A stretch of DNA of 64,000 bases from Lentzea tibetensis. GTDB taxonomy: Bacteria; Actinomycetota; Actinomycetes; Mycobacteriales; Pseudonocardiaceae. The stretch's first letter is position 1. Each line of letters starts with the position of its first letter. The position numbers and the translations under genes are program-made. The DNA lies in contig NZ_VOBR01000038.1 in the NCBI RefSeq assembly GCF_007845675.1, positions 1 to 64,000 of the forward strand, given 5' to 3'. Below the pieces are notes generated by a model. That model ran no database searches, was not told the origin of the DNA, and saw nothing but the letters and a program-made list of their open reading frames with translations. Shown one piece after another: positions 1-64,000 of this stretch.

Positions 1-100
1 GGGTGTCTTCTGGGGGCCGAGCCCCCAGACCCCCAGCCGGGGGCTCCGCCCCCGGACCCCCGGTTCGGCCTTCGCTTCGCTCGGCCATCCTGCAGTGGCT
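1..100. repeat. GC-rich intergenic palindromes
   Basis: Two strong inverted repeats lie close together: TGGGGGC-CGA-GCCCCCA at 11-27 and CCGGGGGC-TCC-GCCCCCGG at 37-55. A third palindromic stretch built on GGCC-TTCG/CTCGGCC follows near 68-86. No gene is visible. They could be the terminator of a gene to the left of the window or members of a dispersed palindrome family; a similar CGCCTTCGGCGC hairpin appears near 14156. Confidence 0.6.
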
Positions 101-125
101 CGCTGTGTTCTTGTTGACCCATAGT

Positions 126-131
126 TAGGGT
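126..131 (+). promoter_or_regulatory. -10 hexamer TAGGGT, leaderless start
   Basis: TAGGGT fits the actinobacterial -10 pattern TANNNT and ends 6 nt before the GTG at 138, so transcription would begin at or next to the start codon. No good -35 element is seen at the usual distance. Inferred from position only. Confidence 0.35.
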
Positions 132-137
132 CTATCT

Positions 138-809
138 GTGCAGGTTGTTGCTTACGGTGAGCATCCCAGTCAGTTTGGTGAGCTCTATCTTCCCGACGGG
201 CCTTCGCGTGGCGGAGTAGTCGTCATCCATGGCGGGTTTTGGCATCAGCGGTACGGGCTTGAACTTGGGCGGCCGCTGGCTGAAGTGCTTGTTGCTGAGG
301 GGTTTTCTGTTTGGAACATTGAGTATCGGCGGGTTGGTGGGGGTGGGGGGTGGCCGGCGACGCTTGATGATGTGGTTGCTGCTGTTGAAGTTGTTGATGT
401 TGGGCCTGTTGTTGCCCTTGGGCATTCGGCTGGCGGCCACCTGGCGGTGTACGCCGCCAAGCACAGCGACAAGGTGATCGGGGTGGTTTCACAGGCCGGG
501 GTGCTGGACTTCGAGTCGCATCCCTCGATCACTCGGCGAGCTGCCGAGTTGTTGGGGGGCATGCCTTCCGAGGTTCCTGAGCGGTATGCGCTGGCCTCAC
601 CCGCTCGGCTGGTGCCGGTGGGGAAGCCCGTTGTTTGTGTGCACGGCGACCTCGATGAGGACGTGCCCGTTGAGCAGAGTCTCGGGTTTCCCGGAGCTGA
701 GGTCGTCGTCGTGGAAGGGGCCGGGCACATGGATGTGATCACGCCTGGGAATGTCGCCTGGGAGCGGTGTCACGACGCTGTCGTGCGGCTCGCGCGGCCG
801 TGCTATTAG
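138..809 (+). CDS. alpha/beta hydrolase (kynurenine formamidase/esterase-like)
   Basis: A 223-residue single-domain alpha/beta hydrolase. The oxyanion-hole motif HGGFW is at residues 31-35, the nucleophile elbow GHSAGG places the serine at 97, the acid is in HGDLDED (about 173-175) and the histidine is H197 in GAGH. HGG-x-W plus GHSAGG is typical of small carboxylesterases and kynurenine formamidase-like enzymes. The substrate cannot be read from sequence. The GTG start follows a TAGGGT box at leaderless distance. The TetR gene 6 nt downstream on the same strand probably shares its transcript. The 5' half is less GC-rich than its neighbours. No signal peptide, so cytoplasmic. Confidence 0.8.
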   Translation: MQVVAYGEHPSQFGELYLPDGPSRGGVVVIHGGFWHQRYGLELGRPLAEVLVAEGFSVWNIEYRRVGGGGGWPATLDDVVAAVEVVDVGPVVALGHSAGGHLAVYAAKHSDKVIGVVSQAGVLDFESHPSITRRAAELLGGMPSEVPERYALASPARLVPVGKPVVCVHGDLDEDVPVEQSLGFPGAEVVVVEGAGHMDVITPGNVAWERCHDAVVRLARPCY

Positions 810-815
810 TTTTCG

Positions 816-1406
816 ATGCCCAAGGTTGTCGACCACGAGGCACGCCGGCGTGAGCTGGCGGAGGCTGTCTGGCGGATCGTGCAGAGAGACGGGATCGACC
901 ACGCGTCGGTCCGGGCTGTAGCCGCCGAGTCCGGGTGGTCCAGCGGGTCGCTGCGGCACTACTTCCCCACGCAGGACGCACTGCTCGGGTTCGCCATGGA
1001 GATGGCGTTCATGCGGTTCCTCGGCCGGCTCGAACAGGTCGACCCTGCGTTGCCCAGCAAGGAGATCGTGCGGCGAATCATCCACGAGATGCTCGCGCTC
1101 GACGAAGAACGCCGAGTCGAGTCCGCGGTGCTCATCTCGTTCCTGCCCCGGTCACTCGTCGAACCATCGCTGCACGAGCTGGAACGCACCGGGACGCGCG
1201 CTCTCTACGACCGGTTCACGCGGGTGTTCCGGCGCGCGCAGGAAGCCGGTGAGCTGCGCGAAGGCGTCGACCCGGCCAGGGAAGCGCGGCGGATCGTCGC
1301 CCTCATCGACGGGCTCAACATGCACCACCAGCAGGGCGCCGACGACATGCCCGACGACGAGATGATCACCATCACGGACGAGCACCTCGACCGGCTCTTC
1401 CCCTAG
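816..1406 (+). CDS. TetR/AcrR family transcriptional regulator
   Basis: A 196-residue one-component repressor-type protein. The N-terminal helix-turn-helix spans about residues 8-55 (helix 3 around SSGSLRHYF, the typical TetR recognition-helix signature). The rest is the helical ligand-binding and dimerisation domain. The N-terminus (AVWRIVQRDGIDHASVRAVA) resembles BetI-like members. It starts 6 nt after the hydrolase stop, so it may regulate that gene or its own operon. The ligand is unknown. Confidence 0.85.
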   Translation: MPKVVDHEARRRELAEAVWRIVQRDGIDHASVRAVAAESGWSSGSLRHYFPTQDALLGFAMEMAFMRFLGRLEQVDPALPSKEIVRRIIHEMLALDEERRVESAVLISFLPRSLVEPSLHELERTGTRALYDRFTRVFRRAQEAGELREGVDPAREARRIVALIDGLNMHHQQGADDMPDDEMITITDEHLDRLFP

Positions 1407-1416
1407 GTTGCACGGC

Positions 1417-1752
1417 ATGGACTGCCTGTTCTGCCGCATCGTCGCCGGCGAGATCCCCGCGACCGTCGTGCACGAGACCGAGACCACGCTCGCCTTCCGC
1501 GACATCGCCCCGCAAGCGCCGACGCACGTCGTACTGGTGCCCAAGACGCACACGCCGCACGCCGTCGCGCTCGCCGAGGACGCCCAGCTCCTCGCCGACC
1601 TGTTCGCGGCCGCGGGCGAGGTCGCCAAGGCCGAAGGTGTCGCCGAGTCCGGCTACCGGCTGCTGTTCAACACCGGCGCCGACGCGGGCCAGACCGTCTT
1701 CCACGCCCACCTGCACGTGCTGGGCGGCAAGCAGCTCGGCCCGCTCGCCTAA
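1417..1752 (+). CDS. HIT family protein (HinT-like purine phosphoramidase)
   Basis: A 111-residue histidine-triad nucleotide hydrolase. The HIT motif H-x-H-x-H-x-x appears as HAHLHVL near the C-terminus, and the N-terminus DCLFCRIVAGEIP with its CxxC and the IAPQAPTHVVLVPK block are typical of HinT. The ATG at 1417 gives the normal HinT length; a TTG at 1408 in the same frame is less likely. Family members hydrolyse AMP-lysine-type phosphoramidates. It abuts a convergent acetyltransferase gene with a few bases of overlap. Confidence 0.88.
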   Translation: MDCLFCRIVAGEIPATVVHETETTLAFRDIAPQAPTHVVLVPKTHTPHAVALAEDAQLLADLFAAAGEVAKAEGVAESGYRLLFNTGADAGQTVFHAHLHVLGGKQLGPLA

Positions 1753-2531
1753 CCCAGGGCCATCGACACCGGGGCGTGGTAGAGCGAACGGTCGCCGGGG
1801 ACGTCGGAAGCGTTGCGCACCATCAGGTCGCAGCTGCTTCCGACGGTGGAGACGCCGCGCGCACGGACGTGACGCGCCACCCAGTCGTCGTGCAGGTGCA
1901 CCTTGACCTGGCCCGCCCGCGCGGCCGCGTCGCAGACCAGCGCGATCGCGTCCGCGGCGAACCGGGAGACGACCGGCCCGATCATCGTGGTCCCGTTGGT
2001 GAGCGTCGACGCGACCACGCCGCTGTCGGCGACCCGCACCGACCCGCAGGCCATCAGCCCCTCCCACAACGCGGCGCGCTCGACGCCGAACGCCTCGGCG
2101 TCCAGCGCGACGACGAAGGGCAGGTCAGCGGGCTCCGCGGGCCGGCTGATGCCGCCGCCGTCGCGCGGGTAGACGCCGGAATAGGTCGTCACCTTCCCGA
2201 CCGAGTGAAAACCGAGGCGTTCGTAGAGCGGCTTGCCGTACGGCGTCGCGTACAGGCACGACACGCCGGAGTCCAGCACGTGCGACACGAGCTCGCCGCC
2301 GATGCCCTGCCTGCCGTAGCGCGAGTCCACCAGAACCATGCTGATCGCGGAGATCCCGGAGTAGGAGGTCACGACCGTCGTGCCGACCAGCTCATCGCCG
2401 TCGAACACACCCCACCCGGTGCCCAGTTCCAGCAGGAACCGCCAGGTCCGGTCCGAGTGCGCCCAGTTACGGTCCGCCGCCACCTTCATGCAGGCGGGTA
2501 CGTCGGCGACCGTGAGTTGACGAAGCTCCAC
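1749..2531 (-). CDS. GNAT family N-acetyltransferase (two GNAT-like halves)
   Basis: A 260-residue protein whose N-terminal 130 residues carry the GNAT core: beta strand, V-x-x-x-RYGRQGIGGEL acetyl-CoA P-loop (motif A, R-x-x-G-x-G) and YERLGFHSVG motif B. The C-terminal half looks like a second, degenerate GNAT fold. The GTG at 2531 (ELRQLTVADVP follows) is preferred because the frame upstream runs towards the divergent phoH region. The acceptor substrate is unknown. It is divergent from phoH and outside the conserved operon. Confidence 0.75.
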   Translation of the reverse strand: MELRQLTVADVPACMKVAADRNWAHSDRTWRFLLELGTGWGVFDGDELVGTTVVTSYSGISAISMVLVDSRYGRQGIGGELVSHVLDSGVSCLYATPYGKPLYERLGFHSVGKVTTYSGVYPRDGGGISRPAEPADLPFVVALDAEAFGVERAALWEGLMACGSVRVADSGVVASTLTNGTTMIGPVVSRFAADAIALVCDAAARAGQVKVHLHDDWVARHVRARGVSTVGSSCDLMVRNASDVPGDRSLYHAPVSMALG

Positions 2532-2593
2532 GACACGTGAGTACAGACGGTGAGCAATCAGGTAGCCACCCATTTTCCGCCCGACTAGCATCG

Positions 2594-3715
2594 ATGGCAC
2601 CCAAGAACAACGCGAGACCCCACAGGAAGCAGGACAGAGGCCACGTGGCCGAAGAGACTACGAGCAAGAGCACCCCGAACGAGGGGGTCAAGAAGGAAGG
2701 CCAGTCCCGGTTCGCCGTTCCGGACGGCGCGGTGCTCACCCTGCTGGGTTCACGCGACGAGAACCTCCGCCTCGCGGAGGAGCTGCTCGACGCCGACGTC
2801 CACGTGCGCGGGAACGAGATCACGCTGTCCGGCGACCCCGCCGACGTGGCGTTCGCTGAGCGGGTCTTCTCCGAGCTGATGACGCTCGCGAGCCGAGGCC
2901 AGGCGATCGGTCAGGACACCGTGCGGCGCACCGTCGCCATGCTGTCGTCGAACGCGGGGGAGTCGCCTGCCGAGGTGCTGAGCCTCGACATCATCTCCCG
3001 GCGCGGGCGCACGATCCGGCCGAAGACGCTGAACCAGAAGCACTACGTCGACGCCATCGACAAGAACACGATCGTGTTCGGCATCGGCCCCGCCGGTACC
3101 GGCAAGACGTACCTGGCGATGGCGAAGGCCGTGCAGGCGCTGCAGGCGAAGCAGGTCAACCGGATCATCCTCACCCGCCCGGCCGTCGAGGCCGGCGAGC
3201 GGCTCGGCTACCTGCCGGGCACGCTGTACGAGAAGATCGACCCGTACCTGCGCCCGTTGTACGACGCGCTGCACGACATGGTCGACCCCGAGTCGATTCC
3301 GCGCCTCACCCAGGCCGGGACGATCGAGGTCGCGCCACTGGCTTACATGCGTGGCCGGACCTTGAACGACGCCTTCATCATCTTGGACGAGGCGCAGAAC
3401 ACGACGCCCGAGCAGATGAAGATGTTCCTCACCCGCCTCGGCTTCGGCTCGAAGATCGTGGTGACCGGTGACATCACCCAGGTCGACCTGCCCGGCGGGC
3501 AGCGCAGCGGCCTGAAGATCGTCAGGGACATCCTCGACGGCGTCGACGACGTGCACTTCTCGATCCTCACCAGCCAGGACGTGGTGCGTCACCGGCTGGT
3601 CGGCGACATCGTCGACGCGTACGAGAAGTGGCAGGTCCGGCAGGACAACATCGACCAGAACGGCGCCCATCACGGACCCGGTGCGCGCCGGGGGAACCAG
3701 CGACGGGGACGATAG
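2594..3715 (+). CDS. phoH: PhoH-like ATPase
   Basis: About 373 residues. PhoH proteins are RecA-fold ATPases linked to RNA metabolism; actinobacterial members are encoded directly before ybeY. A KH-like N-terminal region ([17 protein letters not shown]) precedes the ATPase with Walker A GPAGTGKT, Walker B IILDEAQN and sensor region GDITQVDLP. The start is uncertain: ATG 2594 is annotated, GTG 2537 gives 19 more residues and GTG 2645, preceded by a purine-rich GACAGAGG, gives 356. It is first in the operon phoH-ybeY-corC-like-CDA-like, in the same order as M. tuberculosis Rv2368c-Rv2365c. Confidence 0.92.
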
Positions 3716-3719
3716 GTCC

Positions 3720-4319
3720 GTGAGCATCGAGATCGCCAACGAATCGGGCGTCGGGGTCGACGAGGGATCGATCGTCTCCGCCGCCCGGTTCGCGCTGGAC
3801 CGCATGGGCGTGAGCCCGCTGGCCGAGCTGTCCGTGCTGCTCGTCGAGCTGGACGTCATGTCCGACCTGCACGAGCGGTGGATGGACCTGCCAGGACCCA
3901 CGGACGTCATGGCCTTCCCCATGGACGAGCTGGACTCCGCGCGCCGTCCCGACGCGGCGGGCCTCGGGCCCGCGCTGCTCGGTGACATCGTGCTGTGCCC
4001 CGCGTTCGCGAAGGACCAGGCCAAGAAGGCGGGCCACGGCCTGCTGGACGAGCTGCACCTGCTGACCGTGCACGGTGTGCTGCACCTGCTCGGCTACGAC
4101 CACGCAGAGCCGGCCGAGGAGCGCGAGATGTTCACGCTCCAGAACCGGATCCTGGCGGACTTCCGCTCCGCGGCCGAGGAGGCCGAGCGCGTCAGCAGCC
4201 AGCGCGCGGCGGACGACAAGGTGCTCGGGGCCGTGGGGCTCGACGAGGCGACCAAGGACCTCGGTCCGGTCGACCCGCCGACCGCGCCGATCGTCACGCA
4301 GACCGACCCCGACGCCTGA
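3720..4319 (+). CDS. ybeY: endoribonuclease YbeY (rRNA maturation)
   Basis: 199 residues. YbeY is a zinc-dependent single-strand endoribonuclease needed for 16S rRNA 3' maturation and ribosome quality control. The H3xH5xH zinc motif is present as [11 protein letters not shown], with the conserved upstream substrate-pocket segment [12 protein letters not shown]. The GTG at 3720, 4 nt after the phoH stop, gives SIEIANES at the N-terminus; an upstream in-frame start would overlap phoH. The C-terminal tail of about 45 residues after the catalytic core is longer than in E. coli YbeY, as is usual in actinobacteria. One base separates it from the next gene. Confidence 0.94.
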
Positions 4320-4320
4320 G

Positions 4321-5616
4321 ATGTCCGAGAACCCCGCCAGTCTCCTGGTGCTGGCAACCGTTCTCGTACTCGCGGCGGGTGTCTTCGCGTGCGCGGACGC
4401 CGCTCTCGGCACCGTGTCGCGTGCGCGGGTGGAGGCGTTGCAGCGGCAGGGCCGCTGGGGCACCCGGCAGCTGCTGCAGGTGCTCGCCGACCGGCCGCGG
4501 CACGTGAACCTGTTGCTGTTGCTGCGGTTGTTCTGCGAGCTGTCGGCGACCGTGCTGGTCACCGGTGTGCTGCTGAAGCTGGTCGGCCCGGACTGGCTGG
4601 CCGTGCTGTACACGTGCCTGAGCATGCTCGTCGTGTCGTACGTGCTCGTCGGTGTCGGCCCGCGCACCATCGGCCGTCAGCACCCGTACGCGGTGAGCCT
4701 GATCGTCGCCGGGCCGATCCGGCAGCTGGGCCGCGTGCTCGGCCCGTTGTCGAAGCTCTTGATCCTCGTGGGTAACGCGATCACGCCGGGCAAGGGCTTC
4801 CGCGAGGGGCCGTTCTCGTCCGAGGTGGAGTTGCGCGAGCTCGTCGACATGGCGCAGGAACGCGGCGTCGTGGACGAGGGCGAGCGCGAGATGATCCACT
4901 CGGTGTTCGAGCTGGGCGACACCATCGCGCGCGAGATCATGGTGCCGCGCACGGAGATCGTGTGGATCGAGCAGACGAAGTCGCTGCGGCAGGCGCTCGC
5001 GTTGTCGCTGCGCACCGGCTACACCCGCGTGCCGGTGATCGGGGAGAGCGTCGACGACATCCTCGGCGTGGTGAACCTCAAGGACCTGATGCGCGACGCG
5101 CTGTCCGACGAGTCGTCGGCGTCGTGCGTGGCGGAGCTGATGCGGCCGGCCACGTTCATCCCGGACTCGAAGCCGATCGCGGACCTGCTGCGCGAGATGC
5201 AGTTGTCCCGCAAGCACATGGCGATCGTCGTCGACGAGTACGGCGGCACCGCGGGCCTGCTCACCATCGAGGACATCCTCGAGGAGATCGTCGGCGAGAT
5301 CACCGACGAGTCGGACACCGACGACCGTCCGCCCGTCGAGCACCTTGAGGACGGTGCGGTGCGGGTGAGCGCGCGGCTGCCGGTCGACGACCTGGACGCG
5401 TTGTTCGGCACCGAGCTGGACGACCACGAGGTCGAGACGGTCGGCGGCCTGCTCGCGCAGCGGCTGGGCCGGGTGCCGCTGCCCGGCACCGAGGCGGAGA
5501 TCGCCGGGCTGCGCATGCGCGCCGAGGGCGGCAAGGACGAACGAGGCCGGATGCGCGTCACCACCGTGCTGGTGCGCCCGGTGAACAACGGAGCTGCTGA
5601 GGAGAAGGATGTCTGA
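4321..5616 (+). CDS. CNNM/CorC-family membrane protein with CBS pair
   Basis: 431 residues. The N-terminal DUF21/CNNM transmembrane domain (about residues 1-170, four hydrophobic segments) is followed by two CBS domains (REIMVPRTEIVWI..., then AELMRPATFIPDSKPI... with EYGGTAGLLTIEDILEEIVGEI) and a C-terminal CorC_HlyC domain (about 350-420). The family is linked to Mg2+/Co2+ homeostasis; the old label hemolysin is misleading. The ATG follows the ybeY stop by one base. It corresponds in position to Rv2366c. The last 8 bp overlap the next gene. Confidence 0.9.
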   Translation: MSENPASLLVLATVLVLAAGVFACADAALGTVSRARVEALQRQGRWGTRQLLQVLADRPRHVNLLLLLRLFCELSATVLVTGVLLKLVGPDWLAVLYTCLSMLVVSYVLVGVGPRTIGRQHPYAVSLIVAGPIRQLGRVLGPLSKLLILVGNAITPGKGFREGPFSSEVELRELVDMAQERGVVDEGEREMIHSVFELGDTIAREIMVPRTEIVWIEQTKSLRQALALSLRTGYTRVPVIGESVDDILGVVNLKDLMRDALSDESSASCVAELMRPATFIPDSKPIADLLREMQLSRKHMAIVVDEYGGTAGLLTIEDILEEIVGEITDESDTDDRPPVEHLEDGAVRVSARLPVDDLDALFGTELDDHEVETVGGLLAQRLGRVPLPGTEAEIAGLRMRAEGGKDERGRMRVTTVLVRPVNNGAAEEKDV

Positions 5617-5944
5617 GCTCGACGCCGAGGACGCCAAGCTCGTGACGCTCGCCCGCTCGGTGCGCGCTCGCAACAGCGCGGACGAAGGTGCTGCCGTGCG
5701 CGACACCGACGGACGCACCTACAACGCGTCGACGGTGTCGCTGCCGTCGCTGAGGCTGACCGCTCTGCAGGCGGCCGTTGCCGCGGCTGTTTCGAGTGGC
5801 GCCGAAGGATTGGAGGCCGCCGCGGTGGTCACCGAATCGGACACAATTGATGTGGAATCGCTTTCGGCGGTGAGGGATCTGACGGCGAACGGGCCAGTAT
5901 TCCGTGCGAACGCGGCAGGGGAAGTTGTCGAAACGGTCGCTTGA
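5609..5944 (+). CDS. cytidine deaminase-like protein without catalytic residues (Rv2365c-type)
   Basis: 111 residues. The order of segments (ARSVRARN, a DGRTYNASTV strand, then a TALQAAVAAAVSSGA helix and an AAVVTES strand) follows the cytidine deaminase fold. The zinc-binding H/C-A-E and P-C-x-x-C motifs are absent: the position of the TCAE motif reads TALQA and no cysteine occurs. It is therefore unlikely to deaminate. It matches the position of mycobacterial Rv2365c, between the CorC-like gene and era. Its start overlaps the upstream gene by 8 bp, so it is probably translationally coupled. Role unknown. Confidence 0.7.
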   Translation: MSELDAEDAKLVTLARSVRARNSADEGAAVRDTDGRTYNASTVSLPSLRLTALQAAVAAAVSSGAEGLEAAAVVTESDTIDVESLSAVRDLTANGPVFRANAAGEVVETVA

Positions 5945-5969
5945 CCGGCCTTGATCATCGGCCTACGTT
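5941..5969 (+). promoter_or_regulatory. promoter for the secreted lectin-like gene
   Basis: TTGACC at 5941-5946, a 17-nt spacer and TACGTT at 5964-5969 fit a housekeeping-sigma promoter. It begins in the stop codon of the preceding gene, so the lectin gene has its own transcription start between parts of the conserved operon. Confidence 0.6.
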
Positions 5970-6005
5970 CGGTTGCGGGGAATTAGCGACCGTTTGGGGA
6001 TGGTC

Positions 6006-6944
6006 ATGACAAAACTGAGACATGTTTTTGTCGCGCTCGTTTTGTTTCTCGGCGGCATCACATTCGCGGCCTCGCCCGTGCAGGCCGAGCCGCAGTTCGA
6101 CAAGCTGACCGGCATGGCCGCCGGCACGGGCGAGGTGTCCGCCACCACCTGGTACGGCTGGGAAAGCCTTGGTGGCGGCATCATCTCGTCGCCTGCGGTG
6201 TCGTCGTGGTCGGCAGGCAGGCTGGACGTGTTCGCCGTCGGCAGGGACAACGCGCTCTGGCACAAGTGGTTCCAGAACGGCTGGTCCGGCTGGGAGTCGC
6301 TGGGTGGTTATCTGACGTCCGCGCCCGCCGCCGTTTCTTGGAGCAATGGTCGGATAGATGTTTTCGCGCGTGGCGGTGACAACGCGCTTTACCACAAGTG
6401 GTTCCAGAACGGCTGGTCCGGCTGGGAGTCGCTCGGCGGTTATCTGACTTCGGCTCCCGGCGTCTCGTCGTGGTCGGCCGGAAGGCTCGACGTATTCGCG
6501 CGCGGCGGTGACAACGCGCTTTATCACAAATGGTTCCAGAACGGCTGGTCCGGCTGGGAGTCGCTGGGTGGTTATCTGACCACGTACCCGGCCGCTGTGT
6601 CCTGGGGCTACGGCCGCATCGACGTGTTCGCGGCCGGCGGCGACTACGCCATGTTCCACAAGTGGTTCCAGGGCGGCTGGTCGGGTTGGGAGTCGCTGGG
6701 CGGCTACCTGACCTCCGGACCCGGCGCGTCCTCGTGGGCGTCCGGCCGCATCGACACGTTCGTGCGCGGCGGCGACGGCGCGATGTACCACAAGTGGTTC
6801 CAGAACGGCTGGTCCGGCTGGGAGTCACTGGGTGGCTTCCTCGTCGCGGGCACCGGTCCCGGCGCGGTCTCGTGGGGCTACAACAGGATCGACACGTTCG
6901 TCGAAGGCGGAGACGGCGCGCTCTACCACAAGTGGTGGGCCTGA
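6006..6944 (+). CDS. secreted PLL-like/DUF346 beta-propeller lectin-like protein
   Basis: 312 residues. A Sec signal peptide (MTKLRHVFVALVLFLGGITFAA, cleavage probably after SPVQAEP) is followed by six near-identical repeats of about 47 residues, each with GWESLGG, SSW/VSW, GR-x-D-x-F and HKWFQNGW. This is the pattern of PLL-type (DUF346) bladed propellers that bind sugars. The repeats are very similar at DNA level, so the copy number can change by recombination. ATG 6006 has GGGGAT just upstream; ATG 6000 is possible. It interrupts the CDA-like/era order and has its own promoter and terminator. Sugar binding is inferred from family. Confidence 0.75.
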   Translation: MTKLRHVFVALVLFLGGITFAASPVQAEPQFDKLTGMAAGTGEVSATTWYGWESLGGGIISSPAVSSWSAGRLDVFAVGRDNALWHKWFQNGWSGWESLGGYLTSAPAAVSWSNGRIDVFARGGDNALYHKWFQNGWSGWESLGGYLTSAPGVSSWSAGRLDVFARGGDNALYHKWFQNGWSGWESLGGYLTTYPAAVSWGYGRIDVFAAGGDYAMFHKWFQGGWSGWESLGGYLTSGPGASSWASGRIDTFVRGGDGAMYHKWFQNGWSGWESLGGFLVAGTGPGAVSWGYNRIDTFVEGGDGALYHKWWA

Positions 6945-6952
6945 TCCGTTGG

Positions 6953-7005
6953 TGCCGTCGGGGCGCATCCACGTACCTCAGCGCAGTGGATGTGCCCCGA
7001 CGGCA
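6953..7005. terminator. bidirectional hairpin terminator
   Basis: A 20-bp stem, arms 6953-6972 and 6986-7005, perfect except for one G.T wobble on one strand, with a 13-nt loop. It lies between the convergent lectin and SnoaL-like genes and would stop transcription in both directions. No U-run follows, as is common in actinobacteria. Confidence 0.8.
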
Positions 7006-7010
7006 GTCTT

Positions 7011-7445
7011 CTAGGCGCCTGCGCCGAGCAGGCCGAGCTGGGCCATCATCCCGGCGGCGTCGGGGTGGCTGTGGAACTCGATGATCTTGCCGTTCTCCGC
7101 GCGGGCGAAGTAGGTGGCGCGGCCGGTGACCGGCTTGCCGGTGGCGGGCATCTCCATGCCGCCCATCGCGAGCGTGCCGGTGTTGGTGCCGGTGAACTCC
7201 AGCTCGCAGGCGACCGCGTCGTCGCCGACGACGCGGTTGGTCGCGCGCACCCGCATGTCCGGGAACGCGGTGAACCAGGAGCGCATGTACTCGCGCCCGG
7301 CGTCCGACGAGCGGATCGGGTCTGGCGACGTGTCGTCGAGCCAGGTGAACCCGTCGGCGAACAGGTTCATGAACGCGTCTGCGTCGTGCTGGTCCCACGC
7401 GGCGATCCCCGCGTCGTCCAGCCGTTCGATCTCTTCTCTGTTCAT
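7011..7445 (-). CDS. SnoaL-like / NTF2-fold protein
   Basis: 144 residues, NTF2-like fold. The pattern DAGIAAWDQHDADAFMNLFADGFTWLD, then FPDMRVRATNRVVGDDAVACELEFTGTN and GKIIEFHSHPD, is typical of the SnoaL-like polyketide cyclase/ester cyclase family, which also includes many non-cyclase proteins. Start ATG 7445 has an excellent GAGGAGG 8 bp upstream; the 40 upstream in-frame codons are not used. No polyketide genes are nearby, so the substrate is unknown. It is divergent from era and not part of the conserved operon. Confidence 0.75.
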   Translation of the reverse strand: MNREEIERLDDAGIAAWDQHDADAFMNLFADGFTWLDDTSPDPIRSSDAGREYMRSWFTAFPDMRVRATNRVVGDDAVACELEFTGTNTGTLAMGGMEMPATGKPVTGRATYFARAENGKIIEFHSHPDAAGMMAQLGLLGAGA

Positions 7446-7572
7446 ACCCCGTGCCTCCTCGTGTGAACGGGTGGTGGGGGACGCGGCCGTCAGCCTGCGC
7501 TCGGCCGCGCGCCCGGACCAGTGCCGGAAGGCCCCGCGAAAGTCCGTAGCGGGTACCAGGGACAATGGACGG

Positions 7573-8469
7573 ATGGATGGTTACCGTTCCGGGTTCGCGT
7601 GCTTCGTCGGCCGACCCAACGCCGGCAAGTCCACGCTGACCAACGCGTTGGTCGGCACGAAGGTGGCCATCACCTCGAGCAAGCCGCAGACCACCCGGCA
7701 CACCATCCGCGGCATCGTGCACCGCGAGGACGGTCAGCTGGTCCTGGTGGACACGCCGGGCCTGCACCGCCCGCGCACGCTGCTCGGTCAGCGCCTCAAC
7801 GACCTGGTCCGCGAGACCTGGTCCGAGGTGGACGTGGTGGGCTTCTGCGTGCCCGCCGACCAGAAGGTCGGGCCCGGCGACAAGTTCATCGCCGCGGAGC
7901 TGCAGAAGATCGCGAAGAAGACGCCCGTCATCGGCATCATCACGAAGACGGACCTCGTGTCGCAGCAGCAGGTCGTCGAGCAGTTGCTCGCGCTGCAGAA
8001 CGTCATGGAGTTCGCCGATCTCATCCCGGTGTCCGCGGTGGACGGCTTCCAGGTGGGCGCGCTCGGCGACCTGCTGCTGAAGAAGCTCCCCGAGGGCCCG
8101 GCGCTGTACCCGGACGGCGACCTGACCGACGAGCCGGAGCAGACGCTCGTCGCCGAGCTGATCCGCGAGGCCGCGCTGGAGGGTGTGCGGGACGAGCTGC
8201 CGCACTCGATCGCGGTGATCGTCGAGGAGATGCAGCCCCGCGAGGGCCGTGACGACCTGATCGACATCCACGCCAACGTGTTCGTGGAGCGCTCGTCGCA
8301 GAAGGCGATCATCCTGGGGCACCGGGGCGAGCGGCTCAAGCAGGTCGGCATCACCTCGCGCAAGCACATCGAGGCGCTGCTGGGTGTCCGGGTCTACCTC
8401 GACCTGCACATCAAGATCGCGAAGGACTGGCAGCGGGATCCGAAGCAGTTGCGGCGCCTGGGGTTCTAG
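7573..8469 (+). CDS. era: GTPase Era
   Basis: 298 residues. Era binds the 3' end of 16S rRNA and acts in 30S assembly. G1 GRPNAGKST is at residues 13-21, G3 DTPG and G4 TKTD follow, and a C-terminal KH domain contains the GHRGERLKQVG turn. ATG 7573 is chosen by frame and by the start of the GTPase domain (DGYRSGFACFVG). The stop is directly adjacent to the recO start (no intergenic bases), so era-recO-uppS form one transcript. Confidence 0.95.
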   Translation: MDGYRSGFACFVGRPNAGKSTLTNALVGTKVAITSSKPQTTRHTIRGIVHREDGQLVLVDTPGLHRPRTLLGQRLNDLVRETWSEVDVVGFCVPADQKVGPGDKFIAAELQKIAKKTPVIGIITKTDLVSQQQVVEQLLALQNVMEFADLIPVSAVDGFQVGALGDLLLKKLPEGPALYPDGDLTDEPEQTLVAELIREAALEGVRDELPHSIAVIVEEMQPREGRDDLIDIHANVFVERSSQKAIILGHRGERLKQVGITSRKHIEALLGVRVYLDLHIKIAKDWQRDPKQLRRLGF

Positions 8470-9222
8470 ATGGCCAATCTGTACCGCGACACAGGGATCG
8501 TGCTGCGCGTGCAGAAGCTCGGTGAAGCGGACCGGATCATCACCTTCCTCACCCAGCGGCACGGCAAGCTCCGGGCTGTGGCGAAGGGGGTGCGCCGGAC
8601 GACGTCGCGCTTCGGCGCCAAGCTGGAGCCGTTCTGCCACGTGGACGTCCAGTTCCACCCCGGACGGTCGCTCGACATCGTCACCCAGGTGCAGACGCTG
8701 GACGCGTTCGGCGTCGGCATCGTCAACGACTACCAGCGCTACACGGCCTCCTGCGCGGTGCTGGAGACCGCTGACCGGCTGACCGCCGAGGAGGGCGAGC
8801 CGGTCCTGCGGCTGTACCTGCTGGTCACCGGTGCGCTGCGGGCGCTGGCCGCAGGGGAGCGCGACCCGTCGCTCGTGCTCGACGCCTTCCTGATGCGCGC
8901 GATGGCGTACGCGGGCTGGGCGCCCGCGGTGAACGAGTGCGCGAAGTGCGGCACCCCCGGTCCACATCGGGCGTTCAGCGTGCAGGCGGGCGGCACCGTG
9001 TGCCCGACGTGCCGTCCGCCCGGCTCGGCTTCGCCGTCGAGCGACACGCTCTCACTGCTGTCGGCGTTGCTGCACGGCCAGTGGGAGATCGTGGACGAGT
9101 TGCCGCACGCCGCGCGGCGTGACGCGAGCGGACTCGTCGCTGCCCACCTGCAGTGGCATCTGGAACGGCAGCTGCGCTCGCTGCCGCTGGTCGAACGCAA
9201 GGCCAAGTCCGAAGAGGGCTAA
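8470..9222 (+). CDS. recO: DNA repair protein RecO
   Basis: 250 residues. RecO anneals SSB-coated DNA and loads RecA with RecR in the RecFOR pathway. The N-terminal OB fold ([25 protein letters not shown]) is followed by a helical domain and a zinc-binding region with CAKCG and CPTC. The ATG immediately follows the era stop codon. Gene order era-recO-uppS is that of M. tuberculosis apart from amiA2, which is missing here. Confidence 0.93.
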
Positions 9223-9263
9223 GGTGCCGCGTACCGAATTCGTTGGAGAGGGAGTTCAGCCCC

Positions 9264-10085
9264 ATGCTGCGTCGACGGCGGACCGCCGAGCGCGAGAAGC
9301 GCGTACCACGGCCCCCGGACCCGCATCCTTCCGGCGCACGTCCGCCCGCCATCCCCGCCGATCTGGTGCCCAAGCACATCGCGATCGTCATGGACGGCAA
9401 CGGCCGCTGGGCGAACCAGCGCGGGCTGACCAGGGTCGAGGGGCACAAGCGCGGCGAGGCCGTCGTGGTCGAGGCGTGCCGGGGCGCGATCGAGCTGGGC
9501 GTGAAGTGGGTGTCGCTGTACGCGTTCTCGACGGAGAACTGGAAGCGCAGCCCTGAAGAGGTCCGCTTCATCATGAACTTCAGCCGCGACGTCATCCACC
9601 ACCGCACCGACGAGCTGGACGAGATGGGTGTCCGGGTGCGCTGGGCGGGCCGCAGGCCGCGGTTGTGGCGCACCGTCATCAAGGAGCTCGAGGTCGCCGA
9701 GGAGCGCACGCGTGAGAACGACGTGATGAACCTCGCGATGTGCATCAACTACGGCGGGCGCGCCGAGATCGGTGATTCAGCGCGGGAGATCGCGCGCCTC
9801 GTGGCCGCCGGGAAGCTCAACCCGGAGAAGGTCGACGAGAAGACCGTCGCCAAGTACCTGTACCAGCCCGAGATGCCCGATGTGGACCTGTTCATCCGGC
9901 CCTCGGGTGAGCAGCGCACGTCGAACTTCATGCTGTGGCAGTCCGCGTACGCCGAGCTGGTGTTCCAGGACATCCTGTGGCCGGACTTCGACCGCCGCGA
10001 CCTGTGGCGCGCGTGCGAGAAGTTCGCCCAGCGCGACCGGCGTTTCGGTGGTGCGATCGACAAACCCGACTCGGAGGTTCCGTGA
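9264..10085 (+). CDS. uppS: isoprenyl diphosphate synthase (UppS-type cis-prenyltransferase)
   Basis: 273 residues. Makes the long-chain polyprenyl diphosphate used as lipid carrier in peptidoglycan and wall polymer synthesis. The catalytic Asp sits in [10 protein letters not shown], with [17 protein letters not shown] and the C-terminal [15 protein letters not shown] and WPDF motifs all intact. The ATG at 9264 has GGAGAGGGA upstream; longer readings would run into recO. The mycobacterial counterpart is Rv2361c. The last bases overlap the next gene's GTG (GTGA). Confidence 0.93.
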
Positions 10086-10474
10086 ACGCGACCACTGACG
10101 CTCTGGACGCCGCGCGTGCGGCGCTGGAGCTGTTCCACGACGTCGCCGTGGACGACGACGGCGCGCTGAGCTTCCGGCACGGCGACGTGCCCTGCGCCGT
10201 GCAGGGCATGGAGCTCGCCGAGGGGCTGACCGTGCTGTCGCTGACGTGCGTCGTCGCGTGGGACCTGCCGGGTGACGTCGCGACGTTCGTCGCGGAGCGG
10301 GCCGGGCAGGGCATGTTCGGGACGCTCGGCGTCATCAAGACCGGCCAGGGCACGGACGTGACGCTGCGCTACGCGTTCCCCGCGGACGGGCTCAAGCCCG
10401 AACCGCTGAGCACGCTGCTGATGCTCGTCGTGTCGACCGCTTCACAGGTGCGCACCGAACTGCTCGCGCTGTGA
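10082..10474 (+). CDS. conserved hypothetical protein (Rv2360c position)
   Basis: 130 residues, acidic to neutral, mixed alpha/beta, with no recognisable catalytic motif. The GTG start overlaps the uppS stop by four bases, indicating translational coupling. It occupies the position of M. tuberculosis Rv2360c between uppS and the zur region. The layout (helix [10 protein letters not shown], then strands with [18 protein letters not shown]) vaguely recalls YbjN/type III chaperone-like folds, but this is weak. Function not known. Confidence 0.7.
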
Positions 10475-10502
10475 CATTCCTGTTCTGCAGAAGGGAACTC
10501 CG

Positions 10503-10922
10503 ATGGGTGGCGTGATCATCTACGAACCGGACGAGGAGTCCGAGGTCAACGAGTTCCCCTGGGTGGTGACGTTCGAGCCGTCCGGCGGCGAGGAGTGGGA
10601 CTCCTTCGTGTGCGGGCCGTACGAGCGGGACCACGCGATCGCGCTGGCCGAGGCCGTCGCGCTCGACGAGGGCGGCGTGCTGGCCGTCGTCGTCCCGATG
10701 CTGCCCGCGTTCAGCGCCGTCGACGTGGTCGCCACGATCGAGGAGCTGCGCCAGGCCGTCGAGGAGGAAGAGGAAGACGACCAGGTCAACGGCACGCCGG
10801 TCGACTTCGATGACGACGACGAGTTCGAGGAGCAGGAGGTCGAGTTCGAGCTCCCGTCGCCCGAGGAGATCAAGGCGGGCATGGAGCGGACCTACCGGCG
10901 GCTCATCGGCTCGGCCGACTGA
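10503..10922 (+). CDS. acidic hypothetical protein
   Basis: 139 residues. A globular N-terminal half (VIIYEPDEESEVNEFPWVVTFEP...WDSFVCGPYERDHAIALAEAVAL) is followed by a strongly acidic stretch (about residues 85-118, runs of D/E) and a basic helical tail. No known domain is recognised. ATG 10503 has GAAGGGA upstream. It may be the last gene of the era-uppS operon (28-nt gap). Function unknown. Confidence 0.6.
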   Translation: MGGVIIYEPDEESEVNEFPWVVTFEPSGGEEWDSFVCGPYERDHAIALAEAVALDEGGVLAVVVPMLPAFSAVDVVATIEELRQAVEEEEEDDQVNGTPVDFDDDDEFEEQEVEFELPSPEEIKAGMERTYRRLIGSAD

Positions 10923-10948
10923 GCTCCGGTGATGGCTGAGTCGTCCTG

Positions 10949-11950
10949 ATGGCGATCACCGGCGAGATCCGCGGGGACCGCAAGCCCCCGCGGTTCAAGG
11001 TGACCTCGCTCGAGGTCCTGTGCTTCGTGCTGGTGCTCGCGCTGGTCTTCCAGAGCGGGCTCGTCCGGATGCTGGACGTGCCCGCTCTGCGCACCGGCTC
11101 GACGGTGTTCGTCGCGATCTGCGTGCAGGCGCTGCCATTCCTCGTGATCGGCGTGCTGATCAGCGGTGCGATCGCGGCGTTCGTGCCCGCGTCGGTGCTG
11201 CGCAGGCTGCTGCCGTCGTCGTCGGCTCTCGCCGTGCCCGTCGCCGGTGTGGCCGGTGTCGCGCTGCCGGGGTGCGAGTGCGCTTCGGTGCCCGTCGCGC
11301 GGCGGTTGATGCAGCAGGGCGTGGCTCCCGCTGTCGCGCTGACGTTCCTGCTCGCCGCGCCCGCGGTGAACCCGATCGTGCTGGTCGCGACGGCCGTGGC
11401 GTTCAACGACGCGCCGATGATGGTCGTCGCGCGGTTCGCCGGGTCGTTGCTGACCGCGGTGGTCATGGGCTGGCTGTGGATCCGGTTCGGCAAGCTGGAG
11501 TGGATCGCGTCGCGGGCGCTGGAACGGTTGCCCGAGCACGACGGGACGTCGCGCTGGGCGGTGTTCATGGAGTCCGCGCGGCACGACCTGGTCGACGCGG
11601 GCGGGTTCCTGGTGCTGGGCGGCCTGTTCGCGGCCGCGTTCAAGGTGCTCGTGCCGGTGTCCTGGATGGAGACCATCGGCGGCCAGGTGGTGCTGGGCGT
11701 CCTGGTGATGGGCTTGCTCGCGGTGGTGCTGGCGCTGTGCTCCGAGGCGGACGCGTTCGTCGCCGTCGCGTTCTCCGCGCTGCCCCTGTTGCCGCGCCTG
11801 GTGTTCCTCGTGGTCGGTCCTGCCGTGGACGTGAAGCTGATCGCGTTGCAGGCCGGTGCGTTCGGCCGCGCGTTCGCGTTCCGGTTCGCGCCGGTGACGT
11901 TCGTGGTCGCGGTGCTGTGCGCCGTGCTGGCGGGGGTGGTGTTGCTGTGA
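10949..11950 (+). CDS. YraQ/UPF0718 (DUF318) family permease
   Basis: 333 residues with about eight transmembrane segments. The conserved GCECASVPVARRLMQQGVAP and AAPAVNPIVL segments are hallmarks of UPF0718/YraQ permeases. The family is paired with TIGR03943 proteins, as here, and is often found in metal regulons. The adjacent zur and smtB genes suggest metal or metallated-ligand transport, which is inference. The stop overlaps the next gene's GTG. Confidence 0.82.
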   Translation: MAITGEIRGDRKPPRFKVTSLEVLCFVLVLALVFQSGLVRMLDVPALRTGSTVFVAICVQALPFLVIGVLISGAIAAFVPASVLRRLLPSSSALAVPVAGVAGVALPGCECASVPVARRLMQQGVAPAVALTFLLAAPAVNPIVLVATAVAFNDAPMMVVARFAGSLLTAVVMGWLWIRFGKLEWIASRALERLPEHDGTSRWAVFMESARHDLVDAGGFLVLGGLFAAAFKVLVPVSWMETIGGQVVLGVLVMGLLAVVLALCSEADAFVAVAFSALPLLPRLVFLVVGPAVDVKLIALQAGAFGRAFAFRFAPVTFVVAVLCAVLAGVVLL

Positions 11951-12636
11951 GGCGCGAGACCCAGAACATCCTGCTGATCCTGCTCGGCGGCGCGCTGCTG
12001 AAGATCAGCTTCTCCGGGCTCTACCTGCGGTACGTGCAGAAGGGCTTCCTGCCGCTGCTGGTCACCGCCGGCACGGTGATGGTGCTGCTGGCCGGGTTCT
12101 CGATCTACCGCGACGTGCGCGGCGCGCGGGTGCCGTCGCACTCGCACTCGACGCGCAGCACGTGGCTGATGCTGCTGCCGGTGCTGGCCGTGTTCCTGAT
12201 CTCGCCGCCCGCGCTGGGCGTGGACGTCGTCAACTCCGGCACGGACACGAACCGCACCTCGTCGTCCTCCAACGGTTTCGCCGCGCTGCCCGGTGGTGAC
12301 GTCGTCCCGCTGACCCTGACCGACTTCGTCACGCGCACCGCGTGGGACTCGTCGGGGACGCTGGACGGCCGGACCGTGCGGCTCACCGGGTTCCTGGCGC
12401 GCTCGTCCGGCCACACCTACGTGGCCAGGCTGGCGATCTCGTGCTGCGCCGCGGACGCGCGTCCGCTGAAGGTGCACCTGGTCGGCGACGTGCCCGCGTT
12501 GCCCGACGAGCAGTGGGTCGAGGTGACCGGCCGCGTGATCCCCGGCTCGGCGTCCAAGGAGAACTCCTACGTGCCGTCGTTCACCGTCAGCTCGGTGAAC
12601 CCGGTGTCCGCGCCGCTGGAGCCGTACGAGTCGTGA
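11947..12636 (+). CDS. TIGR03943 family putative permease partner (YcgQ-like)
   Basis: 229 residues. Two N-terminal transmembrane helices (about residues 8-30 and 35-52), a third near 70-90, then an extracytoplasmic OB-like domain with TLDGRTVRLTGFL and the conserved ARLAISCCAADARPLKVHLVGD segment. This matches the TIGR03943/COG3689 partner of YraQ permeases. In Bacillus the equivalent YcgR-YcgQ pair belongs to the Zur regulon, in keeping with the convergent zur gene here. The GTG start overlaps the permease stop, so the two are coupled. Confidence 0.8.
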   Translation: MRRETQNILLILLGGALLKISFSGLYLRYVQKGFLPLLVTAGTVMVLLAGFSIYRDVRGARVPSHSHSTRSTWLMLLPVLAVFLISPPALGVDVVNSGTDTNRTSSSSNGFAALPGGDVVPLTLTDFVTRTAWDSSGTLDGRTVRLTGFLARSSGHTYVARLAISCCAADARPLKVHLVGDVPALPDEQWVEVTGRVIPGSASKENSYVPSFTVSSVNPVSAPLEPYES

Positions 12637-12649
12637 TTTCGGCTGAGTC

Positions 12650-13042
12650 TTAACGCTTGGCCATGCACTCGGCGCAGGTGCCGAAGATCTCGACGGTGTG
12701 GCTGACCTCGGAGAACCCGTTCTCGGCCGCGACCCGGTCCGCCCACTTCTCGACCGCGGGTCCCTCGACCTCGACGGTGCGCCCGCAGATGCGGCACACG
12801 AGGTGGTGATGGTGGTGCGCGGAGCACCGCCGGTAGATCGCCTCGCCCGAGTCGGTGCGCAGCACGTCCACCTCGCCGGCCTCGGCCAGCGACTGGAGCG
12901 TCCGGTAGACGGTGGTGAGCCCGATGCCCTCGCCCCGGCGGCGCAGCTCCTCGTGCAGTTCCTGGGCCGAGCGGAACTCGTCCAGCTGGTCGAGCAGGTT
13001 CGAGACCGCCGTCCGCTGCTTGGTCGACCTCAATCCGGTCAC
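12650..13042 (-). CDS. zur: Fur-family zinc uptake regulator Zur
   Basis: 130 residues. Winged helix (RSTKQRTAVSNLLDQL, LTTVYRTLQSLAEAGEVDVLR) followed by the metal/dimer domain with HHHHHLVCRICG and a C-terminal CAEC, the two zinc-structural CxxC pairs of Fur/Zur proteins. Zur represses zinc uptake and related genes when zinc is replete. It overlaps the upstream smtB by four bases (ATGA), the same zur-smtB pairing as M. tuberculosis furB-smtB (Rv2359-Rv2358), where SmtB controls transcription of the pair. It is convergent with the permease pair. Confidence 0.9.
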   Translation of the reverse strand: MTGLRSTKQRTAVSNLLDQLDEFRSAQELHEELRRRGEGIGLTTVYRTLQSLAEAGEVDVLRTDSGEAIYRRCSAHHHHHLVCRICGRTVEVEGPAVEKWADRVAAENGFSEVSHTVEIFGTCAECMAKR

Positions 13043-13386
13043 AACTTCTCCTCGACGTGCGTCACCGCGTCCACCACGATGTGCGCGAGGTGCTCGTCCA
13101 CCAGCCGGTAGACGACCTCACGACCGTGGCGCTCCCCGTGCACCACACCCGCGGCCTTCAGCACCCGCAGGTGCTGACTGATGAGCGGCTGAGCCACCCC
13201 CAGCGCCTCGACCAGCTCGTGCACGCACCGATCGCTCTCCTGCAGCTGCAGCACGATCTCGATGCGCACCGGCGCGGCCAGCGCGCGCAGCAGGTCACCG
13301 GCGGCGGCCAGCGTCCGGGCCGCCCGCGGCGGGACGGGAGCTGCCCGGCGCTCGGGTGAGTGCTCGCCGTGCAACTGGACCGTCAT
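13039..13386 (-). CDS. smtB: ArsR/SmtB family metal-sensing repressor
   Basis: 115 residues. Winged HTH with the ArsR DNA-recognition helix (ALGVAQPLISQHLRVLKAAGVV), the LLRALAAPVRIEIVLQL start and a C-terminal alpha-5 region DEHLAHIVVDAVTHVEE whose D/H/H/E pattern matches the zinc site of SmtB-type sensors; a cysteine (DRCVHELV) lies at the alpha-3 position. With zur it forms a two-level zinc sensor. A GGTGAGGTG ribosome binding site precedes the ATG at 13386. It starts 9 nt after the small membrane protein gene on the same strand. Confidence 0.9.
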   Translation of the reverse strand: MTVQLHGEHSPERRAAPVPPRAARTLAAAGDLLRALAAPVRIEIVLQLQESDRCVHELVEALGVAQPLISQHLRVLKAAGVVHGERHGREVVYRLVDEHLAHIVVDAVTHVEEKL

Positions 13387-13395
13387 GGCCGCACC

Positions 13396-13680
13396 TCACC
13401 TGGTAGGGATTTTCAGAACCAATTCTAGTGTGATCAACACGAGGATCAGCAGCACGACCACGCGCACCACCCGCGCACCGGGTGTCAGCACCTGCCAGGT
13501 GGCTGCCAGCAACGTCGCCGCGCCCACGATCAACACGCCCAGCAGGATCGCTCCTGCTGTGCCGCCGACCCACACGCCGGTGATGAACAGGCCCAGTACC
13601 AGCAGGAACATGGCCACCGCCGGCACCTTGGCCAGTGGGCCGTCACCGGGTAGCAGGGAGCGTTTGGGGTTCGCGGGCAC
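13396..13680 (-). CDS. small three-helix membrane protein
   Basis: 94 residues from GTG 13680. A short basic N-terminus (PANPKRSLLPGDGPLAK) precedes three hydrophobic segments (about 18-38, 40-60 and 66-88), ending in KIPTR. No family recognised. It is followed after 9 nt by smtB on the same strand, so it may be the first gene of a membrane-protein/smtB/zur operon, suggesting a link to metal homeostasis. Divergent from the next gene. Confidence 0.55.
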   Translation of the reverse strand: MPANPKRSLLPGDGPLAKVPAVAMFLLVLGLFITGVWVGGTAGAILLGVLIVGAATLLAATWQVLTPGARVVRVVVLLILVLITLELVLKIPTR

Positions 13681-13697
13681 CGTGACATCCTTGCACC

Positions 13698-14072
13698 GTG
13701 CTGCTCGTGTGCCGCTTTCGCGTGTCCTCACCCGATGCTTTCGTCGCGCGCTGCCAGCGGGCGCTCGAGTTGCTGACGGCGCAGCCGGGGTGCGTGCGGG
13801 GGGCGTTGAGCCGGTCTGCCGACTCCGACGACCGCTGGGTGCTCACCGTCGAGTTCGACTCCGTGGTCGCTTACCGGCGTGCGATGTCGCCGTTCGAGGT
13901 GCGGGAACACGTGGTGCCGTTGCTCAGCGAGGCTCTTACCGACGAGCCCGCCATGTACGAGCCGTTGCTGACCGCTGTCGACGGGGAGGTTGAGCGTCAG
14001 GTCAGTCTGCTGGCCGAGGATGCGTTCACCGTGCGGCTGGGTGAGGCGGCGGGGCCTGCTACGCCTCGATAG
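13698..14072 (+). CDS. antibiotic biosynthesis monooxygenase (ABM)-like protein
   Basis: 124 residues. The ferredoxin-like ABM fold is suggested by VCRFRVSSPDAFVARCQRALELLTAQPGCVRGALSRS followed by RWVLTVEFDSVVAYRRAM and a helical stretch ending at the conserved-size C-terminus. Such proteins are small dimeric oxygenases or stress proteins. It starts with GTG 13698, only 17 nt from the divergent membrane protein gene. The substrate is unknown. Confidence 0.6.
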   Translation: MLLVCRFRVSSPDAFVARCQRALELLTAQPGCVRGALSRSADSDDRWVLTVEFDSVVAYRRAMSPFEVREHVVPLLSEALTDEPAMYEPLLTAVDGEVERQVSLLAEDAFTVRLGEAAGPATPR

Positions 14073-14170
14073 CTGGGGCTTGGCTGCCGGTTGTCGTCGG
14101 GGCTGGGGTCTGATGGTTGCTGCGCTTCGGTGTTCTGGTGTCGTGGGTTGCGTCGCGCCTTCGGCGCAGC

Positions 14171-14287
14171 GATTGGGCCTTGACATGGGGCCCCTCGCGG
14201 CGTGGTGGGCCGGCTCCGCCGGCAGGGAAGGGAACCTGCCGGCCGTTGAGGTGTACCACGCCGCACCCCATGTCAAGGCCCAATCGC
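14171..14287. repeat. 117-nt imperfect palindrome
   Basis: Perfect 21-bp outer arms at 14171-14191 and 14267-14287 and inner arms GCGGCGTGGT (14198-14207) and ACCACGCCGC (14256-14265), with GGCCGGC/GCCGGCC further inside. No gene is visible in this gene-free stretch (14073-14796). The size and symmetry resemble a MITE or large REP-type element; no target duplication is evident. Confidence 0.7.
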
Positions 14288-14352
14288 GCGGTGCCCACCA
14301 CCCCGCTGACTGCGGAAGCACACACTCCTTGCCTGATCACACCGGCCCACTT

Positions 14353-14603
14353 GCCGTCGTGCTCGCCTTCCGTCGGCACACCGACCCGCTTGCCGTCGGG
14401 CCCGCCTTCCTGACTTGCCCTCCGAGCCTGCCTTCCTGACCTACCTGGCGTTGGGCCTGCCTGTCGTCGGGCTCGCCTTCCGCAGTCGCACCGGCCTACC
14501 TGTCGTCGGGCCTGCCTTCTATTGGTACACGGACCCGCCCGCCGTCGGGCTCGCCTTCCGTCGGCTCATCGGCCGACCCCACCCGCCGTCGTGCCCGCCT
14601 TCC
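14353..14603. repeat. imperfect C-rich dispersed direct repeats
   Basis: Six copies of a 19-nt element of the form GYCGTCGKGCYCGCCTTCC begin near 14353, 14392, 14462, 14501, 14541 and 14585, separated by 20-50 nt of variable sequence rich in CACCGACC. Codon-free in all likelihood: reading frames across it are low-complexity Pro/Ala/Arg. It forms the right part of a 724-bp region (14073-14796) with no supported gene. Confidence 0.6.
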
Positions 14604-14796
14604 GCGCGATGCGACACACCCTGGCCTTGCCGGGCCGCCGCCCACGACCGCTGGCCGCGCTCACGCAGGCGTCCCCGCACACGAGAACCCCCGAATCGAT
14701 GCTCCCAGCCAGCACCGACAATCCCCGGCCCCGCAGACACGCCAACTACGAAACCGGGGGTGCGGAAGCCCGCAACTTCTGCGGCGCGGCGTGCCC

Positions 14797-15480
14797 CTAC
14801 TCGGCCGCAGCGATCGCCTTCATCTCGTCCACCCACTCCTCGAAGGAGTCGTGCGGCAGCAGCTCGAGAGCGCGCCGAGCCGCCGAAGCGGCCTCGTCAT
14901 CCCGACCGAGCGCCTTGAGCGTCTTGGCCTTGCCGCTCTCCGCGTAGGCCTCGGGGCATTCCTCGAAAGCGACGAGCGCCTCGTCGAACCGCCCGTTCTC
15001 GAAGTAGTACCACCCGAGGTTGTTCTGCAGCGGCCCGAACCACTCCTTGACCTGCGGGTCGTCCGACCCGGCCACGATCTCCAGGCCCTGCTTGGTCCAC
15101 TTCTCCGGGTCGTCCACCAAAGCGGCCATGTGTGCGGCGTCGACGGCCAGGAACGCGTCCCCTCGGGTCTTGGCCAGTACGAAAGCCGCCACGAACAGGG
15201 GCTGGGCCGCTGCGGCATCCCCACCTGAGCGGTGCAGCCGTCCCCGCTCCAGCAGCACCCGCACGCGGGCGGTGCTGTCCGGCGACACCATCGCCTCCGC
15301 CTGGTCGACGAACTCGTGACCTGCGCCGAACTCGCCGCGCAGGCCCTCGATCCTGCCCAGCTGCGTCAGCAGTTCGGCCTTGTCGTCGTCGGACGACGTG
15401 CGTTCCAGCAGCTCCTGGAAGCGCGATTCGGTCGCCGACAGGTCGGCGAAGTCCCAGAGTTCTCGCAGCCGGTCCTCCAT
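14797..15480 (-). CDS. tetratricopeptide repeat protein
   Basis: 227 residues of helical repeats. TPR-like units are visible in [66 protein letters not shown] and [26 protein letters not shown]. No extra domain. The ATG at 15480 ([10 protein letters not shown]) is preferred over an upstream ATG. Divergent from glyQS. It probably mediates protein-protein contacts; partner unknown. Confidence 0.75.
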
Positions 15481-15582
15481 GGGGTGCAGCGTAGGCAGGA
15501 AAACCACTGGTCGCCCATTAGAGGTTCGTGTCGAACAGCTACTCTTGGCGGTCCCCGAAAACCACCCGACCTGGAGTTACCG

Positions 15583-16968
15583 TTGGCCGCCGATCGCATC
15601 GAGACCGTTGTCAGCCTGTGCAAGCGCCGTGGCTTCGTCTACCCGTGTGGGGAGATCTACGGCGGTACCAGGTCGGCCTGGGACTACGGCCCACTCGGTG
15701 TCGAGCTGAAGGACAACATCAAGCGCCAGTGGTGGAACTACATGGTGCGCGGCCGCGAGGACGTCGTCGGCCTCGACTCGAGCGTCATCCTGCCGCGTGA
15801 CGTGTGGGTCGCGTCCGGGCACGTCGAGGCGTTCGTCGACCCGCTGGTCGAGTGCAACTCGTGCCACAAGCGGTTCCGCGCGGACACCCTGTCCGAGGAG
15901 TACGCCGAGCGCACCGGCAAGCAGGTCGCCGAGGGTGACGTGTCGGACGTGCCGTGTCCGAACTGCGGCACCCGCGGTTCCTACACCGAGCCGAAGATGT
16001 TCAACGGCCTGCTGAAGACGCACCTCGGCCCGGTCGAGACCGAGGAGGGCCTGCACTTCCTCCGCCCCGAGACCGCGCAGGGCATTTTCACGAACTTCCT
16101 GAACGTGCAGACGACGTCGCGCAAGAAGCCGCCGTTCGGCATCGGTCAGATCGGCAAGTCGTTCCGCAACGAGATCACGCCCGGCAACTTCATCTTCCGC
16201 ACGCGCGAGTTCGAGCAGATGGAGATGGAGTTCTTCGTCGAGCCCGGTACGGACGAAGAGTGGCACCAGTACTGGATCGACGAGCGCACCCGTTGGTACA
16301 ACGACCTCGGCATCGCCAAGGAGAACCTGCGGCACTACGAGCACCCGAAGGAAAAGCTGTCGCACTACTCGAAGCGGACGGTCGACATCGAGTACCGCTT
16401 CCAGTTCGGCGGCCAGGAGTGGGGTGAGCTCGAGGGCGTCGCGAACCGCACGGACTTCGACCTCACGACGCACTCCGAGCACTCGGGTGTGGACCTGTCG
16501 TACTTCGACCAGGCGTCGGGCAACCGCTACAAGCCGTTCGTCATCGAGCCCGCCGCCGGTGTCGGCCGCCCGATGATGGCGTTCCTCCTCGAGGCCTACA
16601 CCGAGGACGAGGCGCCGAACGCCAAGGGCGGTGTGGACAAGCGCGTCGTGCTGAAGCTCGACCGCCGCCTCGCGCCGGTCAAGGTCGCCGTGCTCCCGCT
16701 GTCGCGCAACTCCGACCTGTCGCCGAAGGCCCGCGACCTGGCGACCGCGTTGCGCCGCAACTGGAACGTCGAGTTCGACGACGCGGGCGCCATCGGCCGC
16801 CGCTACCGCCGCCAGGACGAGATCGGCACGCCGTTCTGCGTCACGGTCGACTTCGACACGCTGACCGACCTCGCGGTGACGGTGCGCGAGCGCGACACCA
16901 TGTCGCAGGAGCGCGTGTCCATGGACCAACTGGAGCAGTACCTGGCCGCACGCCTGCTGGGCTGCTGA
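15583..16968 (+). CDS. glyQS: glycyl-tRNA synthetase (class II, alpha2 type)
   Basis: 461 residues, the single-chain bacterial/eukaryotic-type GlyRS. Class II motif 1 is near [21 protein letters not shown], motif 2 in [25 protein letters not shown] (read in parts) and motif 3 near [15 protein letters not shown], with a C-terminal anticodon-binding domain ([10 protein letters not shown]...). A zinc-binding insertion with CNSC and CPNC follows SGHVEAF. Start is TTG 15583 giving [17 protein letters not shown]; upstream codons are not homologous to known GlyRS. M. tuberculosis glyS also lies next to smtB-zur. Confidence 0.93.
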
Positions 16969-16998
16969 GCGGAACGAATCGCACTTCCAGCTGTGTCG

Positions 16999-17038
16999 GT
17001 GCCTTCCCTGCCGAATAACTTCCCGGCAGGGGAGGCAC
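16999..17038 (+). terminator. hairpin that terminates glyQS and covers the next ribosome binding site
   Basis: Arms 16999-17013 and 17024-17038 form a 15-bp stem with one G.T pair and a 10-nt loop. The 3' arm includes GGGGAGG (17029-17035), the ribosome binding site of the gene starting at ATG 17040. It can act as the glyQS terminator and, in transcripts that read through, as a translation-blocking structure. Confidence 0.7.
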
Positions 17039-17039
17039 C

Positions 17040-17693
17040 ATGCGTGACGACTGGGACTACGACGAAGTCGATGTGTACGAGGACGAGCCCGAGGACCGGC
17101 CGTCCCAACCGGACCCGGACGGGCTGACCGGGACCGACCCCGCACGCGTGGTGCGGGTGATCGTGAACGACGGCGCGGACGTGCTGGCCGTGCGGCTGGC
17201 CGACGGGTGGGAGCACGTCGTCGATCCACGTGCGCTGGGTGCGGCCGTGCTGGCCGCGATGAACGACGCCGTCGTGCAGGTGCTCGCGGTGGACCGCCCC
17301 GCGCCCCAACCGGTCCGGCGCGCACCGAGCTCCGCGGAGCCGATCACCGCGGCGGACACGCTTCGGCTGGTGGACGCCGTGTTCGCCGACCTGGATGCGT
17401 ACACCCGGCGGCTCACCGAGACCGTCGACCACCCCGTGCAGGTGCGGAGCCGGGGCGGGCACGTGCACGGCACCGCACAGGCGGGCCAGGTGCTCGAGCT
17501 GATCCCGGCCCCCGACTGGGCCGCCGTCGCCCGAGGCACCGAGCTGGAGGCCGAGCTCGCCGAGGTGCTGCGGGAGCTGCGGCAGCGCAGCACCCCGCAC
17601 GAGGCCGTGCCGGACAGCCCGGCGATCGCCGAGGTCCTGTCGGCGCTGGCCGATCCGCAGGCGCTGCTGCGCAGGGTGGGACTGAGCTCGTGA
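17040..17693 (+). CDS. YbaB/EbfC-like protein of a WXG100 locus
   Basis: 217 residues. A strongly acidic N-terminus (about 1-30) precedes a YbaB-like segment (VVRVIVNDGADVLAVRLADGWEHVVDPRALGAAVLAAMNDAVVQVL), an arrangement seen in actinobacterial genes beside WXG100/ESX-type proteins. The rest is helical. ATG 17040 has GGGGAGG upstream, within the 3' arm of a hairpin. The stop overlaps the GTG of the next gene (GTGA), so three genes (17040-18810) are coupled. The precise role is unknown. Confidence 0.6.
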   Translation: MRDDWDYDEVDVYEDEPEDRPSQPDPDGLTGTDPARVVRVIVNDGADVLAVRLADGWEHVVDPRALGAAVLAAMNDAVVQVLAVDRPAPQPVRRAPSSAEPITAADTLRLVDAVFADLDAYTRRLTETVDHPVQVRSRGGHVHGTAQAGQVLELIPAPDWAAVARGTELEAELAEVLRELRQRSTPHEAVPDSPAIAEVLSALADPQALLRRVGLSS

Positions 17694-18007
17694 GCGACCT
17701 CTACACGTCACTGCACGCACTGCGTTCCGACGCGGCGGTCTGGAGGAACGTCGCGCACGACGTCGAGACGCTGCGGCCGGTGGTCGGCGAGCTGTACCTC
17801 GCCGACGCGCACATCGGTTCCGTCGCGGTCGACCACGGCATGGGCCGGCTGCTCGAGGACCTGCGTCTCGCCGTGGACTCGCTACTGGGTGGTGCGGGCC
17901 GCACGTTCCGCGAGATCAGCGACACGTTGGGGCGCACCGCGGACACCTACCTGAACGAGGAGACCGGGAACCTGCACACCATGAACCGGATCGAGGGGCA
18001 GCTGTGA
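17690..18007 (+). CDS. WXG100-like small helical protein
   Basis: 105 residues, entirely helical, beginning SDLYTSLHALRSDAAVWRNVAHDVETLR, the size and helical-hairpin character of WXG100/ESAT-6-like or DUF6317-type proteins encoded in pairs. A strict W-x-G turn is not present. It overlaps both neighbours by four bases. Together with the next gene it may be a secreted helical-hairpin pair, although no ESX ATPase gene is in the window. Confidence 0.5.
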   Translation: MSDLYTSLHALRSDAAVWRNVAHDVETLRPVVGELYLADAHIGSVAVDHGMGRLLEDLRLAVDSLLGGAGRTFREISDTLGRTADTYLNEETGNLHTMNRIEGQL

Positions 18008-18810
18008 CGAACCCGATCATGCAGGAGGTCGGCGAGCGGGCCGAGCAGCTGGACCAGCTCATCCAGAAGGTGTTCAGCAAGGCCAACGCCATCGTGGCCT
18101 GGGCGCCGCCCGGCTCGGAGGCGGTCGTCGGCCGCATCGACGGCCTGCTGGCGAACCTCAGCACCAAGATCAAGGAGTTCTGGGACTGGTTCGACCGGTT
18201 CTGGACCATGCGCGGCGACCCCTCCCACCTCAAGGCCATCGCCCTGGAGTGGGAGCTGCGCGTCGGTGACCGGCTCGCGGACGTCGCGGTCCCGCTGGAC
18301 GTCGACAAGCTGCCCACGTGCTTCGAGTGGAAGGGCCGGGCGGCCGACGCCTACAAGGCGATCGTGCCGGGACAGGCGAAGGGGCTCACCGATCTGCAGG
18401 CCGCCGCCTACCGGATGAGCGACTCGCTGCGCTCGCTCAGCAACGCCATCGACGCGTTCTGGACCGCGGTGCTGTGGGCCATCGTCGGCTTCAGCGTCGC
18501 GGTGACCGCCGCGTTGTTCGCGGTGGCGTCGATCGCGGGCTCGGTGGTGGGTCTGATCACCATGACCGCCGCGACGGCCGAGGTGTGCGCGTTCTGGGGT
18601 GCCGCCTACGGTGTGCTCGGTGGCGCGGTCTCATTGGCGGGCACCGAGTTCAGCTCCATCAAGGCGTACCTGGCGACGATCGAGGTCGAGAACATGGCGC
18701 TGGGGCGCCAGGGGCTCGCCGTCGGCACCGAGTGGAAGCAGCCCGACCTGGGCCGGTTGCAGGACGCGACAGTGGCCGACGGCGACCCGTCGGACTGGCA
18801 GCCCTACTGA
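18004..18810 (+). CDS. WXG100-related protein with membrane hairpin
   Basis: 268 residues. A helical N-terminal half includes FEWKGRAADAYKA (a W-x-G turn within a helix hairpin, about residues 109-121), as in long WXG100/LXG-like proteins. Two or three hydrophobic segments follow (about 155-180, 183-200, 203-218), then a short hydrophilic tail. The GTG start overlaps the previous stop. This is the layout of an ESX-type substrate or the membrane part of a contact-dependent system; no toxin domain is visible at the C-terminus. Confidence 0.5.
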   Translation: MTNPIMQEVGERAEQLDQLIQKVFSKANAIVAWAPPGSEAVVGRIDGLLANLSTKIKEFWDWFDRFWTMRGDPSHLKAIALEWELRVGDRLADVAVPLDVDKLPTCFEWKGRAADAYKAIVPGQAKGLTDLQAAAYRMSDSLRSLSNAIDAFWTAVLWAIVGFSVAVTAALFAVASIAGSVVGLITMTAATAEVCAFWGAAYGVLGGAVSLAGTEFSSIKAYLATIEVENMALGRQGLAVGTEWKQPDLGRLQDATVADGDPSDWQPY

Positions 18811-18819
18811 CCAGAAGTC

Positions 18820-19686
18820 CTATTGGCCGGGGCTGCGCAGCGCGGCCAGCAACGCCGATGTCACAGCGTTGACCCGGCTCCGCGCCGCCTGCCACGACCC
18901 GCTCTGGTCCACGGACAGCAATGCGACCGCGTACCGGTCGTCCACCACGCCCGCGCTGTGCAGGTAGACGTCGCTCGGCAGGTAGTACATCCAGCCCTGC
19001 TTGGTGACGGCGCCGGTGCCCAGCAACCCGAACTCCTGGTCGAACCCGTCCGCGGCGATCTCCGGTGCGGCGGACAGCGCGGGCACGATGAAGTCCCGCA
19101 GCCCCGTCGAAGCGAGCACGTACTGGTAGAGCCGGGTGACGTCGTTCGCGGTCACGACCACCTCGCCCCACTGCGACGGGTCGTCGGGCGCGTGCGTGCC
19201 GGTCAGCCCGGCGAGCGAGGCGACGCGGCTGACCGCGTCCATGCCGTCGTGCGACGTCCACAACGCGTCCATCGCCGTGTCGTCGCTGGCGCTCAGCGCC
19301 CGCGTCAGCAGGGACAGGTCGTCGTCGGACTGCGGCCCCTGGAGCATGTCGACGGCCAGGATCAGCTTGCTCAGCGAGGCCGAGTAGAACGGCTGGTCGC
19401 CGTAGCTGTCGACGAGCGTCCCGGTGCGCAGGTCGAGCACCGCGAGGCCGAGGTCGAGCTTGCCGCCCGCCGCGTCGACGGCGGAGGCGAGCGCACCGGC
19501 GAGGTCCGGGGCAGGGATCGCCGGTGCGCTGCTTTCCGGCAGCTGTGGAGCGGGAACCGCGACCACCGGCGCGGGACGGGGCTTCGCCCTCGCCTCGCAC
19601 ACGGTCTCCTGCGGGAATGCGGTCGTAGTCGCGAGCGCTACCGCTAACAGGCCCGCGACCAGCCCGAACCTCCCTTTCCACGACAC
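18820..19686 (-). CDS. secreted serine beta-lactamase/DD-peptidase-fold protein
   Basis: 288 residues with an N-terminal signal peptide (GRFGLVAGLLAVALATTTAF) and Pro-rich linker. The fold of class A beta-lactamases is indicated by YSASLSKLILAVDM (S-x-x-K), ASDDTAMDALW in place of SDN, and TKQGWM in place of K-T/S-G. The deviations in motifs 2 and 3 suggest weak or altered acyl-enzyme chemistry. It is convergent with the WXG-like operon and separated by about 10 bp. It may be a penicillin-interacting or peptidoglycan-modifying protein. Confidence 0.7.
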   Translation of the reverse strand: MSWKGRFGLVAGLLAVALATTTAFPQETVCEARAKPRPAPVVAVPAPQLPESSAPAIPAPDLAGALASAVDAAGGKLDLGLAVLDLRTGTLVDSYGDQPFYSASLSKLILAVDMLQGPQSDDDLSLLTRALSASDDTAMDALWTSHDGMDAVSRVASLAGLTGTHAPDDPSQWGEVVVTANDVTRLYQYVLASTGLRDFIVPALSAAPEIAADGFDQEFGLLGTGAVTKQGWMYYLPSDVYLHSAGVVDDRYAVALLSVDQSGSWQAARSRVNAVTSALLAALRSPGQ

Positions 19687-19754
19687 ATGTCAACGGTCGT
19701 TCAGGAACGGCCCGGTGTCGAGATCCGCGACCTGTGGGGTTGCTGAAGGTTCAC

Positions 19755-20480
19755 CTACAGGCGCCGGGTGTCGAGCTTCTCCTCGAGCACCGCACCCGAC
19801 GCGTCGCGTGACACGACGTACGCGATGGCGCCCGGCTGTTCGGTGACCGCTTCCACGAGCTCCGTGCCGCGGTAGACGAGACCGGCGCCGTCGTCGGTGC
19901 AGTGCGTGAGCGGGAGCTCGCCCGAGGCGACCGCCTTGTGCACGGCGGGCCTGCGGGTGGCCTCGCTGTCGTAGTGCACGCCGTTGCCGTACGGCAGCAG
20001 CCCCAGCCCGTTCGTCACGACCCGCAGCTCAGGTCCGAACGAGTCCGTCGTGCCGCCCACGTACCAGCAGATCGACCCGGCGGACACACCGCCGAGCACG
20101 ACGCCCGCGCGCCACGCGTCGGCCAGCACCTCGTCCAGTCCGTGCACGCGCCACACGGCGAGCAGGTTCGCGACCGAGCCGCCGCCGACCCACACCACGT
20201 CGTGCGACCGCACGAAGTCCACGAGGTCGTTGGTGGGCGGCATGGTGAACAGGTTCAGGTGCGACACGTCGACACCGGCGAGCTTGCCCGCCTCGGAGAC
20301 GTGCGCGTTGAACGTCCGCTGGTCGCCGTTCGCGGTGCCGACGTGGCAGAGCGACGGCCTGCCCTCCGCACCGGACAGGTCGATGGCGTGGTGGATCAGC
20401 GCCCCGAACTCGAGGTTGGTGCGACGGCCGGGGCGCCATCCGCCGGAGGTGGCGACGATGGTCGGTAGCTCAGCAGGCAT
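19755..20480 (-). CDS. peptidase E-like protein (family S51)
   Basis: 241 residues. S51 peptidases use a Ser-His-(Asp/Glu) set in a class I glutamine-amidotransferase-like fold. The nucleophile is in GGVSAGSICWY, the preceding strand reads HDVVWVGGGSVANLLAVWR and the C-terminal THCTDDGAGLVYRG supports the family. Peptidase E cleaves Asp-X dipeptides; specificity here is not determined. No signal peptide. Divergent from the DUF218 protein gene. Confidence 0.8.
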   Translation of the reverse strand: MPAELPTIVATSGGWRPGRRTNLEFGALIHHAIDLSGAEGRPSLCHVGTANGDQRTFNAHVSEAGKLAGVDVSHLNLFTMPPTNDLVDFVRSHDVVWVGGGSVANLLAVWRVHGLDEVLADAWRAGVVLGGVSAGSICWYVGGTTDSFGPELRVVTNGLGLLPYGNGVHYDSEATRRPAVHKAVASGELPLTHCTDDGAGLVYRGTELVEAVTEQPGAIAYVVSRDASGAVLEEKLDTRRL

Positions 20481-20532
20481 GACGTGATCTTGGCAGAGGG
20501 GCCGCCGACGTCACGCAGCGAATTCTGGAAGC

Positions 20533-21207
20533 ATGCATGGGGTGCGGACCAAGCCACTGACACCCCTGGCCAGAATCCGGCGGCTCGTGCTGAGGCTCGT
20601 GTTCGGCGCGGTTGTCGTAGGTGCGCTGGTCGTGGGCGGTACGGCGTTCCGCGTCTGGCAGGTCGCGAGGGTTGACGACTGGACGAAGGCCGACGTGGCG
20701 ATCGTGCTGGGCGCCGCGCAGTACAACGGTGTGCCGTCCGACGTGCTGGAGGCCCGGCTGCGGCACACGCTCAAGCTCTACCAGCAGGGCGTGGTGAGCT
20801 ACGTCGCCACGACGGGAGGCCGTCAGGCTGGCGACAAGTACACCGAGGGCCAGGCGGGCAAGATCTGGCTCGTCGAGAACGGCGTCCCCGAGGACAAGGT
20901 GCTCGAGGTCGGCGAGGGCAGCGACACGCTCGGCAGCCTGCGCGCCGTCGCCGACGTCGCCAAGGTGCACGGCCTGGAGACCGCGGTGATCGTCAGCGAC
21001 CCGTGGCATTCGCTGCGCGCCCGCACGATGGCCGAGGACGCCGGGCTGACCGCGTGGACGTCGCCGACCCGCAGCGGACCGAACGTGCAGACCCGCGAGA
21101 CGCAGCTCTTCTACATCAAGCGCGAGACCGGCGCGCTGCTCTACTACCGGCTGATGAAGGCCCCTGCCGGGGTGTTCGACGGGATCGCGGCACATACGCT
21201 TGGCTGA
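20533..21207 (+). CDS. DUF218/SanA-YdcF family membrane-anchored protein
   Basis: 224 residues. One N-terminal transmembrane helix (about 19-38) anchors a DUF218 domain: DVAIVLGAAQYNGVPSDVLEARL, VATTGGRQAGDKYTEG and VIVSDPWHSLRA are the typical glycine-rich and DPWH-like motifs. SanA proteins affect envelope barrier function and vancomycin tolerance. The stop overlaps the dgt ATG (TGATG). Confidence 0.8.
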   Translation: MHGVRTKPLTPLARIRRLVLRLVFGAVVVGALVVGGTAFRVWQVARVDDWTKADVAIVLGAAQYNGVPSDVLEARLRHTLKLYQQGVVSYVATTGGRQAGDKYTEGQAGKIWLVENGVPEDKVLEVGEGSDTLGSLRAVADVAKVHGLETAVIVSDPWHSLRARTMAEDAGLTAWTSPTRSGPNVQTRETQLFYIKRETGALLYYRLMKAPAGVFDGIAAHTLG

Positions 21208-22445
21208 TGCTGCGTTACTCCGACCACGACGCCGAGCGGCTGCTGAACGAGGAGCCCAAGGGCGGGTCACTGCCCGGCGCGCAGGAGCGGCGCACGCCGT
21301 TCTCCCGTGACCGCGCCCGCGTGCTGCACTCGGCCGCGCTGCGCAGGCTGGCCGGCAAGACGCAGGTCGTCGGCCCCGGTGAGGGTTCGGAGGTCACCGG
21401 TGTGCCGCGCACCCGGCTCACCCACTCGCTGGAGGTCGCGCAGATCGGCCGCGGCATCGGTGAGGAGCTCGGCTGCGACCCGGACGTCGTCGACACGGCC
21501 GGGCTCGCGCACGACATCGGGCACCCGCCGTTCGGGCACAACGGGGAACGCGCGCTGAACGCGCTGGCCGAGCCGTGCGGCGGCTTCGAGGGCAACGCCC
21601 AGACGCTGCGCATCCTGGTCCGGCTGGAGCCGAAGACGGCGCGCGGGCTGAACCTCACGCGCGCGGTGCTCGACGCCGCCACGAAGTACCCGTGGACGCG
21701 CCGGGCGGGCATCACCAAGTTCGGCGTGTACGACGACGACCTGGACGTCTTCGAGTGGATCCGCTCAGGTGCGCCCGAGCGCAAGCAGTGCATCGAGGCG
21801 CAGGTCATGGACTGGGCGGACGACGTCGCGTACTCGGTGCACGACGTGGAGGACGGCGTGCTCGCGCACCGCATCAGCCTGACGTCGCTGACCAGCGCCA
21901 CCGAGCGCGCCGCGATCGCCGAGCTGGCCGCCAAGCACTTCTCGGCGGAACCGGTGTCCGCGCTGGAGGACGCCGCGCAGGACCTGCTGAAGATCCCGGC
22001 CGTCGCGGAGCTGGCGCGCGCGGAGTACGACGGTTCGCTCGGCGCGCAGGTCGCGTTGAAGAGGCTGACCAGTGAGCTCGTCGGCCGGTTCGCCTCCGCC
22101 CCGGTCGGTGCGACGCGCGAGGTGTACGGCGAGGGTCCGCTGGTCCGCTACCACGCGGATCTCGTTGTGCCGCCCCAGGTCGCGGCCGAGGTCGCGCTGC
22201 TGAAGGCGATGGCCGTCCGGTACGTCATGAGCGATCCGTCGCGGCTGCTGATGCAGCGGGAGCAGCGCGAGCTGATCACCTCGCTCGTGGCGCAGCTGTT
22301 GCGGCGCCCGGACCGGATGGACCCGGCGTTCCTGCCCGCGTGGGAGTCGGCCGCGGACGACGCCGCCGCACTGCGCGTCGTCGTCGATCAGGTCGCCCTG
22401 CTGACGGACGCGCAGGCTGTGGCCTGGCACAACGCACTGGCGTAG
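21207..22445 (+). CDS. dgt: deoxyguanosinetriphosphate triphosphohydrolase-like protein
   Basis: 412 residues. HD-domain dNTPase that releases tripolyphosphate from dGTP. The metal site is seen in TRLTHSLEVAQIGR and GLAHDIGHPPFGHNGE, with a third D in MDWADDVAYSVHDVEDG. The N-terminus FSRDRARVLHSAALRRLAGKTQV is characteristic of Dgt. In M. tuberculosis dgt (Rv2344c) is adjacent to dnaG (Rv2343c); here about 6 kb of accessory genes separate them. The ATG overlaps the upstream stop. Confidence 0.9.
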   Translation: MLRYSDHDAERLLNEEPKGGSLPGAQERRTPFSRDRARVLHSAALRRLAGKTQVVGPGEGSEVTGVPRTRLTHSLEVAQIGRGIGEELGCDPDVVDTAGLAHDIGHPPFGHNGERALNALAEPCGGFEGNAQTLRILVRLEPKTARGLNLTRAVLDAATKYPWTRRAGITKFGVYDDDLDVFEWIRSGAPERKQCIEAQVMDWADDVAYSVHDVEDGVLAHRISLTSLTSATERAAIAELAAKHFSAEPVSALEDAAQDLLKIPAVAELARAEYDGSLGAQVALKRLTSELVGRFASAPVGATREVYGEGPLVRYHADLVVPPQVAAEVALLKAMAVRYVMSDPSRLLMQREQRELITSLVAQLLRRPDRMDPAFLPAWESAADDAAALRVVVDQVALLTDAQAVAWHNALA

Positions 22446-22455
22446 CTTCGAAGGT

Positions 22456-22695
22456 ATGGCGGACGACGAGACACGACCGCCAGGCCGAAGATGGCCGTGG
22501 CGTCGACCGAGCAGGGAGGCGGTTCCGGCGGGCCCGGATGGGTTCGGCTGGGGCTGGGACGACGAGGGGGACGACGGTTCCGCAGGTGTGCGCGAACCAC
22601 GTCACCCGAAACCGCTGGGGCCGATGGGAGGGGCGGGGGAACGGCCCATCCCCGACGATCCGATCGCAGTGCAGTTGCCCGATCCACGACACTAG
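22456..22695 (+). CDS. small hydrophilic hypothetical protein
   Basis: 79 residues, rich in Arg, Pro, Gly and Asp, with no domain. Support for a real gene: ATG 22456 lies 7 nt after TAGCTT (22443-22448), a leaderless-type -10, and the frame fills the gap between dgt and the serpin genes. It may be low-complexity only. The serpin ribosome binding site lies across its stop. Confidence 0.35.
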   Translation: MADDETRPPGRRWPWRRPSREAVPAGPDGFGWGWDDEGDDGSAGVREPRHPKPLGPMGGAGERPIPDDPIAVQLPDPRH

Positions 22696-22705
22696 GAGCA
22701 ATCCC

Positions 22706-23734
22706 GTGACCGATCGAGCGCACCTGGCGTTCGCCACCGCACTGCACCGCGTCGCCGCGCCCGATCAGAACAGCGACGCGTGCTGGTCGCCCTACTCGGT
22801 GGCCAGCGCGCTCGCACTCGCGATGGAAGGCGCGCGCGGTGAGACGCGCGTCGAACTGGAGGGCCTGCTCGGCTCGTCGGTGACGGCTTTGTTGAAGGAA
22901 GCCGCGTCGCCGAAGGAACTCTCGGTCGCGAACACCCTGTGGGCGGCCGACGACCTGCCGCTCAACCCCGAGTTCAGCCTCGCCGCGCACGTGCGGAACG
23001 CGCCGTTCGCGTCCGACCCGGAGACCGTGCGCAAGCTCGTCAACACCGACGTCGCCGAGACGACGCACGGGCTGATCCCCGAGCTGATGCCGTCCGGCTC
23101 GGTGTCGCCGGACGCCGTCGCGATGATCGTCAACGCGCTGTACCTGAAGGTCGCGTGGCTCAGCCCGTTCCCCGCGTACGACACGACGGAGCGCCCGTTC
23201 CACACGCCCGGCGGTGACGTGGCGGTGCCGACCATGCGGCACACCGCCAAGTTCCGCTACGCCCGCAGCCCCGGCTGGCAGACGATCGTGCTGCCCGCCG
23301 CGTCCGGCGTCGAGGCCGTGGTGCTGCTGCCCGACGGCGACCTGTCCGCGCCGCTGGACCCGGTGGTGCTGGAGGCGACCGACCACGTCCGCCTCGACCT
23401 CTCGATGCCTCGGGTCGACGTGTCGATGAAGATGTCGCTCAAGGACTCACTGGTGCAGCTGGGCGTCTGGAGCATGTTCAGCGAGAACGCGGACTTCACC
23501 GGCATCTCGCCGGACCCGCGGCTGTTCGTCGACGACGTGCTGCACGAGGCCGTGCTGCGCGTGGACGAGGAAGGCCTCGAAGGCGCCGCCGCGACGGCCG
23601 CGACGTTCCGCCTGGTGTCGATCGAGATCGAGGACGACCCGGTCGTCGTCGAGGTCGACCGGCCGTTCCTGTTGCTGGTCCGGCACGCGAACACCGGCGC
23701 GATCTACTTCATGACCCGTATCGTCCGTCCGTGA
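22706..23734 (+). CDS. serpin family serine protease inhibitor (1 of 3)
   Basis: 342 residues, shorter than the 370-400 of animal serpins and lacking a signal peptide, so probably cytoplasmic. Core landmarks: CWSPYSVASALALAMEGA (helix B/s6B), IVNALYLKVAW (s3A), VVLLPDG (s3C region), the inhibitory hinge DEEGLEGAAATAAT and DRPFLLLVRH-x-x-TGAIYF (s4B-s5B). A small-residue hinge is the hallmark of inhibitory serpins, which trap serine or cysteine proteases by loop insertion. GTG 22706 has AGGAG upstream. Its stop overlaps the next serpin start. Confidence 0.88.
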   Translation: MTDRAHLAFATALHRVAAPDQNSDACWSPYSVASALALAMEGARGETRVELEGLLGSSVTALLKEAASPKELSVANTLWAADDLPLNPEFSLAAHVRNAPFASDPETVRKLVNTDVAETTHGLIPELMPSGSVSPDAVAMIVNALYLKVAWLSPFPAYDTTERPFHTPGGDVAVPTMRHTAKFRYARSPGWQTIVLPAASGVEAVVLLPDGDLSAPLDPVVLEATDHVRLDLSMPRVDVSMKMSLKDSLVQLGVWSMFSENADFTGISPDPRLFVDDVLHEAVLRVDEEGLEGAAATAATFRLVSIEIEDDPVVVEVDRPFLLLVRHANTGAIYFMTRIVRP

Positions 23735-24672
23735 ACGATTTCGCACCGCGGCTCCTGGGGGAGCTGCCCGGTGACGTGTGCTGGTCGCCGTACTCCGTCG
23801 AGTCCGCCCTGCGCATCGTGCTGCGCCTCGCCGAGGGCTCGACCCGCGCGCGACTGCTGGAGCTCCTGGGTTCGGAGGAGCTGCCGGGTTCGCACCCGCC
23901 GGGCTTCGCCGTCTCGGACTCCTTGTGGGCGCGGGACTTCCTGAACCTGCCCGCGCCGGTCCGGTTGTTCGACGACCCGGCTGCGGCTCTGAAGCTGATC
24001 AACGCCGAGGTGGCTGAGGCGACCCGTGGGCTGATTCCGGAGCTGCTGAAGTCGTTGGCGCCTTCGACGACGGCGGTCGTGGTCAACGCGCTGTACCTGA
24101 AGGCTCAGTGGTGGGGGCAGTTCTGGCTCGTCGGCGACGAGCCGTTCCACAGCCCTTCCGGCGACCGGCTGGTGCCGATGATGCAGCGGCAGAGCAGCTT
24201 CCCGTACGCGCGGCTGCACGGCTGGGAGGTCGTGAAGATCCCTGCGCACGACGACGTGGAAGCTGTGGTGCTGCTGCCGTCCGACGGTATGGATCTCGAT
24301 TCTCGTGCGCTCTCCGAGTTGCTGGACGCGCATGCTCACACCGAAGTGCTGCTGACCATGCCCACGCTGAAGCTCTCGTACGGCGACGACCTGCGTCCGG
24401 CGCTGGAACGGCTCGGGCTCGCGGCCGTGTTCGCGCAGGGCGGCATGCCGCATCCGGACATGGTGATCGACCAGGTGATCCACCAGGCCGTGCTGCGCGT
24501 CGACGAGCACGGCATCGAGGGCACCGCGGCCACCGCGATCATGGCCGTCGGCAGCCCGGTCCCGGTCCCCGTCGAGCCGGTCGAGGTGACGGTGGACCGG
24601 CCGTTCCTGTTCCTGGTGCGGCACTCGGTGACCGGCGCGATCTACTTCCTGGCGCGCGTGGAGAACCTGTGA
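23731..24672 (+). CDS. serpin family protease inhibitor (2 of 3)
   Basis: 313 residues, paralogue of both neighbours, starting with a GTG that overlaps the previous stop (GTGA). It has CWSPYSVESALRIVLRLAEG, VVNALYLKAQWWG, the hinge DEHGIEGTAATAI and VDRPFLFLVRHSVTGAIYF. The reactive-centre loop after the hinge is Pro/Val-rich (SPVPVPVEP) and unlike the other two copies, so a different target is likely. The N-terminal helix A region is cut short: the protein begins about 15 residues before s6B. No signal peptide. Confidence 0.86.
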   Translation: MNDFAPRLLGELPGDVCWSPYSVESALRIVLRLAEGSTRARLLELLGSEELPGSHPPGFAVSDSLWARDFLNLPAPVRLFDDPAAALKLINAEVAEATRGLIPELLKSLAPSTTAVVVNALYLKAQWWGQFWLVGDEPFHSPSGDRLVPMMQRQSSFPYARLHGWEVVKIPAHDDVEAVVLLPSDGMDLDSRALSELLDAHAHTEVLLTMPTLKLSYGDDLRPALERLGLAAVFAQGGMPHPDMVIDQVIHQAVLRVDEHGIEGTAATAIMAVGSPVPVPVEPVEVTVDRPFLFLVRHSVTGAIYFLARVENL

Positions 24673-25613
24673 TCGAGTTCGCGGCCCGGCTCCACCGCGA
24701 GCTGCCGGGCGACGTGTGCTGGTCGCCGTACTCCGTGGCCGCCGCTCTGCACACCGTGCTCGGCCTGGTCCGCGGCGAGACGCGTGACGAGCTGCTGGAG
24801 TTGCTGGGTTCCGCGGGGTTGCCGGGTTCGCATCCGCCGGACTTCGCGGTCGCGGACGCCCTGTGGGCCCGTCGCGGCATGAACCTGCCGCCGCCCGTCC
24901 AGTTCTTCGACGATCCGGTGATCGCCCGGAAGCTGATCAACGCGGACGTCGCCGCGGTCACTCGCGACCTGATCCCGGAGTTGATCGACGACCTGCCACT
25001 CGACACGGTCTCGGTGCTGGTGAACGCCCTGTACCTGAAGGCGAGCTGGGCCGAGGAGTTCACCGCCGCTGGCCCGCTGCCGTTCACCACTCCGGACGGC
25101 GAGGTCGACGTGCCGTCGATGTCGGTCGAGGAACGCCTCGGCTACGCCCGCCTGCACGGCTGGCAGGTGGTGACGATCCCGGCACTCGGCGACGTCGAGG
25201 CCGTGGTGCTGATGCCGAAGCAGTCGCTCGACCTGAACCCGGCCCTGTTCGCGACCCTGCTCGCCGCGCCGCAGCCGACCAACGTCAGGTTGCGGATGCC
25301 GAAGCTGGAGTACGGCGCGGAGCTGCTGGAGCCGCTGGCCGCGCTGGGCGTGACAGGCATGTTCGTGACCGGTCCGGACTTCCCTGACCCGACGATGACC
25401 GTCGACTCCGTGGTCCACCGGACCGTGCTGCGGGTCGATGAGCACGGCCTCGAGGGCGCCGCCGGCACGGCGATGGTCGCGGTGATGGGCTGGGACGACT
25501 TCCCCGACCCGGTCGTGGTGAAGGTGGACCGGCCGTTCCTCTTCGTCGTGCGGCACGCCCGTACGGGTGCTATTTACTTCATGGCACGCGTGTCCCGCCC
25601 TGCGAGTTCTTGA
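24669..25613 (+). CDS. serpin family protease inhibitor (3 of 3)
   Basis: 314 residues, closest to serpin 2 by start point and length (both begin with a fragment like F-A-x-R-L and GDVCWSPYSV). It has LVNALYLKASWAEEF, hinge DEHGLEGAAGTAMVA and VDRPFLFVVRHARTGAIYFMARV. The loop after the hinge (VMGWDDFPDP) is acidic/aromatic. The GTG overlaps the serpin 2 stop, so all three are one translational unit. No signal peptide; presumed intracellular. Confidence 0.86.
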   Translation: MIEFAARLHRELPGDVCWSPYSVAAALHTVLGLVRGETRDELLELLGSAGLPGSHPPDFAVADALWARRGMNLPPPVQFFDDPVIARKLINADVAAVTRDLIPELIDDLPLDTVSVLVNALYLKASWAEEFTAAGPLPFTTPDGEVDVPSMSVEERLGYARLHGWQVVTIPALGDVEAVVLMPKQSLDLNPALFATLLAAPQPTNVRLRMPKLEYGAELLEPLAALGVTGMFVTGPDFPDPTMTVDSVVHRTVLRVDEHGLEGAAGTAMVAVMGWDDFPDPVVVKVDRPFLFVVRHARTGAIYFMARVSRPASS

Positions 25614-25622
25614 TCATCGCCT

Positions 25623-25628
25623 TACCGT
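25623..25628 (+). promoter_or_regulatory. -10 hexamer TACCGT, leaderless start
   Basis: TACCGT ends 6 nt before ATG 25635, so transcription of the DUF5753 gene probably starts at its initiation codon. TTGATCATCG stands just upstream (25610-25619), as it does at the promoter of the lectin gene (5951-5960). Confidence 0.4.
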
Positions 25629-25634
25629 TCCGGC

Positions 25635-26150
25635 ATGACGACGCATGGGGCCGAGCAGTACCTCGTGCTCGCCGAGGCGGGCGCCACCAAAATCAGCTGC
25701 TTCAGCGGTGTCACCATCCCGGTACTGCTGCGCACCGAGGAGTACGCGGCCGCGCTCGCCCACCAGCTCGGCCTCGCGCCCGCCCCGGAGCTCGACCGCC
25801 GCAACGTGCTCGCCAAGTGCGACTTCTTCATCCACGAGTACGCACTGCGCACGCGCGTAGGCGACGACCGGCTGATGGAGGAGCAGATGCTGCACCTGCT
25901 CTTCCGCGCCGACGTGATCCGCGTCGTGCCGGCGGACGCGGGCGGCGCGGCGGCGTTCGGCCTCGACTACACGATGATCCAGTACGCCCACGACCCGCCG
26001 GTGCTCTACCTGGCGAACGTCGTGCTGGCCACCGACCAGGAGACCGTCGAGCGCGCCCTGATGATCTTCGAACGGTTGCGCGACATCGCGCTGGACAACG
26101 AGGACTCGCGCGAGATGCTCATGAGCTACCTGGCCGAGTACGACCGATAG
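25635..26150 (+). CDS. stand-alone DUF5753 (Scr1/TA-type regulator sensor) protein
   Basis: 171 residues. It matches the C-terminal DUF5753 domain of Scr1-type Xre regulators: FSGVTIPVLLRTEEYAAALAHQLG, then RRNVLAKCDFFIHEYALRTRVG, LFRADVIRVVPADAGGAAAFGLDYTMIQYAHDPPVLYLAN and a closing helix. The usual N-terminal Xre DNA-binding domain is absent, and the frame starts at ATG 25635 with a leaderless -10, so this is a genuinely short protein. A typical DUF397 partner is not seen. It may titrate or sense for a regulator encoded elsewhere. Confidence 0.7.
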   Translation: MTTHGAEQYLVLAEAGATKISCFSGVTIPVLLRTEEYAAALAHQLGLAPAPELDRRNVLAKCDFFIHEYALRTRVGDDRLMEEQMLHLLFRADVIRVVPADAGGAAAFGLDYTMIQYAHDPPVLYLANVVLATDQETVERALMIFERLRDIALDNEDSREMLMSYLAEYDR

Positions 26151-26178
26151 TCGACGCGACCGATGTTCAACACGCGCG

Positions 26179-26355
26179 TCAGCTGGTGTTGCGGCGCAGG
26201 TAGAGCTTCATCCCGTTCTCACCGGGCAGCGCGCACAGCAGCAGCTTGACGTTCTGGTGCCGCACCGGAACCGCGCACGAGTCACCGGCGAGAAGAGTTC
26301 CGGCGAGCAGGCCTGCTGACTCGTGGTCGATGTCCAGCACGAAGTCGTTGCTCAT
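26179..26355 (-). CDS. 58-residue hypothetical protein
   Basis: A short gene on the minus strand from ATG 26355 to TGA 26179. It begins MSNDFVLDIDHESAGLL and ends KLYLRRNTS, with two cysteines and a core of hydrophobic strands separated by glycines. Codon use is normal for this genome (third positions nearly all G or C). It is convergent with the DUF5753 gene, from which it is 28 bp away; an antagonistic pairing would be speculation. No family recognised. Confidence 0.5.
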   Translation of the reverse strand: MSNDFVLDIDHESAGLLAGTLLAGDSCAVPVRHQNVKLLLCALPGENGMKLYLRRNTS

Positions 26356-26402
26356 GGATGGACCCTAGGCATTGGGCGAGGGGCAACCCAGTCACCCAAA
26401 GG

Positions 26403-26429
26403 TGTCACGTTTCCCCGAGCTGTCTCGTC
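26403..26429 (+). promoter_or_regulatory. ECF41-type promoter
   Basis: TGTCACG at 26403-26409, a 16-nt spacer and CGTC at 26426-26429 match the TGTCACA-N16-CGTC promoter described for ECF41 sigma factors. It ends 8 nt before the ATG of the CMD-like gene, and an ECF41-type sigma gene lies 1.3 kb away. Confidence 0.7.
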
Positions 26430-26437
26430 ATCAGTGC

Positions 26438-27037
26438 ATGCCGAGGATCACGGGAGTACCGACCAACGAAGCGAACTGGCTGATCAGGCTGGTCTACCGG
26501 TTCGCGCGCAAGCGCTTCGGGGCCGTGCCGGAACCGGTCACGGTCGCCGCGCACCACCCGAAGCTGCTCATGGCCAACGGGTGGCACGAGCTGAGCGTGC
26601 AGAAAGCCTCGAAGACGGGCTCGCTGGGCGAGCTGGCCGTGTACCGCACGGCGGTGAAGCTGGGCTGCTCGTGGTGCGTCGACTTCGGGGCCATGCTGCA
26701 GAAGCACGACGGCCTGGACATCGATCGCCTGAAGGAGATCGACGACTACGCCACGTCGCCGAAGTTCACCGAGCTGGAACGGCTCGCGCTCGCCTACGCG
26801 GACGCGATGACCGAGACGCCGATCACCGTCACCGACGAGCAGGTGGCGGAACTGGAGCGGCGTCTCGGCCGCAAAGCGCTGGTCGAGCTGACCTACCTGA
26901 TCGCGCTGGAGAACTCACGTGCCCGCTTCAACAGCGCGTTCGACATCACCGATCAGGGCTTCACATCCGGTGACGCCTGCCTGATCCCGGTGCCCAGCGA
27001 TCAGGTCTCGATGACGAAGTCGAACTTCGCCGTGTAG
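26438..27037 (+). CDS. carboxymuconolactone decarboxylase/AhpD-like protein
   Basis: 199 residues. The CMD/AhpD signature is the C-S-W-C redox motif in AVKLGCSWCVDFGAMLQ, followed by LERLALAYADAMTETPITVTDEQVAELERRLG, the usual second helix pair. Such proteins are alkylhydroperoxidase-like or decarboxylase-like. CMD genes are the commonest targets of ECF41 sigma factors; an ECF41-type promoter stands directly upstream. Start ATG 26438 fits that promoter with almost no leader. The 3' end overlaps the convergent dioxygenase gene by 37 bp. Confidence 0.82.
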   Translation: MPRITGVPTNEANWLIRLVYRFARKRFGAVPEPVTVAAHHPKLLMANGWHELSVQKASKTGSLGELAVYRTAVKLGCSWCVDFGAMLQKHDGLDIDRLKEIDDYATSPKFTELERLALAYADAMTETPITVTDEQVAELERRLGRKALVELTYLIALENSRARFNSAFDITDQGFTSGDACLIPVPSDQVSMTKSNFAV

Positions 27038-27627
27038 CGACCGCTCACCAGCGGGCCGAGCTCGACCGTGCAGTCGCGGTCGAGGTACCGGTCCCGCCGG
27101 TTGAGCGCGGCGACGTTCATCCCGTACGCCTTCAGGTTGTCCGGGAAGAACAGCTGCGTGGTGAGGATCGGGCCGTTCGCCGCCTGCACTTTCACGTGGA
27201 TGTGCGGCGTGCGGCCCGGATAGTCCTTCGGGACGACTGTTTCGAGCGTGTACGCGCCGGTCGCGGCCGAGTACTGGTGGCCGCGCATCTTGAAGCTGGG
27301 GCTGGAGTTGTCGTACGCGCCCTTGTCGTCGGCCTGCCAGAAGTCCAGCAGGGCGCGGGGGATGGGCTTGCACTTCGTGGTGTAGACGAAGCCGGTCAGG
27401 CTCAGCACCACGCCGGTGACTCCCGAGGTGCGCAGGTTCGTGCGCTGCGGGGAGTTGCGCTTGAAGTAGGGGCCTTCGATGTTCGACGGTGTGTCGTCAT
27501 CGTCGACGCAGGTGGGGGTGAGCGCGAGTGGCGCTCCCTTGGCCAGTGGTGCGGTAACGGCAGTCAGTGCGACAGCCGCTGCGCCGGTCGCCAGCAGCTT
27601 GCGGCGCGACGGGTTGTCTTCGGTCAT
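27001..27627 (-). CDS. Tat-exported intradiol ring-cleavage dioxygenase-like protein
   Basis: 208 residues. A twin-arginine signal (SRRKLLATGAAAVALTAV) precedes a catechol 1,2-dioxygenase-type fold with NIEGPYFKR, ALLDFWQADDKGAYDN, GHQYSAATGAYTLETVVPKDYPGR and TPHIHVKV. The Fe(III) ligands (two Tyr, two His) are expected in these segments and appear intact. Export of an intradiol dioxygenase is unusual but recurrent in actinomycetes. ATG 27627 gives the correct Tat start; an upstream ATG 27678 would place residues before the signal. Confidence 0.8.
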   Translation of the reverse strand: MTEDNPSRRKLLATGAAAVALTAVTAPLAKGAPLALTPTCVDDDDTPSNIEGPYFKRNSPQRTNLRTSGVTGVVLSLTGFVYTTKCKPIPRALLDFWQADDKGAYDNSSPSFKMRGHQYSAATGAYTLETVVPKDYPGRTPHIHVKVQAANGPILTTQLFFPDNLKAYGMNVAALNRRDRYLDRDCTVELGPLVSGRYTAKFDFVIET

Positions 27628-27771
27628 GTCGATCTTCTCCGTGTTCCACCCGACGGCAGGGTTTGAGGGGTGTAACAAGGCGGCCGACTACAACCCTAGG
27701 GTGAAGCCGAAGGGGACCGACATACGTCGTTCGGGCATGAACAAGCGGCCGTTCAGTCCTGCGGAACCGCG

Positions 27772-28629
27772 TCAGAACCGGACATGTCCGAGTTTGTCGG
27801 GATTGGAGTGGTCGTAGATCGCGACGACCTTGCCGTCCCGCACCGCGAACGACGTGACGCGCGCCGCCACATCGCCCTGCTCCGGGTAGACGAGCCCGAG
27901 GTCGCCGTTGACCAGCGCCGGATGGCCCTGCGGCACGCCGCCGTACTTGCGGATGAGCCCGAAGAGGAACCGCGCGACCTTGTCCGCGCCGACGACGAAC
28001 TGCACCGCCGTGCGCGCCTTGCCGCCGCCGTCGCCGATCACGACGACGTCCGGGTGCAGCAGGCCGAGCACCGCGTTCAGGTCGCCCGCCGACACCGCGG
28101 TGAGGAACTTCTCCAGCACCTCGCGCTGCTCGTCCAGCGCCGCGCGCGGCGGCGGTTCAGCGTCCGAGACGGCCTTGCGGGCCCGTGACGCGTGCTGGCG
28201 CGCCGCCGCGACCGAGACGTTCAGCACGTCCGCGATCTCGTCGAACGGCACGGAGAACGCGTCGTGCAGCACGAACGCGACCCGCTGCTCGGGCGTCAGC
28301 CGGTCGAGCACGACGAGCGCCGCCATCCGCACTCCGTCGTCGCGCACCACCGCGTCCAGCGGGTCGTCGTCGGAGGTCAGCAGCGGCTCGGGCAGCCACG
28401 ACCCGACGTAGGTCTCGCGCCGCACGGCGGCCGAGCGCAGCCGGTCGAGGCAGATCCGGCTCACCACGGTCGTGAGCCACGCCCGCGCGTCCTTGACGCC
28501 CTGCGCGCCGGTGAAGCGGAACCAGGCCTCCTGCACCGCGTCCTCGGCGTCCGCGACGCTGCCGGTCAGGCGGTACGCGACGCCGACGAGGTGCGTGCGG
28601 TGCTCGGTGAACAAGTCGGCGGCGGTCAC
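27772..28629 (-). CDS. sigJ: ECF sigma factor of the SigJ/ECF41 group with SnoaL-like C-terminus
   Basis: 285 residues. Region 2 (FTEHRTHLVGVAYRLTGSVADAEDAVQEAWFRF) and region 4 (RLTPEQRVAFVLHDAFSVPFDEIADVLNVSVAAARQHASRARKAV) are followed by a SnoaL/NTF2-like extension of about 100 residues (FLTAVSAGDLNAVLGLLHPDVVVIGDGGGKA), the ECF41 hallmark that replaces an anti-sigma factor. ECF41 factors act on nearby CMD, oxidoreductase or epimerase genes; a CMD gene with a matching promoter lies 0.7 kb beyond its end. GTG 28629 is preceded by GGGGGT. Confidence 0.88.
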   Translation of the reverse strand: MTAADLFTEHRTHLVGVAYRLTGSVADAEDAVQEAWFRFTGAQGVKDARAWLTTVVSRICLDRLRSAAVRRETYVGSWLPEPLLTSDDDPLDAVVRDDGVRMAALVVLDRLTPEQRVAFVLHDAFSVPFDEIADVLNVSVAAARQHASRARKAVSDAEPPPRAALDEQREVLEKFLTAVSAGDLNAVLGLLHPDVVVIGDGGGKARTAVQFVVGADKVARFLFGLIRKYGGVPQGHPALVNGDLGLVYPEQGDVAARVTSFAVRDGKVVAIYDHSNPDKLGHVRF

Positions 28630-28649
28630 GACCCCCAGTTTGCCAGCAC

Positions 28650-28655
28650 TAGACT
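28650..28655 (+). promoter_or_regulatory. -10 hexamer TAGACT for dnaG
   Basis: TAGACT ends 6 nt before the GTG at 28662, fitting a leaderless dnaG transcript. The -35 region is weak. Inferred from position. Confidence 0.4.
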
Positions 28656-28661
28656 CGCCTC

Positions 28662-30551
28662 GTGGCAGGACGCATCAGGGAGAGCGACATCGCGCTGGTG
28701 CGTGACCGCAGTCGGGTCGACGAGGTCGTGGGCGACCACGTGTCGCTGCGGCGCGCGGGTGGCGGTGCGCTGAAGGGGTTGTGCCCCTTCCACGACGAGA
28801 AGACGCCTTCGTTCAACGTGCGCCCGACGCACGGCACGTTCCACTGCTTCGGGTGCGGCGAGGGCGGCGACGTCATCGCGTTCGTGATGAAGGTCGAGCA
28901 CCTCTCGTTCGTCGAGGCGGTCGAGCGGCTCGCGGACCGGGCGGGCATCCAGCTGACCTACGAGGGCGGCGGCGCGACGATCCAGCGCGACCGCGGCACG
29001 CGGTCCCGGCTGCTGGAGGCGCACCGCGCGGCCGCGGAGTACTACGCCGAGCAGCTCGCGACGCCGGAAGCGTTGAAGGCGCGGGAGTTCCTGGCCGAGC
29101 GCGGGTTCGACGAGGCGGCCGCGCGCCTGTTCGGCTGCGGCTTCGCGCCTGCGGGCTGGGACAAGCTCACCAAGCACCTGCTGAACCGCGGCTTCGAGCT
29201 CACCGAGCTGATCAAGGCGCAGCTCACCAAGGAGGGCCGTCAGGGCCCGATCGACCGGTTCCACCGCAGGCTGCTGTGGCCGATCAGGGACATGGGCGGC
29301 GACGTCGTCGGGTTCGGCGCGCGCCGGATCTTCGACGACGACCAGATCCAGGCGAAGTACCTGAACACCAGCGAGAGCCCGATCTACAAGAAGTCGCACG
29401 TGCTCTTCGGGCTGGACCTGGCCAAGAAGGAGATCGCCAAGCGCCGCCAGGCCGTCGTCGTCGAGGGCTACACCGACGTGATGGCCATGCACCTGTCCGG
29501 TGTGACGACCGCGATCGCCTCGTGCGGCACGGCGTTCGGCACGGACCACATGAACGTGCTGCGCAGGCTGCTGATCGACGACGACATGAACGGCGAGGTG
29601 ATCTTCACCTTCGACGGCGACGCGGCGGGGCAGAAGGCCGCGCTGAAGGCGTTCGAGGGCGAGCAGCAGTTCTCCGCGCAGACCTACATCGCGATCGCGC
29701 CGGACGGCATGGACCCGTGCGAGCTGCGCCAGGCCAAGGGCGAGGTCGCGGTGCGCGACCTGGTGGCGCGGCGCACCCCGTTGATCGAGTTCGCGATCCG
29801 CACCCAGCTGCAGGACTACGACCTGGACTCGGTCGACGGCCGCGTCGAGGCGCTGAAGAAGATGGTCCCGTTCGTCGCGCAGATCAAGGACCGCGCGAAG
29901 CGGGACGGCTACGCCACCAAGCTCGCCTGGTGGGTCGGCTGGTCCGACGAGGCCGCCGTGGTGCGCCGCGTGCGCGAGACGTCGGGCGGCAAGACGCCGC
30001 GCGCACCTCGTCCGGTCGTGGACCCGAACCAGGGTGCGCTGGGCATCGAGGTGGACGGGCCTTCGCGGCCGGACCCGCGTGACCCGCGGCTGTGGCACCA
30101 GCGCGAGGCCATCAAGTCCGCGCTGCAGCTGCCCGAGGTCGCGGGCCCGTACTACGACCAGCTGCCGGACGAGGCGTTCACGCACCCCGCGTACCTGGAG
30201 CTGCACCGGGCCATCAGGGGTGCCGGCGGTGCGTCCGGTGGCCTGTCCGGACCGTCCTTCGTGGACGCCGTGTCGCAGCGGTGCAAGAACCAGTCGGTGC
30301 GCACCGTGCTGTCCGAGCTGTCCGTGGAAGCCTTGCAGGTCAAGGAGGGCGACGAGTACAAGTACGTGTCGTCCGTGCTGTCGCGGTTGCAGCAGCTGCT
30401 CGTCGGCGGCCAGATCGCGGACATCAAGTCGCGCCTGCAGCGCATCTCGCCGGTGCAGGAGCCGGACGAGTACCGCGCGCTGTTCGGCGACCTCGTCGCG
30501 CTCGAGGAGTACCACAAGGCGCTCGGTTCACAGGCGGTTGGAGGGCTGTAG
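28662..30551 (+). CDS. dnaG: DNA primase
   Basis: 629 residues. DnaG makes RNA primers at the replication fork. The CHC2 zinc ribbon (CPFHDEKTPSFNVRP, FHCFGCGEGG) is at about residues 41-69, the TOPRIM/catalytic core includes VVVEGYTDVMA and FDGDAAGQKAA, and a C-terminal DnaB-binding domain ends the protein. GTG 28662 starts AGRIRESDIALVRDRS. It directly abuts the next gene. Divergent from the sigma factor. Confidence 0.96.
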   Translation: MAGRIRESDIALVRDRSRVDEVVGDHVSLRRAGGGALKGLCPFHDEKTPSFNVRPTHGTFHCFGCGEGGDVIAFVMKVEHLSFVEAVERLADRAGIQLTYEGGGATIQRDRGTRSRLLEAHRAAAEYYAEQLATPEALKAREFLAERGFDEAAARLFGCGFAPAGWDKLTKHLLNRGFELTELIKAQLTKEGRQGPIDRFHRRLLWPIRDMGGDVVGFGARRIFDDDQIQAKYLNTSESPIYKKSHVLFGLDLAKKEIAKRRQAVVVEGYTDVMAMHLSGVTTAIASCGTAFGTDHMNVLRRLLIDDDMNGEVIFTFDGDAAGQKAALKAFEGEQQFSAQTYIAIAPDGMDPCELRQAKGEVAVRDLVARRTPLIEFAIRTQLQDYDLDSVDGRVEALKKMVPFVAQIKDRAKRDGYATKLAWWVGWSDEAAVVRRVRETSGGKTPRAPRPVVDPNQGALGIEVDGPSRPDPRDPRLWHQREAIKSALQLPEVAGPYYDQLPDEAFTHPAYLELHRAIRGAGGASGGLSGPSFVDAVSQRCKNQSVRTVLSELSVEALQVKEGDEYKYVSSVLSRLQQLLVGGQIADIKSRLQRISPVQEPDEYRALFGDLVALEEYHKALGSQAVGGL

Positions 30552-31064
30552 GTGCTCAAGTGGTGGCGCAGGGTCTCCGGCCGCGGGGTCCCGGAGGGCT
30601 TCACCGGTGCGCTGGCACCCGACGAGATCGTGCTGGCGTCCGCCGCACTGCCCGACGGCCGCCACCTGGTCGCGACCTCGCTCGGGTTGTGGCTGCCGGA
30701 CGGTCGGATGGTCGGCTGGCACCTGATCAGCAAGGCCACCTGGAGCGCCAACGCGTTGACCGTGATCGAGGCGGTCGTCTCCGGTGAAGCAGGTGGCGCC
30801 GTGCTGCTGGAAGACCAGGCGCCGCAACGGTTCGCGCTCGAGGTGCCGGGCAAGCTGCCGCAGGTCGTGCACGAGCGCGTGACCGGTTCGATCAAGTCGC
30901 GGCACCGCAAGGACCTGCCGGGCGGCGGCGTGTGGTTCCTCCAGCGCAAGGTCGCCGGCCAGGACGGCGTCGTGCTCCAGGCGCGCCCGGACCCCGGCAC
31001 GGACGTCGAGCTGGTGCGCTCGATCGCCGCGGCGGTGGCGTCGAAAATGGAGCAGCTCCGTTAG
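30552..31064 (+). CDS. conserved hypothetical protein downstream of dnaG
   Basis: 170 residues beginning at a GTG immediately after the dnaG stop, so surely co-transcribed. Compact alpha/beta protein with WWRRVSGRGVPEGFTGALAPDEIVLASAAL, LGLWLPDGRMVGWHLI and VWFLQRKVAGQDGVV. The repeated short beta strands with W/G turns suggest a PH-like or beta-barrel fold. No catalytic motif. Role unknown; the position after dnaG is seen in related actinobacteria. Confidence 0.65.
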   Translation: MLKWWRRVSGRGVPEGFTGALAPDEIVLASAALPDGRHLVATSLGLWLPDGRMVGWHLISKATWSANALTVIEAVVSGEAGGAVLLEDQAPQRFALEVPGKLPQVVHERVTGSIKSRHRKDLPGGGVWFLQRKVAGQDGVVLQARPDPGTDVELVRSIAAAVASKMEQLR

Positions 31065-31079
31065 CTTCGCCTGGGCTAG

Positions 31080-31095
31080 CAGTACGCGTGTACTG
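31080..31095. promoter_or_regulatory. CAGTAC-N4-GTACTG operator-like palindrome
   Basis: A 6-bp inverted repeat with 4-nt centre lies 8 bp before the tam start codon, at the place where a promoter or operator would be expected. It could bind a dimeric repressor. Speculative. Confidence 0.35.
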
Positions 31096-31103
31096 TTAGA
31101 ACT

Positions 31104-31844
31104 ATGTGGGATCCGGGGAAGTACCTGTCGTTCTCTGACCACCGTTCGCGCCCGTTCCACGAGCTGATCGCTCGGGTGGGCGCGGAGTCACCCCGCCGCG
31201 TCGTCGACGCGGGCTGCGGTCCGGGCCACCTGACGCCCCTGCTGTCCGAACGCTGGCCCGGCGCCGTGGTCGAGGCGTTCGACTCGTCGCCGGAGATGGT
31301 GTCCTCCGCGCGTTCACGCGGCATCGACGCCGCGGTCGAGGACGTCCTGTCGTGGAAACCCGCGCCGGACACCGATGTGCTGGTGACCAACGCCGTGCTG
31401 CAGTGGGTGCCTTCGCACCCGGCGCTCCTGTCGGACTGGGCGTCGTCGCTGCCGTCCGGCGCCTGGCTGGCGATGCAGGTGCCCGGCAACTTCTCCGGCG
31501 CGTCGCACCAGCTGACCCGCGAGGTCGCCGGCCCGTCGCTGGCGCACGTGTTCCGCTCCGGCGTGCCGGTGCTCGAGCCCGTCGAGTACGCGGAGCTGCT
31601 GGCGGACCACGAGGTCGACGTCTGGGAGACCACCTACGTGCAGCGCCTGACCGGCGCGGACGCCGTGCTGGAGTGGATCACCGGCACCGCCCTGCGTCCC
31701 GTCCGCGCGGCTCTCGACGACGCCGGGTGGGAGGACTTCCGGGCCCGCCTGGCACCGCGGCTGCGCTCGGCCTACCCGATGCGCGCCGACGGCACCGTGT
31801 GGTTCCCGTTCCGCCGGATCTTCGTCGTGGCGCGCATCAGGTGA
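31104..31844 (+). CDS. tam: trans-aconitate 2-methyltransferase-like SAM methyltransferase
   Basis: 246 residues. Rossmann SAM-binding motif I is VVDAGCGPGHLTPLL, the acidic loop is EAFDSSPEM and the post-motif AVLQWVPSHPALL is as in Tam. The N-terminus WDPGKYLSFSDHRSRPFHELIARV and the MQVPGNFSGASH segment are characteristic of Tam, which methylates trans-aconitate to relieve aconitase inhibition. The 3' end overlaps the MOSC gene start by four bases (GTGA). Confidence 0.85.
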   Translation: MWDPGKYLSFSDHRSRPFHELIARVGAESPRRVVDAGCGPGHLTPLLSERWPGAVVEAFDSSPEMVSSARSRGIDAAVEDVLSWKPAPDTDVLVTNAVLQWVPSHPALLSDWASSLPSGAWLAMQVPGNFSGASHQLTREVAGPSLAHVFRSGVPVLEPVEYAELLADHEVDVWETTYVQRLTGADAVLEWITGTALRPVRAALDDAGWEDFRARLAPRLRSAYPMRADGTVWFPFRRIFVVARIR

Positions 31845-32473
31845 GGGTCGTCGCGTGTGGCCGTTACCCCGTGAAGTCGTTGCGGGGCGAGGACTTGCCG
31901 TCGGTCTCGTTGTCCGCGCGGGGTGTGCTGCTCGACCGGTTCTGGGCGCTGCGCACGCCGGAAGGCCGTGTCGGCTCGGGCAAGACCACCCGCCGCTTCG
32001 TGCGGATGTCCTCCCTGCCGGACATGTCTGCCGCGCTGGTCGGTGACTCCCCGGTGGTGACCTTGCCGTCCGGTGTCTCGCTGCCGCTCGGGGCAGAGCT
32101 GGACGCGGCCGTGTCGGCCGTGGTGGACCGGCCGGTCGTCGTGGCTCCGGAGAACGACGTCCCGCACGTGGACGACCAGCCGATCCACCTCGTCACGACC
32201 GCGTCCCTCCGGTGGCTCGGCGTGCCGTCACCGGATTGGATGATCTTCCGGCCGAACCTGGTCGTCGACGCACCGGGTTCGTCGCGGGTCGAGGACGGGT
32301 GGATCGGTCGTCGCCTCCAGGTCGGCGGAGCCCTGTTGTCGATCGTCGGCCCCGCCGTGCGCTGCGCCATGATCGGCGCGTACCTCCGCGAGGCGCCCAA
32401 GTTCGGCGTCTACGCGCAGGTGCTCCGACCTGCGACGGTGTCCGTCGGCGACGCCGTCACGCTGTCGGAATGA
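31841..32473 (+). CDS. MOSC domain protein
   Basis: 210 residues. The MOSC N-terminal beta-barrel domain (YPVKSLRGEDLPSVSLSARGVLLDRFWALRTPEG) precedes the MOSC domain with DWMIFRPNLVVDAP and the cysteine in VGPAVRCAMIG, the residue thought to carry sulfur or contact molybdenum cofactor in mARC/YiiM-type proteins. The GTG start overlaps tam. Its 3' end overlaps the convergent YtxH-like gene by 17 bp. Confidence 0.82.
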   Translation: MRVVACGRYPVKSLRGEDLPSVSLSARGVLLDRFWALRTPEGRVGSGKTTRRFVRMSSLPDMSAALVGDSPVVTLPSGVSLPLGAELDAAVSAVVDRPVVVAPENDVPHVDDQPIHLVTTASLRWLGVPSPDWMIFRPNLVVDAPGSSRVEDGWIGRRLQVGGALLSIVGPAVRCAMIGAYLREAPKFGVYAQVLRPATVSVGDAVTLSE

Positions 32474-32678
32474 CCGGGTCCTTGCGCTGCCCGTTGTGCT
32501 CGTGGTGCATCCACGGAATCGTGTCGGCCACCTTGTCCTTGGCCGTACCCGCTGCCTTGCGCACCGTCGGGTTCTCCATGACCCGGTGGTAGGCCCGGAC
32601 GATCTGGTCGTACCGCTCACGGCCGGCCTTCGCGCCGAGCACGTAGCCGATCGCCACGCCGACCAAGATGCCCTTCAT
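32457..32678 (-). CDS. YtxH-like small membrane-associated protein
   Basis: 73 residues. The N-terminal GILVGVAIGYVLGAKAGRERYDQI is the glycine-zipper single helix with the GYVLG-x-K-AGRERY signature common to small actinobacterial YtxH-like proteins. The C-terminus is a basic amphipathic helix ending HHEHNGQRKDP. A function in membrane stress has been proposed for the family; none is proven. Convergent with MOSC. Confidence 0.7.
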   Translation of the reverse strand: MKGILVGVAIGYVLGAKAGRERYDQIVRAYHRVMENPTVRKAAGTAKDKVADTIPWMHHEHNGQRKDPVIPTA

Positions 32679-32816
32679 GAGGTCTCCTCTCCCGTCGTGC
32701 CTGGTCAGGGTCCATGATGCCCCGAACTAGGGGGGTGCCTAGAGAACCCGTTTCCAGCATGCGCTAGAGTTACCCACTGTCAGGAGGAACCAAGCCTGAC
32801 GGACATAACCGAACAT

Positions 32817-32889
32817 TCCCCCATAGCTCAATTGGCAGAGCATGCGACTGTTAATCGCAGGGTTACTGGTTCGAGTCCAGTTGGGGGAG
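32817..32889 (+). tRNA. tRNA-Asn (anticodon GTT)
   Basis: 73 nt without encoded CCA. Acceptor arms TCCCCCA/TGGGGGA, D arm from GCTC at 32826, anticodon loop CTGTTAA with GTT at 32850-32852, and T loop TTCGAGT. Discriminator G at 32889. Confidence 0.95.
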
Positions 32890-33010
32890 CAGAACCCCTG
32901 GTGAAGCCCCGTCCTTTGTGGATGGGGCTTTCTTCGTGTCAGGCACGTTCCGTGCCTTGTCCTCCGACCGGGGTCTTTCGCTTCGGGGTGCCGTGCGTCA
33001 CGTTGGGCAC

Positions 33011-33874
33011 ATGCCGCGCAATCTCCGACGCATCCTCGAGCTCGACCCGGAAGCCGACCACGGCGAGATCCTGCGCATCACCGCCGGCCTCGACTTCCCG
33101 TGGGACTACGTCCGCGCACTGGAGTTCGCGCTCTTCCGCACGTACTGCGTCCCGTCGATCTCCCGCCTGCTGTCGGAGACCGGCGAGTTCCGCCGCCACC
33201 CCCAGAAGCGCTACGACGACACGGCGTTGCTGATGGGCGAACTGCTGGAGCACGGCTACGACTCCGCGCGCGGCCGCACCGCGCTGCGCTCGGTCAACCG
33301 CATGCACGGCCAATACGCGATCAGCAACGACGACATGCGCTACGTCCTGTCGACGTTCATCTACGACCCCATCGCGTGGATCACCGCGCACGGCTGGCGC
33401 ACTCTGTCGGCACACGAGCGCGCGGCGGCGTTCCACTTCTACCGCGCGGTGGGCACGCGCATGGGCATCCGCGACCTGCCCGCTTCTTACGACGAGTACG
33501 CGGCGTTCAAGGAGGCCTATGAAGAACAGCACTTCGTGTACTCACCGACCAACCGCGAGATAGGCCAGTACACCCTCGACCTGTTCTGCTCGTGGTACCC
33601 GTACGTGCCGCGTTCGTGGACCGCGCGCGCCGCCGTGTCGTTGCTGGACGACCGCATGATCGCGGCCTTCGGCTTCACCCCGGCACCCGCGTGGCTGGGC
33701 CGCCTGGCTCGCGCGGGCCTGCGCTTCAGATCGTTGATCGTGCGAGCGTTGCCCCCGCGCCGCCGCCTGAAGCTGACGTCCGCGCCGAACCGCAGCTACC
33801 CCGGCTACCCAGAGGGCTACTCGGTGGACGACCTCGGTGCGATCTCCAGCACGGCCCGGTTCCCGTCGAACTGA
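33011..33874 (+). CDS. MpaB/DUF2236-family oxygenase
   Basis: 287 residues. DUF2236 proteins (latex oxygenase/MpaB relatives) bind b-type heme through conserved histidines. Here FRRHPQKRYDDTALLMGELLEHGYDSARGRTALRSVNRMHGQYAI and ALYD-like AWITAHGWRTLSAHERAAAFHFYRAVGTRMGI are the matching blocks, with R-x-M-H and FHFYR motifs. ATG 33011 gives a compact start (PRNLRRILELDP). The 3' end overlaps a convergent GNAT gene by 58 bp. The substrate is unknown. Confidence 0.7.
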   Translation: MPRNLRRILELDPEADHGEILRITAGLDFPWDYVRALEFALFRTYCVPSISRLLSETGEFRRHPQKRYDDTALLMGELLEHGYDSARGRTALRSVNRMHGQYAISNDDMRYVLSTFIYDPIAWITAHGWRTLSAHERAAAFHFYRAVGTRMGIRDLPASYDEYAAFKEAYEEQHFVYSPTNREIGQYTLDLFCSWYPYVPRSWTARAAVSLLDDRMIAAFGFTPAPAWLGRLARAGLRFRSLIVRALPPRRRLKLTSAPNRSYPGYPEGYSVDDLGAISSTARFPSN

Positions 33875-34284
33875 AACCCTTGCGCCTTCAGGAACTCAGC
33901 GCCGGGCTTCCAGTCATCCGCGATCTTGGAGATCACCCTGGTGATCTCGGGGAACCGCAGCCGGAGCTGGTTGGCGATCTCCGTGCCGATCCCCCACCGC
34001 CGCAGCTCCCTCGGCACGAGGAAGCACCCGACCACGGCCGTCCGCACGTCGGGATGCCCGAGCACGAGGTCGACGAACCCGATCGGCTTCCCCTGCGCTT
34101 CGGCGACCAGCAACCGCTTCTGCTCGAAGTCCACGCCGTCCGGCAGCGCGTAGTACAGACTCTGCACATCCCCAGGTCCGGACAGGTGCCCGGTGGCGGC
34201 CTGGAACCAGTCGTCGCACTCCGCAAAGAGCCTCAGCACTTGCGGTTCGTCCTGCGGGGTGAGGTCGCGGAGGGTCAAACGCAC
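33817..34284 (-). CDS. GNAT family N-acetyltransferase
   Basis: 155 residues. One GNAT domain: VGCFLVPRELRRWGIGTEIANQL contains the R/Q-x-x-G-x-G/A acetyl-CoA loop (RRWGIG), followed by FPEITRVISKIADDWKPGAEFLKAQGFQFDG. Start is a GTG at 34284 (RLTLRDLTPQDEPQVLRLF). Its 5' end lies 103 bp before the tRNA used by the integrative element. The acceptor is unknown. Confidence 0.78.
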   Translation of the reverse strand: MRLTLRDLTPQDEPQVLRLFAECDDWFQAATGHLSGPGDVQSLYYALPDGVDFEQKRLLVAEAQGKPIGFVDLVLGHPDVRTAVVGCFLVPRELRRWGIGTEIANQLRLRFPEITRVISKIADDWKPGAEFLKAQGFQFDGNRAVLEIAPRSSTE

Positions 34285-34386
34285 GGGCGCAGCCTATGTG
34301 GTGGGCCTCACGGACCCGCGCAAGGGCCGTTCGGCGTGATCGGTATCCTCCACACCGCAGCACGCACCTACCTGGTGCAGCCTCCG

Positions 34387-34464
34387 GGGGCGGTAGCTCA
34401 GCTGGTCAGAGCAGCGGACTCATAATCCGTCAGGTCGTGGGTTCGAGCCCCACCCGCCCCACCA
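34387..34464 (+). tRNA. tRNA with anticodon CAT (tRNA-Met or tRNA-Ile2), integration target
   Basis: Acceptor arms GGGGCGG (34387-34393) and CCGCCCC (34454-34460), discriminator A, and an encoded CCA at 34462-34464. The anticodon loop CTCATAA has CAT at 34421-34423. Elongator Met and lysidine-modified Ile2 tRNAs share this anticodon and cannot be told apart here. Its 3' 44 bp are repeated at 48740-48783, so this gene is the attachment site of the integrative element and was rebuilt at the left end. Confidence 0.95.
34418..34461 (+). other. attL, 44-bp core repeat in the tRNA 3' end
   Basis: Identical in all 44 positions to 48740-48783, running from the base 5' of the anticodon loop to the discriminator base. 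It marks the left junction of the element. Confidence 0.92.
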
Positions 34465-34511
34465 CTCTCACCAGCGTAAATAGCCTCTCACAAGATCGCC
34501 TTAAGATCCAC

Positions 34512-34530
34512 TGTCCATGTTGCTGTCCAT
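34512..34530 (+). promoter_or_regulatory. paired TGTCCAT sites, candidate integrase arm sites (left)
   Basis: TGTCCAT occurs at 34512-34518 and 34524-34530, 12 bp apart, in the leader of the integrase gene. The same pair with the same 12-bp spacing and orientation occurs at 48627-48645 next to attR. This symmetry across the attachment core is what arm-type integrase or Xis sites would show; not proven. Confidence 0.45.
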
Positions 34531-34554
34531 TGACAGCGGGGTGACCATGGGGTC

Positions 34555-35862
34555 ATGACCAGGGCAGACGGCACGGAGGAGCGCCGGACGCGAGGCAGCA
34601 TCCGGGCTCGTGGTAACTCGCTTCAGGTCCGCGTGTTCGCGGGCAAGGACCCTGTCACGGGCAAGGATGTCTACATCACCGAGTCGGTGAAGGGGACTGA
34701 CAAGGCCGCCTACAAGGCGGCCGACAAAGTCCAGACTCGACTGCTTGCTCAGGTAGACGCGCAGCGTGCGGCGAGCACCATCGTGACGTTTTCTTACGCC
34801 GTTGACGAGTGGCTACGCACCTCCGATCTGGAGGACAGCACTCGCGACGGCTACGTCGGCTACATCGAGCGAACCATTCGGCCTGTGCTGGGCGCTGTCC
34901 AGATCAGGAAGCTCACGGCGAGGATGCTCGAAAACCTGTACGCGGAGCTACGTCGGTGCCGCGTGCGCTGTAGCGGAAAGCCTTTTGTCGAGCACAAGGC
35001 TGAGGATGACCACGACTGTAAGGCGGCGAAGTGCAAGCCGCACAAATGCAGTCCGATGGCCGCATCTTCAGTGCGGCAGGTTCACTCCATCATCAGCGGC
35101 GTGCTCAACGCGGCCATGCGTTGGGACTGGATCACGAGCAACCCTGCCAAGGTGGCCCAGAAACCGAAGCAGAAGCCACCGCAGCCCGATCCGCCGTCGC
35201 CCACTGATGCTGCTCGTCTGGTCGAGGAAGCCTTCGTCATGGACGACGACTGGGGGACGTTGGTCTGGCTCGTCATGACCACGGGTGTCCGGCGCGGCGA
35301 GATATGCGCTCTCAAGTGGTCGAGGGTGAATCTTGAAGAGGGTGTCATCGAGATTCGCCGGAGCTACACGCTCCGCCGTGGGGTCGGCAAGGAGAAGGAC
35401 ACCAAGACCCATCAGATGCGCCGGATCGCTCTCGACACGGAAACAGTCGTCCTGCTCATCGAACACCGCCAGCGGTGCCGTGATCGCTTCGCAGAACTGG
35501 GCATCGACCTGACGGACGAGATGTACGTCTTCACCGGCGTTCGGAACGTTGATCCAACCGTGCCCTACTCGCCGCATGCGGTGTCGAGCCGGTACAAGGA
35601 CATGGCGGAGCGATTGGGCATCAAGACCCACATTCATGCCCTCCGGCACTACTCGGCGACTGAACTACTCACCGCAGGTGTCGACCTCCGTACTGTCGCC
35701 GGACGACTCGGCCACGGCGGGGGTGGAGCAACAACCCTCCGCGTTTACGCTGCTTGGGTGGCGGCATCCGACCGAAAGGCAGCCGAACTTCTCGGCTCAC
35801 GGATGCCGAAGCGTGGCCAGCGGAAGCTCGCAGAGCGCCCCAAGAAGAAATCAGCCGAGTAG
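34555..35862 (+). CDS. int: tyrosine recombinase/integrase
   Basis: 435 residues. An N-terminal AP2-like DNA-binding segment (GSIRARGNSLQVRVFAGKDPVTGKDVY), a core-binding SAM-like domain with an unusual Cys/His-rich insertion (CRVRCSGKPF, HDCKAAKCKPHKC), and the catalytic domain with Arg in TGVRRGEICALKW, Lys near KTHQMRRIALD, HALRHYSATELL (H-x-x-R-H) and the nucleophile in TLRVYAAW. It catalyses site-specific recombination at the tRNA. The Cys/His insertion may bind zinc. The stop overlaps the convergent regulator by 12 bp. Confidence 0.93.
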   Translation: MTRADGTEERRTRGSIRARGNSLQVRVFAGKDPVTGKDVYITESVKGTDKAAYKAADKVQTRLLAQVDAQRAASTIVTFSYAVDEWLRTSDLEDSTRDGYVGYIERTIRPVLGAVQIRKLTARMLENLYAELRRCRVRCSGKPFVEHKAEDDHDCKAAKCKPHKCSPMAASSVRQVHSIISGVLNAAMRWDWITSNPAKVAQKPKQKPPQPDPPSPTDAARLVEEAFVMDDDWGTLVWLVMTTGVRRGEICALKWSRVNLEEGVIEIRRSYTLRRGVGKEKDTKTHQMRRIALDTETVVLLIEHRQRCRDRFAELGIDLTDEMYVFTGVRNVDPTVPYSPHAVSSRYKDMAERLGIKTHIHALRHYSATELLTAGVDLRTVAGRLGHGGGGATTLRVYAAWVAASDRKAAELLGSRMPKRGQRKLAERPKKKSAE

Positions 35863-37017
35863 CGACACGAGACGCTTTCGCTGTCGCGCTGATCCAATTT
35901 GGGTTGCCAGTAGCCGCGCACGCTCCGCGTGTGCGGCTGCTTCGTCTTTCTGTCCGGTAATCGTCAGGACCTGAACGAGATCAACCCTTAGTGCGGTCTC
36001 TGCACGTGTGAATGTCGGATCAAGTCGGCTCAAGACGTCCGACAGGACGTCGATCGCTTCGCAGGTGCCGAGTCGAGCGAGTGCATTACCTCGCCACCGT
36101 GCCAGGTGGGTTGGGTCGAAGACCAGATATGGCGTCTCTGAGTTGTCGGCTGTCGTCGGCATCGAACGCAGCGCGTCATCAAATGCTCGCATACATACCT
36201 GGCTCTCGCCGTTCGCTGCGCAAGCTTCACCGTAGCCCGCGGTGAGCCATGAATAGAGCAGCTTCGGAACTCGTCCCTTCGCGATTGTGCACGCATAGTC
36301 GGTCAACTCGACTGCGGTGCGCGTCTCGCCGATATCGAGCAACACAACGGCTTGCCCTGCGCAAGCGTATGCCTCCAATGCGCATGAGCGTGCTTCCCGT
36401 GCTGCCATTCGTGCAGTGTTGTAGTGGTCCCACGAGTCACTGACGAAACCTTGGTCGAGAGACTGCCATCCGGCGAGTGCGGACGCGTCAACCAGAACTT
36501 CAGCGAGGCTCGATCGGGTCGTCTGATTCAGTACGTCGCGAAGCGCGTGTTCCATCTGGCCGATTTGTGCTCGTAGCTCGCCGAGCAGTGCTGACGCTCC
36601 CAAACGTCGGTCAATGACGCGCGTGATGTCGAGTTTCTGTCGAAGTAGAGCAACGGTGTGTGCATCGACGTTTCGCCCAGCGGCAATCCTCGCTTGTAGT
36701 CCGAGATCATCGTCGGCGAGAACCGGCCACTCTTGTGCCGATTTGTACACAGGCTCAAGCAGCCGCTCGATCGGCACGCTGAGCATTTCTTCGAGCAGGC
36801 GGCGCGTCGACTGACGGACCGGTCCGAGTGGCCGACCGTCTGCCCGAACGCCAGATGTGAGGCGGTGCACATGCCGAGCGCTGAGCGTGGCGTCCAGCTC
36901 ATGTTCACGGGCGTACTTCTCCGCCTGCTCACTGAACTCCTCTGCGGTCTGCCGTCGCTGCCGGAGCAGCTCGCCGAACAACGTTCCTGGCTGCCCGTTC
37001 TGAGGTGGGGAACCCAT
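35851..37017 (-). CDS. HTH-TPR regulator (copy A)
   Basis: 388 residues. An N-terminal region (TLFGELLRQRRQTAEEFSEQAEKYA...LSARHVHRLTSGVR) resembles an atypical Xre helix-turn-helix, followed by helical TPR-like repeats to the C-terminus (GQAVVLLDIGETRTAVELTDYA, DPTHLARWRGNALARLG). It is clearly paralogous to the 44821-45993 protein along the whole C-terminal 300 residues. A palindromic operator (37036-37051) overlaps its likely transcription start, and its -10 is TACACT (37054-37059 on this strand). It probably controls integration or transfer genes. GC content is lower than the backbone. Confidence 0.72.
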   Translation of the reverse strand: MGSPPQNGQPGTLFGELLRQRRQTAEEFSEQAEKYAREHELDATLSARHVHRLTSGVRADGRPLGPVRQSTRRLLEEMLSVPIERLLEPVYKSAQEWPVLADDDLGLQARIAAGRNVDAHTVALLRQKLDITRVIDRRLGASALLGELRAQIGQMEHALRDVLNQTTRSSLAEVLVDASALAGWQSLDQGFVSDSWDHYNTARMAAREARSCALEAYACAGQAVVLLDIGETRTAVELTDYACTIAKGRVPKLLYSWLTAGYGEACAANGESQVCMRAFDDALRSMPTTADNSETPYLVFDPTHLARWRGNALARLGTCEAIDVLSDVLSRLDPTFTRAETALRVDLVQVLTITGQKDEAAAHAERARLLATQIGSARQRKRLVSLLG

Positions 37018-37035
37018 CGGCGGACCTCTCCGTCG

Positions 37036-37051
37036 CTAATGTCAGCGCTGA
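37036..37051. promoter_or_regulatory. element-specific operator CTAATGTCAGCGCTGA
   Basis: 15 of 16 bases match 44270-44285, and the core AATGTCAGCGC recurs in inverted orientation at 44192-44203. It lies 19 bp upstream of the copy A regulator, over its predicted start of transcription. Interpreted as a repressor site shared by both ends of the element. Confidence 0.6.
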
Positions 37052-37107
37052 TGAGTGTAGGTCCTGAAAAGTCGCAATAGGTCTTTGTCAGGTCATTTAC
37101 ACCCGAT

Positions 37108-37521
37108 GTGCCGCCCGAGACGCTGATGTCTGCTGATCTGGTGCCTACGGAGGCGGTGAACGTCGTGGTGTGGGACGCAACAGGGATCGCGTTGTTCCTC
37201 GTATGGCTGGTGCTGCCACCGCTGTACGTCGTGGTGCTCGGCAGGTACTACGTCGGTCAGTGCGCCGAGGCCGCACAGCAGGCCGTCTGGACGCGTGAGG
37301 AACTGCGGCAGGTGCTGGGAGACCTGCGGGCCGTTGACGAGCCGCTGGGGCCTTCTGGGGATGGTTCTCCGGCGAGTTGGCCGTTAGTGCCGTGTGCGAG
37401 GGAGCGCCGTGCCGATGGTCTCCAGGAATCCAGCACCGCGCGCCGCCTGCCTCCTGCCCAGCCGCACGACATCCGGCTTGATCAGCCGCCGCTGACCGAC
37501 GCTCACTCACCTCGGAGTTGA
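37108..37521 (+). CDS. small single-pass membrane protein of the element
   Basis: Up to 137 residues; the start could also be ATG 37126 or GTG 37141. One transmembrane helix (IALFLVWLVLPPLYVVVLGRYYV) is followed by a helical cytoplasmic segment (CAEAAQQAVWTREELRQVLGDL) and a disordered, Pro/Arg-rich tail. No family recognised. It begins a run of seven short same-strand genes (37108-38854), most overlapping or abutting, which looks like an element-specific operon. Confidence 0.5.
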   Translation: MPPETLMSADLVPTEAVNVVVWDATGIALFLVWLVLPPLYVVVLGRYYVGQCAEAAQQAVWTREELRQVLGDLRAVDEPLGPSGDGSPASWPLVPCARERRADGLQESSTARRLPPAQPHDIRLDQPPLTDAHSPRS

Positions 37522-37525
37522 TCGC

Positions 37526-37771
37526 GTGTCTCAGGTACACGTCATGGTGGCCGCACCCGTGGTGCCACCGACTATTTCCTTGCCAGGTAAGGAAACAAAG
37601 GACGGTAGGGCCATTGCTGGACCACTGATGCCCGAACCGGCCCAGCTCTACGGCCTGATCTGCCTGGCCTTTGTGCGGCACGTCCCGCTGAGTGAGCGCT
37701 GTGTCCAGTGTCATGCGCCGTGGCCGTGCGAGCAGGTGCGTTTGGCGTACCGGTTGCGGGAGGGGTTTTAG
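37526..37771 (+). CDS. small Cys-rich hypothetical protein
   Basis: 81 residues from GTG 37526. The C-terminal third, ERCVQCHAPWPCEQVRLAYRLREGF read in parts, holds a C-x-x-C-x-x-x-x-x-C cluster of the type seen in small proteins of actinomycete integrative elements; a zinc knuckle is possible. The N-terminal half is Pro/Val-rich. It is separated by 2 bp from the next start. Function unknown. Confidence 0.5.
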   Translation: MSQVHVMVAAPVVPPTISLPGKETKDGRAIAGPLMPEPAQLYGLICLAFVRHVPLSERCVQCHAPWPCEQVRLAYRLREGF

Positions 37772-37773
37772 CC

Positions 37774-38160
37774 GTGATGCTGTCGCCGAAGCCGTCGCGT
37801 CTGGAGTTGGACCAGCGGAACGTGGTCTATGGCTACGTGCTCGCGCCGATACCGGATGAGCTGGAGATTGCCGCTCTGCACATGGAGATCGTGCACTTCT
37901 GTGCCAGCGCGGGTTACCGGTTGGAGCACGTGTTCACCGACCGGGAAGTGCCTGACGATGTGGTGGTGCGGCCTGGTTTCGCGGCGTTGCTGGAAGCGCT
38001 GGAACTGCCCGCCTCGCACGCCGTGGTGGTGCCGCACGTGGATCACATTTCGACGGACAACCGTGCCCGCGCCGAGTTGTACCGGCAGATCCGGCGCACT
38101 GCATCAGTGGTCATCGATGTGCACGACGAGCCTGACGACGTCAAGGCGGACGGGGCATGA
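37774..38160 (+). CDS. serine-recombinase N-terminal-like protein lacking the catalytic serine
   Basis: 128 residues. The layout follows the resolvase/invertase N-terminal domain: YGYVLAP at the position of Y-x-R-V-S, then EIVHFCASAGYRLEHVFTDREVPDD, VVRPGFAALLEAL and HAVVVPHVDHISTDNRARAELYRQI, matching the R-P-G-F and D-x-L-x-R regions. The catalytic Ser position is hydrophobic and the DNA-binding C-terminal part is missing, so it is not an active recombinase. GTG 37774 has GGGAGGGG 8 nt upstream. The stop overlaps the next ATG. Confidence 0.6.
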   Translation: MMLSPKPSRLELDQRNVVYGYVLAPIPDELEIAALHMEIVHFCASAGYRLEHVFTDREVPDDVVVRPGFAALLEALELPASHAVVVPHVDHISTDNRARAELYRQIRRTASVVIDVHDEPDDVKADGA

Positions 38161-38258
38161 CCGAGGCGGACTACCAGGTGTGGGGTGTGGTGCTGGCCGT
38201 GTTGGGCCTGATCGGTTTTGGTGTGGCCGTGGCGTACTGGCGGAAGGGCCGACCGTGA
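38157..38258 (+). CDS. 33-residue single-helix membrane peptide
   Basis: Starts at an ATG that overlaps the previous stop (ATGA) and ends in a TGA overlapping the next GTG (GTGA). The peptide MTEADYQVWGVVLAVLG then continues as one hydrophobic helix and ends WRKGRP, giving an N-out/positive-inside transmembrane topology. The two four-base overlaps argue that it is translated. Function unknown; small helices of this kind often modulate membrane complexes such as a translocase. Confidence 0.6.
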   Translation: MTEADYQVWGVVLAVLGLIGFGVAVAYWRKGRP

Positions 38259-38527
38259 CCAGGGAAGAGACCGCGTTCGTCATTGCTCTGTCCCAATTGG
38301 ACGAGACGCTACAGCGCTACGTGTTGCGGCTGGTGGGCGAGAAGTGGCCGGAGAAAGAGAAGCTCAGCGAGGTACTCGGCAAGATTGAGCACGATCTTGG
38401 CACCGAGATGGTGAACCTGGGCCGCTTGTTGCAGGATCGCGCGGCCGAACGGGGATACGTGGCTGCACAAGCCGACGACGTCGCCGACCCGCCAGCACGC
38501 GGCATCCTTGTGATCCCTGAGTTCTAG
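38255..38527 (+). CDS. small helical hypothetical protein
   Basis: 90 residues from GTG 38255, overlapping the membrane peptide stop. It is all-helical and charged (LDETLQRYVLRLVGEKWPEKEKLSEVLGKIEHDLG), with a short C-terminal strand (GILVIPEF). No family recognised. Part of the coupled small-gene run of the element. Confidence 0.5.
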   Translation: MTREETAFVIALSQLDETLQRYVLRLVGEKWPEKEKLSEVLGKIEHDLGTEMVNLGRLLQDRAAERGYVAAQADDVADPPARGILVIPEF

Positions 38528-38539
38528 GCGCACCGTGTC

Positions 38540-38854
38540 GTGGATCTGGCTACCAGGGGCGCGTTCGTCGTGCTCGGTCTCCTCGTCGCTGGTGTCCTCT
38601 GGTGGTACGTGGCCGACGAGTGTCGTCAGCGCAGGCGGGCACGGGCCGAGGTGTGGGCGCGGCAACAGGTATCACCCGATGAACCGCCCGATGAAGCCCA
38701 GCCGTCGCAGCGGCACTGGGCCTACGACACGGTGCCGCTCGATCTCCCGGCGACAGAGCAACTAGGCGAGCCGTCCGAATTGGTGCGGCCGTTCATCCGG
38801 GCGCAGGGCTACACCGATGTGTTCCCCCCCGGTGAGCGGCCCCCACCACCCTGA
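38540..38854 (+). CDS. small membrane-anchored hypothetical protein
   Basis: 104 residues from GTG 38540. One N-terminal transmembrane helix (GAFVVLGLLVAGVLWWYVA) followed by a basic stretch (CRQRRRARAEVW) and a Pro-rich cytoplasmic domain ending GERPPPP. Topology is N-out, C-in. It is the last gene of the 37108-38854 run; the protease gene follows after 74 bp. Confidence 0.5.
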   Translation: MDLATRGAFVVLGLLVAGVLWWYVADECRQRRRARAEVWARQQVSPDEPPDEAQPSQRHWAYDTVPLDLPATEQLGEPSELVRPFIRAQGYTDVFPPGERPPPP

Positions 38855-38928
38855 ACGACCGGACAGGTGAGTCCGGTTTTGTTGGCACACAACGAGAAGG
38901 GCTGCAATCAACCTTGAGAAGCAACATC

Positions 38929-39846
38929 ATGAGGCGCGCGGTTCGTGCTGCCTGCGTAGGTGCGGCGGTGCTGTTCGTCTCGGCGCCGATGACTGCGGTG
39001 GCGGCACCACCGCCACCGCCCGGTGACGAACACGGCCCGGTGAAGCCGTATGTCGTCGGCGGACGGGACGCCACGCAGGTCTACTCGTTCATGGCGTCGC
39101 TGCAACTGCCGGATGGTCGGCACTTCTGCGGTGGCTCGCTGATCGCCAAGCGGTGGGTGGTGAGCGCCGCGCACTGCATGGTCCGCGTGGTGCCGGGTGA
39201 GACCCGTGTGCGGGTCGGCTCGCTGGACCGTACGGCGGGCGGCAGTTTCGTGGGCGTCACGCGGGTCATCTCGCACCCGCAGTACGACCCGAACAAGCCG
39301 GGCTATGACATCGCGCTGATCGAACTCGATCAGGCGGTGCCGCAGCGGCCGATCCCGATCGCGCCGCGTGCGGGTGGGTCTGGCACTGACACGCGGATCA
39401 TGGGCTGGGGTGTCACCTGTGACCGTGATCTGGTGAACGACCCGACCTGCCGCCAGTCGCCGAAGGTGTTGCAGGAACTGGACACCGTGGTGGCCGACGA
39501 CGAGCGGTGTTCGTTCTTCGACCCGAAGCACGAGTTGTGCACGGCCTCGCGTGACGGTGAGGCGCGGATGGGGTGCTTCGGTGACTCCGGTGGGCCGCAG
39601 GTGCGCAAGATGTTCGGCCGCTGGTGGCTGGTCGGAGCCACTACCGGTGACGGTGACGATTCCGAGATGCGGCCTTACGTGTGCACCACCGGGCCGGACG
39701 GCAAGCCGGGGGTGGGTATCTGGCAGGACGTGCCCACCTACCGGGGCTGGATCACGGACACGATCTGGACCTGTGACGCCGTGGCCGGTGCGGAACTGCG
39801 GGCGCAGGTACGGGAAGCCGAGAGTCACGGTGTCGGCGTGAGCTGA
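38929..39846 (+). CDS. secreted trypsin-like serine protease (family S1)
   Basis: 305 residues. The signal peptide (RRAVRAACVGAAVLFVSAP...AVAAP) and a short propeptide end at YVVGGRDA, the normal V/I-V-G-G mature N-terminus. The catalytic triad is His in VSAAHC, Asp in YDIALIEL and Ser in GCFGDSGGP; several Cys pairs are kept. ATG 38929 has GAGAAG upstream (TTG 38914 is possible). It is carried by the element as cargo. Activation would follow cleavage before VVGG. It may degrade a competitor's or neighbour's surface proteins. Confidence 0.88.
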   Translation: MRRAVRAACVGAAVLFVSAPMTAVAAPPPPPGDEHGPVKPYVVGGRDATQVYSFMASLQLPDGRHFCGGSLIAKRWVVSAAHCMVRVVPGETRVRVGSLDRTAGGSFVGVTRVISHPQYDPNKPGYDIALIELDQAVPQRPIPIAPRAGGSGTDTRIMGWGVTCDRDLVNDPTCRQSPKVLQELDTVVADDERCSFFDPKHELCTASRDGEARMGCFGDSGGPQVRKMFGRWWLVGATTGDGDDSEMRPYVCTTGPDGKPGVGIWQDVPTYRGWITDTIWTCDAVAGAELRAQVREAESHGVGVS

Positions 39847-39922
39847 CGCCCGATCGTGGCTGAGTTCTGAGTTGTGAAGCCACCAGTCTCCGCGCTCCTC
39901 CGCTCGCGCGGTGACTGGATCT

Positions 39923-39960
39923 GGGAGCCGACGCGGCCCGCGACGCCCGCGTCGGCTCCC
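39923..39960. terminator. hairpin terminator after the protease gene
   Basis: Perfect 12-bp arms at 39923-39934 and 39949-39960 around a 14-nt loop, 76 bp downstream of the protease stop. Confidence 0.75.
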
Positions 39961-39976
39961 CCTTGTTGTGACGGGT

Positions 39977-40019
39977 GGCCGTGTGCCGCACCCCTCTCGG
40001 AAGGGCGCGGCACACGGCC
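39977..40019. terminator. second hairpin, facing the translocase gene
   Basis: 13-bp perfect arms (39977-39989 and 40007-40019) with a smaller CCCCT/AGGG complement inside the loop, followed by GTTTTCGG. Between convergent genes, so it can act on both strands. Confidence 0.75.
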
Positions 40020-40033
40020 GTTTTCGGGTGCTG

Positions 40034-40158
40034 GTGACGGGTTACCCGTCACGCGTCACACCCGTCACGGAGGCCCGTTCACACAGCTAGACGCCGGTTT
40101 CAGACCCGTCACACGGGGTGTGACGGGGTGACGGGTGTCTGGGACGGGGTGTGACGGG
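40034..40158. repeat. GTGACGGG repeat cluster, candidate transfer locus (clt)
   Basis: Seven exact copies of the octamer GTGACGGG or its complement lie here: forward at 40034, 40120, 40128 and 40151; reverse (CCCGTCAC) at 40045, 40061 and 40105. An eighth, forward, is at 39968. 40034-40052 is a 19-bp palindrome with arms GTGACGGGT/ACCCGTCAC. The cluster ends at the stop of the TraB/FtsK-like gene. TraB of conjugative streptomycete plasmids recognises clusters of 8-bp repeats (TRS) in clt; this cluster has the right unit length and position. A replication origin with iterons is the alternative. Confidence 0.65.
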
Positions 40159-42345
40159 TCACTGGTCATCGTCGATCACCTCCCCATCGATCACGGCCGC
40201 CTCACGGAGGCGCTCGACCGCCGCGCGGATGTCGGCGACGACGTAGCCGCGCACCTGCTTCACACCGTCCTCGGTGGGCACCCGGTCGCGCTTGGGGCTA
40301 CAGCCGAACTTGGCCATGTCGAGACCGAACGCGGTGGGCTCGACATCAAGCACCGCGACGAGTTCGGCGGTGGGCACGAAGTCGCGTCCGTCGTCGCCGT
40401 CGAGATCATCGGCGAGATAGTCCACAACCGACGCCAGCGGTTCCGGCAACTCGACCTCGTCCGCGCGCTCGGCGTCGGCGGGCGTCGGCCCGGTGCCGCC
40501 GCCGATCGCCTTCGCCACGGCCGCATGATCCAGCACCGGCCGCACGGTCTGTCCGGCCGCGTGCCCGGTCAACGTGCCTTCCGCCTCGCGCAACGCCCTG
40601 CCGCGTAGGCAGATCTCCCTCCAGTCCTCGTTGGGCATGTAGAACGTGCGCACGGTCAGCGCGAGCACATCGGCACCCGCTTGGGTCTCCCCGTCCGGCC
40701 GCAGGATGCCCACCCCCTTGTGCGATGGGAGCAGGCGGCTGGAGTCGTAGCCGCGTGTGTTCATCTGCTCCCCGAGAATGATGTTGCTGTCGCGCCAGTC
40801 CATCACCCGCAACGCGAACCGCGACCCGAGCACCGCACGCAGCTTGGACGGGATCGTCTTGCTGTCCGGCCGCTGCGTGGCGAGCACGAGGAGCACCCCG
40901 GCGGCTGGTGCCTTCTTCGCAAGCCACGTCAGCAACTCGCCGATGTACTCCCCAGCCATGAGCTTCTTCCCCTGCACCTCAACAGGAGTACGGTCCTCCA
41001 ACGGGATCTGAACCTCGTCCACGAACAGTGCCGTGATCGGCATGCCCAACACGGGATCGCGGGACATGTCCGGCGTGACCTTCGACTCCGGGCACGTCAG
41101 GTCATCGAGATCCTGCATCCTGCGGTAGCGCTGCTGGACGTCTGCGACCAGTTCCACAAGCCAGTCCAGGAACGCCAACACGTGCTCTGTGTCGTCACCG
41201 GACATGAACCGGTGCACCACCTGTTCGGCCGCCTGCCAGTCCTTTCCGGCCTTGAAATCGGCCACCAGCAACCGCACGTGCGGGTCCAAGATCAAGCCCG
41301 CGGCTGCCAGTCGTTCGGCCATCGTCTTGCCCTGCCTAGGGATTGCGCCGATGAGCACCGACGTCCACACCAACGGCAGGTCGATGCGTCGGCCGCGTGC
41401 GTCGGTGCCGAACGGCACCGGCCGCCACGCGTCCCACCGCTGCACACCGAGCAGCGGCGTCCGGATCGGCGGGGTGGCGTAGGGGTCCTCGTCGGCCACC
41501 CACATGGCGACGCGTCCGGCGTGCCCGCCGTTGCCGCGCACCCGCTCCACACTGAGCTGGATCTCATCCACCGCCAACGCGGACGCCAGATCTTCGCGGT
41601 GCTTCACGATGTCGGCCGCCTTGCGGGTGGCGGGCAGGTCCACCGTGATCGCCCAGCCGAGTCCCTTGCGGGTGGCGCGGTCGACCAGGCGCAGCGTCTC
41701 GTCCTTCCCGATGAGCTTCGCGTCCCGGAACGCGTCCACGAGTACCTGAGGGTCCATCGTCCACGTGAGCGTGCGTGGACCGGCGAGCACGGCCTTGCGT
41801 CCGGGGCTGCCGTCCCGACGCCTGCCCAGGATCGCCAGCGCCACCGACGCGGTGGTGCCAGCGATCCACAGCAACCGGTGCCCGTACACGAGATCGAGCA
41901 CCGCGACCACGATCGCCACGGCGGCCGTGGTCGTTCCGGTGACCTTCCACCGGAACAACGTGAGCTCACGGATGTCGGTGAACTTGTCGGCAAGCTTCTC
42001 CGACTGCTCGGCCGCCTCCCGGTAGTCCCGCACGGTGACCCACGAACGCCACCACCGGACCGCGACCACGAGACCTCGCACCACGGCACCGAGGAACCGG
42101 AACGGTGAACGCACCACGGCCACGACGAGATCCTTCGCGGCCTGCACCGCGTGAACGCGATCCTTCGCCCACAGCGGCACGCGCGGTGAACGCCTCCACC
42201 ACGTCCCGAGTCGGCGACGCCACGGCGTCCGCTCAACTGATGGGACGTCGTTCACGAACTCACCTTCGAGCACCGCCCGCACCGGCAGACCGGCGCCGGC
42301 TGCATCGCCGGGGCTACTCGCCGGCGTCTGGCCCATCGTGCTCAT
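40159..42345 (-). CDS. traB: TraB/FtsK-SpoIIIE-type conjugative DNA translocase
   Basis: 728 residues. Two transmembrane helices (about 150-167 and 171-187) follow a basic N-terminal region. The RecA-like motor has Walker A GAIPRQGKTM and Walker B ITALFVDEVQIPLED, then LLVLATQRPDSKTIPSKLR and RDSNIILGEQM as in FtsK. A C-terminal segment (ELVAVLDVEPTAFGLDMAKFG...VRGYVVADIRAAVERL) looks like a winged helix, the part expected to read the GTGACGGG repeats beside its stop. ATG 42345 has GGGAGGT upstream and overlaps the previous gene by 32 bp. It would move double-stranded DNA between hyphae. Confidence 0.88.
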   Translation of the reverse strand: MSTMGQTPASSPGDAAGAGLPVRAVLEGEFVNDVPSVERTPWRRRLGTWWRRSPRVPLWAKDRVHAVQAAKDLVVAVVRSPFRFLGAVVRGLVVAVRWWRSWVTVRDYREAAEQSEKLADKFTDIRELTLFRWKVTGTTTAAVAIVVAVLDLVYGHRLLWIAGTTASVALAILGRRRDGSPGRKAVLAGPRTLTWTMDPQVLVDAFRDAKLIGKDETLRLVDRATRKGLGWAITVDLPATRKAADIVKHREDLASALAVDEIQLSVERVRGNGGHAGRVAMWVADEDPYATPPIRTPLLGVQRWDAWRPVPFGTDARGRRIDLPLVWTSVLIGAIPRQGKTMAERLAAAGLILDPHVRLLVADFKAGKDWQAAEQVVHRFMSGDDTEHVLAFLDWLVELVADVQQRYRRMQDLDDLTCPESKVTPDMSRDPVLGMPITALFVDEVQIPLEDRTPVEVQGKKLMAGEYIGELLTWLAKKAPAAGVLLVLATQRPDSKTIPSKLRAVLGSRFALRVMDWRDSNIILGEQMNTRGYDSSRLLPSHKGVGILRPDGETQAGADVLALTVRTFYMPNEDWREICLRGRALREAEGTLTGHAAGQTVRPVLDHAAVAKAIGGGTGPTPADAERADEVELPEPLASVVDYLADDLDGDDGRDFVPTAELVAVLDVEPTAFGLDMAKFGCSPKRDRVPTEDGVKQVRGYVVADIRAAVERLREAAVIDGEVIDDDQ

Positions 42346-43195
42346 CGCTGACACCTCCCTCGGATGTGGTGGCGTGCTGCTCGCTGAGTTCGGCCGTGAG
42401 GGTGGCGGCGAGCCGCGACGACAGCCCTCGTGAGCACCGGGTGACCTCACGGATCCACGCGGGACTCACCACGGCCTCAGGTGTCCACGCTTCCCGTGCG
42501 GTCGTGAGGTAGTCCGCGAACGTGATGCGTCGCCCGGACCGCTTCCTGGTGCGGGGCTTACGTTCCGCGGGCACATGAACTGTGCTAGCCGTCGACACGT
42601 TCACCGCAACGACCGGCGCGGTACGCCGCTGCGCCTCCGTGAACGCGGCGGTGACCGCCTCCGTCAGCTTGTCCCGTAGGTCGGTGACAGCTTCGGCAGC
42701 GACGAACACGACGAGCGGCGGGACGGAGTGCAGCACCACGCCGGAGACAGACCCTGCTGCCCATGAGTGCCAGGTGTTCATGACGTAGGTGGCGGCGAGC
42801 GTGAACCACTTCGCTCTGCGCGTCCATGAACCTGTGCGCACCTGGTACCGCGCGGTGACCTGCTCGGCTCGCAGGATCGCCAGCAGCACCAGCGACACCG
42901 TGGGATCGAGCAGCCACGCGGCGAGCCACGGCAGAGACCACGCCGGGGTGCCTGCTGCCGCGAAGCTCTGGACGTTGGTCATGGTGAACCCGAGGCCCAG
43001 CACGATCCCGGCCCAGCACAACCGGTCCACTTCCGTCCGGACGCGCTCCACCCGCAGGGCCACCACGTCCGGGTGCGTGGCGTACGCGCGCAGCTCGGCA
43101 GCTTCCGCCGCGTCGGCCGCCAGCTGGGCGGCGGGGGCGGCGGGTGGCCGCCCGAAGGCGGCCACCCCTTCCCGAACCCGAGTGATCGTGCTCAT
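42314..43195 (-). CDS. DUF2637-type membrane protein of the transfer operon
   Basis: 293 residues. Four predicted helices (VDRLCWAGIVLGLGFTMTNVQSF, LPWLAAWLLDPTVSLVLLAILRA, WFTLAATYVMNTWHSWAAG, VVLHSVPPLVVFVAAEAV) sit between a helical N-terminus and a basic, disordered C-terminus. DUF2637 proteins accompany the FtsK-type translocase in actinomycete elements and are thought to assist transfer or spread. It overlaps the next gene by 32 bp and starts in an ATGA with the previous one. Confidence 0.7.
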   Translation of the reverse strand: MSTITRVREGVAAFGRPPAAPAAQLAADAAEAAELRAYATHPDVVALRVERVRTEVDRLCWAGIVLGLGFTMTNVQSFAAAGTPAWSLPWLAAWLLDPTVSLVLLAILRAEQVTARYQVRTGSWTRRAKWFTLAATYVMNTWHSWAAGSVSGVVLHSVPPLVVFVAAEAVTDLRDKLTEAVTAAFTEAQRRTAPVVAVNVSTASTVHVPAERKPRTRKRSGRRITFADYLTTAREAWTPEAVVSPAWIREVTRCSRGLSSRLAATLTAELSEQHATTSEGGVSDEHDGPDAGE

Positions 43196-43518
43196 CGCCG
43201 ATCACCCCTGCGTGGATTGTCGAACGAGGTGATCGTCAACGCTCGAGTCAGCGTGTACCCGGAGAACAATGCGGGCAGGCCCAGCACCACGAGCAACAAC
43301 ACCGTGTCGCCCCGATGCGTGATCACCACCCACTGCACACCCACGATGACCCCAGCCATCACCAGCACCCGCCCGGTCAGCGACAACAACCGGGCACCAG
43401 TGCGCGCCGCGTTCGCCGCTGCCTTCGCCCGGCGAGCACTCGCCCGCCAGATCCACAGCGCCACCACGACCCCACCCAGCACCGCGAGCAACTGCGTCGG
43501 CGTCAGGTTGATCGTCAC
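43192..43518 (-). CDS. small membrane protein of the transfer operon
   Basis: 108 residues from GTG 43518. Two or three hydrophobic helices: LLAVLGGVVVALWIWRA, LTGRVLVMAGVIVGVQWVVI and TVLLLVVLGLPALFSGYTLTRAL, with basic loops. Both ends overlap neighbours by four bases, so it is translated with the WhiB-like and DUF2637 genes. No family name can be given; Spd-type spread proteins have similar size and topology. Confidence 0.6.
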   Translation of the reverse strand: MTINLTPTQLLAVLGGVVVALWIWRASARRAKAAANAARTGARLLSLTGRVLVMAGVIVGVQWVVITHRGDTVLLLVVLGLPALFSGYTLTRALTITSFDNPRRGDRR

Positions 43519-43877
43519 GACGACCGCCCTCCGCCCTGGTCCTCGTCCATCCGGTCGCGGCGGGCACGCCACACCCGGTACAGCGCGCGGCGGTCCTCTC
43601 CGGTCAGCCCGCCGCACACGCCGAACTGGTACTCACCAGCAAGGCGCAACTCCCACTCAAGACAGAGCCTCCGCACCGGACACGGCTCACACAGCCGCGC
43701 CGCCAACTCCCGATCAGTGATCTCCTCCCCCTGCCACTCCGGCTGCTCCTCGTTGGACCACAACCACATGCACGTGCCATCACGCGTGACGATCTCCATC
43801 AGCACCGCGTCCGGCACCTTCGCGTACCGGTCCAACTCGGCCGCGATCACCTCGTAGTAGTTCTCCGGGTTCACCAC
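43515..43877 (-). CDS. WhiB-like transcription factor (Wbl)
   Basis: 120 residues. The iron-sulfur motif has a first Cys in DGTCMWLW and the cluster LCEPCPVRRLCLEWEL (C-x2-C-x5-C), followed by GVCGGLTGEDRR, where Cys replaces the usual W/F of the GV(W/F)GG turn. A basic C-terminal region (RRALYRVWRARRDR) would bind DNA or sigma factor. Many conjugative elements carry a Wbl. The start is GTG-GTG at 43877; it overlaps both neighbours. Confidence 0.85.
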   Translation of the reverse strand: MVNPENYYEVIAAELDRYAKVPDAVLMEIVTRDGTCMWLWSNEEQPEWQGEEITDRELAARLCEPCPVRRLCLEWELRLAGEYQFGVCGGLTGEDRRALYRVWRARRDRMDEDQGGGRSS

Positions 43878-44152
43878 GCACCCCCGGTGGCCCGCTCGAA
43901 GTCACGGGCATTCCGCTTGTCGGCTGCCATCTGCGCGATGTCGACGACTCCGCCAGATTCGGCCGCCTGCTGGGCAATCTCTTCGACTGCGCGGGCGGGG
44001 ACGACATACCGCGTGCGGACGCGGACCGCAGGGAAGGCGTCCTCCCTGATCGCTCGGTAGATGGTTGCCGCGTCCACCCGCAGGATCCGCGCGGCCTCTG
44101 ACACTGTGTAGAACATGGGCGGATTGCTGCCCGCCATGCTGTTCGTAGCCAT
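43871..44152 (-). CDS. xis: excisionase-type HTH protein (MerR-like, Xis/AlpA family)
   Basis: 93 residues. The helix-turn-helix (YTVSEAARILRVDAATIYRAIREDAFPAVRVRTRYVVPARAVEEI) is the excisionase DNA-binding domain with a short C-terminal tail. Such proteins direct integrase towards excision. It opens the minus-strand operon xis-wbl-membrane-DUF2637-traB. Its promoter region (TTGACG at 44206-44211 on this strand) contains an element-specific operator, so it is probably repressed. A GAAAGG ribosome binding site precedes ATG 44152. Confidence 0.78.
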   Translation of the reverse strand: MATNSMAGSNPPMFYTVSEAARILRVDAATIYRAIREDAFPAVRVRTRYVVPARAVEEIAQQAAESGGVVDIAQMAADKRNARDFERATGGAW

Positions 44153-44191
44153 TGCTTGTAGGCCTTTCAGAAGACTGATTTCTTCATGGAA

Positions 44192-44285
44192 GGCGCTGAC
44201 ATTGGCGTCAATTCAGGCCGATCTCCCGCTGACGTCAGCGCTAAGTCCGATTGCTCGTCGCATTGCGCGCTAATGTCGGCGCTGA
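44192..44285. promoter_or_regulatory. three operator sites between xis and the HTH regulator
   Basis: GGCGCTGACATT at 44192-44203 (inverted), the perfect palindrome CGCTGACGTCAGCG at 44227-44240 followed by CTAA, and CTAATGTCGGCGCTGA at 44270-44285. All share the AATGTCAGCGC/GACGTCAGCGCT core, which also occurs at 37036-37051. The first lies between the -35 and -10 of xis, the last just before the regulator's ribosome binding site. Confidence 0.65.
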
Positions 44286-44305
44286 GGCGGAGCACGGAGG
44301 CGCAC

Positions 44306-44674
44306 GTGGCGGAGGACTGGTCGGCGGTCGCGGAGGCAATCAATGCCCGCGCGGGTGAGCTGGCTTTGAAGCAAAAGGAAATCGCCGAGAGATCCGGCGT
44401 ATCGCATGCGATCGTTCGCGAGATCCAACAGGGGAGGATTGAGCGACGGCGAAATCCGCGCACTCTCGAAGCTCTGTCGATCGCGCTCGACTGGCATCCG
44501 CAGCATCTGTCGGCTGTGCTGCAAGGGAAGCAGCCGCCGGAGGGCGCCCCGGCTGGGGCTGTTGACCCGGTCGTGCCGCTGTTGCAGACAATCATTCGTG
44601 AGCTCCGCGGGCTTCGTGCCCAGGTCGGAACGCTGGCAAGTCGCCTTGACGATGGGAGCCGTCAAAAGGACTAG
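44306..44674 (+). CDS. HTH transcriptional regulator of the element
   Basis: 122 residues from GTG 44306, with GGAGG 5 nt upstream. The Xre-like helix-turn-helix is AINARAGELALKQKEIAERSGVSHAIVREIQQGRIERRRNPRTLEALSIAL; a hydrophobic helix (PLLQTIIRELRGLRAQVGTLASRL) at the C-terminus can form a coiled-coil dimer. Divergent from xis with operator palindromes in between, it is the best candidate for the repressor that controls excision and transfer. Confidence 0.72.
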   Translation: MAEDWSAVAEAINARAGELALKQKEIAERSGVSHAIVREIQQGRIERRRNPRTLEALSIALDWHPQHLSAVLQGKQPPEGAPAGAVDPVVPLLQTIIRELRGLRAQVGTLASRLDDGSRQKD

Positions 44675-44820
44675 CCGGTTTTCCCTAGTCGGCTTCGGTG
44701 TTGCTGTCATAGGAACAGCAGACCGTTGAGGAGGGGGTGGAAATAATTGCTCGCGGTTAGCAAGCCGCGTGTTAGGAGGAGTTAAGAACGCAGGTCACGA
44801 CCGTTGGGGAACGGGGGAAC

Positions 44821-45993
44821 GTGACGAGAAGAAGGCGCGGCGAACCGCCACGATCGCGGTTGCAAGCCGTACGCGAAGAGCTAGTGCACACGCAGGACCA
44901 CGTGGTCAGGTACTTCCTGACGCGTGGTCCGCAGATAGGCGTCGCGGTAGCGTCCGAGTCGGCGCTGCACATCATGATCTCGCGCTGGGAGAACGGCCAC
45001 GTCGACGTGACGGAACCCGGCTACCAACGGCTGTTCCGCGAGGTCTACGGCCGTTCGAACGAAGAGCTGGGCTTCCCGCCCGAAGTTCTCAACCAGTCCG
45101 CCGAGGAGCTGCGCGACCGGCTGGTCGTCGCCCGGAACATCGACACGGCGACGCTCGACCTCTTCCAGCGACAGGTGAACGACCTGCGCAGCTCAGATCA
45201 CCGCTTCGGCGCGGTCGTGGTGCTGGACAACCTGAACAGCCTGGTCCGCCAGATCGAAGAGGTGCGGGTGTTCAGCGTGAGCACGCAGCATCGCGAGCGC
45301 CTTGCCAAGATCCTCACGGATGCGCGCACGCTCGCAGGGTGGACTGCGCTCGACAGGGGTTCGCAACTACAGGCGTGGCAGTACCACGAGGCTGCGAAAG
45401 TGTCTGCCAGGGAAGCGAATTCACCAAGCCTGCTGGCACATGCTGCTGCACAGCAGGCGGTGATCCTGCTCGACATTGGCGAACCTGCTTCAGCAGTCGA
45501 GCTGCTGGAGTTCGCGCGCCACGTGGCGGAGAACAGGGCCCCTGTCCTGTTGCAGTGCTGGCTTGCTGCGGCGCACGGTGAAGGCCTCGCGGCGGCCGGT
45601 CGCGGCGATGAGTCGATGCACGCATACGACGACGCAAGTTCTTTGCTGCCAACGAATCCCGTTGATCCCGAGTTGCCGTTCCTGCTCCTCAACGACAGCC
45701 AGTTGGTGCGGTGGCGGGGTAACGCGCTTCTTCGGCTCGGAGATCCGGATGCGATCACTCAGCTCGAAGCCGCAGTCCGTGACCTTGTTCGGCCAGGGCT
45801 GTCGGCCGTGCGCGGGTTGACCAACACCTACACCGATCTTGCGTTCGCGTACGCCGCCGCTGGCGACAGCAGGGGAGCGATGGACTACGCCCGGCAGGCG
45901 CGTCAGCTCGCCAAGCGGATCGGGTCTGATCGCCAGCGGCAGCGACTCGCGAGCCTGGAGCTACCTGGACCTCGTGGTCCCGGTGTCACGTGA
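44821..45993 (+). CDS. HTH-TPR regulator (copy B)
   Basis: 390 residues. The N-terminus (RYFLTRGPQIGVAVASESALHIMISRWENGHVDVTEPGYQRLFREVYG) is a clear Xre helix-turn-helix, followed by TPR-like helical repeats (AWQYHEAAKVSAREANSPSLLAHAAAQQAVILLDIG; DYARQARQLAKRIGSDRQRQRLASL). It is paralogous to copy A at 35851-37017. GTG 44821 is preceded by GGGGG. Its 3' end overlaps the convergent Nudix gene by 33 bp. The TPR part may bind a peptide or cell signal, as in quorum-sensing Rap/PlcR-type proteins. Confidence 0.78.
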   Translation: MTRRRRGEPPRSRLQAVREELVHTQDHVVRYFLTRGPQIGVAVASESALHIMISRWENGHVDVTEPGYQRLFREVYGRSNEELGFPPEVLNQSAEELRDRLVVARNIDTATLDLFQRQVNDLRSSDHRFGAVVVLDNLNSLVRQIEEVRVFSVSTQHRERLAKILTDARTLAGWTALDRGSQLQAWQYHEAAKVSAREANSPSLLAHAAAQQAVILLDIGEPASAVELLEFARHVAENRAPVLLQCWLAAAHGEGLAAAGRGDESMHAYDDASSLLPTNPVDPELPFLLLNDSQLVRWRGNALLRLGDPDAITQLEAAVRDLVRPGLSAVRGLTNTYTDLAFAYAAAGDSRGAMDYARQARQLAKRIGSDRQRQRLASLELPGPRGPGVT

Positions 45994-46533
45994 AGCTAGG
46001 TAGTAGAGGAGGGGGATGATCGCGCCGGATCCTAGGACTTCGCCGCGCCGGACGAGATCCAGGATGCGGTCAATCGGAATCCACTCGATGCGCGCGGCTT
46101 CCTCCGCGTCGGTCGGCTCGCCGACCTTCTCGGCGGATCGCCAAAGGTAGGCGTCTACAGGTGCATCAATGATTCCCGGAAGCGGCTGAAACTGTCCGAT
46201 ATGTTCCGGCTCGCCCACGGGCTTCCAGCCCGTTTCTTCTTCGGCTTCGCGCGCGGCCGTGGCTGCTGGATCTTCGCCTTCCTCAACCAATCCGCCAATG
46301 AGTTCATAGCCCCACTGGTCTACCGCAAATCGGTATCGCCATAGGGTCAAGATCTCTTCATTGTCGTTGACTAGAAGTGCAACGGCAACATGGTCGAGCT
46401 TTACAACATGGTGCTCGAACCTGCTGCCATCTGGCGGCTCAACATCGACGAGATTCACTCGCACCCAACGGTTGTCGTAGACGGTCCGCTCGCCGTGGAC
46501 CTTCCATTTTAGTGCCTCCGGATACTCCGTCAC
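45961..46533 (-). CDS. Nudix hydrolase
   Basis: 190 residues. The Nudix box GGLVEEGEDPAATAAREAEEETGW fits G-x5-E-x7-REUXEEXGU. The flanking region (YDNRWVRVNLVDVEPPDG, VALLVNDNEEILTLWRYRF) resembles ADP-ribose or similar nucleotide diphosphate pyrophosphatases. Nudix genes are frequent cargo of actinomycete integrative elements. GTG 46533 is chosen because upstream in-frame codons overlap the neighbouring gene's end; the two are 10 bp apart. The substrate is not known. Confidence 0.85.
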   Translation of the reverse strand: MTEYPEALKWKVHGERTVYDNRWVRVNLVDVEPPDGSRFEHHVVKLDHVAVALLVNDNEEILTLWRYRFAVDQWGYELIGGLVEEGEDPAATAAREAEEETGWKPVGEPEHIGQFQPLPGIIDAPVDAYLWRSAEKVGEPTDAEEAARIEWIPIDRILDLVRRGEVLGSGAIIPLLYYLASRDTGTTRSR

Positions 46534-46543
46534 GAGCGGTATA

Positions 46544-48478
46544 TTACTCGGGTGAGTCCAACTCCGGTAGATCGACCTGTGCAAGCGAGGGGTCGATGTG
46601 GCTCAGTATAGTACGGAGACCTTCCTTATACAGTTTCAATTGGCGTTTCGGGCGCTGAGTTGGAAGGCGCAGTTCGACGAGGATGAAGTCGCGGATCTGC
46701 ATATTGTGGAGGCTTCCGGATCGCTTCTTATTCAGAATATCCTTCAAGCTCGGCCCTCCCCTCTCTTGTATGCCTTCGATCATCTCCAACTCGGGAAGAT
46801 CCGCTATCTCAAGCGGCATGATGTCCTCACCTTGAAGTAGCCCCTTCTTGGCGACTTTCTCCCTCAGGAGTGGAAGCGATATTGGATTTACCGGAAACCC
46901 TTCCGTCAGTACGAGAAGAGGGTAGTATTGGCGCCTAATGTCTTTATTTGGCTCGATTCCGGTGAGTGCCTCCTCATTCTCTCTGAGGGAATGGATAGTT
47001 GCGTCAATCTGTGCAACTTCTTCGATTAGCTTGTTCAGATCCGCGATGACCGCGTCATCGGATATCCCTGATACAGAGTCGCGACGCAGTTGAATGGTTG
47101 TTATCTCTGATACTACCCAGGAGTCTCCGTAGTCAACTGCCACATCAGCGATCTTTACCCCCTGCTTAGTTGAGTACGCCTTGCGCAGTTCCTCGTCGTG
47201 GTAAGCGCGCTGGTTCGCATCCTTCGAGCTTCCCGTTAGACTGTCGATTATTTCAGCTGTGTATGCCTCGGCGAGTCGCCTTACGGCGTTGTCGATTCGG
47301 CTAGCCTGCTTTCGGTCCTCATCATTTCCGGTCTTCATGAGCGCGTTCTTGATGTCGAAAATCGGGCGCCACCCAAAGATTCTCTTCATGAGAAGGTCGG
47401 TGTCTATTACGGCCATAGTTCCCTCGTGGTCGCGCAGCACCGGGTAGGCGCGGAACGTGTCGAATGACCAGCTCGTCGCCTTCCCTGATTTCTGTTGTGC
47501 CTGTATTGCGTCCCGCATTGATGATATGTCGGCCGTAAAGAAACTAAGCGCTCTTTCTATGCGATCGGAGGCCCAGTTCAGCCCTGTAAGGTAGTCGGGC
47601 TTTATTATGCACTGGCCATTTAGAGTGGCAGTGCGTAGCGCGATTCCTGCCACCAACACGTCTCGCAACGGAACGCCTGTGGCGCTAAGGTACGCTTCTT
47701 CGAGATCTACGATGTCTCGATCATCGATTCGTTCCTTCGGTAGTTGTAGCCAGGTTCGATTGAATCGCGCGAAGACGTGTGCCTCGTCAACGTCGGCGTT
47801 GAATAGTTGATTCGAGATAAGCTCGCGCCCGAGTGCCCCGGGTACTCCCTTTGATGTGAGCTCGTGGCTTAGGTCGTTGCTCTCATCTTCTACCAGATGG
47901 TCGGCAATGGCCAGGTAAACAGTAACGATGTTTACAGGGGATGAGTCCTTCGGTGGTACCTCCGGACAGTGCAGCATTGCCTGCTGGGCTGTGACGAGGA
48001 GGGCTTGTGCAACAATGAGCCCTCGCTTTGGAGTGGAATTCAGGAGATTCAATACCCGTTGCCGGCCTTCTGCTTTAAACCAGCGGGTTGCATATAGGGC
48101 GTCGACGTCGGATTGAGAGTAGTCCGGTGATCGAAGATTCTTCATTATCTCGGCCACGAACGCGATCACTGGAGCTGCGTTGATCTGAGAAAGCGCCTGC
48201 TGAATGTACTCCTTCGGTATGTTTATGCCGAATATCTCTTTTGTCGTGAGGTATACCAGCATCTGATCAATGGGTGCGGGTCCAGCGGCAAGATGTTCGG
48301 GAACGATAAGGCCGTCGGCTCGTTGTACAAATCTAGGGGCAATGGCCTTTATTGCGGTTCCGCCGACGTAAGCTTGGTTTCCTATGATCGGCGCAATAAA
48401 GGAAGACAGGTCTAGTGGTTCGTGCCCTGTGAACGACTTGTAGGTATTCGCGGGACTAGAGTCGTTGCCGGATGTCAT
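46544..48478 (-). CDS. 644-residue cargo protein of unknown function, PD-(D/E)XK-like C-terminus
   Basis: Not a recognised family. The first 330 residues or so are helical without motifs. The C-terminal third follows a restriction-endonuclease-like plan: helix AEAYTAEIIDSL, strands KIADVAVDY-x-x-SWVVSEITTI (a D in one strand and E-x-T where D/E-x-K is usual), helix AVIADLNKLIEEVAQIDATI, strand YYPLLVLTEGF, then PLEIADLPELEMI. Codons and GC content (about 50% in the gene against 70% outside) mark it as foreign even within the element. ATG 48478 is preferred: GGGAGG lies 7 nt upstream. Position next to attR, beyond the Nudix gene, is the usual cargo site; a defence role is inference. Confidence 0.6.
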   Translation of the reverse strand: MTSGNDSSPANTYKSFTGHEPLDLSSFIAPIIGNQAYVGGTAIKAIAPRFVQRADGLIVPEHLAAGPAPIDQMLVYLTTKEIFGINIPKEYIQQALSQINAAPVIAFVAEIMKNLRSPDYSQSDVDALYATRWFKAEGRQRVLNLLNSTPKRGLIVAQALLVTAQQAMLHCPEVPPKDSSPVNIVTVYLAIADHLVEDESNDLSHELTSKGVPGALGRELISNQLFNADVDEAHVFARFNRTWLQLPKERIDDRDIVDLEEAYLSATGVPLRDVLVAGIALRTATLNGQCIIKPDYLTGLNWASDRIERALSFFTADISSMRDAIQAQQKSGKATSWSFDTFRAYPVLRDHEGTMAVIDTDLLMKRIFGWRPIFDIKNALMKTGNDEDRKQASRIDNAVRRLAEAYTAEIIDSLTGSSKDANQRAYHDEELRKAYSTKQGVKIADVAVDYGDSWVVSEITTIQLRRDSVSGISDDAVIADLNKLIEEVAQIDATIHSLRENEEALTGIEPNKDIRRQYYPLLVLTEGFPVNPISLPLLREKVAKKGLLQGEDIMPLEIADLPELEMIEGIQERGGPSLKDILNKKRSGSLHNMQIRDFILVELRLPTQRPKRQLKLYKEGLRTILSHIDPSLAQVDLPELDSPE

Positions 48479-48484
48479 CTCCAT

Positions 48485-48739
48485 GCCTCCCTGGCCGATA
48501 ACATCTGATCGTAGGTCAGCGGTCAGCCATTACACGTTGGCCGCAGGCTGCAACGTGTTTGGTGGGGGTACGCTTGTTCAGGAGCGCATGCGATCTTGAC
48601 GCGAGCCCGGTTGTCGACGAGGTCGCTGTCCATGGTCGTGTCCATGGAGCACCGCCAGTAGTGCCGACGATGCGACGGTTCGAGGCAGTGTTGTCGTGCC
48701 TTTTCGCTGGTAGCCGCAGTATGTGGTGTGACCTTGAAC
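48485..48739. promoter_or_regulatory. non-coding right arm of the element
   Basis: No gene seen. Features: inverted repeat ACACGTTG/CAACGTGT (48532-48539, 48551-48558) upstream of the cargo gene; a possible minus-strand -10 TACGAT (48508-48513); and the paired TGTCCAT sites at 48627-48633 and 48639-48645 that mirror the left arm. Confidence 0.5.
48627..48645 (+). promoter_or_regulatory. paired TGTCCAT sites, candidate integrase arm sites (right)
   Basis: Two TGTCCAT heptamers with starts 12 bp apart, 94 bp before attR. Same orientation and spacing as the left pair (34512-34530). Confidence 0.45.
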
Positions 48740-48783
48740 ACTCATAATCCGTCAGGTCGTGGGTTCGAGCCCCACCCGCCCCA
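48740..48783 (+). other. attR, 44-bp core repeat
   Basis: Copy of the tRNA 3' end without the acceptor 5' half, D arm or CCA, so it is not a functional tRNA. Marks the right end of the element. Confidence 0.92.
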
Positions 48784-48833
48784 TCCGCTCGTGGGTGGGG
48801 TGTGCTGGCCGAAAGCGCCAGCCGCCTCGCTCC

Positions 48834-49688
48834 TCACCAGCCGCCTTCGAAGGCGGCCAGGAGTGCCGGTTCCGGGTCGGCTGCGGTGGTCGCGTTCGCC
48901 GCAACCACAACGATCACGGCCAGCGACAGCATCGCTGAGAGAACACCGAACGACCTCCACACGCGCCTCGTTCGCCGGTCGGACGAGTTCGTTCTCGAAA
49001 ACCTCTTCCACGACACCGCGGTCATGCCGATGAGGACGATCACCACGATCGCAGCGATCACGGCCATCGCCACGTGATATCGGGCGAAGTCGCTGATCAT
49101 CACGTCGAGGGCAGGCTGGGTTTGGTCACGGGAGTCAGCCAGTCGTCGCCTGACTTGCTCCAGTGTGTCAGCGAGTTCATGGTCGGGTGCGCCGCCTGTC
49201 AGCATCGGAAACAGCGAGGAGTAGGGCGCAACCACACCCTGGACGTTGGCCATCACCGTCGCCAACGAGACCAGCGCGAGCATCGTGACGAGAACGCCGG
49301 TCGACGCGAGAGCGACCCGCTTTCCCGCCCCGAGTCCGTGAGCCCTCAGAAATTCCTTCCAGAGATGAACGCCGAGCGTGACGAGCACGCTCAGCAAGAG
49401 CGCGGCGATCACGGCCTTGGCCAAGTGGTATCGGATCCAGTAATCGACAACCCTCGCCAGGTCTGGGGATAAATCTCGGCCGCCAGAACGCCAATGCTCG
49501 ACGAAGGCTTTGCTGAGGGCTTCGACGAAGTGGCGTTGGTCGGCGAAACCGCCGCCTGACCCGATCGCCGCCAGGTAGCGCGGGGCGACGACGAAGGCGG
49601 CGACGAGGGCAGTGGCGAGAGCGAGGAGCGCAGCGAGTGCGCGGCTGGAGATACCTGCGGATCGCGACAGGTCTACGGGATTGTGCAA
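48834..49688 (-). CDS. four-helix membrane protein
   Basis: 284 residues from TTG 49688, which has GGGGGA upstream. Four transmembrane segments: LAALLALATALVAAFVVAPRYL, LAKAVIAALLLSVLVTLGVHL, VALASTGVLVTMLALVSLATVMA and the pair MAVIAAIVVIVLIGM / VLSAMLSLAVIVVVA. The two halves look related (RYHLAKAVIAALL versus RYHVAMAVIAAIV), suggesting an internal duplication. No family recognised. It lies just outside attR, so it belongs to the chromosome. Confidence 0.6.
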   Translation of the reverse strand: MHNPVDLSRSAGISSRALAALLALATALVAAFVVAPRYLAAIGSGGGFADQRHFVEALSKAFVEHWRSGGRDLSPDLARVVDYWIRYHLAKAVIAALLLSVLVTLGVHLWKEFLRAHGLGAGKRVALASTGVLVTMLALVSLATVMANVQGVVAPYSSLFPMLTGGAPDHELADTLEQVRRRLADSRDQTQPALDVMISDFARYHVAMAVIAAIVVIVLIGMTAVSWKRFSRTNSSDRRTRRVWRSFGVLSAMLSLAVIVVVAANATTAADPEPALLAAFEGGW

Positions 49689-49917
49689 GGAGATCCCCCG
49701 GCTTGATCGAGTGTGTGGACGGCGCCGCTCCCACCCGGATCGCACTCACCACCGCCGAGGTCGGGCGCTTGTTCCACGTTATCGGCCAGGCCGCCGGGAC
49801 AATCCGGAAAGCGCTGCACTGGTCCACTTTCCGCCACCGTCACCACGTCGACGCTGGCCCGCTTGCCCCACCATCGCGCACGTCCAAATGTGCTGGCCCC
49901 CTATTGCCACACCGCAC

Positions 49918-49923
49918 TACCGT
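49918..49923 (+). promoter_or_regulatory. -10 hexamer TACCGT, leaderless start
   Basis: TACCGT ends 6 nt before GTG 49930. The same hexamer and spacing occurs at 25623. Confidence 0.4.
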
Positions 49924-49929
49924 GCCGAT

Positions 49930-50586
49930 GTGGATCTCTTCTCGCGCTCCTGGACAGCACTGCGCACGGCGGTCGCCGAACTCGACGACTCCGACTTCGC
50001 ACAGCCGTCCGGCTGCACCGGCTGGCTCGTGCGGGACCTGGTGTGCCACCTGGTCATCGACGCGCAGGACGTCCTGATCACCCTCGTGACCCCAGCCGAA
50101 ACGGAACCGACCAGGAACGCCGTGACCTACTGGGAAGTCGCCGAAACACCACCAACCGGCGACGACCCGCTCGACGCGCTGATCGTCCGGCTGGCCGCCG
50201 CGTACGAGGAGCCGTGGCTGCTCAAGTTCCACCTGGACGACGTCGGCTCCGCCGCGGGCCGCGCCGCTGAACTCGCCGACCCCGACCTCCGGGTCAGCAC
50301 CCGCGACGTCGTCCTCACCGCGGGCGACTACCTCTCCGCGTACGTCCTGGAGTGGACGCTGCACCACCTCGACCTGATCGCGCACCTCCCGGACGCGCCG
50401 CAACCGCCCGCAGACGGCCTCGCCCGGACGCGCCAGATGCTGGAGGAGATCGCCGGCACCGCGTTCCCCGCGTCGTTCTCCGACTCCGACGCACTGCTGG
50501 TCGGCACCGGACGGCGTGCCCCGACCGCCGCGGAGGAGGCCGAGCTGGGCGAGCTGGCCGTGAAACTCCCTCTCGTTCTCGGGTGA
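49930..50586 (+). CDS. mycothiol-dependent maleylpyruvate isomerase-like protein (TIGR03083 group)
   Basis: 218 residues. The DinB-like four-helix domain begins SWTALRTAVAELDDSDFAQPSGCTGWLVRDLVCHLV, with the conserved T-G-W-x-V-R-D-L-x-x-H of actinobacterial MDMPI N-terminal domains, and a second conserved helix DYLSAYVLEWTLHHLDLIAHL. These proteins depend on or mimic mycothiol-using isomerases. GTG 49930 is chosen because a -10 box stands at leaderless distance; ATG 49888 gives 14 more residues. Confidence 0.72.
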   Translation: MDLFSRSWTALRTAVAELDDSDFAQPSGCTGWLVRDLVCHLVIDAQDVLITLVTPAETEPTRNAVTYWEVAETPPTGDDPLDALIVRLAAAYEEPWLLKFHLDDVGSAAGRAAELADPDLRVSTRDVVLTAGDYLSAYVLEWTLHHLDLIAHLPDAPQPPADGLARTRQMLEEIAGTAFPASFSDSDALLVGTGRRAPTAAEEAELGELAVKLPLVLG

Positions 50587-50644
50587 TCACCCTGCTTGAG
50601 GCGTTCTGGCCCGCGCTGGTCCCGGCTGGTTGATGATGTTGGTC

Positions 50645-50986
50645 ATGAACATCGACTCAGTGTTCGTGCGCCTGCGCGTGGACGACCTCGACGCGGCAGT
50701 GGTCTTCTACGAACGGATCACTGGAGAAACCGCGGCACGCTTCGCGTTCGCTGACGTGAGTCTCGCGCGAATCGGTCCGTTCCTCTTGTTCAGCGGATCC
50801 GACGAGGCGGTCCGTCGAGTGGCCGGCGTGGCGGCCACGTTGTCCGTCGCGGACCTAGACGTGGCCGTGAAGGAAGCGATCGAGGCCGGGGCTGAGGTGG
50901 TGATGCCCGCAGTGCCGACGCCGAACGGACGTCGTGCGGTGGTGCGTCATCCGCACGGTGGCGTGTTCGAGTACGTCGGCCCCTGA
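50645..50986 (+). CDS. VOC family (glyoxalase/bleomycin resistance-like) protein
   Basis: 113 residues. One vicinal-oxygen-chelate domain of beta-alpha-beta-beta-beta units: FVRLRVDDLDAAVVFYERITG, PFLLFSGSDEAVRRVAG, ATLSVADLDVAVKEAIEAGAEVVMPAVPTPNGRRAVVRHPHGGVFEYVGP. No complete metal-ligand set (H...E) is obvious apart from the final E, so the activity is unknown. ATG 50645 is the last of several in-frame start choices. Confidence 0.75.
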   Translation: MNIDSVFVRLRVDDLDAAVVFYERITGETAARFAFADVSLARIGPFLLFSGSDEAVRRVAGVAATLSVADLDVAVKEAIEAGAEVVMPAVPTPNGRRAVVRHPHGGVFEYVGP

Positions 50987-50989
50987 GGG

Positions 50990-51916
50990 TCAACCGCGGT
51001 GCATGTCCCAGTGCTGGCGCATCCAGCCGATCTGCCCGCGGGTCAGGTCCGTCTCCAGTCGTTTGCCGTGCAGCCGCGCGTACTCCTCGAACGTCCTGAC
51101 CGCCTCGCTCACGTCGATCAGCAGGTCCACGGGGTGAACGGCGATGTGGCCGACGTCGAAGAGGCGGTGGATGTCGCGGCGCATCAGCAAGCCGCCGTCG
51201 TCGTGGTGCACACCAGTCGCCGCATAGCTGTAGAGGTGTGCGGCTTCCAGAGCTTCCTTGGGCGCGGTACCGGTGAACGCGCAGGTGTTGTCGTATCGGG
51301 CGAGAAGTCGGCCACGAAAGCCTTCCTGGCCGAGCCGAGTGCGGACGTATGACTGGCGATGTCCGTTGGTGTACTCGACAGCGGCCGATATCGGAGCGAG
51401 TCGCGGGCTCAACGGTTCCGATTCGACAGCGGCACTGAACCGCTCGTAGTCGAGTTGCCGCATGCTGAGCTGGGACTTCGGGCGGAAGCACAGGTCACGC
51501 AGCTGCGCGCCGGTGAGCCGGCCGTTCAGGTCGAGCCACCCCGCTTCGTGGCGGGTTCGATAGGTGTCGACTTCTTCGGTGCGCGTCACGGCTTCGTCGA
51601 ACAGGTGCTCGCACTTGTAGCACTTGTACCGAGGCAACTTCTTGGCGCGCGGTTTGATGCCCGCTTTGCCGCACCTCGGACATCGGTGCAGTTCCTTGGG
51701 CTCCTGACCGCGGTCGATGTGCTCGATCACGGACGCACCGAGCAGGATTTCCTTGTTCCACATGACGATGACGTCGCCCGGCTTGGGCAGCGCGTGGTTG
51801 GGAACTGTGTTGTCCCAGCTGTAGTGCGCTTTCGGATCGTCGTCGTACCCGTCGTTGCCACCGTGCTCGCGGTCGTTTCCGGCTGCGAGCATCAACCAAG
51901 CGGTGAAGTTCCCCAA
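50990..51916 (-). CDS. HNH_2-type endonuclease with N-terminal recognition and zinc-ribbon domains
   Basis: 308 residues. The N-terminal region (AWLMLAAGNDREHGGNDGYDD...YSWDNTVPNHALPKPGDVIVMWNKEILLGASVIEHI) resembles PUA/EVE-like modified-base readers of type IV restriction enzymes. A zinc ribbon follows (HRCPRCGKAGI, YKCYKCEHLFD). The C-terminal HNH_2 nuclease has CAFTGTAPKEALEAAHLYSYAATGVHHDDGGLLMRRDIHRLFD. TTG 51916 has GGAGACG upstream. Modification-dependent cleavage is inference; it could also be a generic HNH nuclease. Its N-terminus overlaps the DUF5655-like frame. Confidence 0.68.
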   Translation of the reverse strand: MGNFTAWLMLAAGNDREHGGNDGYDDDPKAHYSWDNTVPNHALPKPGDVIVMWNKEILLGASVIEHIDRGQEPKELHRCPRCGKAGIKPRAKKLPRYKCYKCEHLFDEAVTRTEEVDTYRTRHEAGWLDLNGRLTGAQLRDLCFRPKSQLSMRQLDYERFSAAVESEPLSPRLAPISAAVEYTNGHRQSYVRTRLGQEGFRGRLLARYDNTCAFTGTAPKEALEAAHLYSYAATGVHHDDGGLLMRRDIHRLFDVGHIAVHPVDLLIDVSEAVRTFEEYARLHGKRLETDLTRGQIGWMRQHWDMHRG

Positions 51917-52386
51917 GACGTCTCCATGTTTTGTTTCACTCCATGGAGAGATCGCAATTTCACTCGAACGTGTTTCAGGTGGTCGATAGCCGGTCGGCGA
52001 TGACGTCGGTCCAGTGGCGAAACCGCTGATACGCGTTCCACCGGGAGGAACACGGTGCGACCGTCGCGGAGGCGCAGTTGAGGATGCCCCAGTGCTTCGG
52101 GGTCGGCATCGCGGATGTCGCGCCAGTGCTCGAGTCCGCTGAACCGGACCCGTGCGACGCAGACCAGGCGGGTCTTCTGCGGGATGACCTGAACATCGCC
52201 GAGTGCGTGGAGCAGCGTCACGTACCTGCGTGCCAGGTCGAGTACCTGCTGGTCGGCGTTGGCGAACAGGTTCTCGAGCGAGAACTGGCCGCAGGAGTGC
52301 CACAGGTTGCGGCTGACCAACCTGGCGCTGCACCGGGGGCAGATCCAGAGCTCGGGTAGTTCCCGCTCAGCCGGAGTGTCGTCCAT
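51892..52386 (-). CDS. DUF5655-like protein (C-terminus uncertain)
   Basis: 164 residues. The zinc-knuckle start ELWICPRCSARLVSRNLWHSCGQFSLENLFANAD and the following helix with DVQVIPQKTRLVCVARVRFSGL are typical of DUF5655. The C-terminal third (from about residue 95) does not follow the family consensus, and a neighbouring frame there looks equally good, so a frameshift or fusion is possible. It overlaps the HNH_2 gene by 25 bp. Confidence 0.5.
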   Translation of the reverse strand: MDDTPAERELPELWICPRCSARLVSRNLWHSCGQFSLENLFANADQQVLDLARRYVTLLHALGDVQVIPQKTRLVCVARVRFSGLEHWRDIRDADPEALGHPQLRLRDGRTVFLPVERVSAVSPLDRRHRRPAIDHLKHVRVKLRSLHGVKQNMETSWGTSPLG

Positions 52387-52512
52387 CCCGCCTCCACGGG
52401 CCGACGGCGGGCACCGTTCCGTCCGCCCGATGTCAGCGTAGATCTGCGGAGGTGAGTCGGTAGACGCGCGACGCGGCGGTTTCTGTCAGAGGGCGCGACT
52501 ACTGTGGGGCGC

Positions 52513-53376
52513 GTGCGAGTGGCGACCTGGAACGTGAACTCGGTCAAGCAGCGCGTGCCGCGGTTCCTGCCGTGGCTGGACCAGCGCCGGCCGGACGTCG
52601 TCTGCCTGCAGGAGACCAAGCTCGCCGACGACGCCTTCACCGCGTTGCTCGGCGGCGAGCTCTCCCAGCGCGGGTACGAGGTGGCCCTGTCCGGTGAGGT
52701 GCAGTGGAACGGCGTCGCGATCCTGTCCAAGGTGGGCCTCGACGACGTCGTGGTCGGGCTCGAGGACGGGCCCGGCTTCCCGCATCAGGAGGCACGGGCG
52801 GTGGCCGCGACGTGCGGCGGCGTTCGAGTGCACTCCGTGTACGTGCCGAACGGGCGGACGCCGGACTCCGACCACTACCAGTACAAGCTGGCGTGGCTCG
52901 CCGCGCTCAGGAACGTCGTCCGCAACGGGCCCGAAGCCGCGGTCGTCTGCGGCGACGTGAACATCGCCCCGACGGACGCGGACGTGTTCGACCCGGACGC
53001 CTACGTCGGCCAGACCCACGTGACCCCGCCGGAACGCGCGGCGCTCGCCGAGCTGCAGGCGGTCGGGCTGCGGGACGTGGTGCGCGACCGGTGGCCGGAC
53101 GAGCGCGTCTTCACCTACTGGGACTACCGCGCGGGCATGTTCCACCGCGACCTCGGCATGCGGATCGACCTCGTGCTGGCGTCGAACCCGGTGGCGGAAC
53201 GGGTCAAGGCGGCCTGGGTGGATCGGCTCGCGCGCAAGGGATCCGGGCCCAGCGACCACGCGCCGGTGATCGTCGACCTCGACGAGGCGCCGGACGGGGA
53301 CATCGGGCCCGTCGTGCCGCCGCCGAGTGCGCCCGCGACGAAGCGGGGTTCGGCGAAGTTGCCGCAGTCGCGCTGA
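52513..53376 (+). CDS. xthA: exodeoxyribonuclease III (AP endonuclease)
   Basis: 287 residues. EEP-fold nuclease with the N-terminal RVATWNVNSVKQRVPRFLPWLDQRRPDVVCLQETK (E-metal ligand), CGDVNIAPTDADV, LGMRIDLVLASN and the terminal GPSDHAPVIVDLD. It repairs abasic sites and trims 3' ends. GTG 52513 gives the canonical RVATWN start and has a leaderless TACTGT (52500-52505) upstream; GTG 52504 would add three residues. The C-terminus has a Pro-rich tail. Confidence 0.92.
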   Translation: MRVATWNVNSVKQRVPRFLPWLDQRRPDVVCLQETKLADDAFTALLGGELSQRGYEVALSGEVQWNGVAILSKVGLDDVVVGLEDGPGFPHQEARAVAATCGGVRVHSVYVPNGRTPDSDHYQYKLAWLAALRNVVRNGPEAAVVCGDVNIAPTDADVFDPDAYVGQTHVTPPERAALAELQAVGLRDVVRDRWPDERVFTYWDYRAGMFHRDLGMRIDLVLASNPVAERVKAAWVDRLARKGSGPSDHAPVIVDLDEAPDGDIGPVVPPPSAPATKRGSAKLPQSR

Positions 53377-53385
53377 GATCGTGCC

Positions 53386-53391
53386 TAACCT
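53386..53391 (+). promoter_or_regulatory. -10 hexamer TAACCT, leaderless start
   Basis: TAACCT ends 6 nt before GTG 53398, so the ScoMcrA-like gene has its own promoter in the 21 bp after xthA. No clear -35. Confidence 0.4.
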
Positions 53392-53397
53392 GATCGA

Positions 53398-54399
53398 GTG
53401 ACCTTCGCGGACGTGACCAGGCAAGCCATCCTGAGTGCGATCAAGGAGTACGACGCCAGCGGCGGGGAGCAGTTCCTCGATCAGCACGGATATCGCAGGG
53501 CGCGCAACTACTTCCTGGTGCACAACGGCCGGGAGTACGACTCGAAGGCGATCGTTGGCGTCGCGCACGGTTATCTGCCTGGGCGGTCGCCGCTGCGCGC
53601 CGACGAGTTCTCGGGTGGCCTGGCCACCGTTGTGCCCCTGCTGCACGATCGAGGCTTCGAGATTCGCGAGATCGGTGCGAACCAGAATCCGTCGTGGTTG
53701 GAAGCGGAACTCGTCCTCGTCTGCGAGCAGCTCGTGCTCAACAACTGGAAGCCGTTTCGCGCTGGGGACAGCAGGCGAGACGACCTGTCCCGCTTGCTGC
53801 AGGCACTCCCGCTGCACCCGCTGGAGGACCGCGGCCGGACCTTCCGCAGCCCCGACTCGGTCAAGCGCAAGATGGACAACATCGCGACGAGTCATCCCGA
53901 CTACGAGGGCACGCGGACACGGGGCGGCAAGCTCGACATGGAAGTCCTTCACGCATTTCTCGAGCGTCCCGAGGAGATGCGGCTGGAAGCGGAGGCGATC
54001 CGGCGCGGCGTCGAGTCCGGTGAGTTGGTCGAGCTGCGGCCGATCCCGGACCTGGACGAGATGGACGCCGCCGAGGAAGGCCGCATACTGCTGCGCCGGC
54101 ACCTCGCGCGAGAGCGGAACCCGAAGCTGCGCAAGCAGAAGATCAGGTCGGTGCTGCGCAGGCACGGCTGCCTCGAATGCGAGGTCTGCGACTTCGACTT
54201 CGAGAGGGTGTACGGCGAGCGCGGCGCGAGCTACGCCGAATGTCACCACGTCACGCCGCTGCACGTCTCCGGGACGGTCCGCACGACCCTCGACGACCTC
54301 GCGATCCTGTGCGCCAACTGCCACCGGATGATCCACCGCGGCACGACCTGGCTCACCCCGCCCGAGCTGCGTGAACTGGTCGTGCAGCGCAGGAGCTGA
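53398..54399 (+). CDS. ScoMcrA-like HNH endonuclease (putative type IV restriction enzyme)
   Basis: 333 residues. The N-terminal head domain (AILSAIKEYDASGGEQFLDQHGYRRARNYFLVHNGREYDSKAIVGVAHGYLPG) is the one found at the start of Streptomyces coelicolor McrA, an enzyme cutting methylated and phosphorothioate DNA. A middle R-S-P-D-S-V-K-R-K-M-D-N-I domain follows. The C-terminal HNH has CEVCDFDFERVYGERGASYAECHHVTPLH and ILCANCHRMIHR, with four zinc cysteines and catalytic His. ScoMcrA's SRA and sulfur-binding domains seem missing, so target choice may differ. Confidence 0.78.
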   Translation: MTFADVTRQAILSAIKEYDASGGEQFLDQHGYRRARNYFLVHNGREYDSKAIVGVAHGYLPGRSPLRADEFSGGLATVVPLLHDRGFEIREIGANQNPSWLEAELVLVCEQLVLNNWKPFRAGDSRRDDLSRLLQALPLHPLEDRGRTFRSPDSVKRKMDNIATSHPDYEGTRTRGGKLDMEVLHAFLERPEEMRLEAEAIRRGVESGELVELRPIPDLDEMDAAEEGRILLRRHLARERNPKLRKQKIRSVLRRHGCLECEVCDFDFERVYGERGASYAECHHVTPLHVSGTVRTTLDDLAILCANCHRMIHRGTTWLTPPELRELVVQRRS

Positions 54400-54517
54400 C
54401 GAGAACCAGCAGGGCTGAAGCCGCCTGAAAGAACTAGCGCTATCGGGTGACGTCGTTTGGATCCGACGTATCTGACACACCACTGCGCACATCCTCGAAG
54501 CAGGGGAGGAGTGCGCG

Positions 54518-55048
54518 GTGGCCGGTTTCTACATGCGGGACGGGAAGGCGATCACACCGAGCAGGGGCGGGAGGTCGATCGTGGTGGCGGCGGTGCTCGC
54601 CGGGATGGCGGCGACGAGCACCGCTGGTTTTCGGGACGACGGTGACCGGGAGTGGGGACAGCTGGACCTCACCCACCAGGTCGTGAAGACGAGTGCGCCC
54701 TGCTACGCCAACTCGTCGGGTGAGGTGCGCGAGTTCCTGCTGCACACGCCGTGCCAGCAGCTCGACCGCAGTCTGCTGACGCTGAGCGACGGCCGGGGCA
54801 ACGAGTTCGCCGTGTCGGTGGCGTGGGTGCGCATGGCGAGCACGGACAACGCGCACGAGTTGGAGACGCGGGCGGACAAGGGTGCGGTGCTGCCGTTGGA
54901 CGGGATGAAGTGCAACGGTGGGCCGAAGGACTCGCGGCAGCAAGGGGACGTCGTGGTGATCGCGGAAGCTGCGACGATCACGGGAAAGCCTGACGTGCAG
55001 ACGCTGAGGAACGCGGTTGCGACGGCTACGGAGTTGCCGCCGCCATAG
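54518..55048 (+). CDS. exported hypothetical protein
   Basis: 176 residues. A short N-terminal segment with a hydrophobic stretch (SIVVAAVLAGMAATSTAGF) may be a signal anchor; the rest is a globular extracytoplasmic domain with two cysteines (APCYANSSGE, HTPCQQLD) that may form a disulfide, and a third in GMKCNGGP. GTG 54518 has GGGGAGGAG upstream. No family recognised. Convergent with the sensor kinase gene. Confidence 0.55.
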   Translation: MAGFYMRDGKAITPSRGGRSIVVAAVLAGMAATSTAGFRDDGDREWGQLDLTHQVVKTSAPCYANSSGEVREFLLHTPCQQLDRSLLTLSDGRGNEFAVSVAWVRMASTDNAHELETRADKGAVLPLDGMKCNGGPKDSRQQGDVVVIAEAATITGKPDVQTLRNAVATATELPPP

Positions 55049-55052
55049 CAAA

Positions 55053-56351
55053 TCAGCGGAAGGTCACGGTGAAAGCGGCTCCTCCTTCGGGAGCCGGGCC
55101 CGCGGTGATCGTGCCGCCCATCCGCGTCACCAGGCCGTGCACCAGAGCCAGGCCGACGCCGGTGCCGACCGGGCGCGACGACTGGTAGCGCGAGTGCAGC
55201 ACGCCGCGGTCGAACGCCACCGCGTAGTCGTCCGGTGCCAGGCCGGGGCCGCCGTCGCGCACCTGCAGCACGGAGCCCAATGAGAGCACGACCGGGCGGC
55301 CGGGCGGTGTGACGCGCAGGGCGTTCTCCAGCAGGCCGTCGATCACCTGGCGCAGGCGGCGGGCGTCGGCGACGACAACCACCGGAGCAGGGGAAACCTC
55401 GAGGCTGAATGAGACGCCGCGCGCGTGGCAGCGGGCGTGCCACACCTCGGACGCCGCGCGCACGACCGGCACCAGGTCCACCGACGCCATGTCCAGCTTG
55501 AAGTCGTCGGCGCCCAGGCGGGCCAGGTCCAGCAGGTCGGTCACCAGGCGGTCGAGGCGGCGTGCCTCGTCCAGCACGACGCGGCCCACCGGGGCCACCT
55601 CGGGGCCGGTCACCACGCCGTCGGCCAGTGACTCGGCGAAGCCGGTCACGGCGGTCAGCGGCGTGCGGAGCTCGTGTGAGACGGACAGCAGGAAGTCGCG
55701 TTGGCGGGACTCGCTGCGCTGCAACGCATCCGCCAGTCCGTTCACGGCGCCGGCCACCTCGGCGAGCTCGGCGGGGCCGGTCACCGGGACGCGCAGGTCG
55801 CGGCGGCCGTCGCTCATGGCGTGGGCGACGGACGCGACGCGGCGCAGCGGGCGAGACAGCACGGTGCCCAGTGCCAGGCCGGCCAGTGCGGCGACGACGA
55901 GGCCGATGCCCAGTGCGAACAGGATGTTGCGCACCAGTTTGCGGCCGTTGCCCGCGTTCTCGGGTTCCTGCACCAGTGCGAAACCGCCCTTGCCCGCGGG
56001 GCGCGCCTCGACGAGGAAGCGGCCGCTCGCGTCGGACACCGACGCGCCGGAAGCAACCCGGGAAGCGTTGACGTCACGGGCGGCGCGCACGGCGGCCTGG
56101 TCGGCGCCGGAGACCACGCCGGAACCGGACACCTCGACGATCGCGATTCCCTGGCCCTGCAACACTTCCACGAGTCGCCGCCGGTCGGCGCCCAGCTGTT
56201 CGGCGACGACGTCCGCCTGGTCCGACAGCATCTCCCTGCTCACGTCGCGCGACGTGGACAGCACGAGCCTGGTCGACACGAATGCCGCGACGAAGACGGC
56301 CACGGCCGCGACGGCGAGGCACAGCACGGCTATCCGTGCCGCGAGGCTCAC
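55053..56351 (-). CDS. sensor histidine kinase
   Basis: 432 residues. Two transmembrane helices (about 6-27 and 143-164) frame a short extracytoplasmic sensor of about 115 residues. A HAMP (PLRRVASVAHAMSDGRRDL), a HisKA domain with the phospho-acceptor His in SVSHELRTPL, then HATPase with N box LLENALR, and G1/G2 DGGPGLAPDD and GVGLALVHGLV. It pairs with the response regulator, whose stop overlaps its start (ATGA). The stimulus is unknown; the upstream secreted and lipid-anchored proteins may be part of sensing. Confidence 0.88.
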   Translation of the reverse strand: MSLAARIAVLCLAVAAVAVFVAAFVSTRLVLSTSRDVSREMLSDQADVVAEQLGADRRRLVEVLQGQGIAIVEVSGSGVVSGADQAAVRAARDVNASRVASGASVSDASGRFLVEARPAGKGGFALVQEPENAGNGRKLVRNILFALGIGLVVAALAGLALGTVLSRPLRRVASVAHAMSDGRRDLRVPVTGPAELAEVAGAVNGLADALQRSESRQRDFLLSVSHELRTPLTAVTGFAESLADGVVTGPEVAPVGRVVLDEARRLDRLVTDLLDLARLGADDFKLDMASVDLVPVVRAASEVWHARCHARGVSFSLEVSPAPVVVVADARRLRQVIDGLLENALRVTPPGRPVVLSLGSVLQVRDGGPGLAPDDYAVAFDRGVLHSRYQSSRPVGTGVGLALVHGLVTRMGGTITAGPAPEGGAAFTVTFR

Positions 56352-57037
56352 TGCGCGTCCGCCGAGTAGCCGACGCCACGTACTGTCCGAATAGGACTGT
56401 CATCCCTGAGTTTCGCGCGCAGCTGGGCGATGTGCACGTCGACCGTGCGCGTGCCGAGAGCCGCGTAGCCCCACACCGACGACAGCAGCTGCTCCCGTGA
56501 GAACACCTGGCGCGGATGGCGCATCAGGTGCGCCAGCAGGTCGAACTCCGTCGACGTCAACGAGACCTCCGAACCCGCTGCCCACGAACGGCGCTGGCCG
56601 ACGTCCAGCCGCACCGCGCCCACCTCCAGGACGGACCCCGCGACCGGCCCGGAGGCGCGGCGCAGCACGGTGCGCACCCGCGCGGCCAGTTCGCGCGGGC
56701 TGAACGGCTTCGTGATGTAGTCGTCGGCGCCCAGCTCCAGGCCGAGCAGCCGGTCGACCTCGTCGTCGCGCGCCGTCACGAACAGCACGGGCGTCCAGTC
56801 GTCCGCCGCCCGCAGCGTGCGGCACACCTCGATGCCGTTCATGCCGGGCAGCCCGACGTCGAGGACGATCGCGACGGGCTTCAGCCTGCGGACCGCGGCC
56901 AGCGCCGCGGCCCCGTCGGACTCCAGGTGCACCCCGAACCCGTCCCGCTTCAGGTACAGCGAGACGAGCTCGGAGATCGCAGGCTCGTCCTCGACGACGA
57001 GCACCAGGCCACGTTCCACGAACGGAGATGCTGTCAC
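56348..57037 (-). CDS. OmpR-family response regulator
   Basis: 229 residues. Receiver domain with the phospho-acceptor Asp in VLDVGLPGMNGIEV and conserved Lys in ADDYITKPFSPREL; C-terminal OmpR/PhoB winged helix (WAAGSEVSLTSTEFDLLAHLMRHPRQVFSREQLLSSVWGY). GTG 57037 overlaps the lipoprotein stop (GTGA). It is the cognate regulator of the kinase; targets are unknown. Confidence 0.9.
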   Translation of the reverse strand: MTASPFVERGLVLVVEDEPAISELVSLYLKRDGFGVHLESDGAAALAAVRRLKPVAIVLDVGLPGMNGIEVCRTLRAADDWTPVLFVTARDDEVDRLLGLELGADDYITKPFSPRELAARVRTVLRRASGPVAGSVLEVGAVRLDVGQRRSWAAGSEVSLTSTEFDLLAHLMRHPRQVFSREQLLSSVWGYAALGTRTVDVHIAQLRAKLRDDSPIRTVRGVGYSADAQ

Positions 57038-57171
57038 GGCTGGTCGAGGTCCGCCTCGACGCTGTTCAGCGTGGTCTCGATGTCGTCGATGCCGCCCCCG
57101 GACGACGGCGACTCACCTCGGCAGCCCACGCACGCCAGCGCCACCGCCAGCACGACGGCGACGACGCGCAT
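57034..57171 (-). CDS. 45-residue lipoprotein-like peptide
   Basis: From ATG 57171 to TGA 57034. It has a 12-residue hydrophobic stretch after MRVV, and cysteines at 14 and 17; A-L-A-C or C-V-G-C would serve as a lipobox. The mature part is acidic (DDIETTLNSVEADLDQP). The start overlaps the upstream stop (ATGA) and the stop overlaps the response regulator start, so it is translated as part of a four-gene operon. Possible kinase accessory protein. Confidence 0.6.
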   Translation of the reverse strand: MRVVAVVLAVALACVGCRGESPSSGGGIDDIETTLNSVEADLDQP

Positions 57172-57554
57172 CACTTGCCGCCCAGGTAGCCGCAGTGCTC
57201 GGTCTTGAACTTGGCGAGCCGCTCCTTCGCCTTGTTCAGCTTGTCCAGGTGACCCTCACGCCACCCGGCCCGCGTGTCCAGGCGCTGCGCCTGTTCGGTG
57301 CGACCCGCGGTGCGCGCCTCCTCGGCGCGCTTCCTCAGGTTCTGCGTGGACCCGATGACCTCCGGACCGCCGTTGATCCGGTCGGTCAGCCGGGACACCC
57401 GTTCCTCCGCCCGCGGAATGCGCTGTTCACAGATCTTCTTGACCTGCTCCGAGCTCAGCGTGACGGGAGCGGGAGTGCTCTCGTCCGCGCTCGCCGTCCC
57501 GGCACCCAGCACTGCGAACCCGGCGACCAGTGCGCCAATCACCATGCGCTTCAT
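57171..57554 (-). CDS. secreted helical protein
   Basis: 127 residues. Signal peptide (KRMVIGALVAGFAVLGAGTASADE), then a charged coiled-coil-like domain (EERVSRLTDRI, NLRKRAEEARTAGRTEQAQRLDTRAGWREGHLDKLNKAKERL) with cysteines at about 41 and 121. ATG 57554 with GGAAGGGG upstream is better than TTG 57560. It is the first gene of the operon with the lipoprotein, response regulator and kinase, an arrangement that suggests a periplasmic modulator, similar in concept to CpxP, though not homologous. Confidence 0.6.
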   Translation of the reverse strand: MKRMVIGALVAGFAVLGAGTASADESTPAPVTLSSEQVKKICEQRIPRAEERVSRLTDRINGGPEVIGSTQNLRKRAEEARTAGRTEQAQRLDTRAGWREGHLDKLNKAKERLAKFKTEHCGYLGGK

Positions 57555-57648
57555 CGTCAACCCCTTCCGAGTAGGTGACGACTACTGTGGACGGCGCTGA
57601 TCAGGGCACTGTGGGGCGAATGTACGGGTTCTGCAAAGACCCGCGGAC

Positions 57649-58551
57649 CTATTCCTCGAACGGCTGCGGGTGGCGGCGGGCCAGCAGCTCCACGCCGCGC
57701 GACGCCGCGAGGTGCTCGACGGTCCGCATCCGGTCCCACGTCCGCTCGGACCGCAGTCCCTCCGCCGCGGTGACGGCCTGCGTCCCGATCGCGAGACCCT
57801 GGTCCACGTCACCGTCGACGAAGTGGCACGTCGCCAGCGAGATCAGGCAGAACGTCCAGCTGCGGGCCATCGTGGGCCCGAAGTTCTCGATCGCGCGGGT
57901 CAGCGCGGGGATGGCGTTGCGGGTGTCGCCGAGCTCCGCGTGCACGGTGCCGATCATGGCGGTCAGGTCGGTCTCGTCGTGGAACCGGGCCCAGTCCGGC
58001 GGGTGCGTGCGGTCGGCGCGGGCGAACTCGTCCTGCGCCTTGCCCAGCGCGCGGACGGCCTCCGCGGCGCGGCTCTGCCGGGCGTACGCCCACGCCTCGT
58101 TGGCGTACATGATGCTCGACGCCAGAGGGGAAAGCGCGCCCCGCTGGAAATAGGCGAGAGCGTCACCGGGGGCGCCGTGGTGCAGGTGCACGCGCCCGCG
58201 CCGGTAAACGATGTTCGTCGTCAATTCCTCGTCGTGCCGCGCGTATTCCAGTGCGCGGTCGAAATGGTGGTACGCGGCACCGACCTGGCCGCTGTCGAAC
58301 GACGTCCAGCCCGCCAGGTTGTGCAAGTCCGCGACCGCTGACAGCAACCGGTGGCGCACCGGCTCCGCGGCCTCGGCGGAGAGCAGCTGCTGTGCCCAGT
58401 AGATCCGCACGACCACCGCGTCTCGGCACACGCCGCCGCCGAACTGGTAGTCAACGGATCGCAGTGCCCGTGTCTGCGCCTCCAGTTGTTCGACGTCTGA
58501 CATACCGATGCGTGCGGAGTGCGGGGGAGGGAAGTACGCAGGATCAGCCAT
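57649..58551 (-). CDS. TPR protein, sensor-like half of an HTH-TPR regulator
   Basis: 300 residues, helical repeats throughout (VRHRLLSAVADLHNLAGWTSFDSGQVGAAYHHFDRALEYARHDE; SSIMYANEAWAYARQSRAAEAVRALGKAQDEF; AIPALTRAIENFGP). The LAGW-T-S-F-D-S-G segment matches the TPR half of the HTH-TPR regulators in the integrative element (LAGW-x-x-LD-x-G), but there is no N-terminal DNA-binding domain. ATG 58551 is preferred. A hairpin (58625-58645) lies upstream. The partner is unknown. Confidence 0.65.
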   Translation of the reverse strand: MADPAYFPPPHSARIGMSDVEQLEAQTRALRSVDYQFGGGVCRDAVVVRIYWAQQLLSAEAAEPVRHRLLSAVADLHNLAGWTSFDSGQVGAAYHHFDRALEYARHDEELTTNIVYRRGRVHLHHGAPGDALAYFQRGALSPLASSIMYANEAWAYARQSRAAEAVRALGKAQDEFARADRTHPPDWARFHDETDLTAMIGTVHAELGDTRNAIPALTRAIENFGPTMARSWTFCLISLATCHFVDGDVDQGLAIGTQAVTAAEGLRSERTWDRMRTVEHLAASRGVELLARRHPQPFEE

Positions 58552-58624
58552 GTGGAATACCTCTGCGCCGAGCCGTCGATTGGAGCGTAAGCCCCCGCAC
58601 CGATGCGTGGGAAGCACGTTCTCC

Positions 58625-58645
58625 GCCACCTGGAATTCAGGTGGC
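58625..58645. promoter_or_regulatory. GCCACCTG/CAGGTGGC inverted repeat
   Basis: 8-bp arms with a 5-nt centre, between the divergent TPR gene and the zinc-binding protein gene. Operator-like; no evidence of the binding protein. Confidence 0.4.
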
Positions 58646-58708
58646 ACGCGGTTAAACAGGTATTAATGCGGGTATCCCCGACGTCACCCCGTAAGAGAGT
58701 GTTCGGAC

Positions 58709-59089
58709 ATGTCCCGACGAAGGCATCTCCGGTTGGTCACCTCGGATGAGGTCGTCGATTCCACCGTGGTCGCCGTGCTGGCCGCGGAGGATCTGGCCGA
58801 GGAGCTCGGACTCGATCCCCACGCTCGCGTCACCTGTTCGCTGCACCGCTGCTGGTTGCACCAGTGCGTGTCCGCACCCGACCACGTCATCGCCGTCACC
58901 GGTCACCGGTGGTGCCGGTCGTGCGCGCGGTCGCTCGAGGTCGTGGTCGGCGACGTCTCGATCGAGCTGTACTGCCCCAGTTGCGGGAGCGCCGCCGACA
59001 CGGTGGCGAACCGCCAGCTGGTGCGGGCCTGCCGCACCAGCATCGCCGCTATGAACGGCGTGGCCGCCTTGCCGTTGTGCGCACCTTGA
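58709..59089 (+). CDS. small zinc-binding hypothetical protein
   Basis: 126 residues. Three Cys pairs: CSLHRCWLHQC, HRWCRSCAR and YCPSCG, giving at least one treble-clef or zinc-ribbon site. The N-terminus (SRRRHLRLVTSDEVVDSTVVAVLAAEDLAEELGLD) is basic then acidic-helical. It is convergent with the STAS protein gene with a 3-bp gap. Family not recognised; a DNA- or RNA-binding role is possible. Confidence 0.5.
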   Translation: MSRRRHLRLVTSDEVVDSTVVAVLAAEDLAEELGLDPHARVTCSLHRCWLHQCVSAPDHVIAVTGHRWCRSCARSLEVVVGDVSIELYCPSCGSAADTVANRQLVRACRTSIAAMNGVAALPLCAP

Positions 59090-59092
59090 CCG

Positions 59093-59872
59093 TCAGGCTT
59101 GGTGGGTGAAGACGGCGGCCTCCGGGAAATAGCTCGGGGGCCGCTGGCTGTCCACCGGCACGTCGAGCACGGTCCAGATGACGTGCCTGCCGCCGCCCGC
59201 CGGCGTCTCGCCCATGGTGAAGTTGCACACCGCGATGGACGCGACGTTGCGGCGCATCGTGTTCCACTGCCGCAGGTCGAGTCGCGAGTACGTGCGCACC
59301 GCGACGGACATCTTGTCGCCGCGCATCCGCAGCAGCAGCGACACCGGCTGCTTGTCCTCGATGTGGCTCACCAGCTCCACCGCCACCTGCGGCGCGACGT
59401 CCAGCAGCGACTGCACGCCCCAGCGTTCGCACGCTCGCTCGGTGATGCGCTCCGCGACGTGCGGCTGGCAGCGGCACGTGGGCAGCGCGGCGTCGACGCG
59501 GTCCTCCTGGCGCAGCCGCACGACCGCGGCGAGCGCGGCCTGGGTGCTGGAGTAGCACGGGATGTGCCGCGGGAGGCCGCGTGCCTCCAGGGTGGACCGC
59601 AGCTGGTGGTCCGACACGACGAGCATCAGCGGGATGCCGGGCCAGCGTGCGGCGGACAGCCACACGACGTCGAAAACCACGAGCAGGGCGGGGGATTCGG
59701 CGATCAGGTCGTCGAGCTCGACCACCACGCCCACGAGCTCCCTCGTGGCGCAGTCCAGCAGCACGTCCTGCACCCGCAGGTAGGTCGACCAGTCGAGCCG
59801 CCCGTTGAGGCGGACGACCAGCACCCCGTTCTGCTCTCTGATGTCGATGCTCAGCCTGTCGTCGTTCCCCAT
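59093..59872 (-). CDS. STAS domain fused to a HATPase-like domain
   Basis: 259 residues. N-terminal STAS (anti-anti-sigma) fold: RLSIDIREQNGVLVVRLNGRLDWSTYLRVQDVLLDC, VVVELDDLIAESPALLVVFDVVW, LMLVVSDHQLRSTLEARGL. The usual phospho-Ser site is replaced by ESPALL, which still has a Ser. After a Cys-rich link (TCRCQPHVAERI) a second domain (LLDVAPQVAVELVSHIEDKQPVSLLLRMRGDKMSVAVRTY) resembles an RsbW-type HATPase but without N-box glycines. ATG 59872 has GGAGGG upstream. Divergent from the LuxR regulator gene. Confidence 0.6.
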   Translation of the reverse strand: MGNDDRLSIDIREQNGVLVVRLNGRLDWSTYLRVQDVLLDCATRELVGVVVELDDLIAESPALLVVFDVVWLSAARWPGIPLMLVVSDHQLRSTLEARGLPRHIPCYSSTQAALAAVVRLRQEDRVDAALPTCRCQPHVAERITERACERWGVQSLLDVAPQVAVELVSHIEDKQPVSLLLRMRGDKMSVAVRTYSRLDLRQWNTMRRNVASIAVCNFTMGETPAGGGRHVIWTVLDVPVDSQRPPSYFPEAAVFTHQA

Positions 59873-59977
59873 GATCCCTCCAGCCCACTGCACTCCAGGG
59901 CAGGCTCCTGTTTCAGCGCACGAGACGACTAGGGGGTAACTACCCGTGTTTCGGGTTAGTCGGTACGGGGGACCGCG

Positions 59978-60007
59978 TTGCCCCAGCTCGCCGGACGCCC
60001 ATAGGGT
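59978..60007 (+). promoter_or_regulatory. promoter of the NB-ARC/LuxR regulator, leaderless
   Basis: TTGCCC (59978-59983), 18-nt spacer, TAGGGT (60002-60007), then 6 nt to GTG 60014. All parts are at normal distances, and the transcript would begin at the start codon. Confidence 0.6.
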
Positions 60008-60013
60008 TCGGCT

Positions 60014-62332
60014 GTGGGTGCTGCGGTGATGCCTGGGCGCAAGGGCAATTTGCCTGCTGACGCAACTAGTTTCGTCGGCCGCAAGCACGACCTGTCCGAG
60101 GTCAAGCGGTTGCTGTCCGAATCGCGCTTGGTCACTCTGACAGGTGTCGGCGGTGTCGGGAAGACCCGCCTGGCCGTGCGCGCGGCCGCCGAACTGAGGC
60201 GAGCCTTTCCTGACGGCGTCTGGCTGATCGAGGTCGCGGACGTCACCGATCCCGACCTCATCGTGCACACCGTGCTGGAGTCGCTGGGCGTCCACGATGA
60301 CACGGGTCGCAACCACCGGACCGTCCTCGTCGAACACCTGCGTGACCGTCAGCTCCTCATGGTGCTGGACAACTGCGAGCACCTCGTCGAGGCGTGCGCG
60401 GAGATCGTGGACTCGCTCCTGCGCTCGGTGCCGGGACTTCGCGTGCTCGCCACGAGCAGGGAACGACTGGGCATCGCGGCCGAGCACCTCTGGCAGGTCG
60501 CGCCGTTGCCGCTGCCGGACCCGCACCTCCCGCTGCCCAACGGCGCGGCCTCGATCTACCCGGCGCTGACGCTCTTCGCCGACCGCGCGGGCGCCGTCGA
60601 GCCGGACTTCGCGGTGACGCCGCACAACCAGGACAAGGTCGCACAGGTGTGCCACCTGCTCGGTGGCATCCCGCTCGCGATCGAGCTCGCGGCGGTCCGG
60701 TTGCGCGTGCTGACGCTCGACCTGCTCGTGTCCAGATTGGACGACACCTACCGCGTGCTCGCGGCGGGCAAGCGCGGCGGCATCGCGCGGCACCAGACGT
60801 TGCAGGCGGCGGTGGACTGGAGCTATCGCCTGTGCACCATGCAGGAACAGACGCTCTGGGCGCGCACGTCGGTGTTCTCCGGCACGTTCGACCTCGGTGC
60901 CGCGCAGGACGTGTGCAGCGGCGGCGACGTGCGGCCCGACGACGTGCTGGAGCTGCTCGTCGGACTGGTCGACAAGTCGGTGGTGGTGCGCGAGCAGAAC
61001 GACGATCAGACCCGGTTCCGGTTGCTGGAGCCGCTGCGCCAGTACGGCAGGGAGAAGCTGCGCGCGGCGGGCTGGGAGCACGATGTGCGTGTGCGCCACC
61101 GTGACCACTACGTCGAGGTCGCCGAGCGCAGCGAGCGGGACTGGTTCGGCCCGGCGCAGGCGGAGATCTTCGCGCACACCCGGCTCGAGCACCCGAATCT
61201 GCGGTCCGCGCTGGACTTCTGCTTCTCCGCCGACGACCCGCTCGTCGGCGCGCACCTCGCGGGCACGCTGTCGTACTACTGGGCGGGCTGCGGAGTGCTC
61301 GGCGAAGGCCGCCACTGGCTCGACCGGGCGCTCGCGCTCGCGGTCGAACCTGGCCCGCAGCGCGCGAAGGTGTTGTGGGTCAACGGGTACGTGGCGACAC
61401 TGCAGGGCGACCTCGTCGCCGCCGTCCGGATGCTCGACGAGTGCCGCCAGTACGCACTCGCGGTGGGCGACGAAGCGGCGCTCGCCTACTCGACGCACCG
61501 GATGGCGTGCACCCACCTGATCGGCGACGACCTCGACGTCGCGGTCGAGCTGTTCAAGGAGTCCCGCGTCCGGTACTGGTGTCTCGGGATCGTCAACAGC
61601 CACACCATGCTCGCCGCCGTCGAACTCGGCATCGCCGCGATGTTCCTGAGCGACTTCCCGTGGGCCGAGGCGTTGTGCGAGGAGGCCCGCGCGATCGGTG
61701 AGGAGCACGGCGAGCACTGGGCCTACGCCTACGCCATCTACGTGCTCTCGTTCTGCGCGTGGGCGCGCGGCGAGGTCGAGAAGGCCGACGCGCTCGGCCG
61801 CGAGTGCCTGCGCCTCAAGCGGACGTTCAACGACCTGCTCGGCCTCGTGCTCGGCATGGAGCTGCTCGCGTGGATCGCCGCCTCGCAGGGCGACGCCACC
61901 CGCGCGGCCACGCTGCTCGGTGCCACGAACGAGATCTGGCAGTCGGTCGGTTATCCCATGTTCGGCTCGCGCTACTTCGGCGCACCGCACGGCGAGTGCG
62001 AGACCGCCGCGTTCAACGCGCTCGGCGAGCTCGCTTTCCGCGCGGCTTTCCGCGCGGGCATGGACCTCGGGCTCGAAGACGCCATCTCGTACGCGATCGG
62101 GGACGAGCGGGCGGCACCGGAGCTCGCACCGGTCAGGGACGGGACTCCGTTGACGCGGCGGGAGCAGCAGGTCGCCGACCTCATCGCCGACGGCATGTCC
62201 AACAAGGAGATCGCGGCTCAGCTGGTGATCGCTCGGCGGACCGCTGAGGGGCACGTGGAGCGGATTCTGCAGAAGCTCGGGTTCACTTCGCGGACGCAGA
62301 TCGCCACGTGGGTGACTGAGCGGCGGAACTAG
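60014..62332 (+). CDS. NB-ARC/AAA-type ATPase with LuxR C-terminal HTH
   Basis: 772 residues. After FVGRKHDLSEVKRLL a P-loop (LTGVGGVGKTRLAVRA), a Walker B (LLMVLDNCEHL), the GLPLA-like GIPLAIELAAVRL and a winged helix follow. A TPR-like helical region fills about 350-690, and a LuxR HTH (LTRREQQVADLIADGMSNKEIAAQLVIARRTAEGHVERILQKLGF) ends the protein. This is a LAL/STAND-type activator, switched by ligand binding in the helical domain. GTG 60014 fits the leaderless promoter. Divergent from the STAS protein gene, which may be a partner. Confidence 0.88.
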   Translation: MGAAVMPGRKGNLPADATSFVGRKHDLSEVKRLLSESRLVTLTGVGGVGKTRLAVRAAAELRRAFPDGVWLIEVADVTDPDLIVHTVLESLGVHDDTGRNHRTVLVEHLRDRQLLMVLDNCEHLVEACAEIVDSLLRSVPGLRVLATSRERLGIAAEHLWQVAPLPLPDPHLPLPNGAASIYPALTLFADRAGAVEPDFAVTPHNQDKVAQVCHLLGGIPLAIELAAVRLRVLTLDLLVSRLDDTYRVLAAGKRGGIARHQTLQAAVDWSYRLCTMQEQTLWARTSVFSGTFDLGAAQDVCSGGDVRPDDVLELLVGLVDKSVVVREQNDDQTRFRLLEPLRQYGREKLRAAGWEHDVRVRHRDHYVEVAERSERDWFGPAQAEIFAHTRLEHPNLRSALDFCFSADDPLVGAHLAGTLSYYWAGCGVLGEGRHWLDRALALAVEPGPQRAKVLWVNGYVATLQGDLVAAVRMLDECRQYALAVGDEAALAYSTHRMACTHLIGDDLDVAVELFKESRVRYWCLGIVNSHTMLAAVELGIAAMFLSDFPWAEALCEEARAIGEEHGEHWAYAYAIYVLSFCAWARGEVEKADALGRECLRLKRTFNDLLGLVLGMELLAWIAASQGDATRAATLLGATNEIWQSVGYPMFGSRYFGAPHGECETAAFNALGELAFRAAFRAGMDLGLEDAISYAIGDERAAPELAPVRDGTPLTRREQQVADLIADGMSNKEIAAQLVIARRTAEGHVERILQKLGFTSRTQIATWVTERRN

Positions 62333-62473
62333 CGGGCTGAGGTCGAGCGGTGAGGCTTGCGGGCTGAGGCTGAGCGGTGACGCTTGTGGGCCGAGGCTGA
62401 GCGGTGAAGCTTGCGCGCCGAGATCGAGCGTTGAAACTTGCACGCCGTAGCCGAACGGCGGAACTTGCACGTC
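62312..62473. repeat. 27-bp tandem repeat copying the 3' end of the LuxR gene
   Basis: Six units of 27 bp: the first, 62312-62338, includes the last codons and the TAG stop of the regulator; the others begin at 62339, 62366, 62393, 62420 and 62447. Units share the pattern GAGSYCGAGCGGTGARRCTTGC. Later units diverge progressively. All copies after the first are outside the coding region. Confidence 0.7.
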
Positions 62474-62625
62474 GGGTTCAGGGCTGACTTGCCTTCACGG
62501 TCAGGGATTGTCGGTGTGCACTGGGAGAATCAAATCAGGGGTTCCCTTGGCGGGGACGCCTGCGTGAGCACTGCCTGGCCTCTGGCACGGCCTCGGCCCT
62601 GCGCGCGGCCTCGCCCCCTGCGCGC

Positions 62626-62715
62626 GGCTGGCCCTGACACGGCTGGCCCTGACACGGCTGGCCCTGACACGGCTGGCCCTGACACGGCTGGCCCTGACAC
62701 GGCTGGCCCTGACAC
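62626..62715. repeat. six perfect 15-bp tandem repeats
   Basis: GGCTGGCCCTGACAC repeated six times without a change, surrounded by degenerate versions (62570-62625, 62716-62830) including two copies of a CACGGCCTCG...GCGCGCGGCC block. Non-coding region of 498 bp between the LuxR gene and the LCP gene. Likely slippage product. Confidence 0.8.
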
Positions 62716-62830
62716 GGCTGACCTCTGAGCACGGCCTGGCCACTGGCTCCTGGCACCGACTGGCCCTGGCATGGCTGGTCCGTGGCACGGCCTCGCCCCC
62801 TGCGCGCGGCCTCGCCCTGCACGCAGCCAG

Positions 62831-63907
62831 CTAGTCCACGCAGGGAATGCCGGGCGGAGGCTGCGGCTGCACAGCGGCCGGCGCGGTCAGATCGGACACC
62901 GCCGCCTGCACCCGCCGCTCATCCACCCGGTTCACGCTCTGCCCGTCCACCACGGCCCCGCCCTCGACGGGCAACGTGTGGAACCGCACCTCGGAGGGCA
63001 GGTGCTCGGCCAGCCCGACGAGATCGAGCCCGTCGGACAGCACGACGTCCTCCTTGGCCACGTCGATCAACGCCCGCACAGCCACCACGTCAGCGCTCTT
63101 GAGACGAGAAACCAGGTAAGCCAGGAACGCCTGCGCCCGCCGCGTCCGGTCGAGATCGCCGTTGGCGAGCCCGTGCCGCTGCCGCACGAACGACAGGGCC
63201 TGCGGCGCGTTCAACTGCTGCGGCCCGGCCTGGAAGTCGGCCCCGGACATGTCGTCACGGGTGGCCCGGTTCAGGCACACGTCGACCCCGCCGAGCTTGG
63301 TGGCGATGTGGAAGAACCCGACGAGGCTGATCTCGACCAGGTGGTCGATCGGCACGTTCAGGAACGCCGACACGGTCAGCACCTGCGCCCGCCGCCCGGC
63401 CTCGCGCCCGGCCCGCTCGAGCACCCGCGCGTCGTCCTCACCGGACGAACGCAGCCTGCGCTCCTCGAGCTCCTTGGCCCGCCCGTAGGCCTCCTTGATC
63501 TTGCCGGTCTGCGGCCCCGACGGGACACCGGACAGCGTGACGAGGTTGTCGCGCGGCACGGACATCGCGACCGCCGCCGACCCGTCGCGCGGGATGTGCA
63601 GCAGGATCAACGTGTTCGCGTTGTAGCCGCCGCGGTCGCTCTCGCCGGCGCGCATGCGTTGCAGCAGGTCGTCAGGCAGCGGCTGGCCCTGCAGGTCGAG
63701 CCGCGTGGTCAGGCCCATGATCAGGATGTTGACCGCGTTCTGGGACTTCGGCGCATCCGGCGCAATGGCGTACGACCGTTCGACGCCCGCCTCGAGCTCC
63801 GACACGGTCGACCACGCGACGCCGGACACCGCCAGCAGCGCGGCACACATGACGATCCACAAAGCACGGACGAGCACCAGCCCGTGACGACGCGCACGTC
63901 GGCGCAT
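62831..63907 (-). CDS. LytR-CpsA-Psr (LCP) family cell-wall ligase
   Basis: 358 residues. One N-terminal transmembrane helix (GLVLVRALWIVMCAALLAVSGVAW) and an extracytoplasmic LCP domain: NILIMGLTTR, RGGYNANTLILLHIPRDGSAAVAMSVPRDNLV, the LVEISLVGFFHIATKLGGVDVCLN helix and the LNAPQALSFVRQRHG motif with the catalytic Arg. LCP enzymes attach secondary polymers to peptidoglycan from polyprenyl carriers, the product of uppS. ATG 63907 has GGGGGAG upstream; the first ATG of the frame is weaker. Promoter -10 TAGAAT on this strand. Confidence 0.87.
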   Translation of the reverse strand: MRRRARRHGLVLVRALWIVMCAALLAVSGVAWSTVSELEAGVERSYAIAPDAPKSQNAVNILIMGLTTRLDLQGQPLPDDLLQRMRAGESDRGGYNANTLILLHIPRDGSAAVAMSVPRDNLVTLSGVPSGPQTGKIKEAYGRAKELEERRLRSSGEDDARVLERAGREAGRRAQVLTVSAFLNVPIDHLVEISLVGFFHIATKLGGVDVCLNRATRDDMSGADFQAGPQQLNAPQALSFVRQRHGLANGDLDRTRRAQAFLAYLVSRLKSADVVAVRALIDVAKEDVVLSDGLDLVGLAEHLPSEVRFHTLPVEGGAVVDGQSVNRVDERRVQAAVSDLTAPAAVQPQPPPGIPCVD

Positions 63908-63928
63908 TGCTCCCCCACCCCCTGGCAT

Positions 63929-63934
63929 ATTCTA
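63929..63934 (-). promoter_or_regulatory. -10 TAGAAT for the LCP gene
   Basis: TAGAAT on the minus strand, 21 bp before ATG 63907, a good match to the TANNNT consensus. Read from the other strand it overlaps TATTCT, which could serve the divergent partial gene. Confidence 0.5.
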
Positions 63935-63935
63935 G

Positions 63936-64000
63936 ATGGCCGTGGGGGTGCAAATACCCAGCCTGGTCGCGCTCGCCGTGATGGCGGTCTTCGCGCAGGT
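63936..64000 (+). CDS. start of a divergent gene, cut by the window end
   Basis: An open frame from ATG 63936 runs to the window end; its first residues (MAVGVQIPSLVALAVMAVFAQ) are hydrophobic, as in a signal peptide or first membrane helix. Only 21 residues are visible, so no function can be given. Confidence 0.35.
   Translation, partial: MAVGVQIPSLVALAVMAVFAQ

Follow-up and report, generated by a model that had tools for sequence, protein, structure and literature searches.

The question raised by this locus is what three serpin genes in a row are doing between dgt and dnaG in Lentzea tibetensis, and whether they form a set of inhibitors diversified against different proteases, as an earlier note on this DNA had proposed. 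The window, i.e. the whole stretch of DNA that was analysed, is 64,000 nucleotides long. The genes, here called S1, S2 and S3, are intact open reading frames, each overlapping the next by four bases, as the note had described (Table 1). From this arrangement of the sequence, S2 and S3 are probably translated by coupling to S1. The stop codon of the preceding 79-aa ORF overlaps the AGGAG before S1, so S1 itself may be coupled to an upstream gene. The gene upstream of this ORF is called dgt following the earlier note and our own naming; we take it to be dGTP triphosphohydrolase-like.

Table 1. Positions in the window of the three serpin genes, their reactive loops and flanking landmarks.
Feature	Position	Strand	Remarks
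dgt, HD-domain protein	21207..22445	+	Pfam HD and HD_assoc; upstream neighbour of S1
79-aa ORF between dgt and S1	22456..22695	+	no Pfam match; stop TAG overlaps AGGAG before S1
S1, resident thermopin-type serpin	22706..23734	+	342 aa, GTG start; Pfam E 1.6e-70; P1-P1' probably Val304-Ser305, P3 Arg302
S1 hinge and reactive loop	23567..23638	+	P17 (Glu288) to P7'
S1/S2 start/stop overlap	23731..23734	+	GTGA, 4 bases; from sequence
S2, compact serpin paralogue	23731..24672	+	313 aa, GTG start; Pfam E 7.6e-54
S2 hinge and reactive loop	24505..24576	+	P17 (Glu259) to P7'; P3 = Val
S2/S3 start/stop overlap	24669..24672	+	GTGA, 4 bases; from sequence
S3, compact serpin paralogue	24669..25613	+	314 aa, GTG start; Pfam E 1.6e-49
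S3 hinge and reactive loop	25440..25511	+	P17 (Glu258) to P7'; P3 = Val; P2-P3' = Met-Gly-Trp-Asp-Asp
dnaG, downstream landmark	28662..30551	+	tblastn synteny

All three proteins are of a known kind. Each exceeded the curated cut-off of 27 bits for the Pfam serpin profile PF00079 (S1 238.7, S2 183.8 and S3 169.5 bits), and a search of the whole genome found no serpin beyond these three. Among serpins of solved structure, the best sequence match of each was thermopin of Thermobifida fusca (PDB 1SNG, native; 1MTP, cleaved), and by this closeness they are classed as thermopin-type (Group U). Thermopin is placed in Group U in the available part of PMC8233489. S2 and S3 are shorter than thermopin; only profile positions 118-369 were aligned in S2 and 116-370 in S3, and in the alignment both are without some body residues after LWA. 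Pairwise identity was 43.5% for S1-S2, 48.5% for S1-S3 and 56.7% for S2-S3, so that the body, which had been described as conserved among the copies, is only moderately so. Judged by eye, neither a signal peptide nor a lipoprotein leader is visible in the translations, which begin VTDRAHLAF (S1), VNDFAPRLL (S2) and VIEFAARLH (S3). The absence of a signal peptide from all three had been noted before, and S1 is therefore probably cytoplasmic.

The serpins had been regarded as scattered in bacteria and, here, as inserted between dgt and dnaG. Neither statement holds for the Pseudonocardiaceae. A serpin match was found in 298/391 family genomes, exactly one in 267 of those, and in 25/25 Lentzea genomes. 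The 93 genomes with none imply that the serpin is dispensable in some lineages. S1 sits after dgt on the same strand. The other Lentzea genomes (24/24) all keep a single gene order, ydcF, dgt, serpin and then a DUF5753 gene, with dnaG further downstream wherever the stretch was long enough to reach it. Across the family, the serpin followed dgt at 77/79 named loci, which are the best-scoring of 182, are skewed towards S1 and include most of the 24 Lentzea genomes; the two exceptions are contigs that start <250 bases before the serpin. The same arrangement was present in 35/37 later-picked family genomes (exceptions L182 and L184; loci are cited by L numbers), which were selected by hand rather than at random and of which at least 8 repeat genomes of the named loci. 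The dgt-serpin gap reached ~1.5 kb at some named loci, where other genes may lie between the two. Across the family genomes examined, dgt is usually followed by a serpin. Therefore S1 is classified as the resident gene, and the insertion of a serpin cassette between dgt and dnaG was rejected on this synteny. A literature search of titles and abstract openings, made without dgt among its terms and mostly outside subscription journals, turned up no serpin described beside dgt, and no paper was found for serpin together with dnaG.

Several neighbours of the serpin genes were also examined. The 79-aa ORF has clear relatives in 9/22 Lentzea stretches (L030, L032, L033, L035, L039, L040, L042, L044, L049). 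Positions 25635-26150 encode a lone DUF5753 protein (Pfam E 5.2e-30), the counterpart of the gene that follows the serpin in the other Lentzea loci. The Umezawaea counterpart (L056 8133-9014, 293 aa) has an additional N-terminal region, helix-turn-helix-like by eye, and the Lentzea protein thus seems to have lost that region. On the minus strand, a 58-aa ORF without a Pfam match (26179-26355) resembles a 74-aa Umezawaea ORF (L056 9158-9382, minus strand), the two having AGLLAGTLLAGDSCAV in common. Also on the minus strand, ~2 kb before S1, lies a peptidase family S51 gene (19755-20480, Pfam E 7.8e-27), presumably an unlikely serpin target.

The small-residue hinge that the note assigned to inhibitory serpins is kept in all three proteins (EEGLEGAAATA in S1, EHGIEGTAATA in S2 and EHGLEGAAGTA in S3) and the loops differ just after it, both as the note had observed. 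The inhibitory consensus for P17-P9 is given as ExGTEAAAA in the accessible portion of PMC8233489. P17, P15 and P13 match this consensus in S1, S2 and S3, and P11-P9 mostly do; P14 is Leu or Ile, and P12 is Gly in all three. The departures from it, Leu/Phe/Ile instead of Thr at P14 and Gly instead of Ala at P12, count against an inhibitory role; the thermopin hinge likewise has Gly at P12. With Glu288 as P17, the sequence of the S1 loop is EEGLEGAAATAATFRLV-S. In cleaved thermopin 1MTP, chain A (323 aa) stops two residues beyond the match of Arg302, at the residue aligned with Val304. This supports Val304 as P1 and Arg302 as P3; this register is based on chain A, thermopin's cleaved C-terminal chain being absent among the best 60 of 93 matches.

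The loop was then compared across dgt-linked serpins. S1 and the 79 named loci show no variation at P13-P7 or at P3 (P3 Arg in 80/80), while P14, P6-P4 and P2-P1' vary among few residues. A wider set held 176 distinct serpins, with only identical proteins merged, close relatives counted separately, extra loci chosen by hand and the loci added last kept outside the counts. P3 Arg was present in 113/124 of its dgt-linked members. Arg is missing from P3 in the remaining 11, namely S2, S3, four Lentzea second copies, one copy each from L107 and L108, and three single-serpin residents (L177 with Gly, L186 with Val, L191 with Ser). Counted by class, P3 Arg occurs in 113/116 dgt-linked serpins not classed as tandem copies and in none of the 8 tandem copies. 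Among the 124, P4 was Met or Phe in 108, P1 was Val or Thr in 97 and P1' was Ser or Ala in 115. The loop is thus conserved among the orthologues of S1, which is, for S1, what the note had named as refuting its reading, and diversification of the whole serpin set is not supported. Over P4-P1' the loop has hardly changed (Met/Phe, Arg, x, Val/Thr, Ser/Ala), which points to one long-standing protease type as the putative target. A protease whose S4 and S1 pockets are hydrophobic, reminiscent of subtilisins, would match a loop of the S1 type. The genome has 44 subtilisin-family matches, with no target singled out.

Thermopin itself shares the EGAAATA hinge of S1, and its inhibition of chymotrypsin, 8.4e4 M-1 s-1, is quoted in the available text of PMC10090351. 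Eleven thermopin-type loci outside the family (L197-L207) have the same hinge, but none of their stretches shows a match to dgt, ydcF or dnaG, and their resident-type genes have Ala at P14, not Leu/Phe; at P3, nine have Leu, Val or Ala and two have Arg. The two with Arg (L201, L203) belong to another family and have no dgt nearby, and so P3 Arg is either older or arose more than once. Their loops, Met-Arg-Leu/Thr-Ala-Ser, are close to the dgt-linked type. At L206 the loop is identical to thermopin's, and no leader adjoins the start of the protein. Pairs of serpins with differing loops occur at L199 and L207.

S2 and S3 are sisters in the tree (support 100/100; ~57% identical), the S2 branch being long (1.1). 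No orthologue-like match to either was found among the other 390 family genomes, and the best match of S3 in all 391 is S2 (340 bits; next best 251 bits). Among these family genomes the S1-type serpin is widespread, and no S2/S3 orthologue was found. S3 is 42-50% identical to the residents compared and 49% identical to L108_2. The careful trees place S2+S3 separately on a long branch; a quick tree groups them with L108_2 and L182_1 (SH-aLRT 92), possibly by long-branch attraction. A weakly supported branch (82/69) has Lentzea plus S2/S3 on one of its sides. The overall identity of S2 and S3 to S1 is 43-49%, with 54/65 nearly invariant positions kept in S2 and 59/65 in S3, and since most of these residues are retained, both were rejected as plain pseudogenes.

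The P4-P3' pattern of S3, Ala-x-Met-Gly-Trp-x-Asp, recurs in L219 and L221, in a compact serpin that is unlinked and only 39% identical to S3; the L220 counterpart has Gly in place of Trp. This second, compact serpin of genus g8 (328 aa; L219 3346-4320, L220 3589-4557, L221 3365-4333) has no dgt nearby and a Met-Gly-Trp/Gly-His-Asp loop resembling that of S3.

Tandem serpins were found at other loci as well. Four Lentzea genomes (L007, L010, L016, L026) have an intact second copy, and these copies form one clade nested in Lentzea (100/100). They resemble S2/S3 in standing in tandem with the resident at dgt, in their changed loops and, except in L016, in being joined to it by the same 4-base overlap; they differ in forming a separate clade, in their full size and in a shift of the Arg to P2 in Ser/Thr-Arg-Gly. 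Beyond Lentzea, the family has pairs at dgt in L107 and L108, and in L217 and L218 at places with no dgt in the stretch. The L107 copy adjoining dgt is the one without P3 Arg, and was classed as the copy because of its longer branch (0.75 vs 0.37). The two L107 copies pair in both trees, while those of L108 pair only in the careful tree (97/82); in the quick tree L108_2 pairs with L182_1 instead (98). In L217 and L218 the P3 residue is Arg in the first serpin and Gly in the second, so loss of the Arg by copies is no general rule. Ser/Thr-Arg-Gly loops recur in the Lentzea second copies, L107 and L217/L218, which looks like convergence.

Rows of three or four serpins occur outside the family (L194-L196, L210-L212), and with neighbouring serpins of differing loops in other actinobacteria the triplet arrangement itself is not unique. 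At each of L210, L211 and L212 (genus g131), loci picked for this feature, three adjacent serpins differ in their loops, and lipoprotein-like leaders are visible in 4/9 starts. Ten family serpins at other loci have a GTEAAA or GTDAAA hinge, with lipoprotein-like leaders in at least three (L110, L117, L122), the other starts being cut off. GTEAAA-hinge serpins share the fold family of S1-S3, but are set apart by their hinge, their loci and, where the start is visible, their leaders.

The rates of change in loop, hinge and body were estimated from pN. In 18 Lentzea residents the mean pN was 0.089 for the body, 0.005 for the hinge and 0.098 for the loop, compared with 0.177, 0.046 and 0.285 in the four Lentzea second copies. 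For the S2-S3 pair the values were 0.296, 0.135 and 0.448, with a loop pS of 0.396. Thus the loops of the copies change faster than their bodies, the residents' loop changes about as fast as the body, and hinge pN was below body pN in 4/4 pairs and both groups tested. The loop divergence that the note had emphasized is therefore present between S2 and S3, with the hinge conserved; with ~14 loop codons in one pair, positive selection is not demonstrable.

Structure models cover S1 and S2, and S3 was compared by alignment. In the S1 model (pLDDT 88.5) loop 293-305 is disordered and the best fold match is native thermopin 1SNG (TM 0.86/0.84). The S2 model (pLDDT 86.1) has the hinge as a strand; its best hits are serpins at probability 1.00, many of them cleaved or latent. 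The first helix is shorter in S2, and helix 59-66 of S1 has no counterpart there. AlphaFold models of serpins may adopt the loop-inserted form without this having any meaning, and the difference between the predicted structures is not taken as proof of lost inhibition.

Our preferred reading, probable though not assured, makes S1 a suicide inhibitor that acts in the cytoplasm against a single conserved protease type, and S2 and S3 copies that evolve fast and have altered specificity or diminished function. S1 would have been inherited vertically in the Pseudonocardiaceae and kept beside dgt. A protease would cut its exposed loop at about Val304-Ser305, and the hinge would then insert into sheet A, trapping the enzyme. 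The target would most simply be one of the cell's own serine proteases active in the wrong compartment. A comparable shielding of the cytoplasm from stray own proteases is proposed for animal intracellular Group B serpins in the part of PMC8233489 available, which belong to another lineage. S2 and S3 would be trimmed sister paralogues that keep hinge and core, lack P3 Arg and the ancestral loop, and most likely have another target or are on the way to losing inhibition. A much less probable placing of S1 has it leave the cell by a non-classical export route and guard against proteases of competitors or of a host. Most prokaryotic serpins carry transport peptides according to the accessible part of PMC8233489. 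However, no leader was seen by eye in those dgt-linked serpins whose N-termini were read, leaders being visible instead in at least three of the ten GTEAAA/GTDAAA-hinge serpins at other loci, and a single target inside the cell would account for a frozen loop better than varied targets outside it.

The role of S2 and S3 can be read in two further ways. It is possible, if less likely than the reading we favour, that they are products of gene birth and death, relaxed-constraint copies that no longer inhibit and have perhaps a passive role or none. Second-copy fragments lie at the same place in Lentzea L009, L019 and L024, and S2 and S3 have lost 11/65 and 6/65 nearly invariant positions respectively, vs 0 to 3 in the four Lentzea second copies. 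The missing P3 Arg and body segments, the long S2 branch and the modelled S2 hinge, already a strand in a fold matching cleaved or latent serpins, point the same way, with the proviso already made for loop-inserted models. Yet both frames are open, GC at third codon positions of S2 is 0.91, most nearly invariant residues are retained in both and body pN is below pS between them. We regard as unlikely the proposal of the earlier note, in which the three form a diversified set whose several targets lie inside the cell, proteasome-associated or phage proteases perhaps among them, and whose changed loops would have been selected to match. It is consistent with three intact overlapping genes, with an S2-S3 pN/pS of about 1.1 in the loop vs 0.66 in the body, with the recurrence of the S3 loop pattern in the unlinked serpin of 2/3 g8 genomes and with the differing-loop neighbours of L210-L212. 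Against it stand the nearly frozen S1 loop, the lack of S2/S3 orthologues in the family genomes and the shortness of the loop in the only pair available.

S1 as a resident inhibitor with fast-evolving copies leaves room for a bolder and doubtful extension. There may be a family-wide intracellular protease-serpin axis, with the loop of the inhibitor being one of its most strongly conserved segments, together with a compact Met-Gly-Trp-x-Asp type (S3, L219/L221) guarding a second conserved target; the Lentzea triplet would then hold both types in one operon.

The surprise of this locus is not the triplet. It is the dgt-linked serpin, widespread and nearly frozen in its loop, of which S1 is one example, accompanied by tandem copies whose loops change. 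A vertically kept serpin with no visible leader and a nearly fixed loop in most family genomes would offer one inhibitor and one likely target type across many species, with natural lineages that have no serpin, and the tandem copies provide a natural comparison of conserved and released reactive loops.
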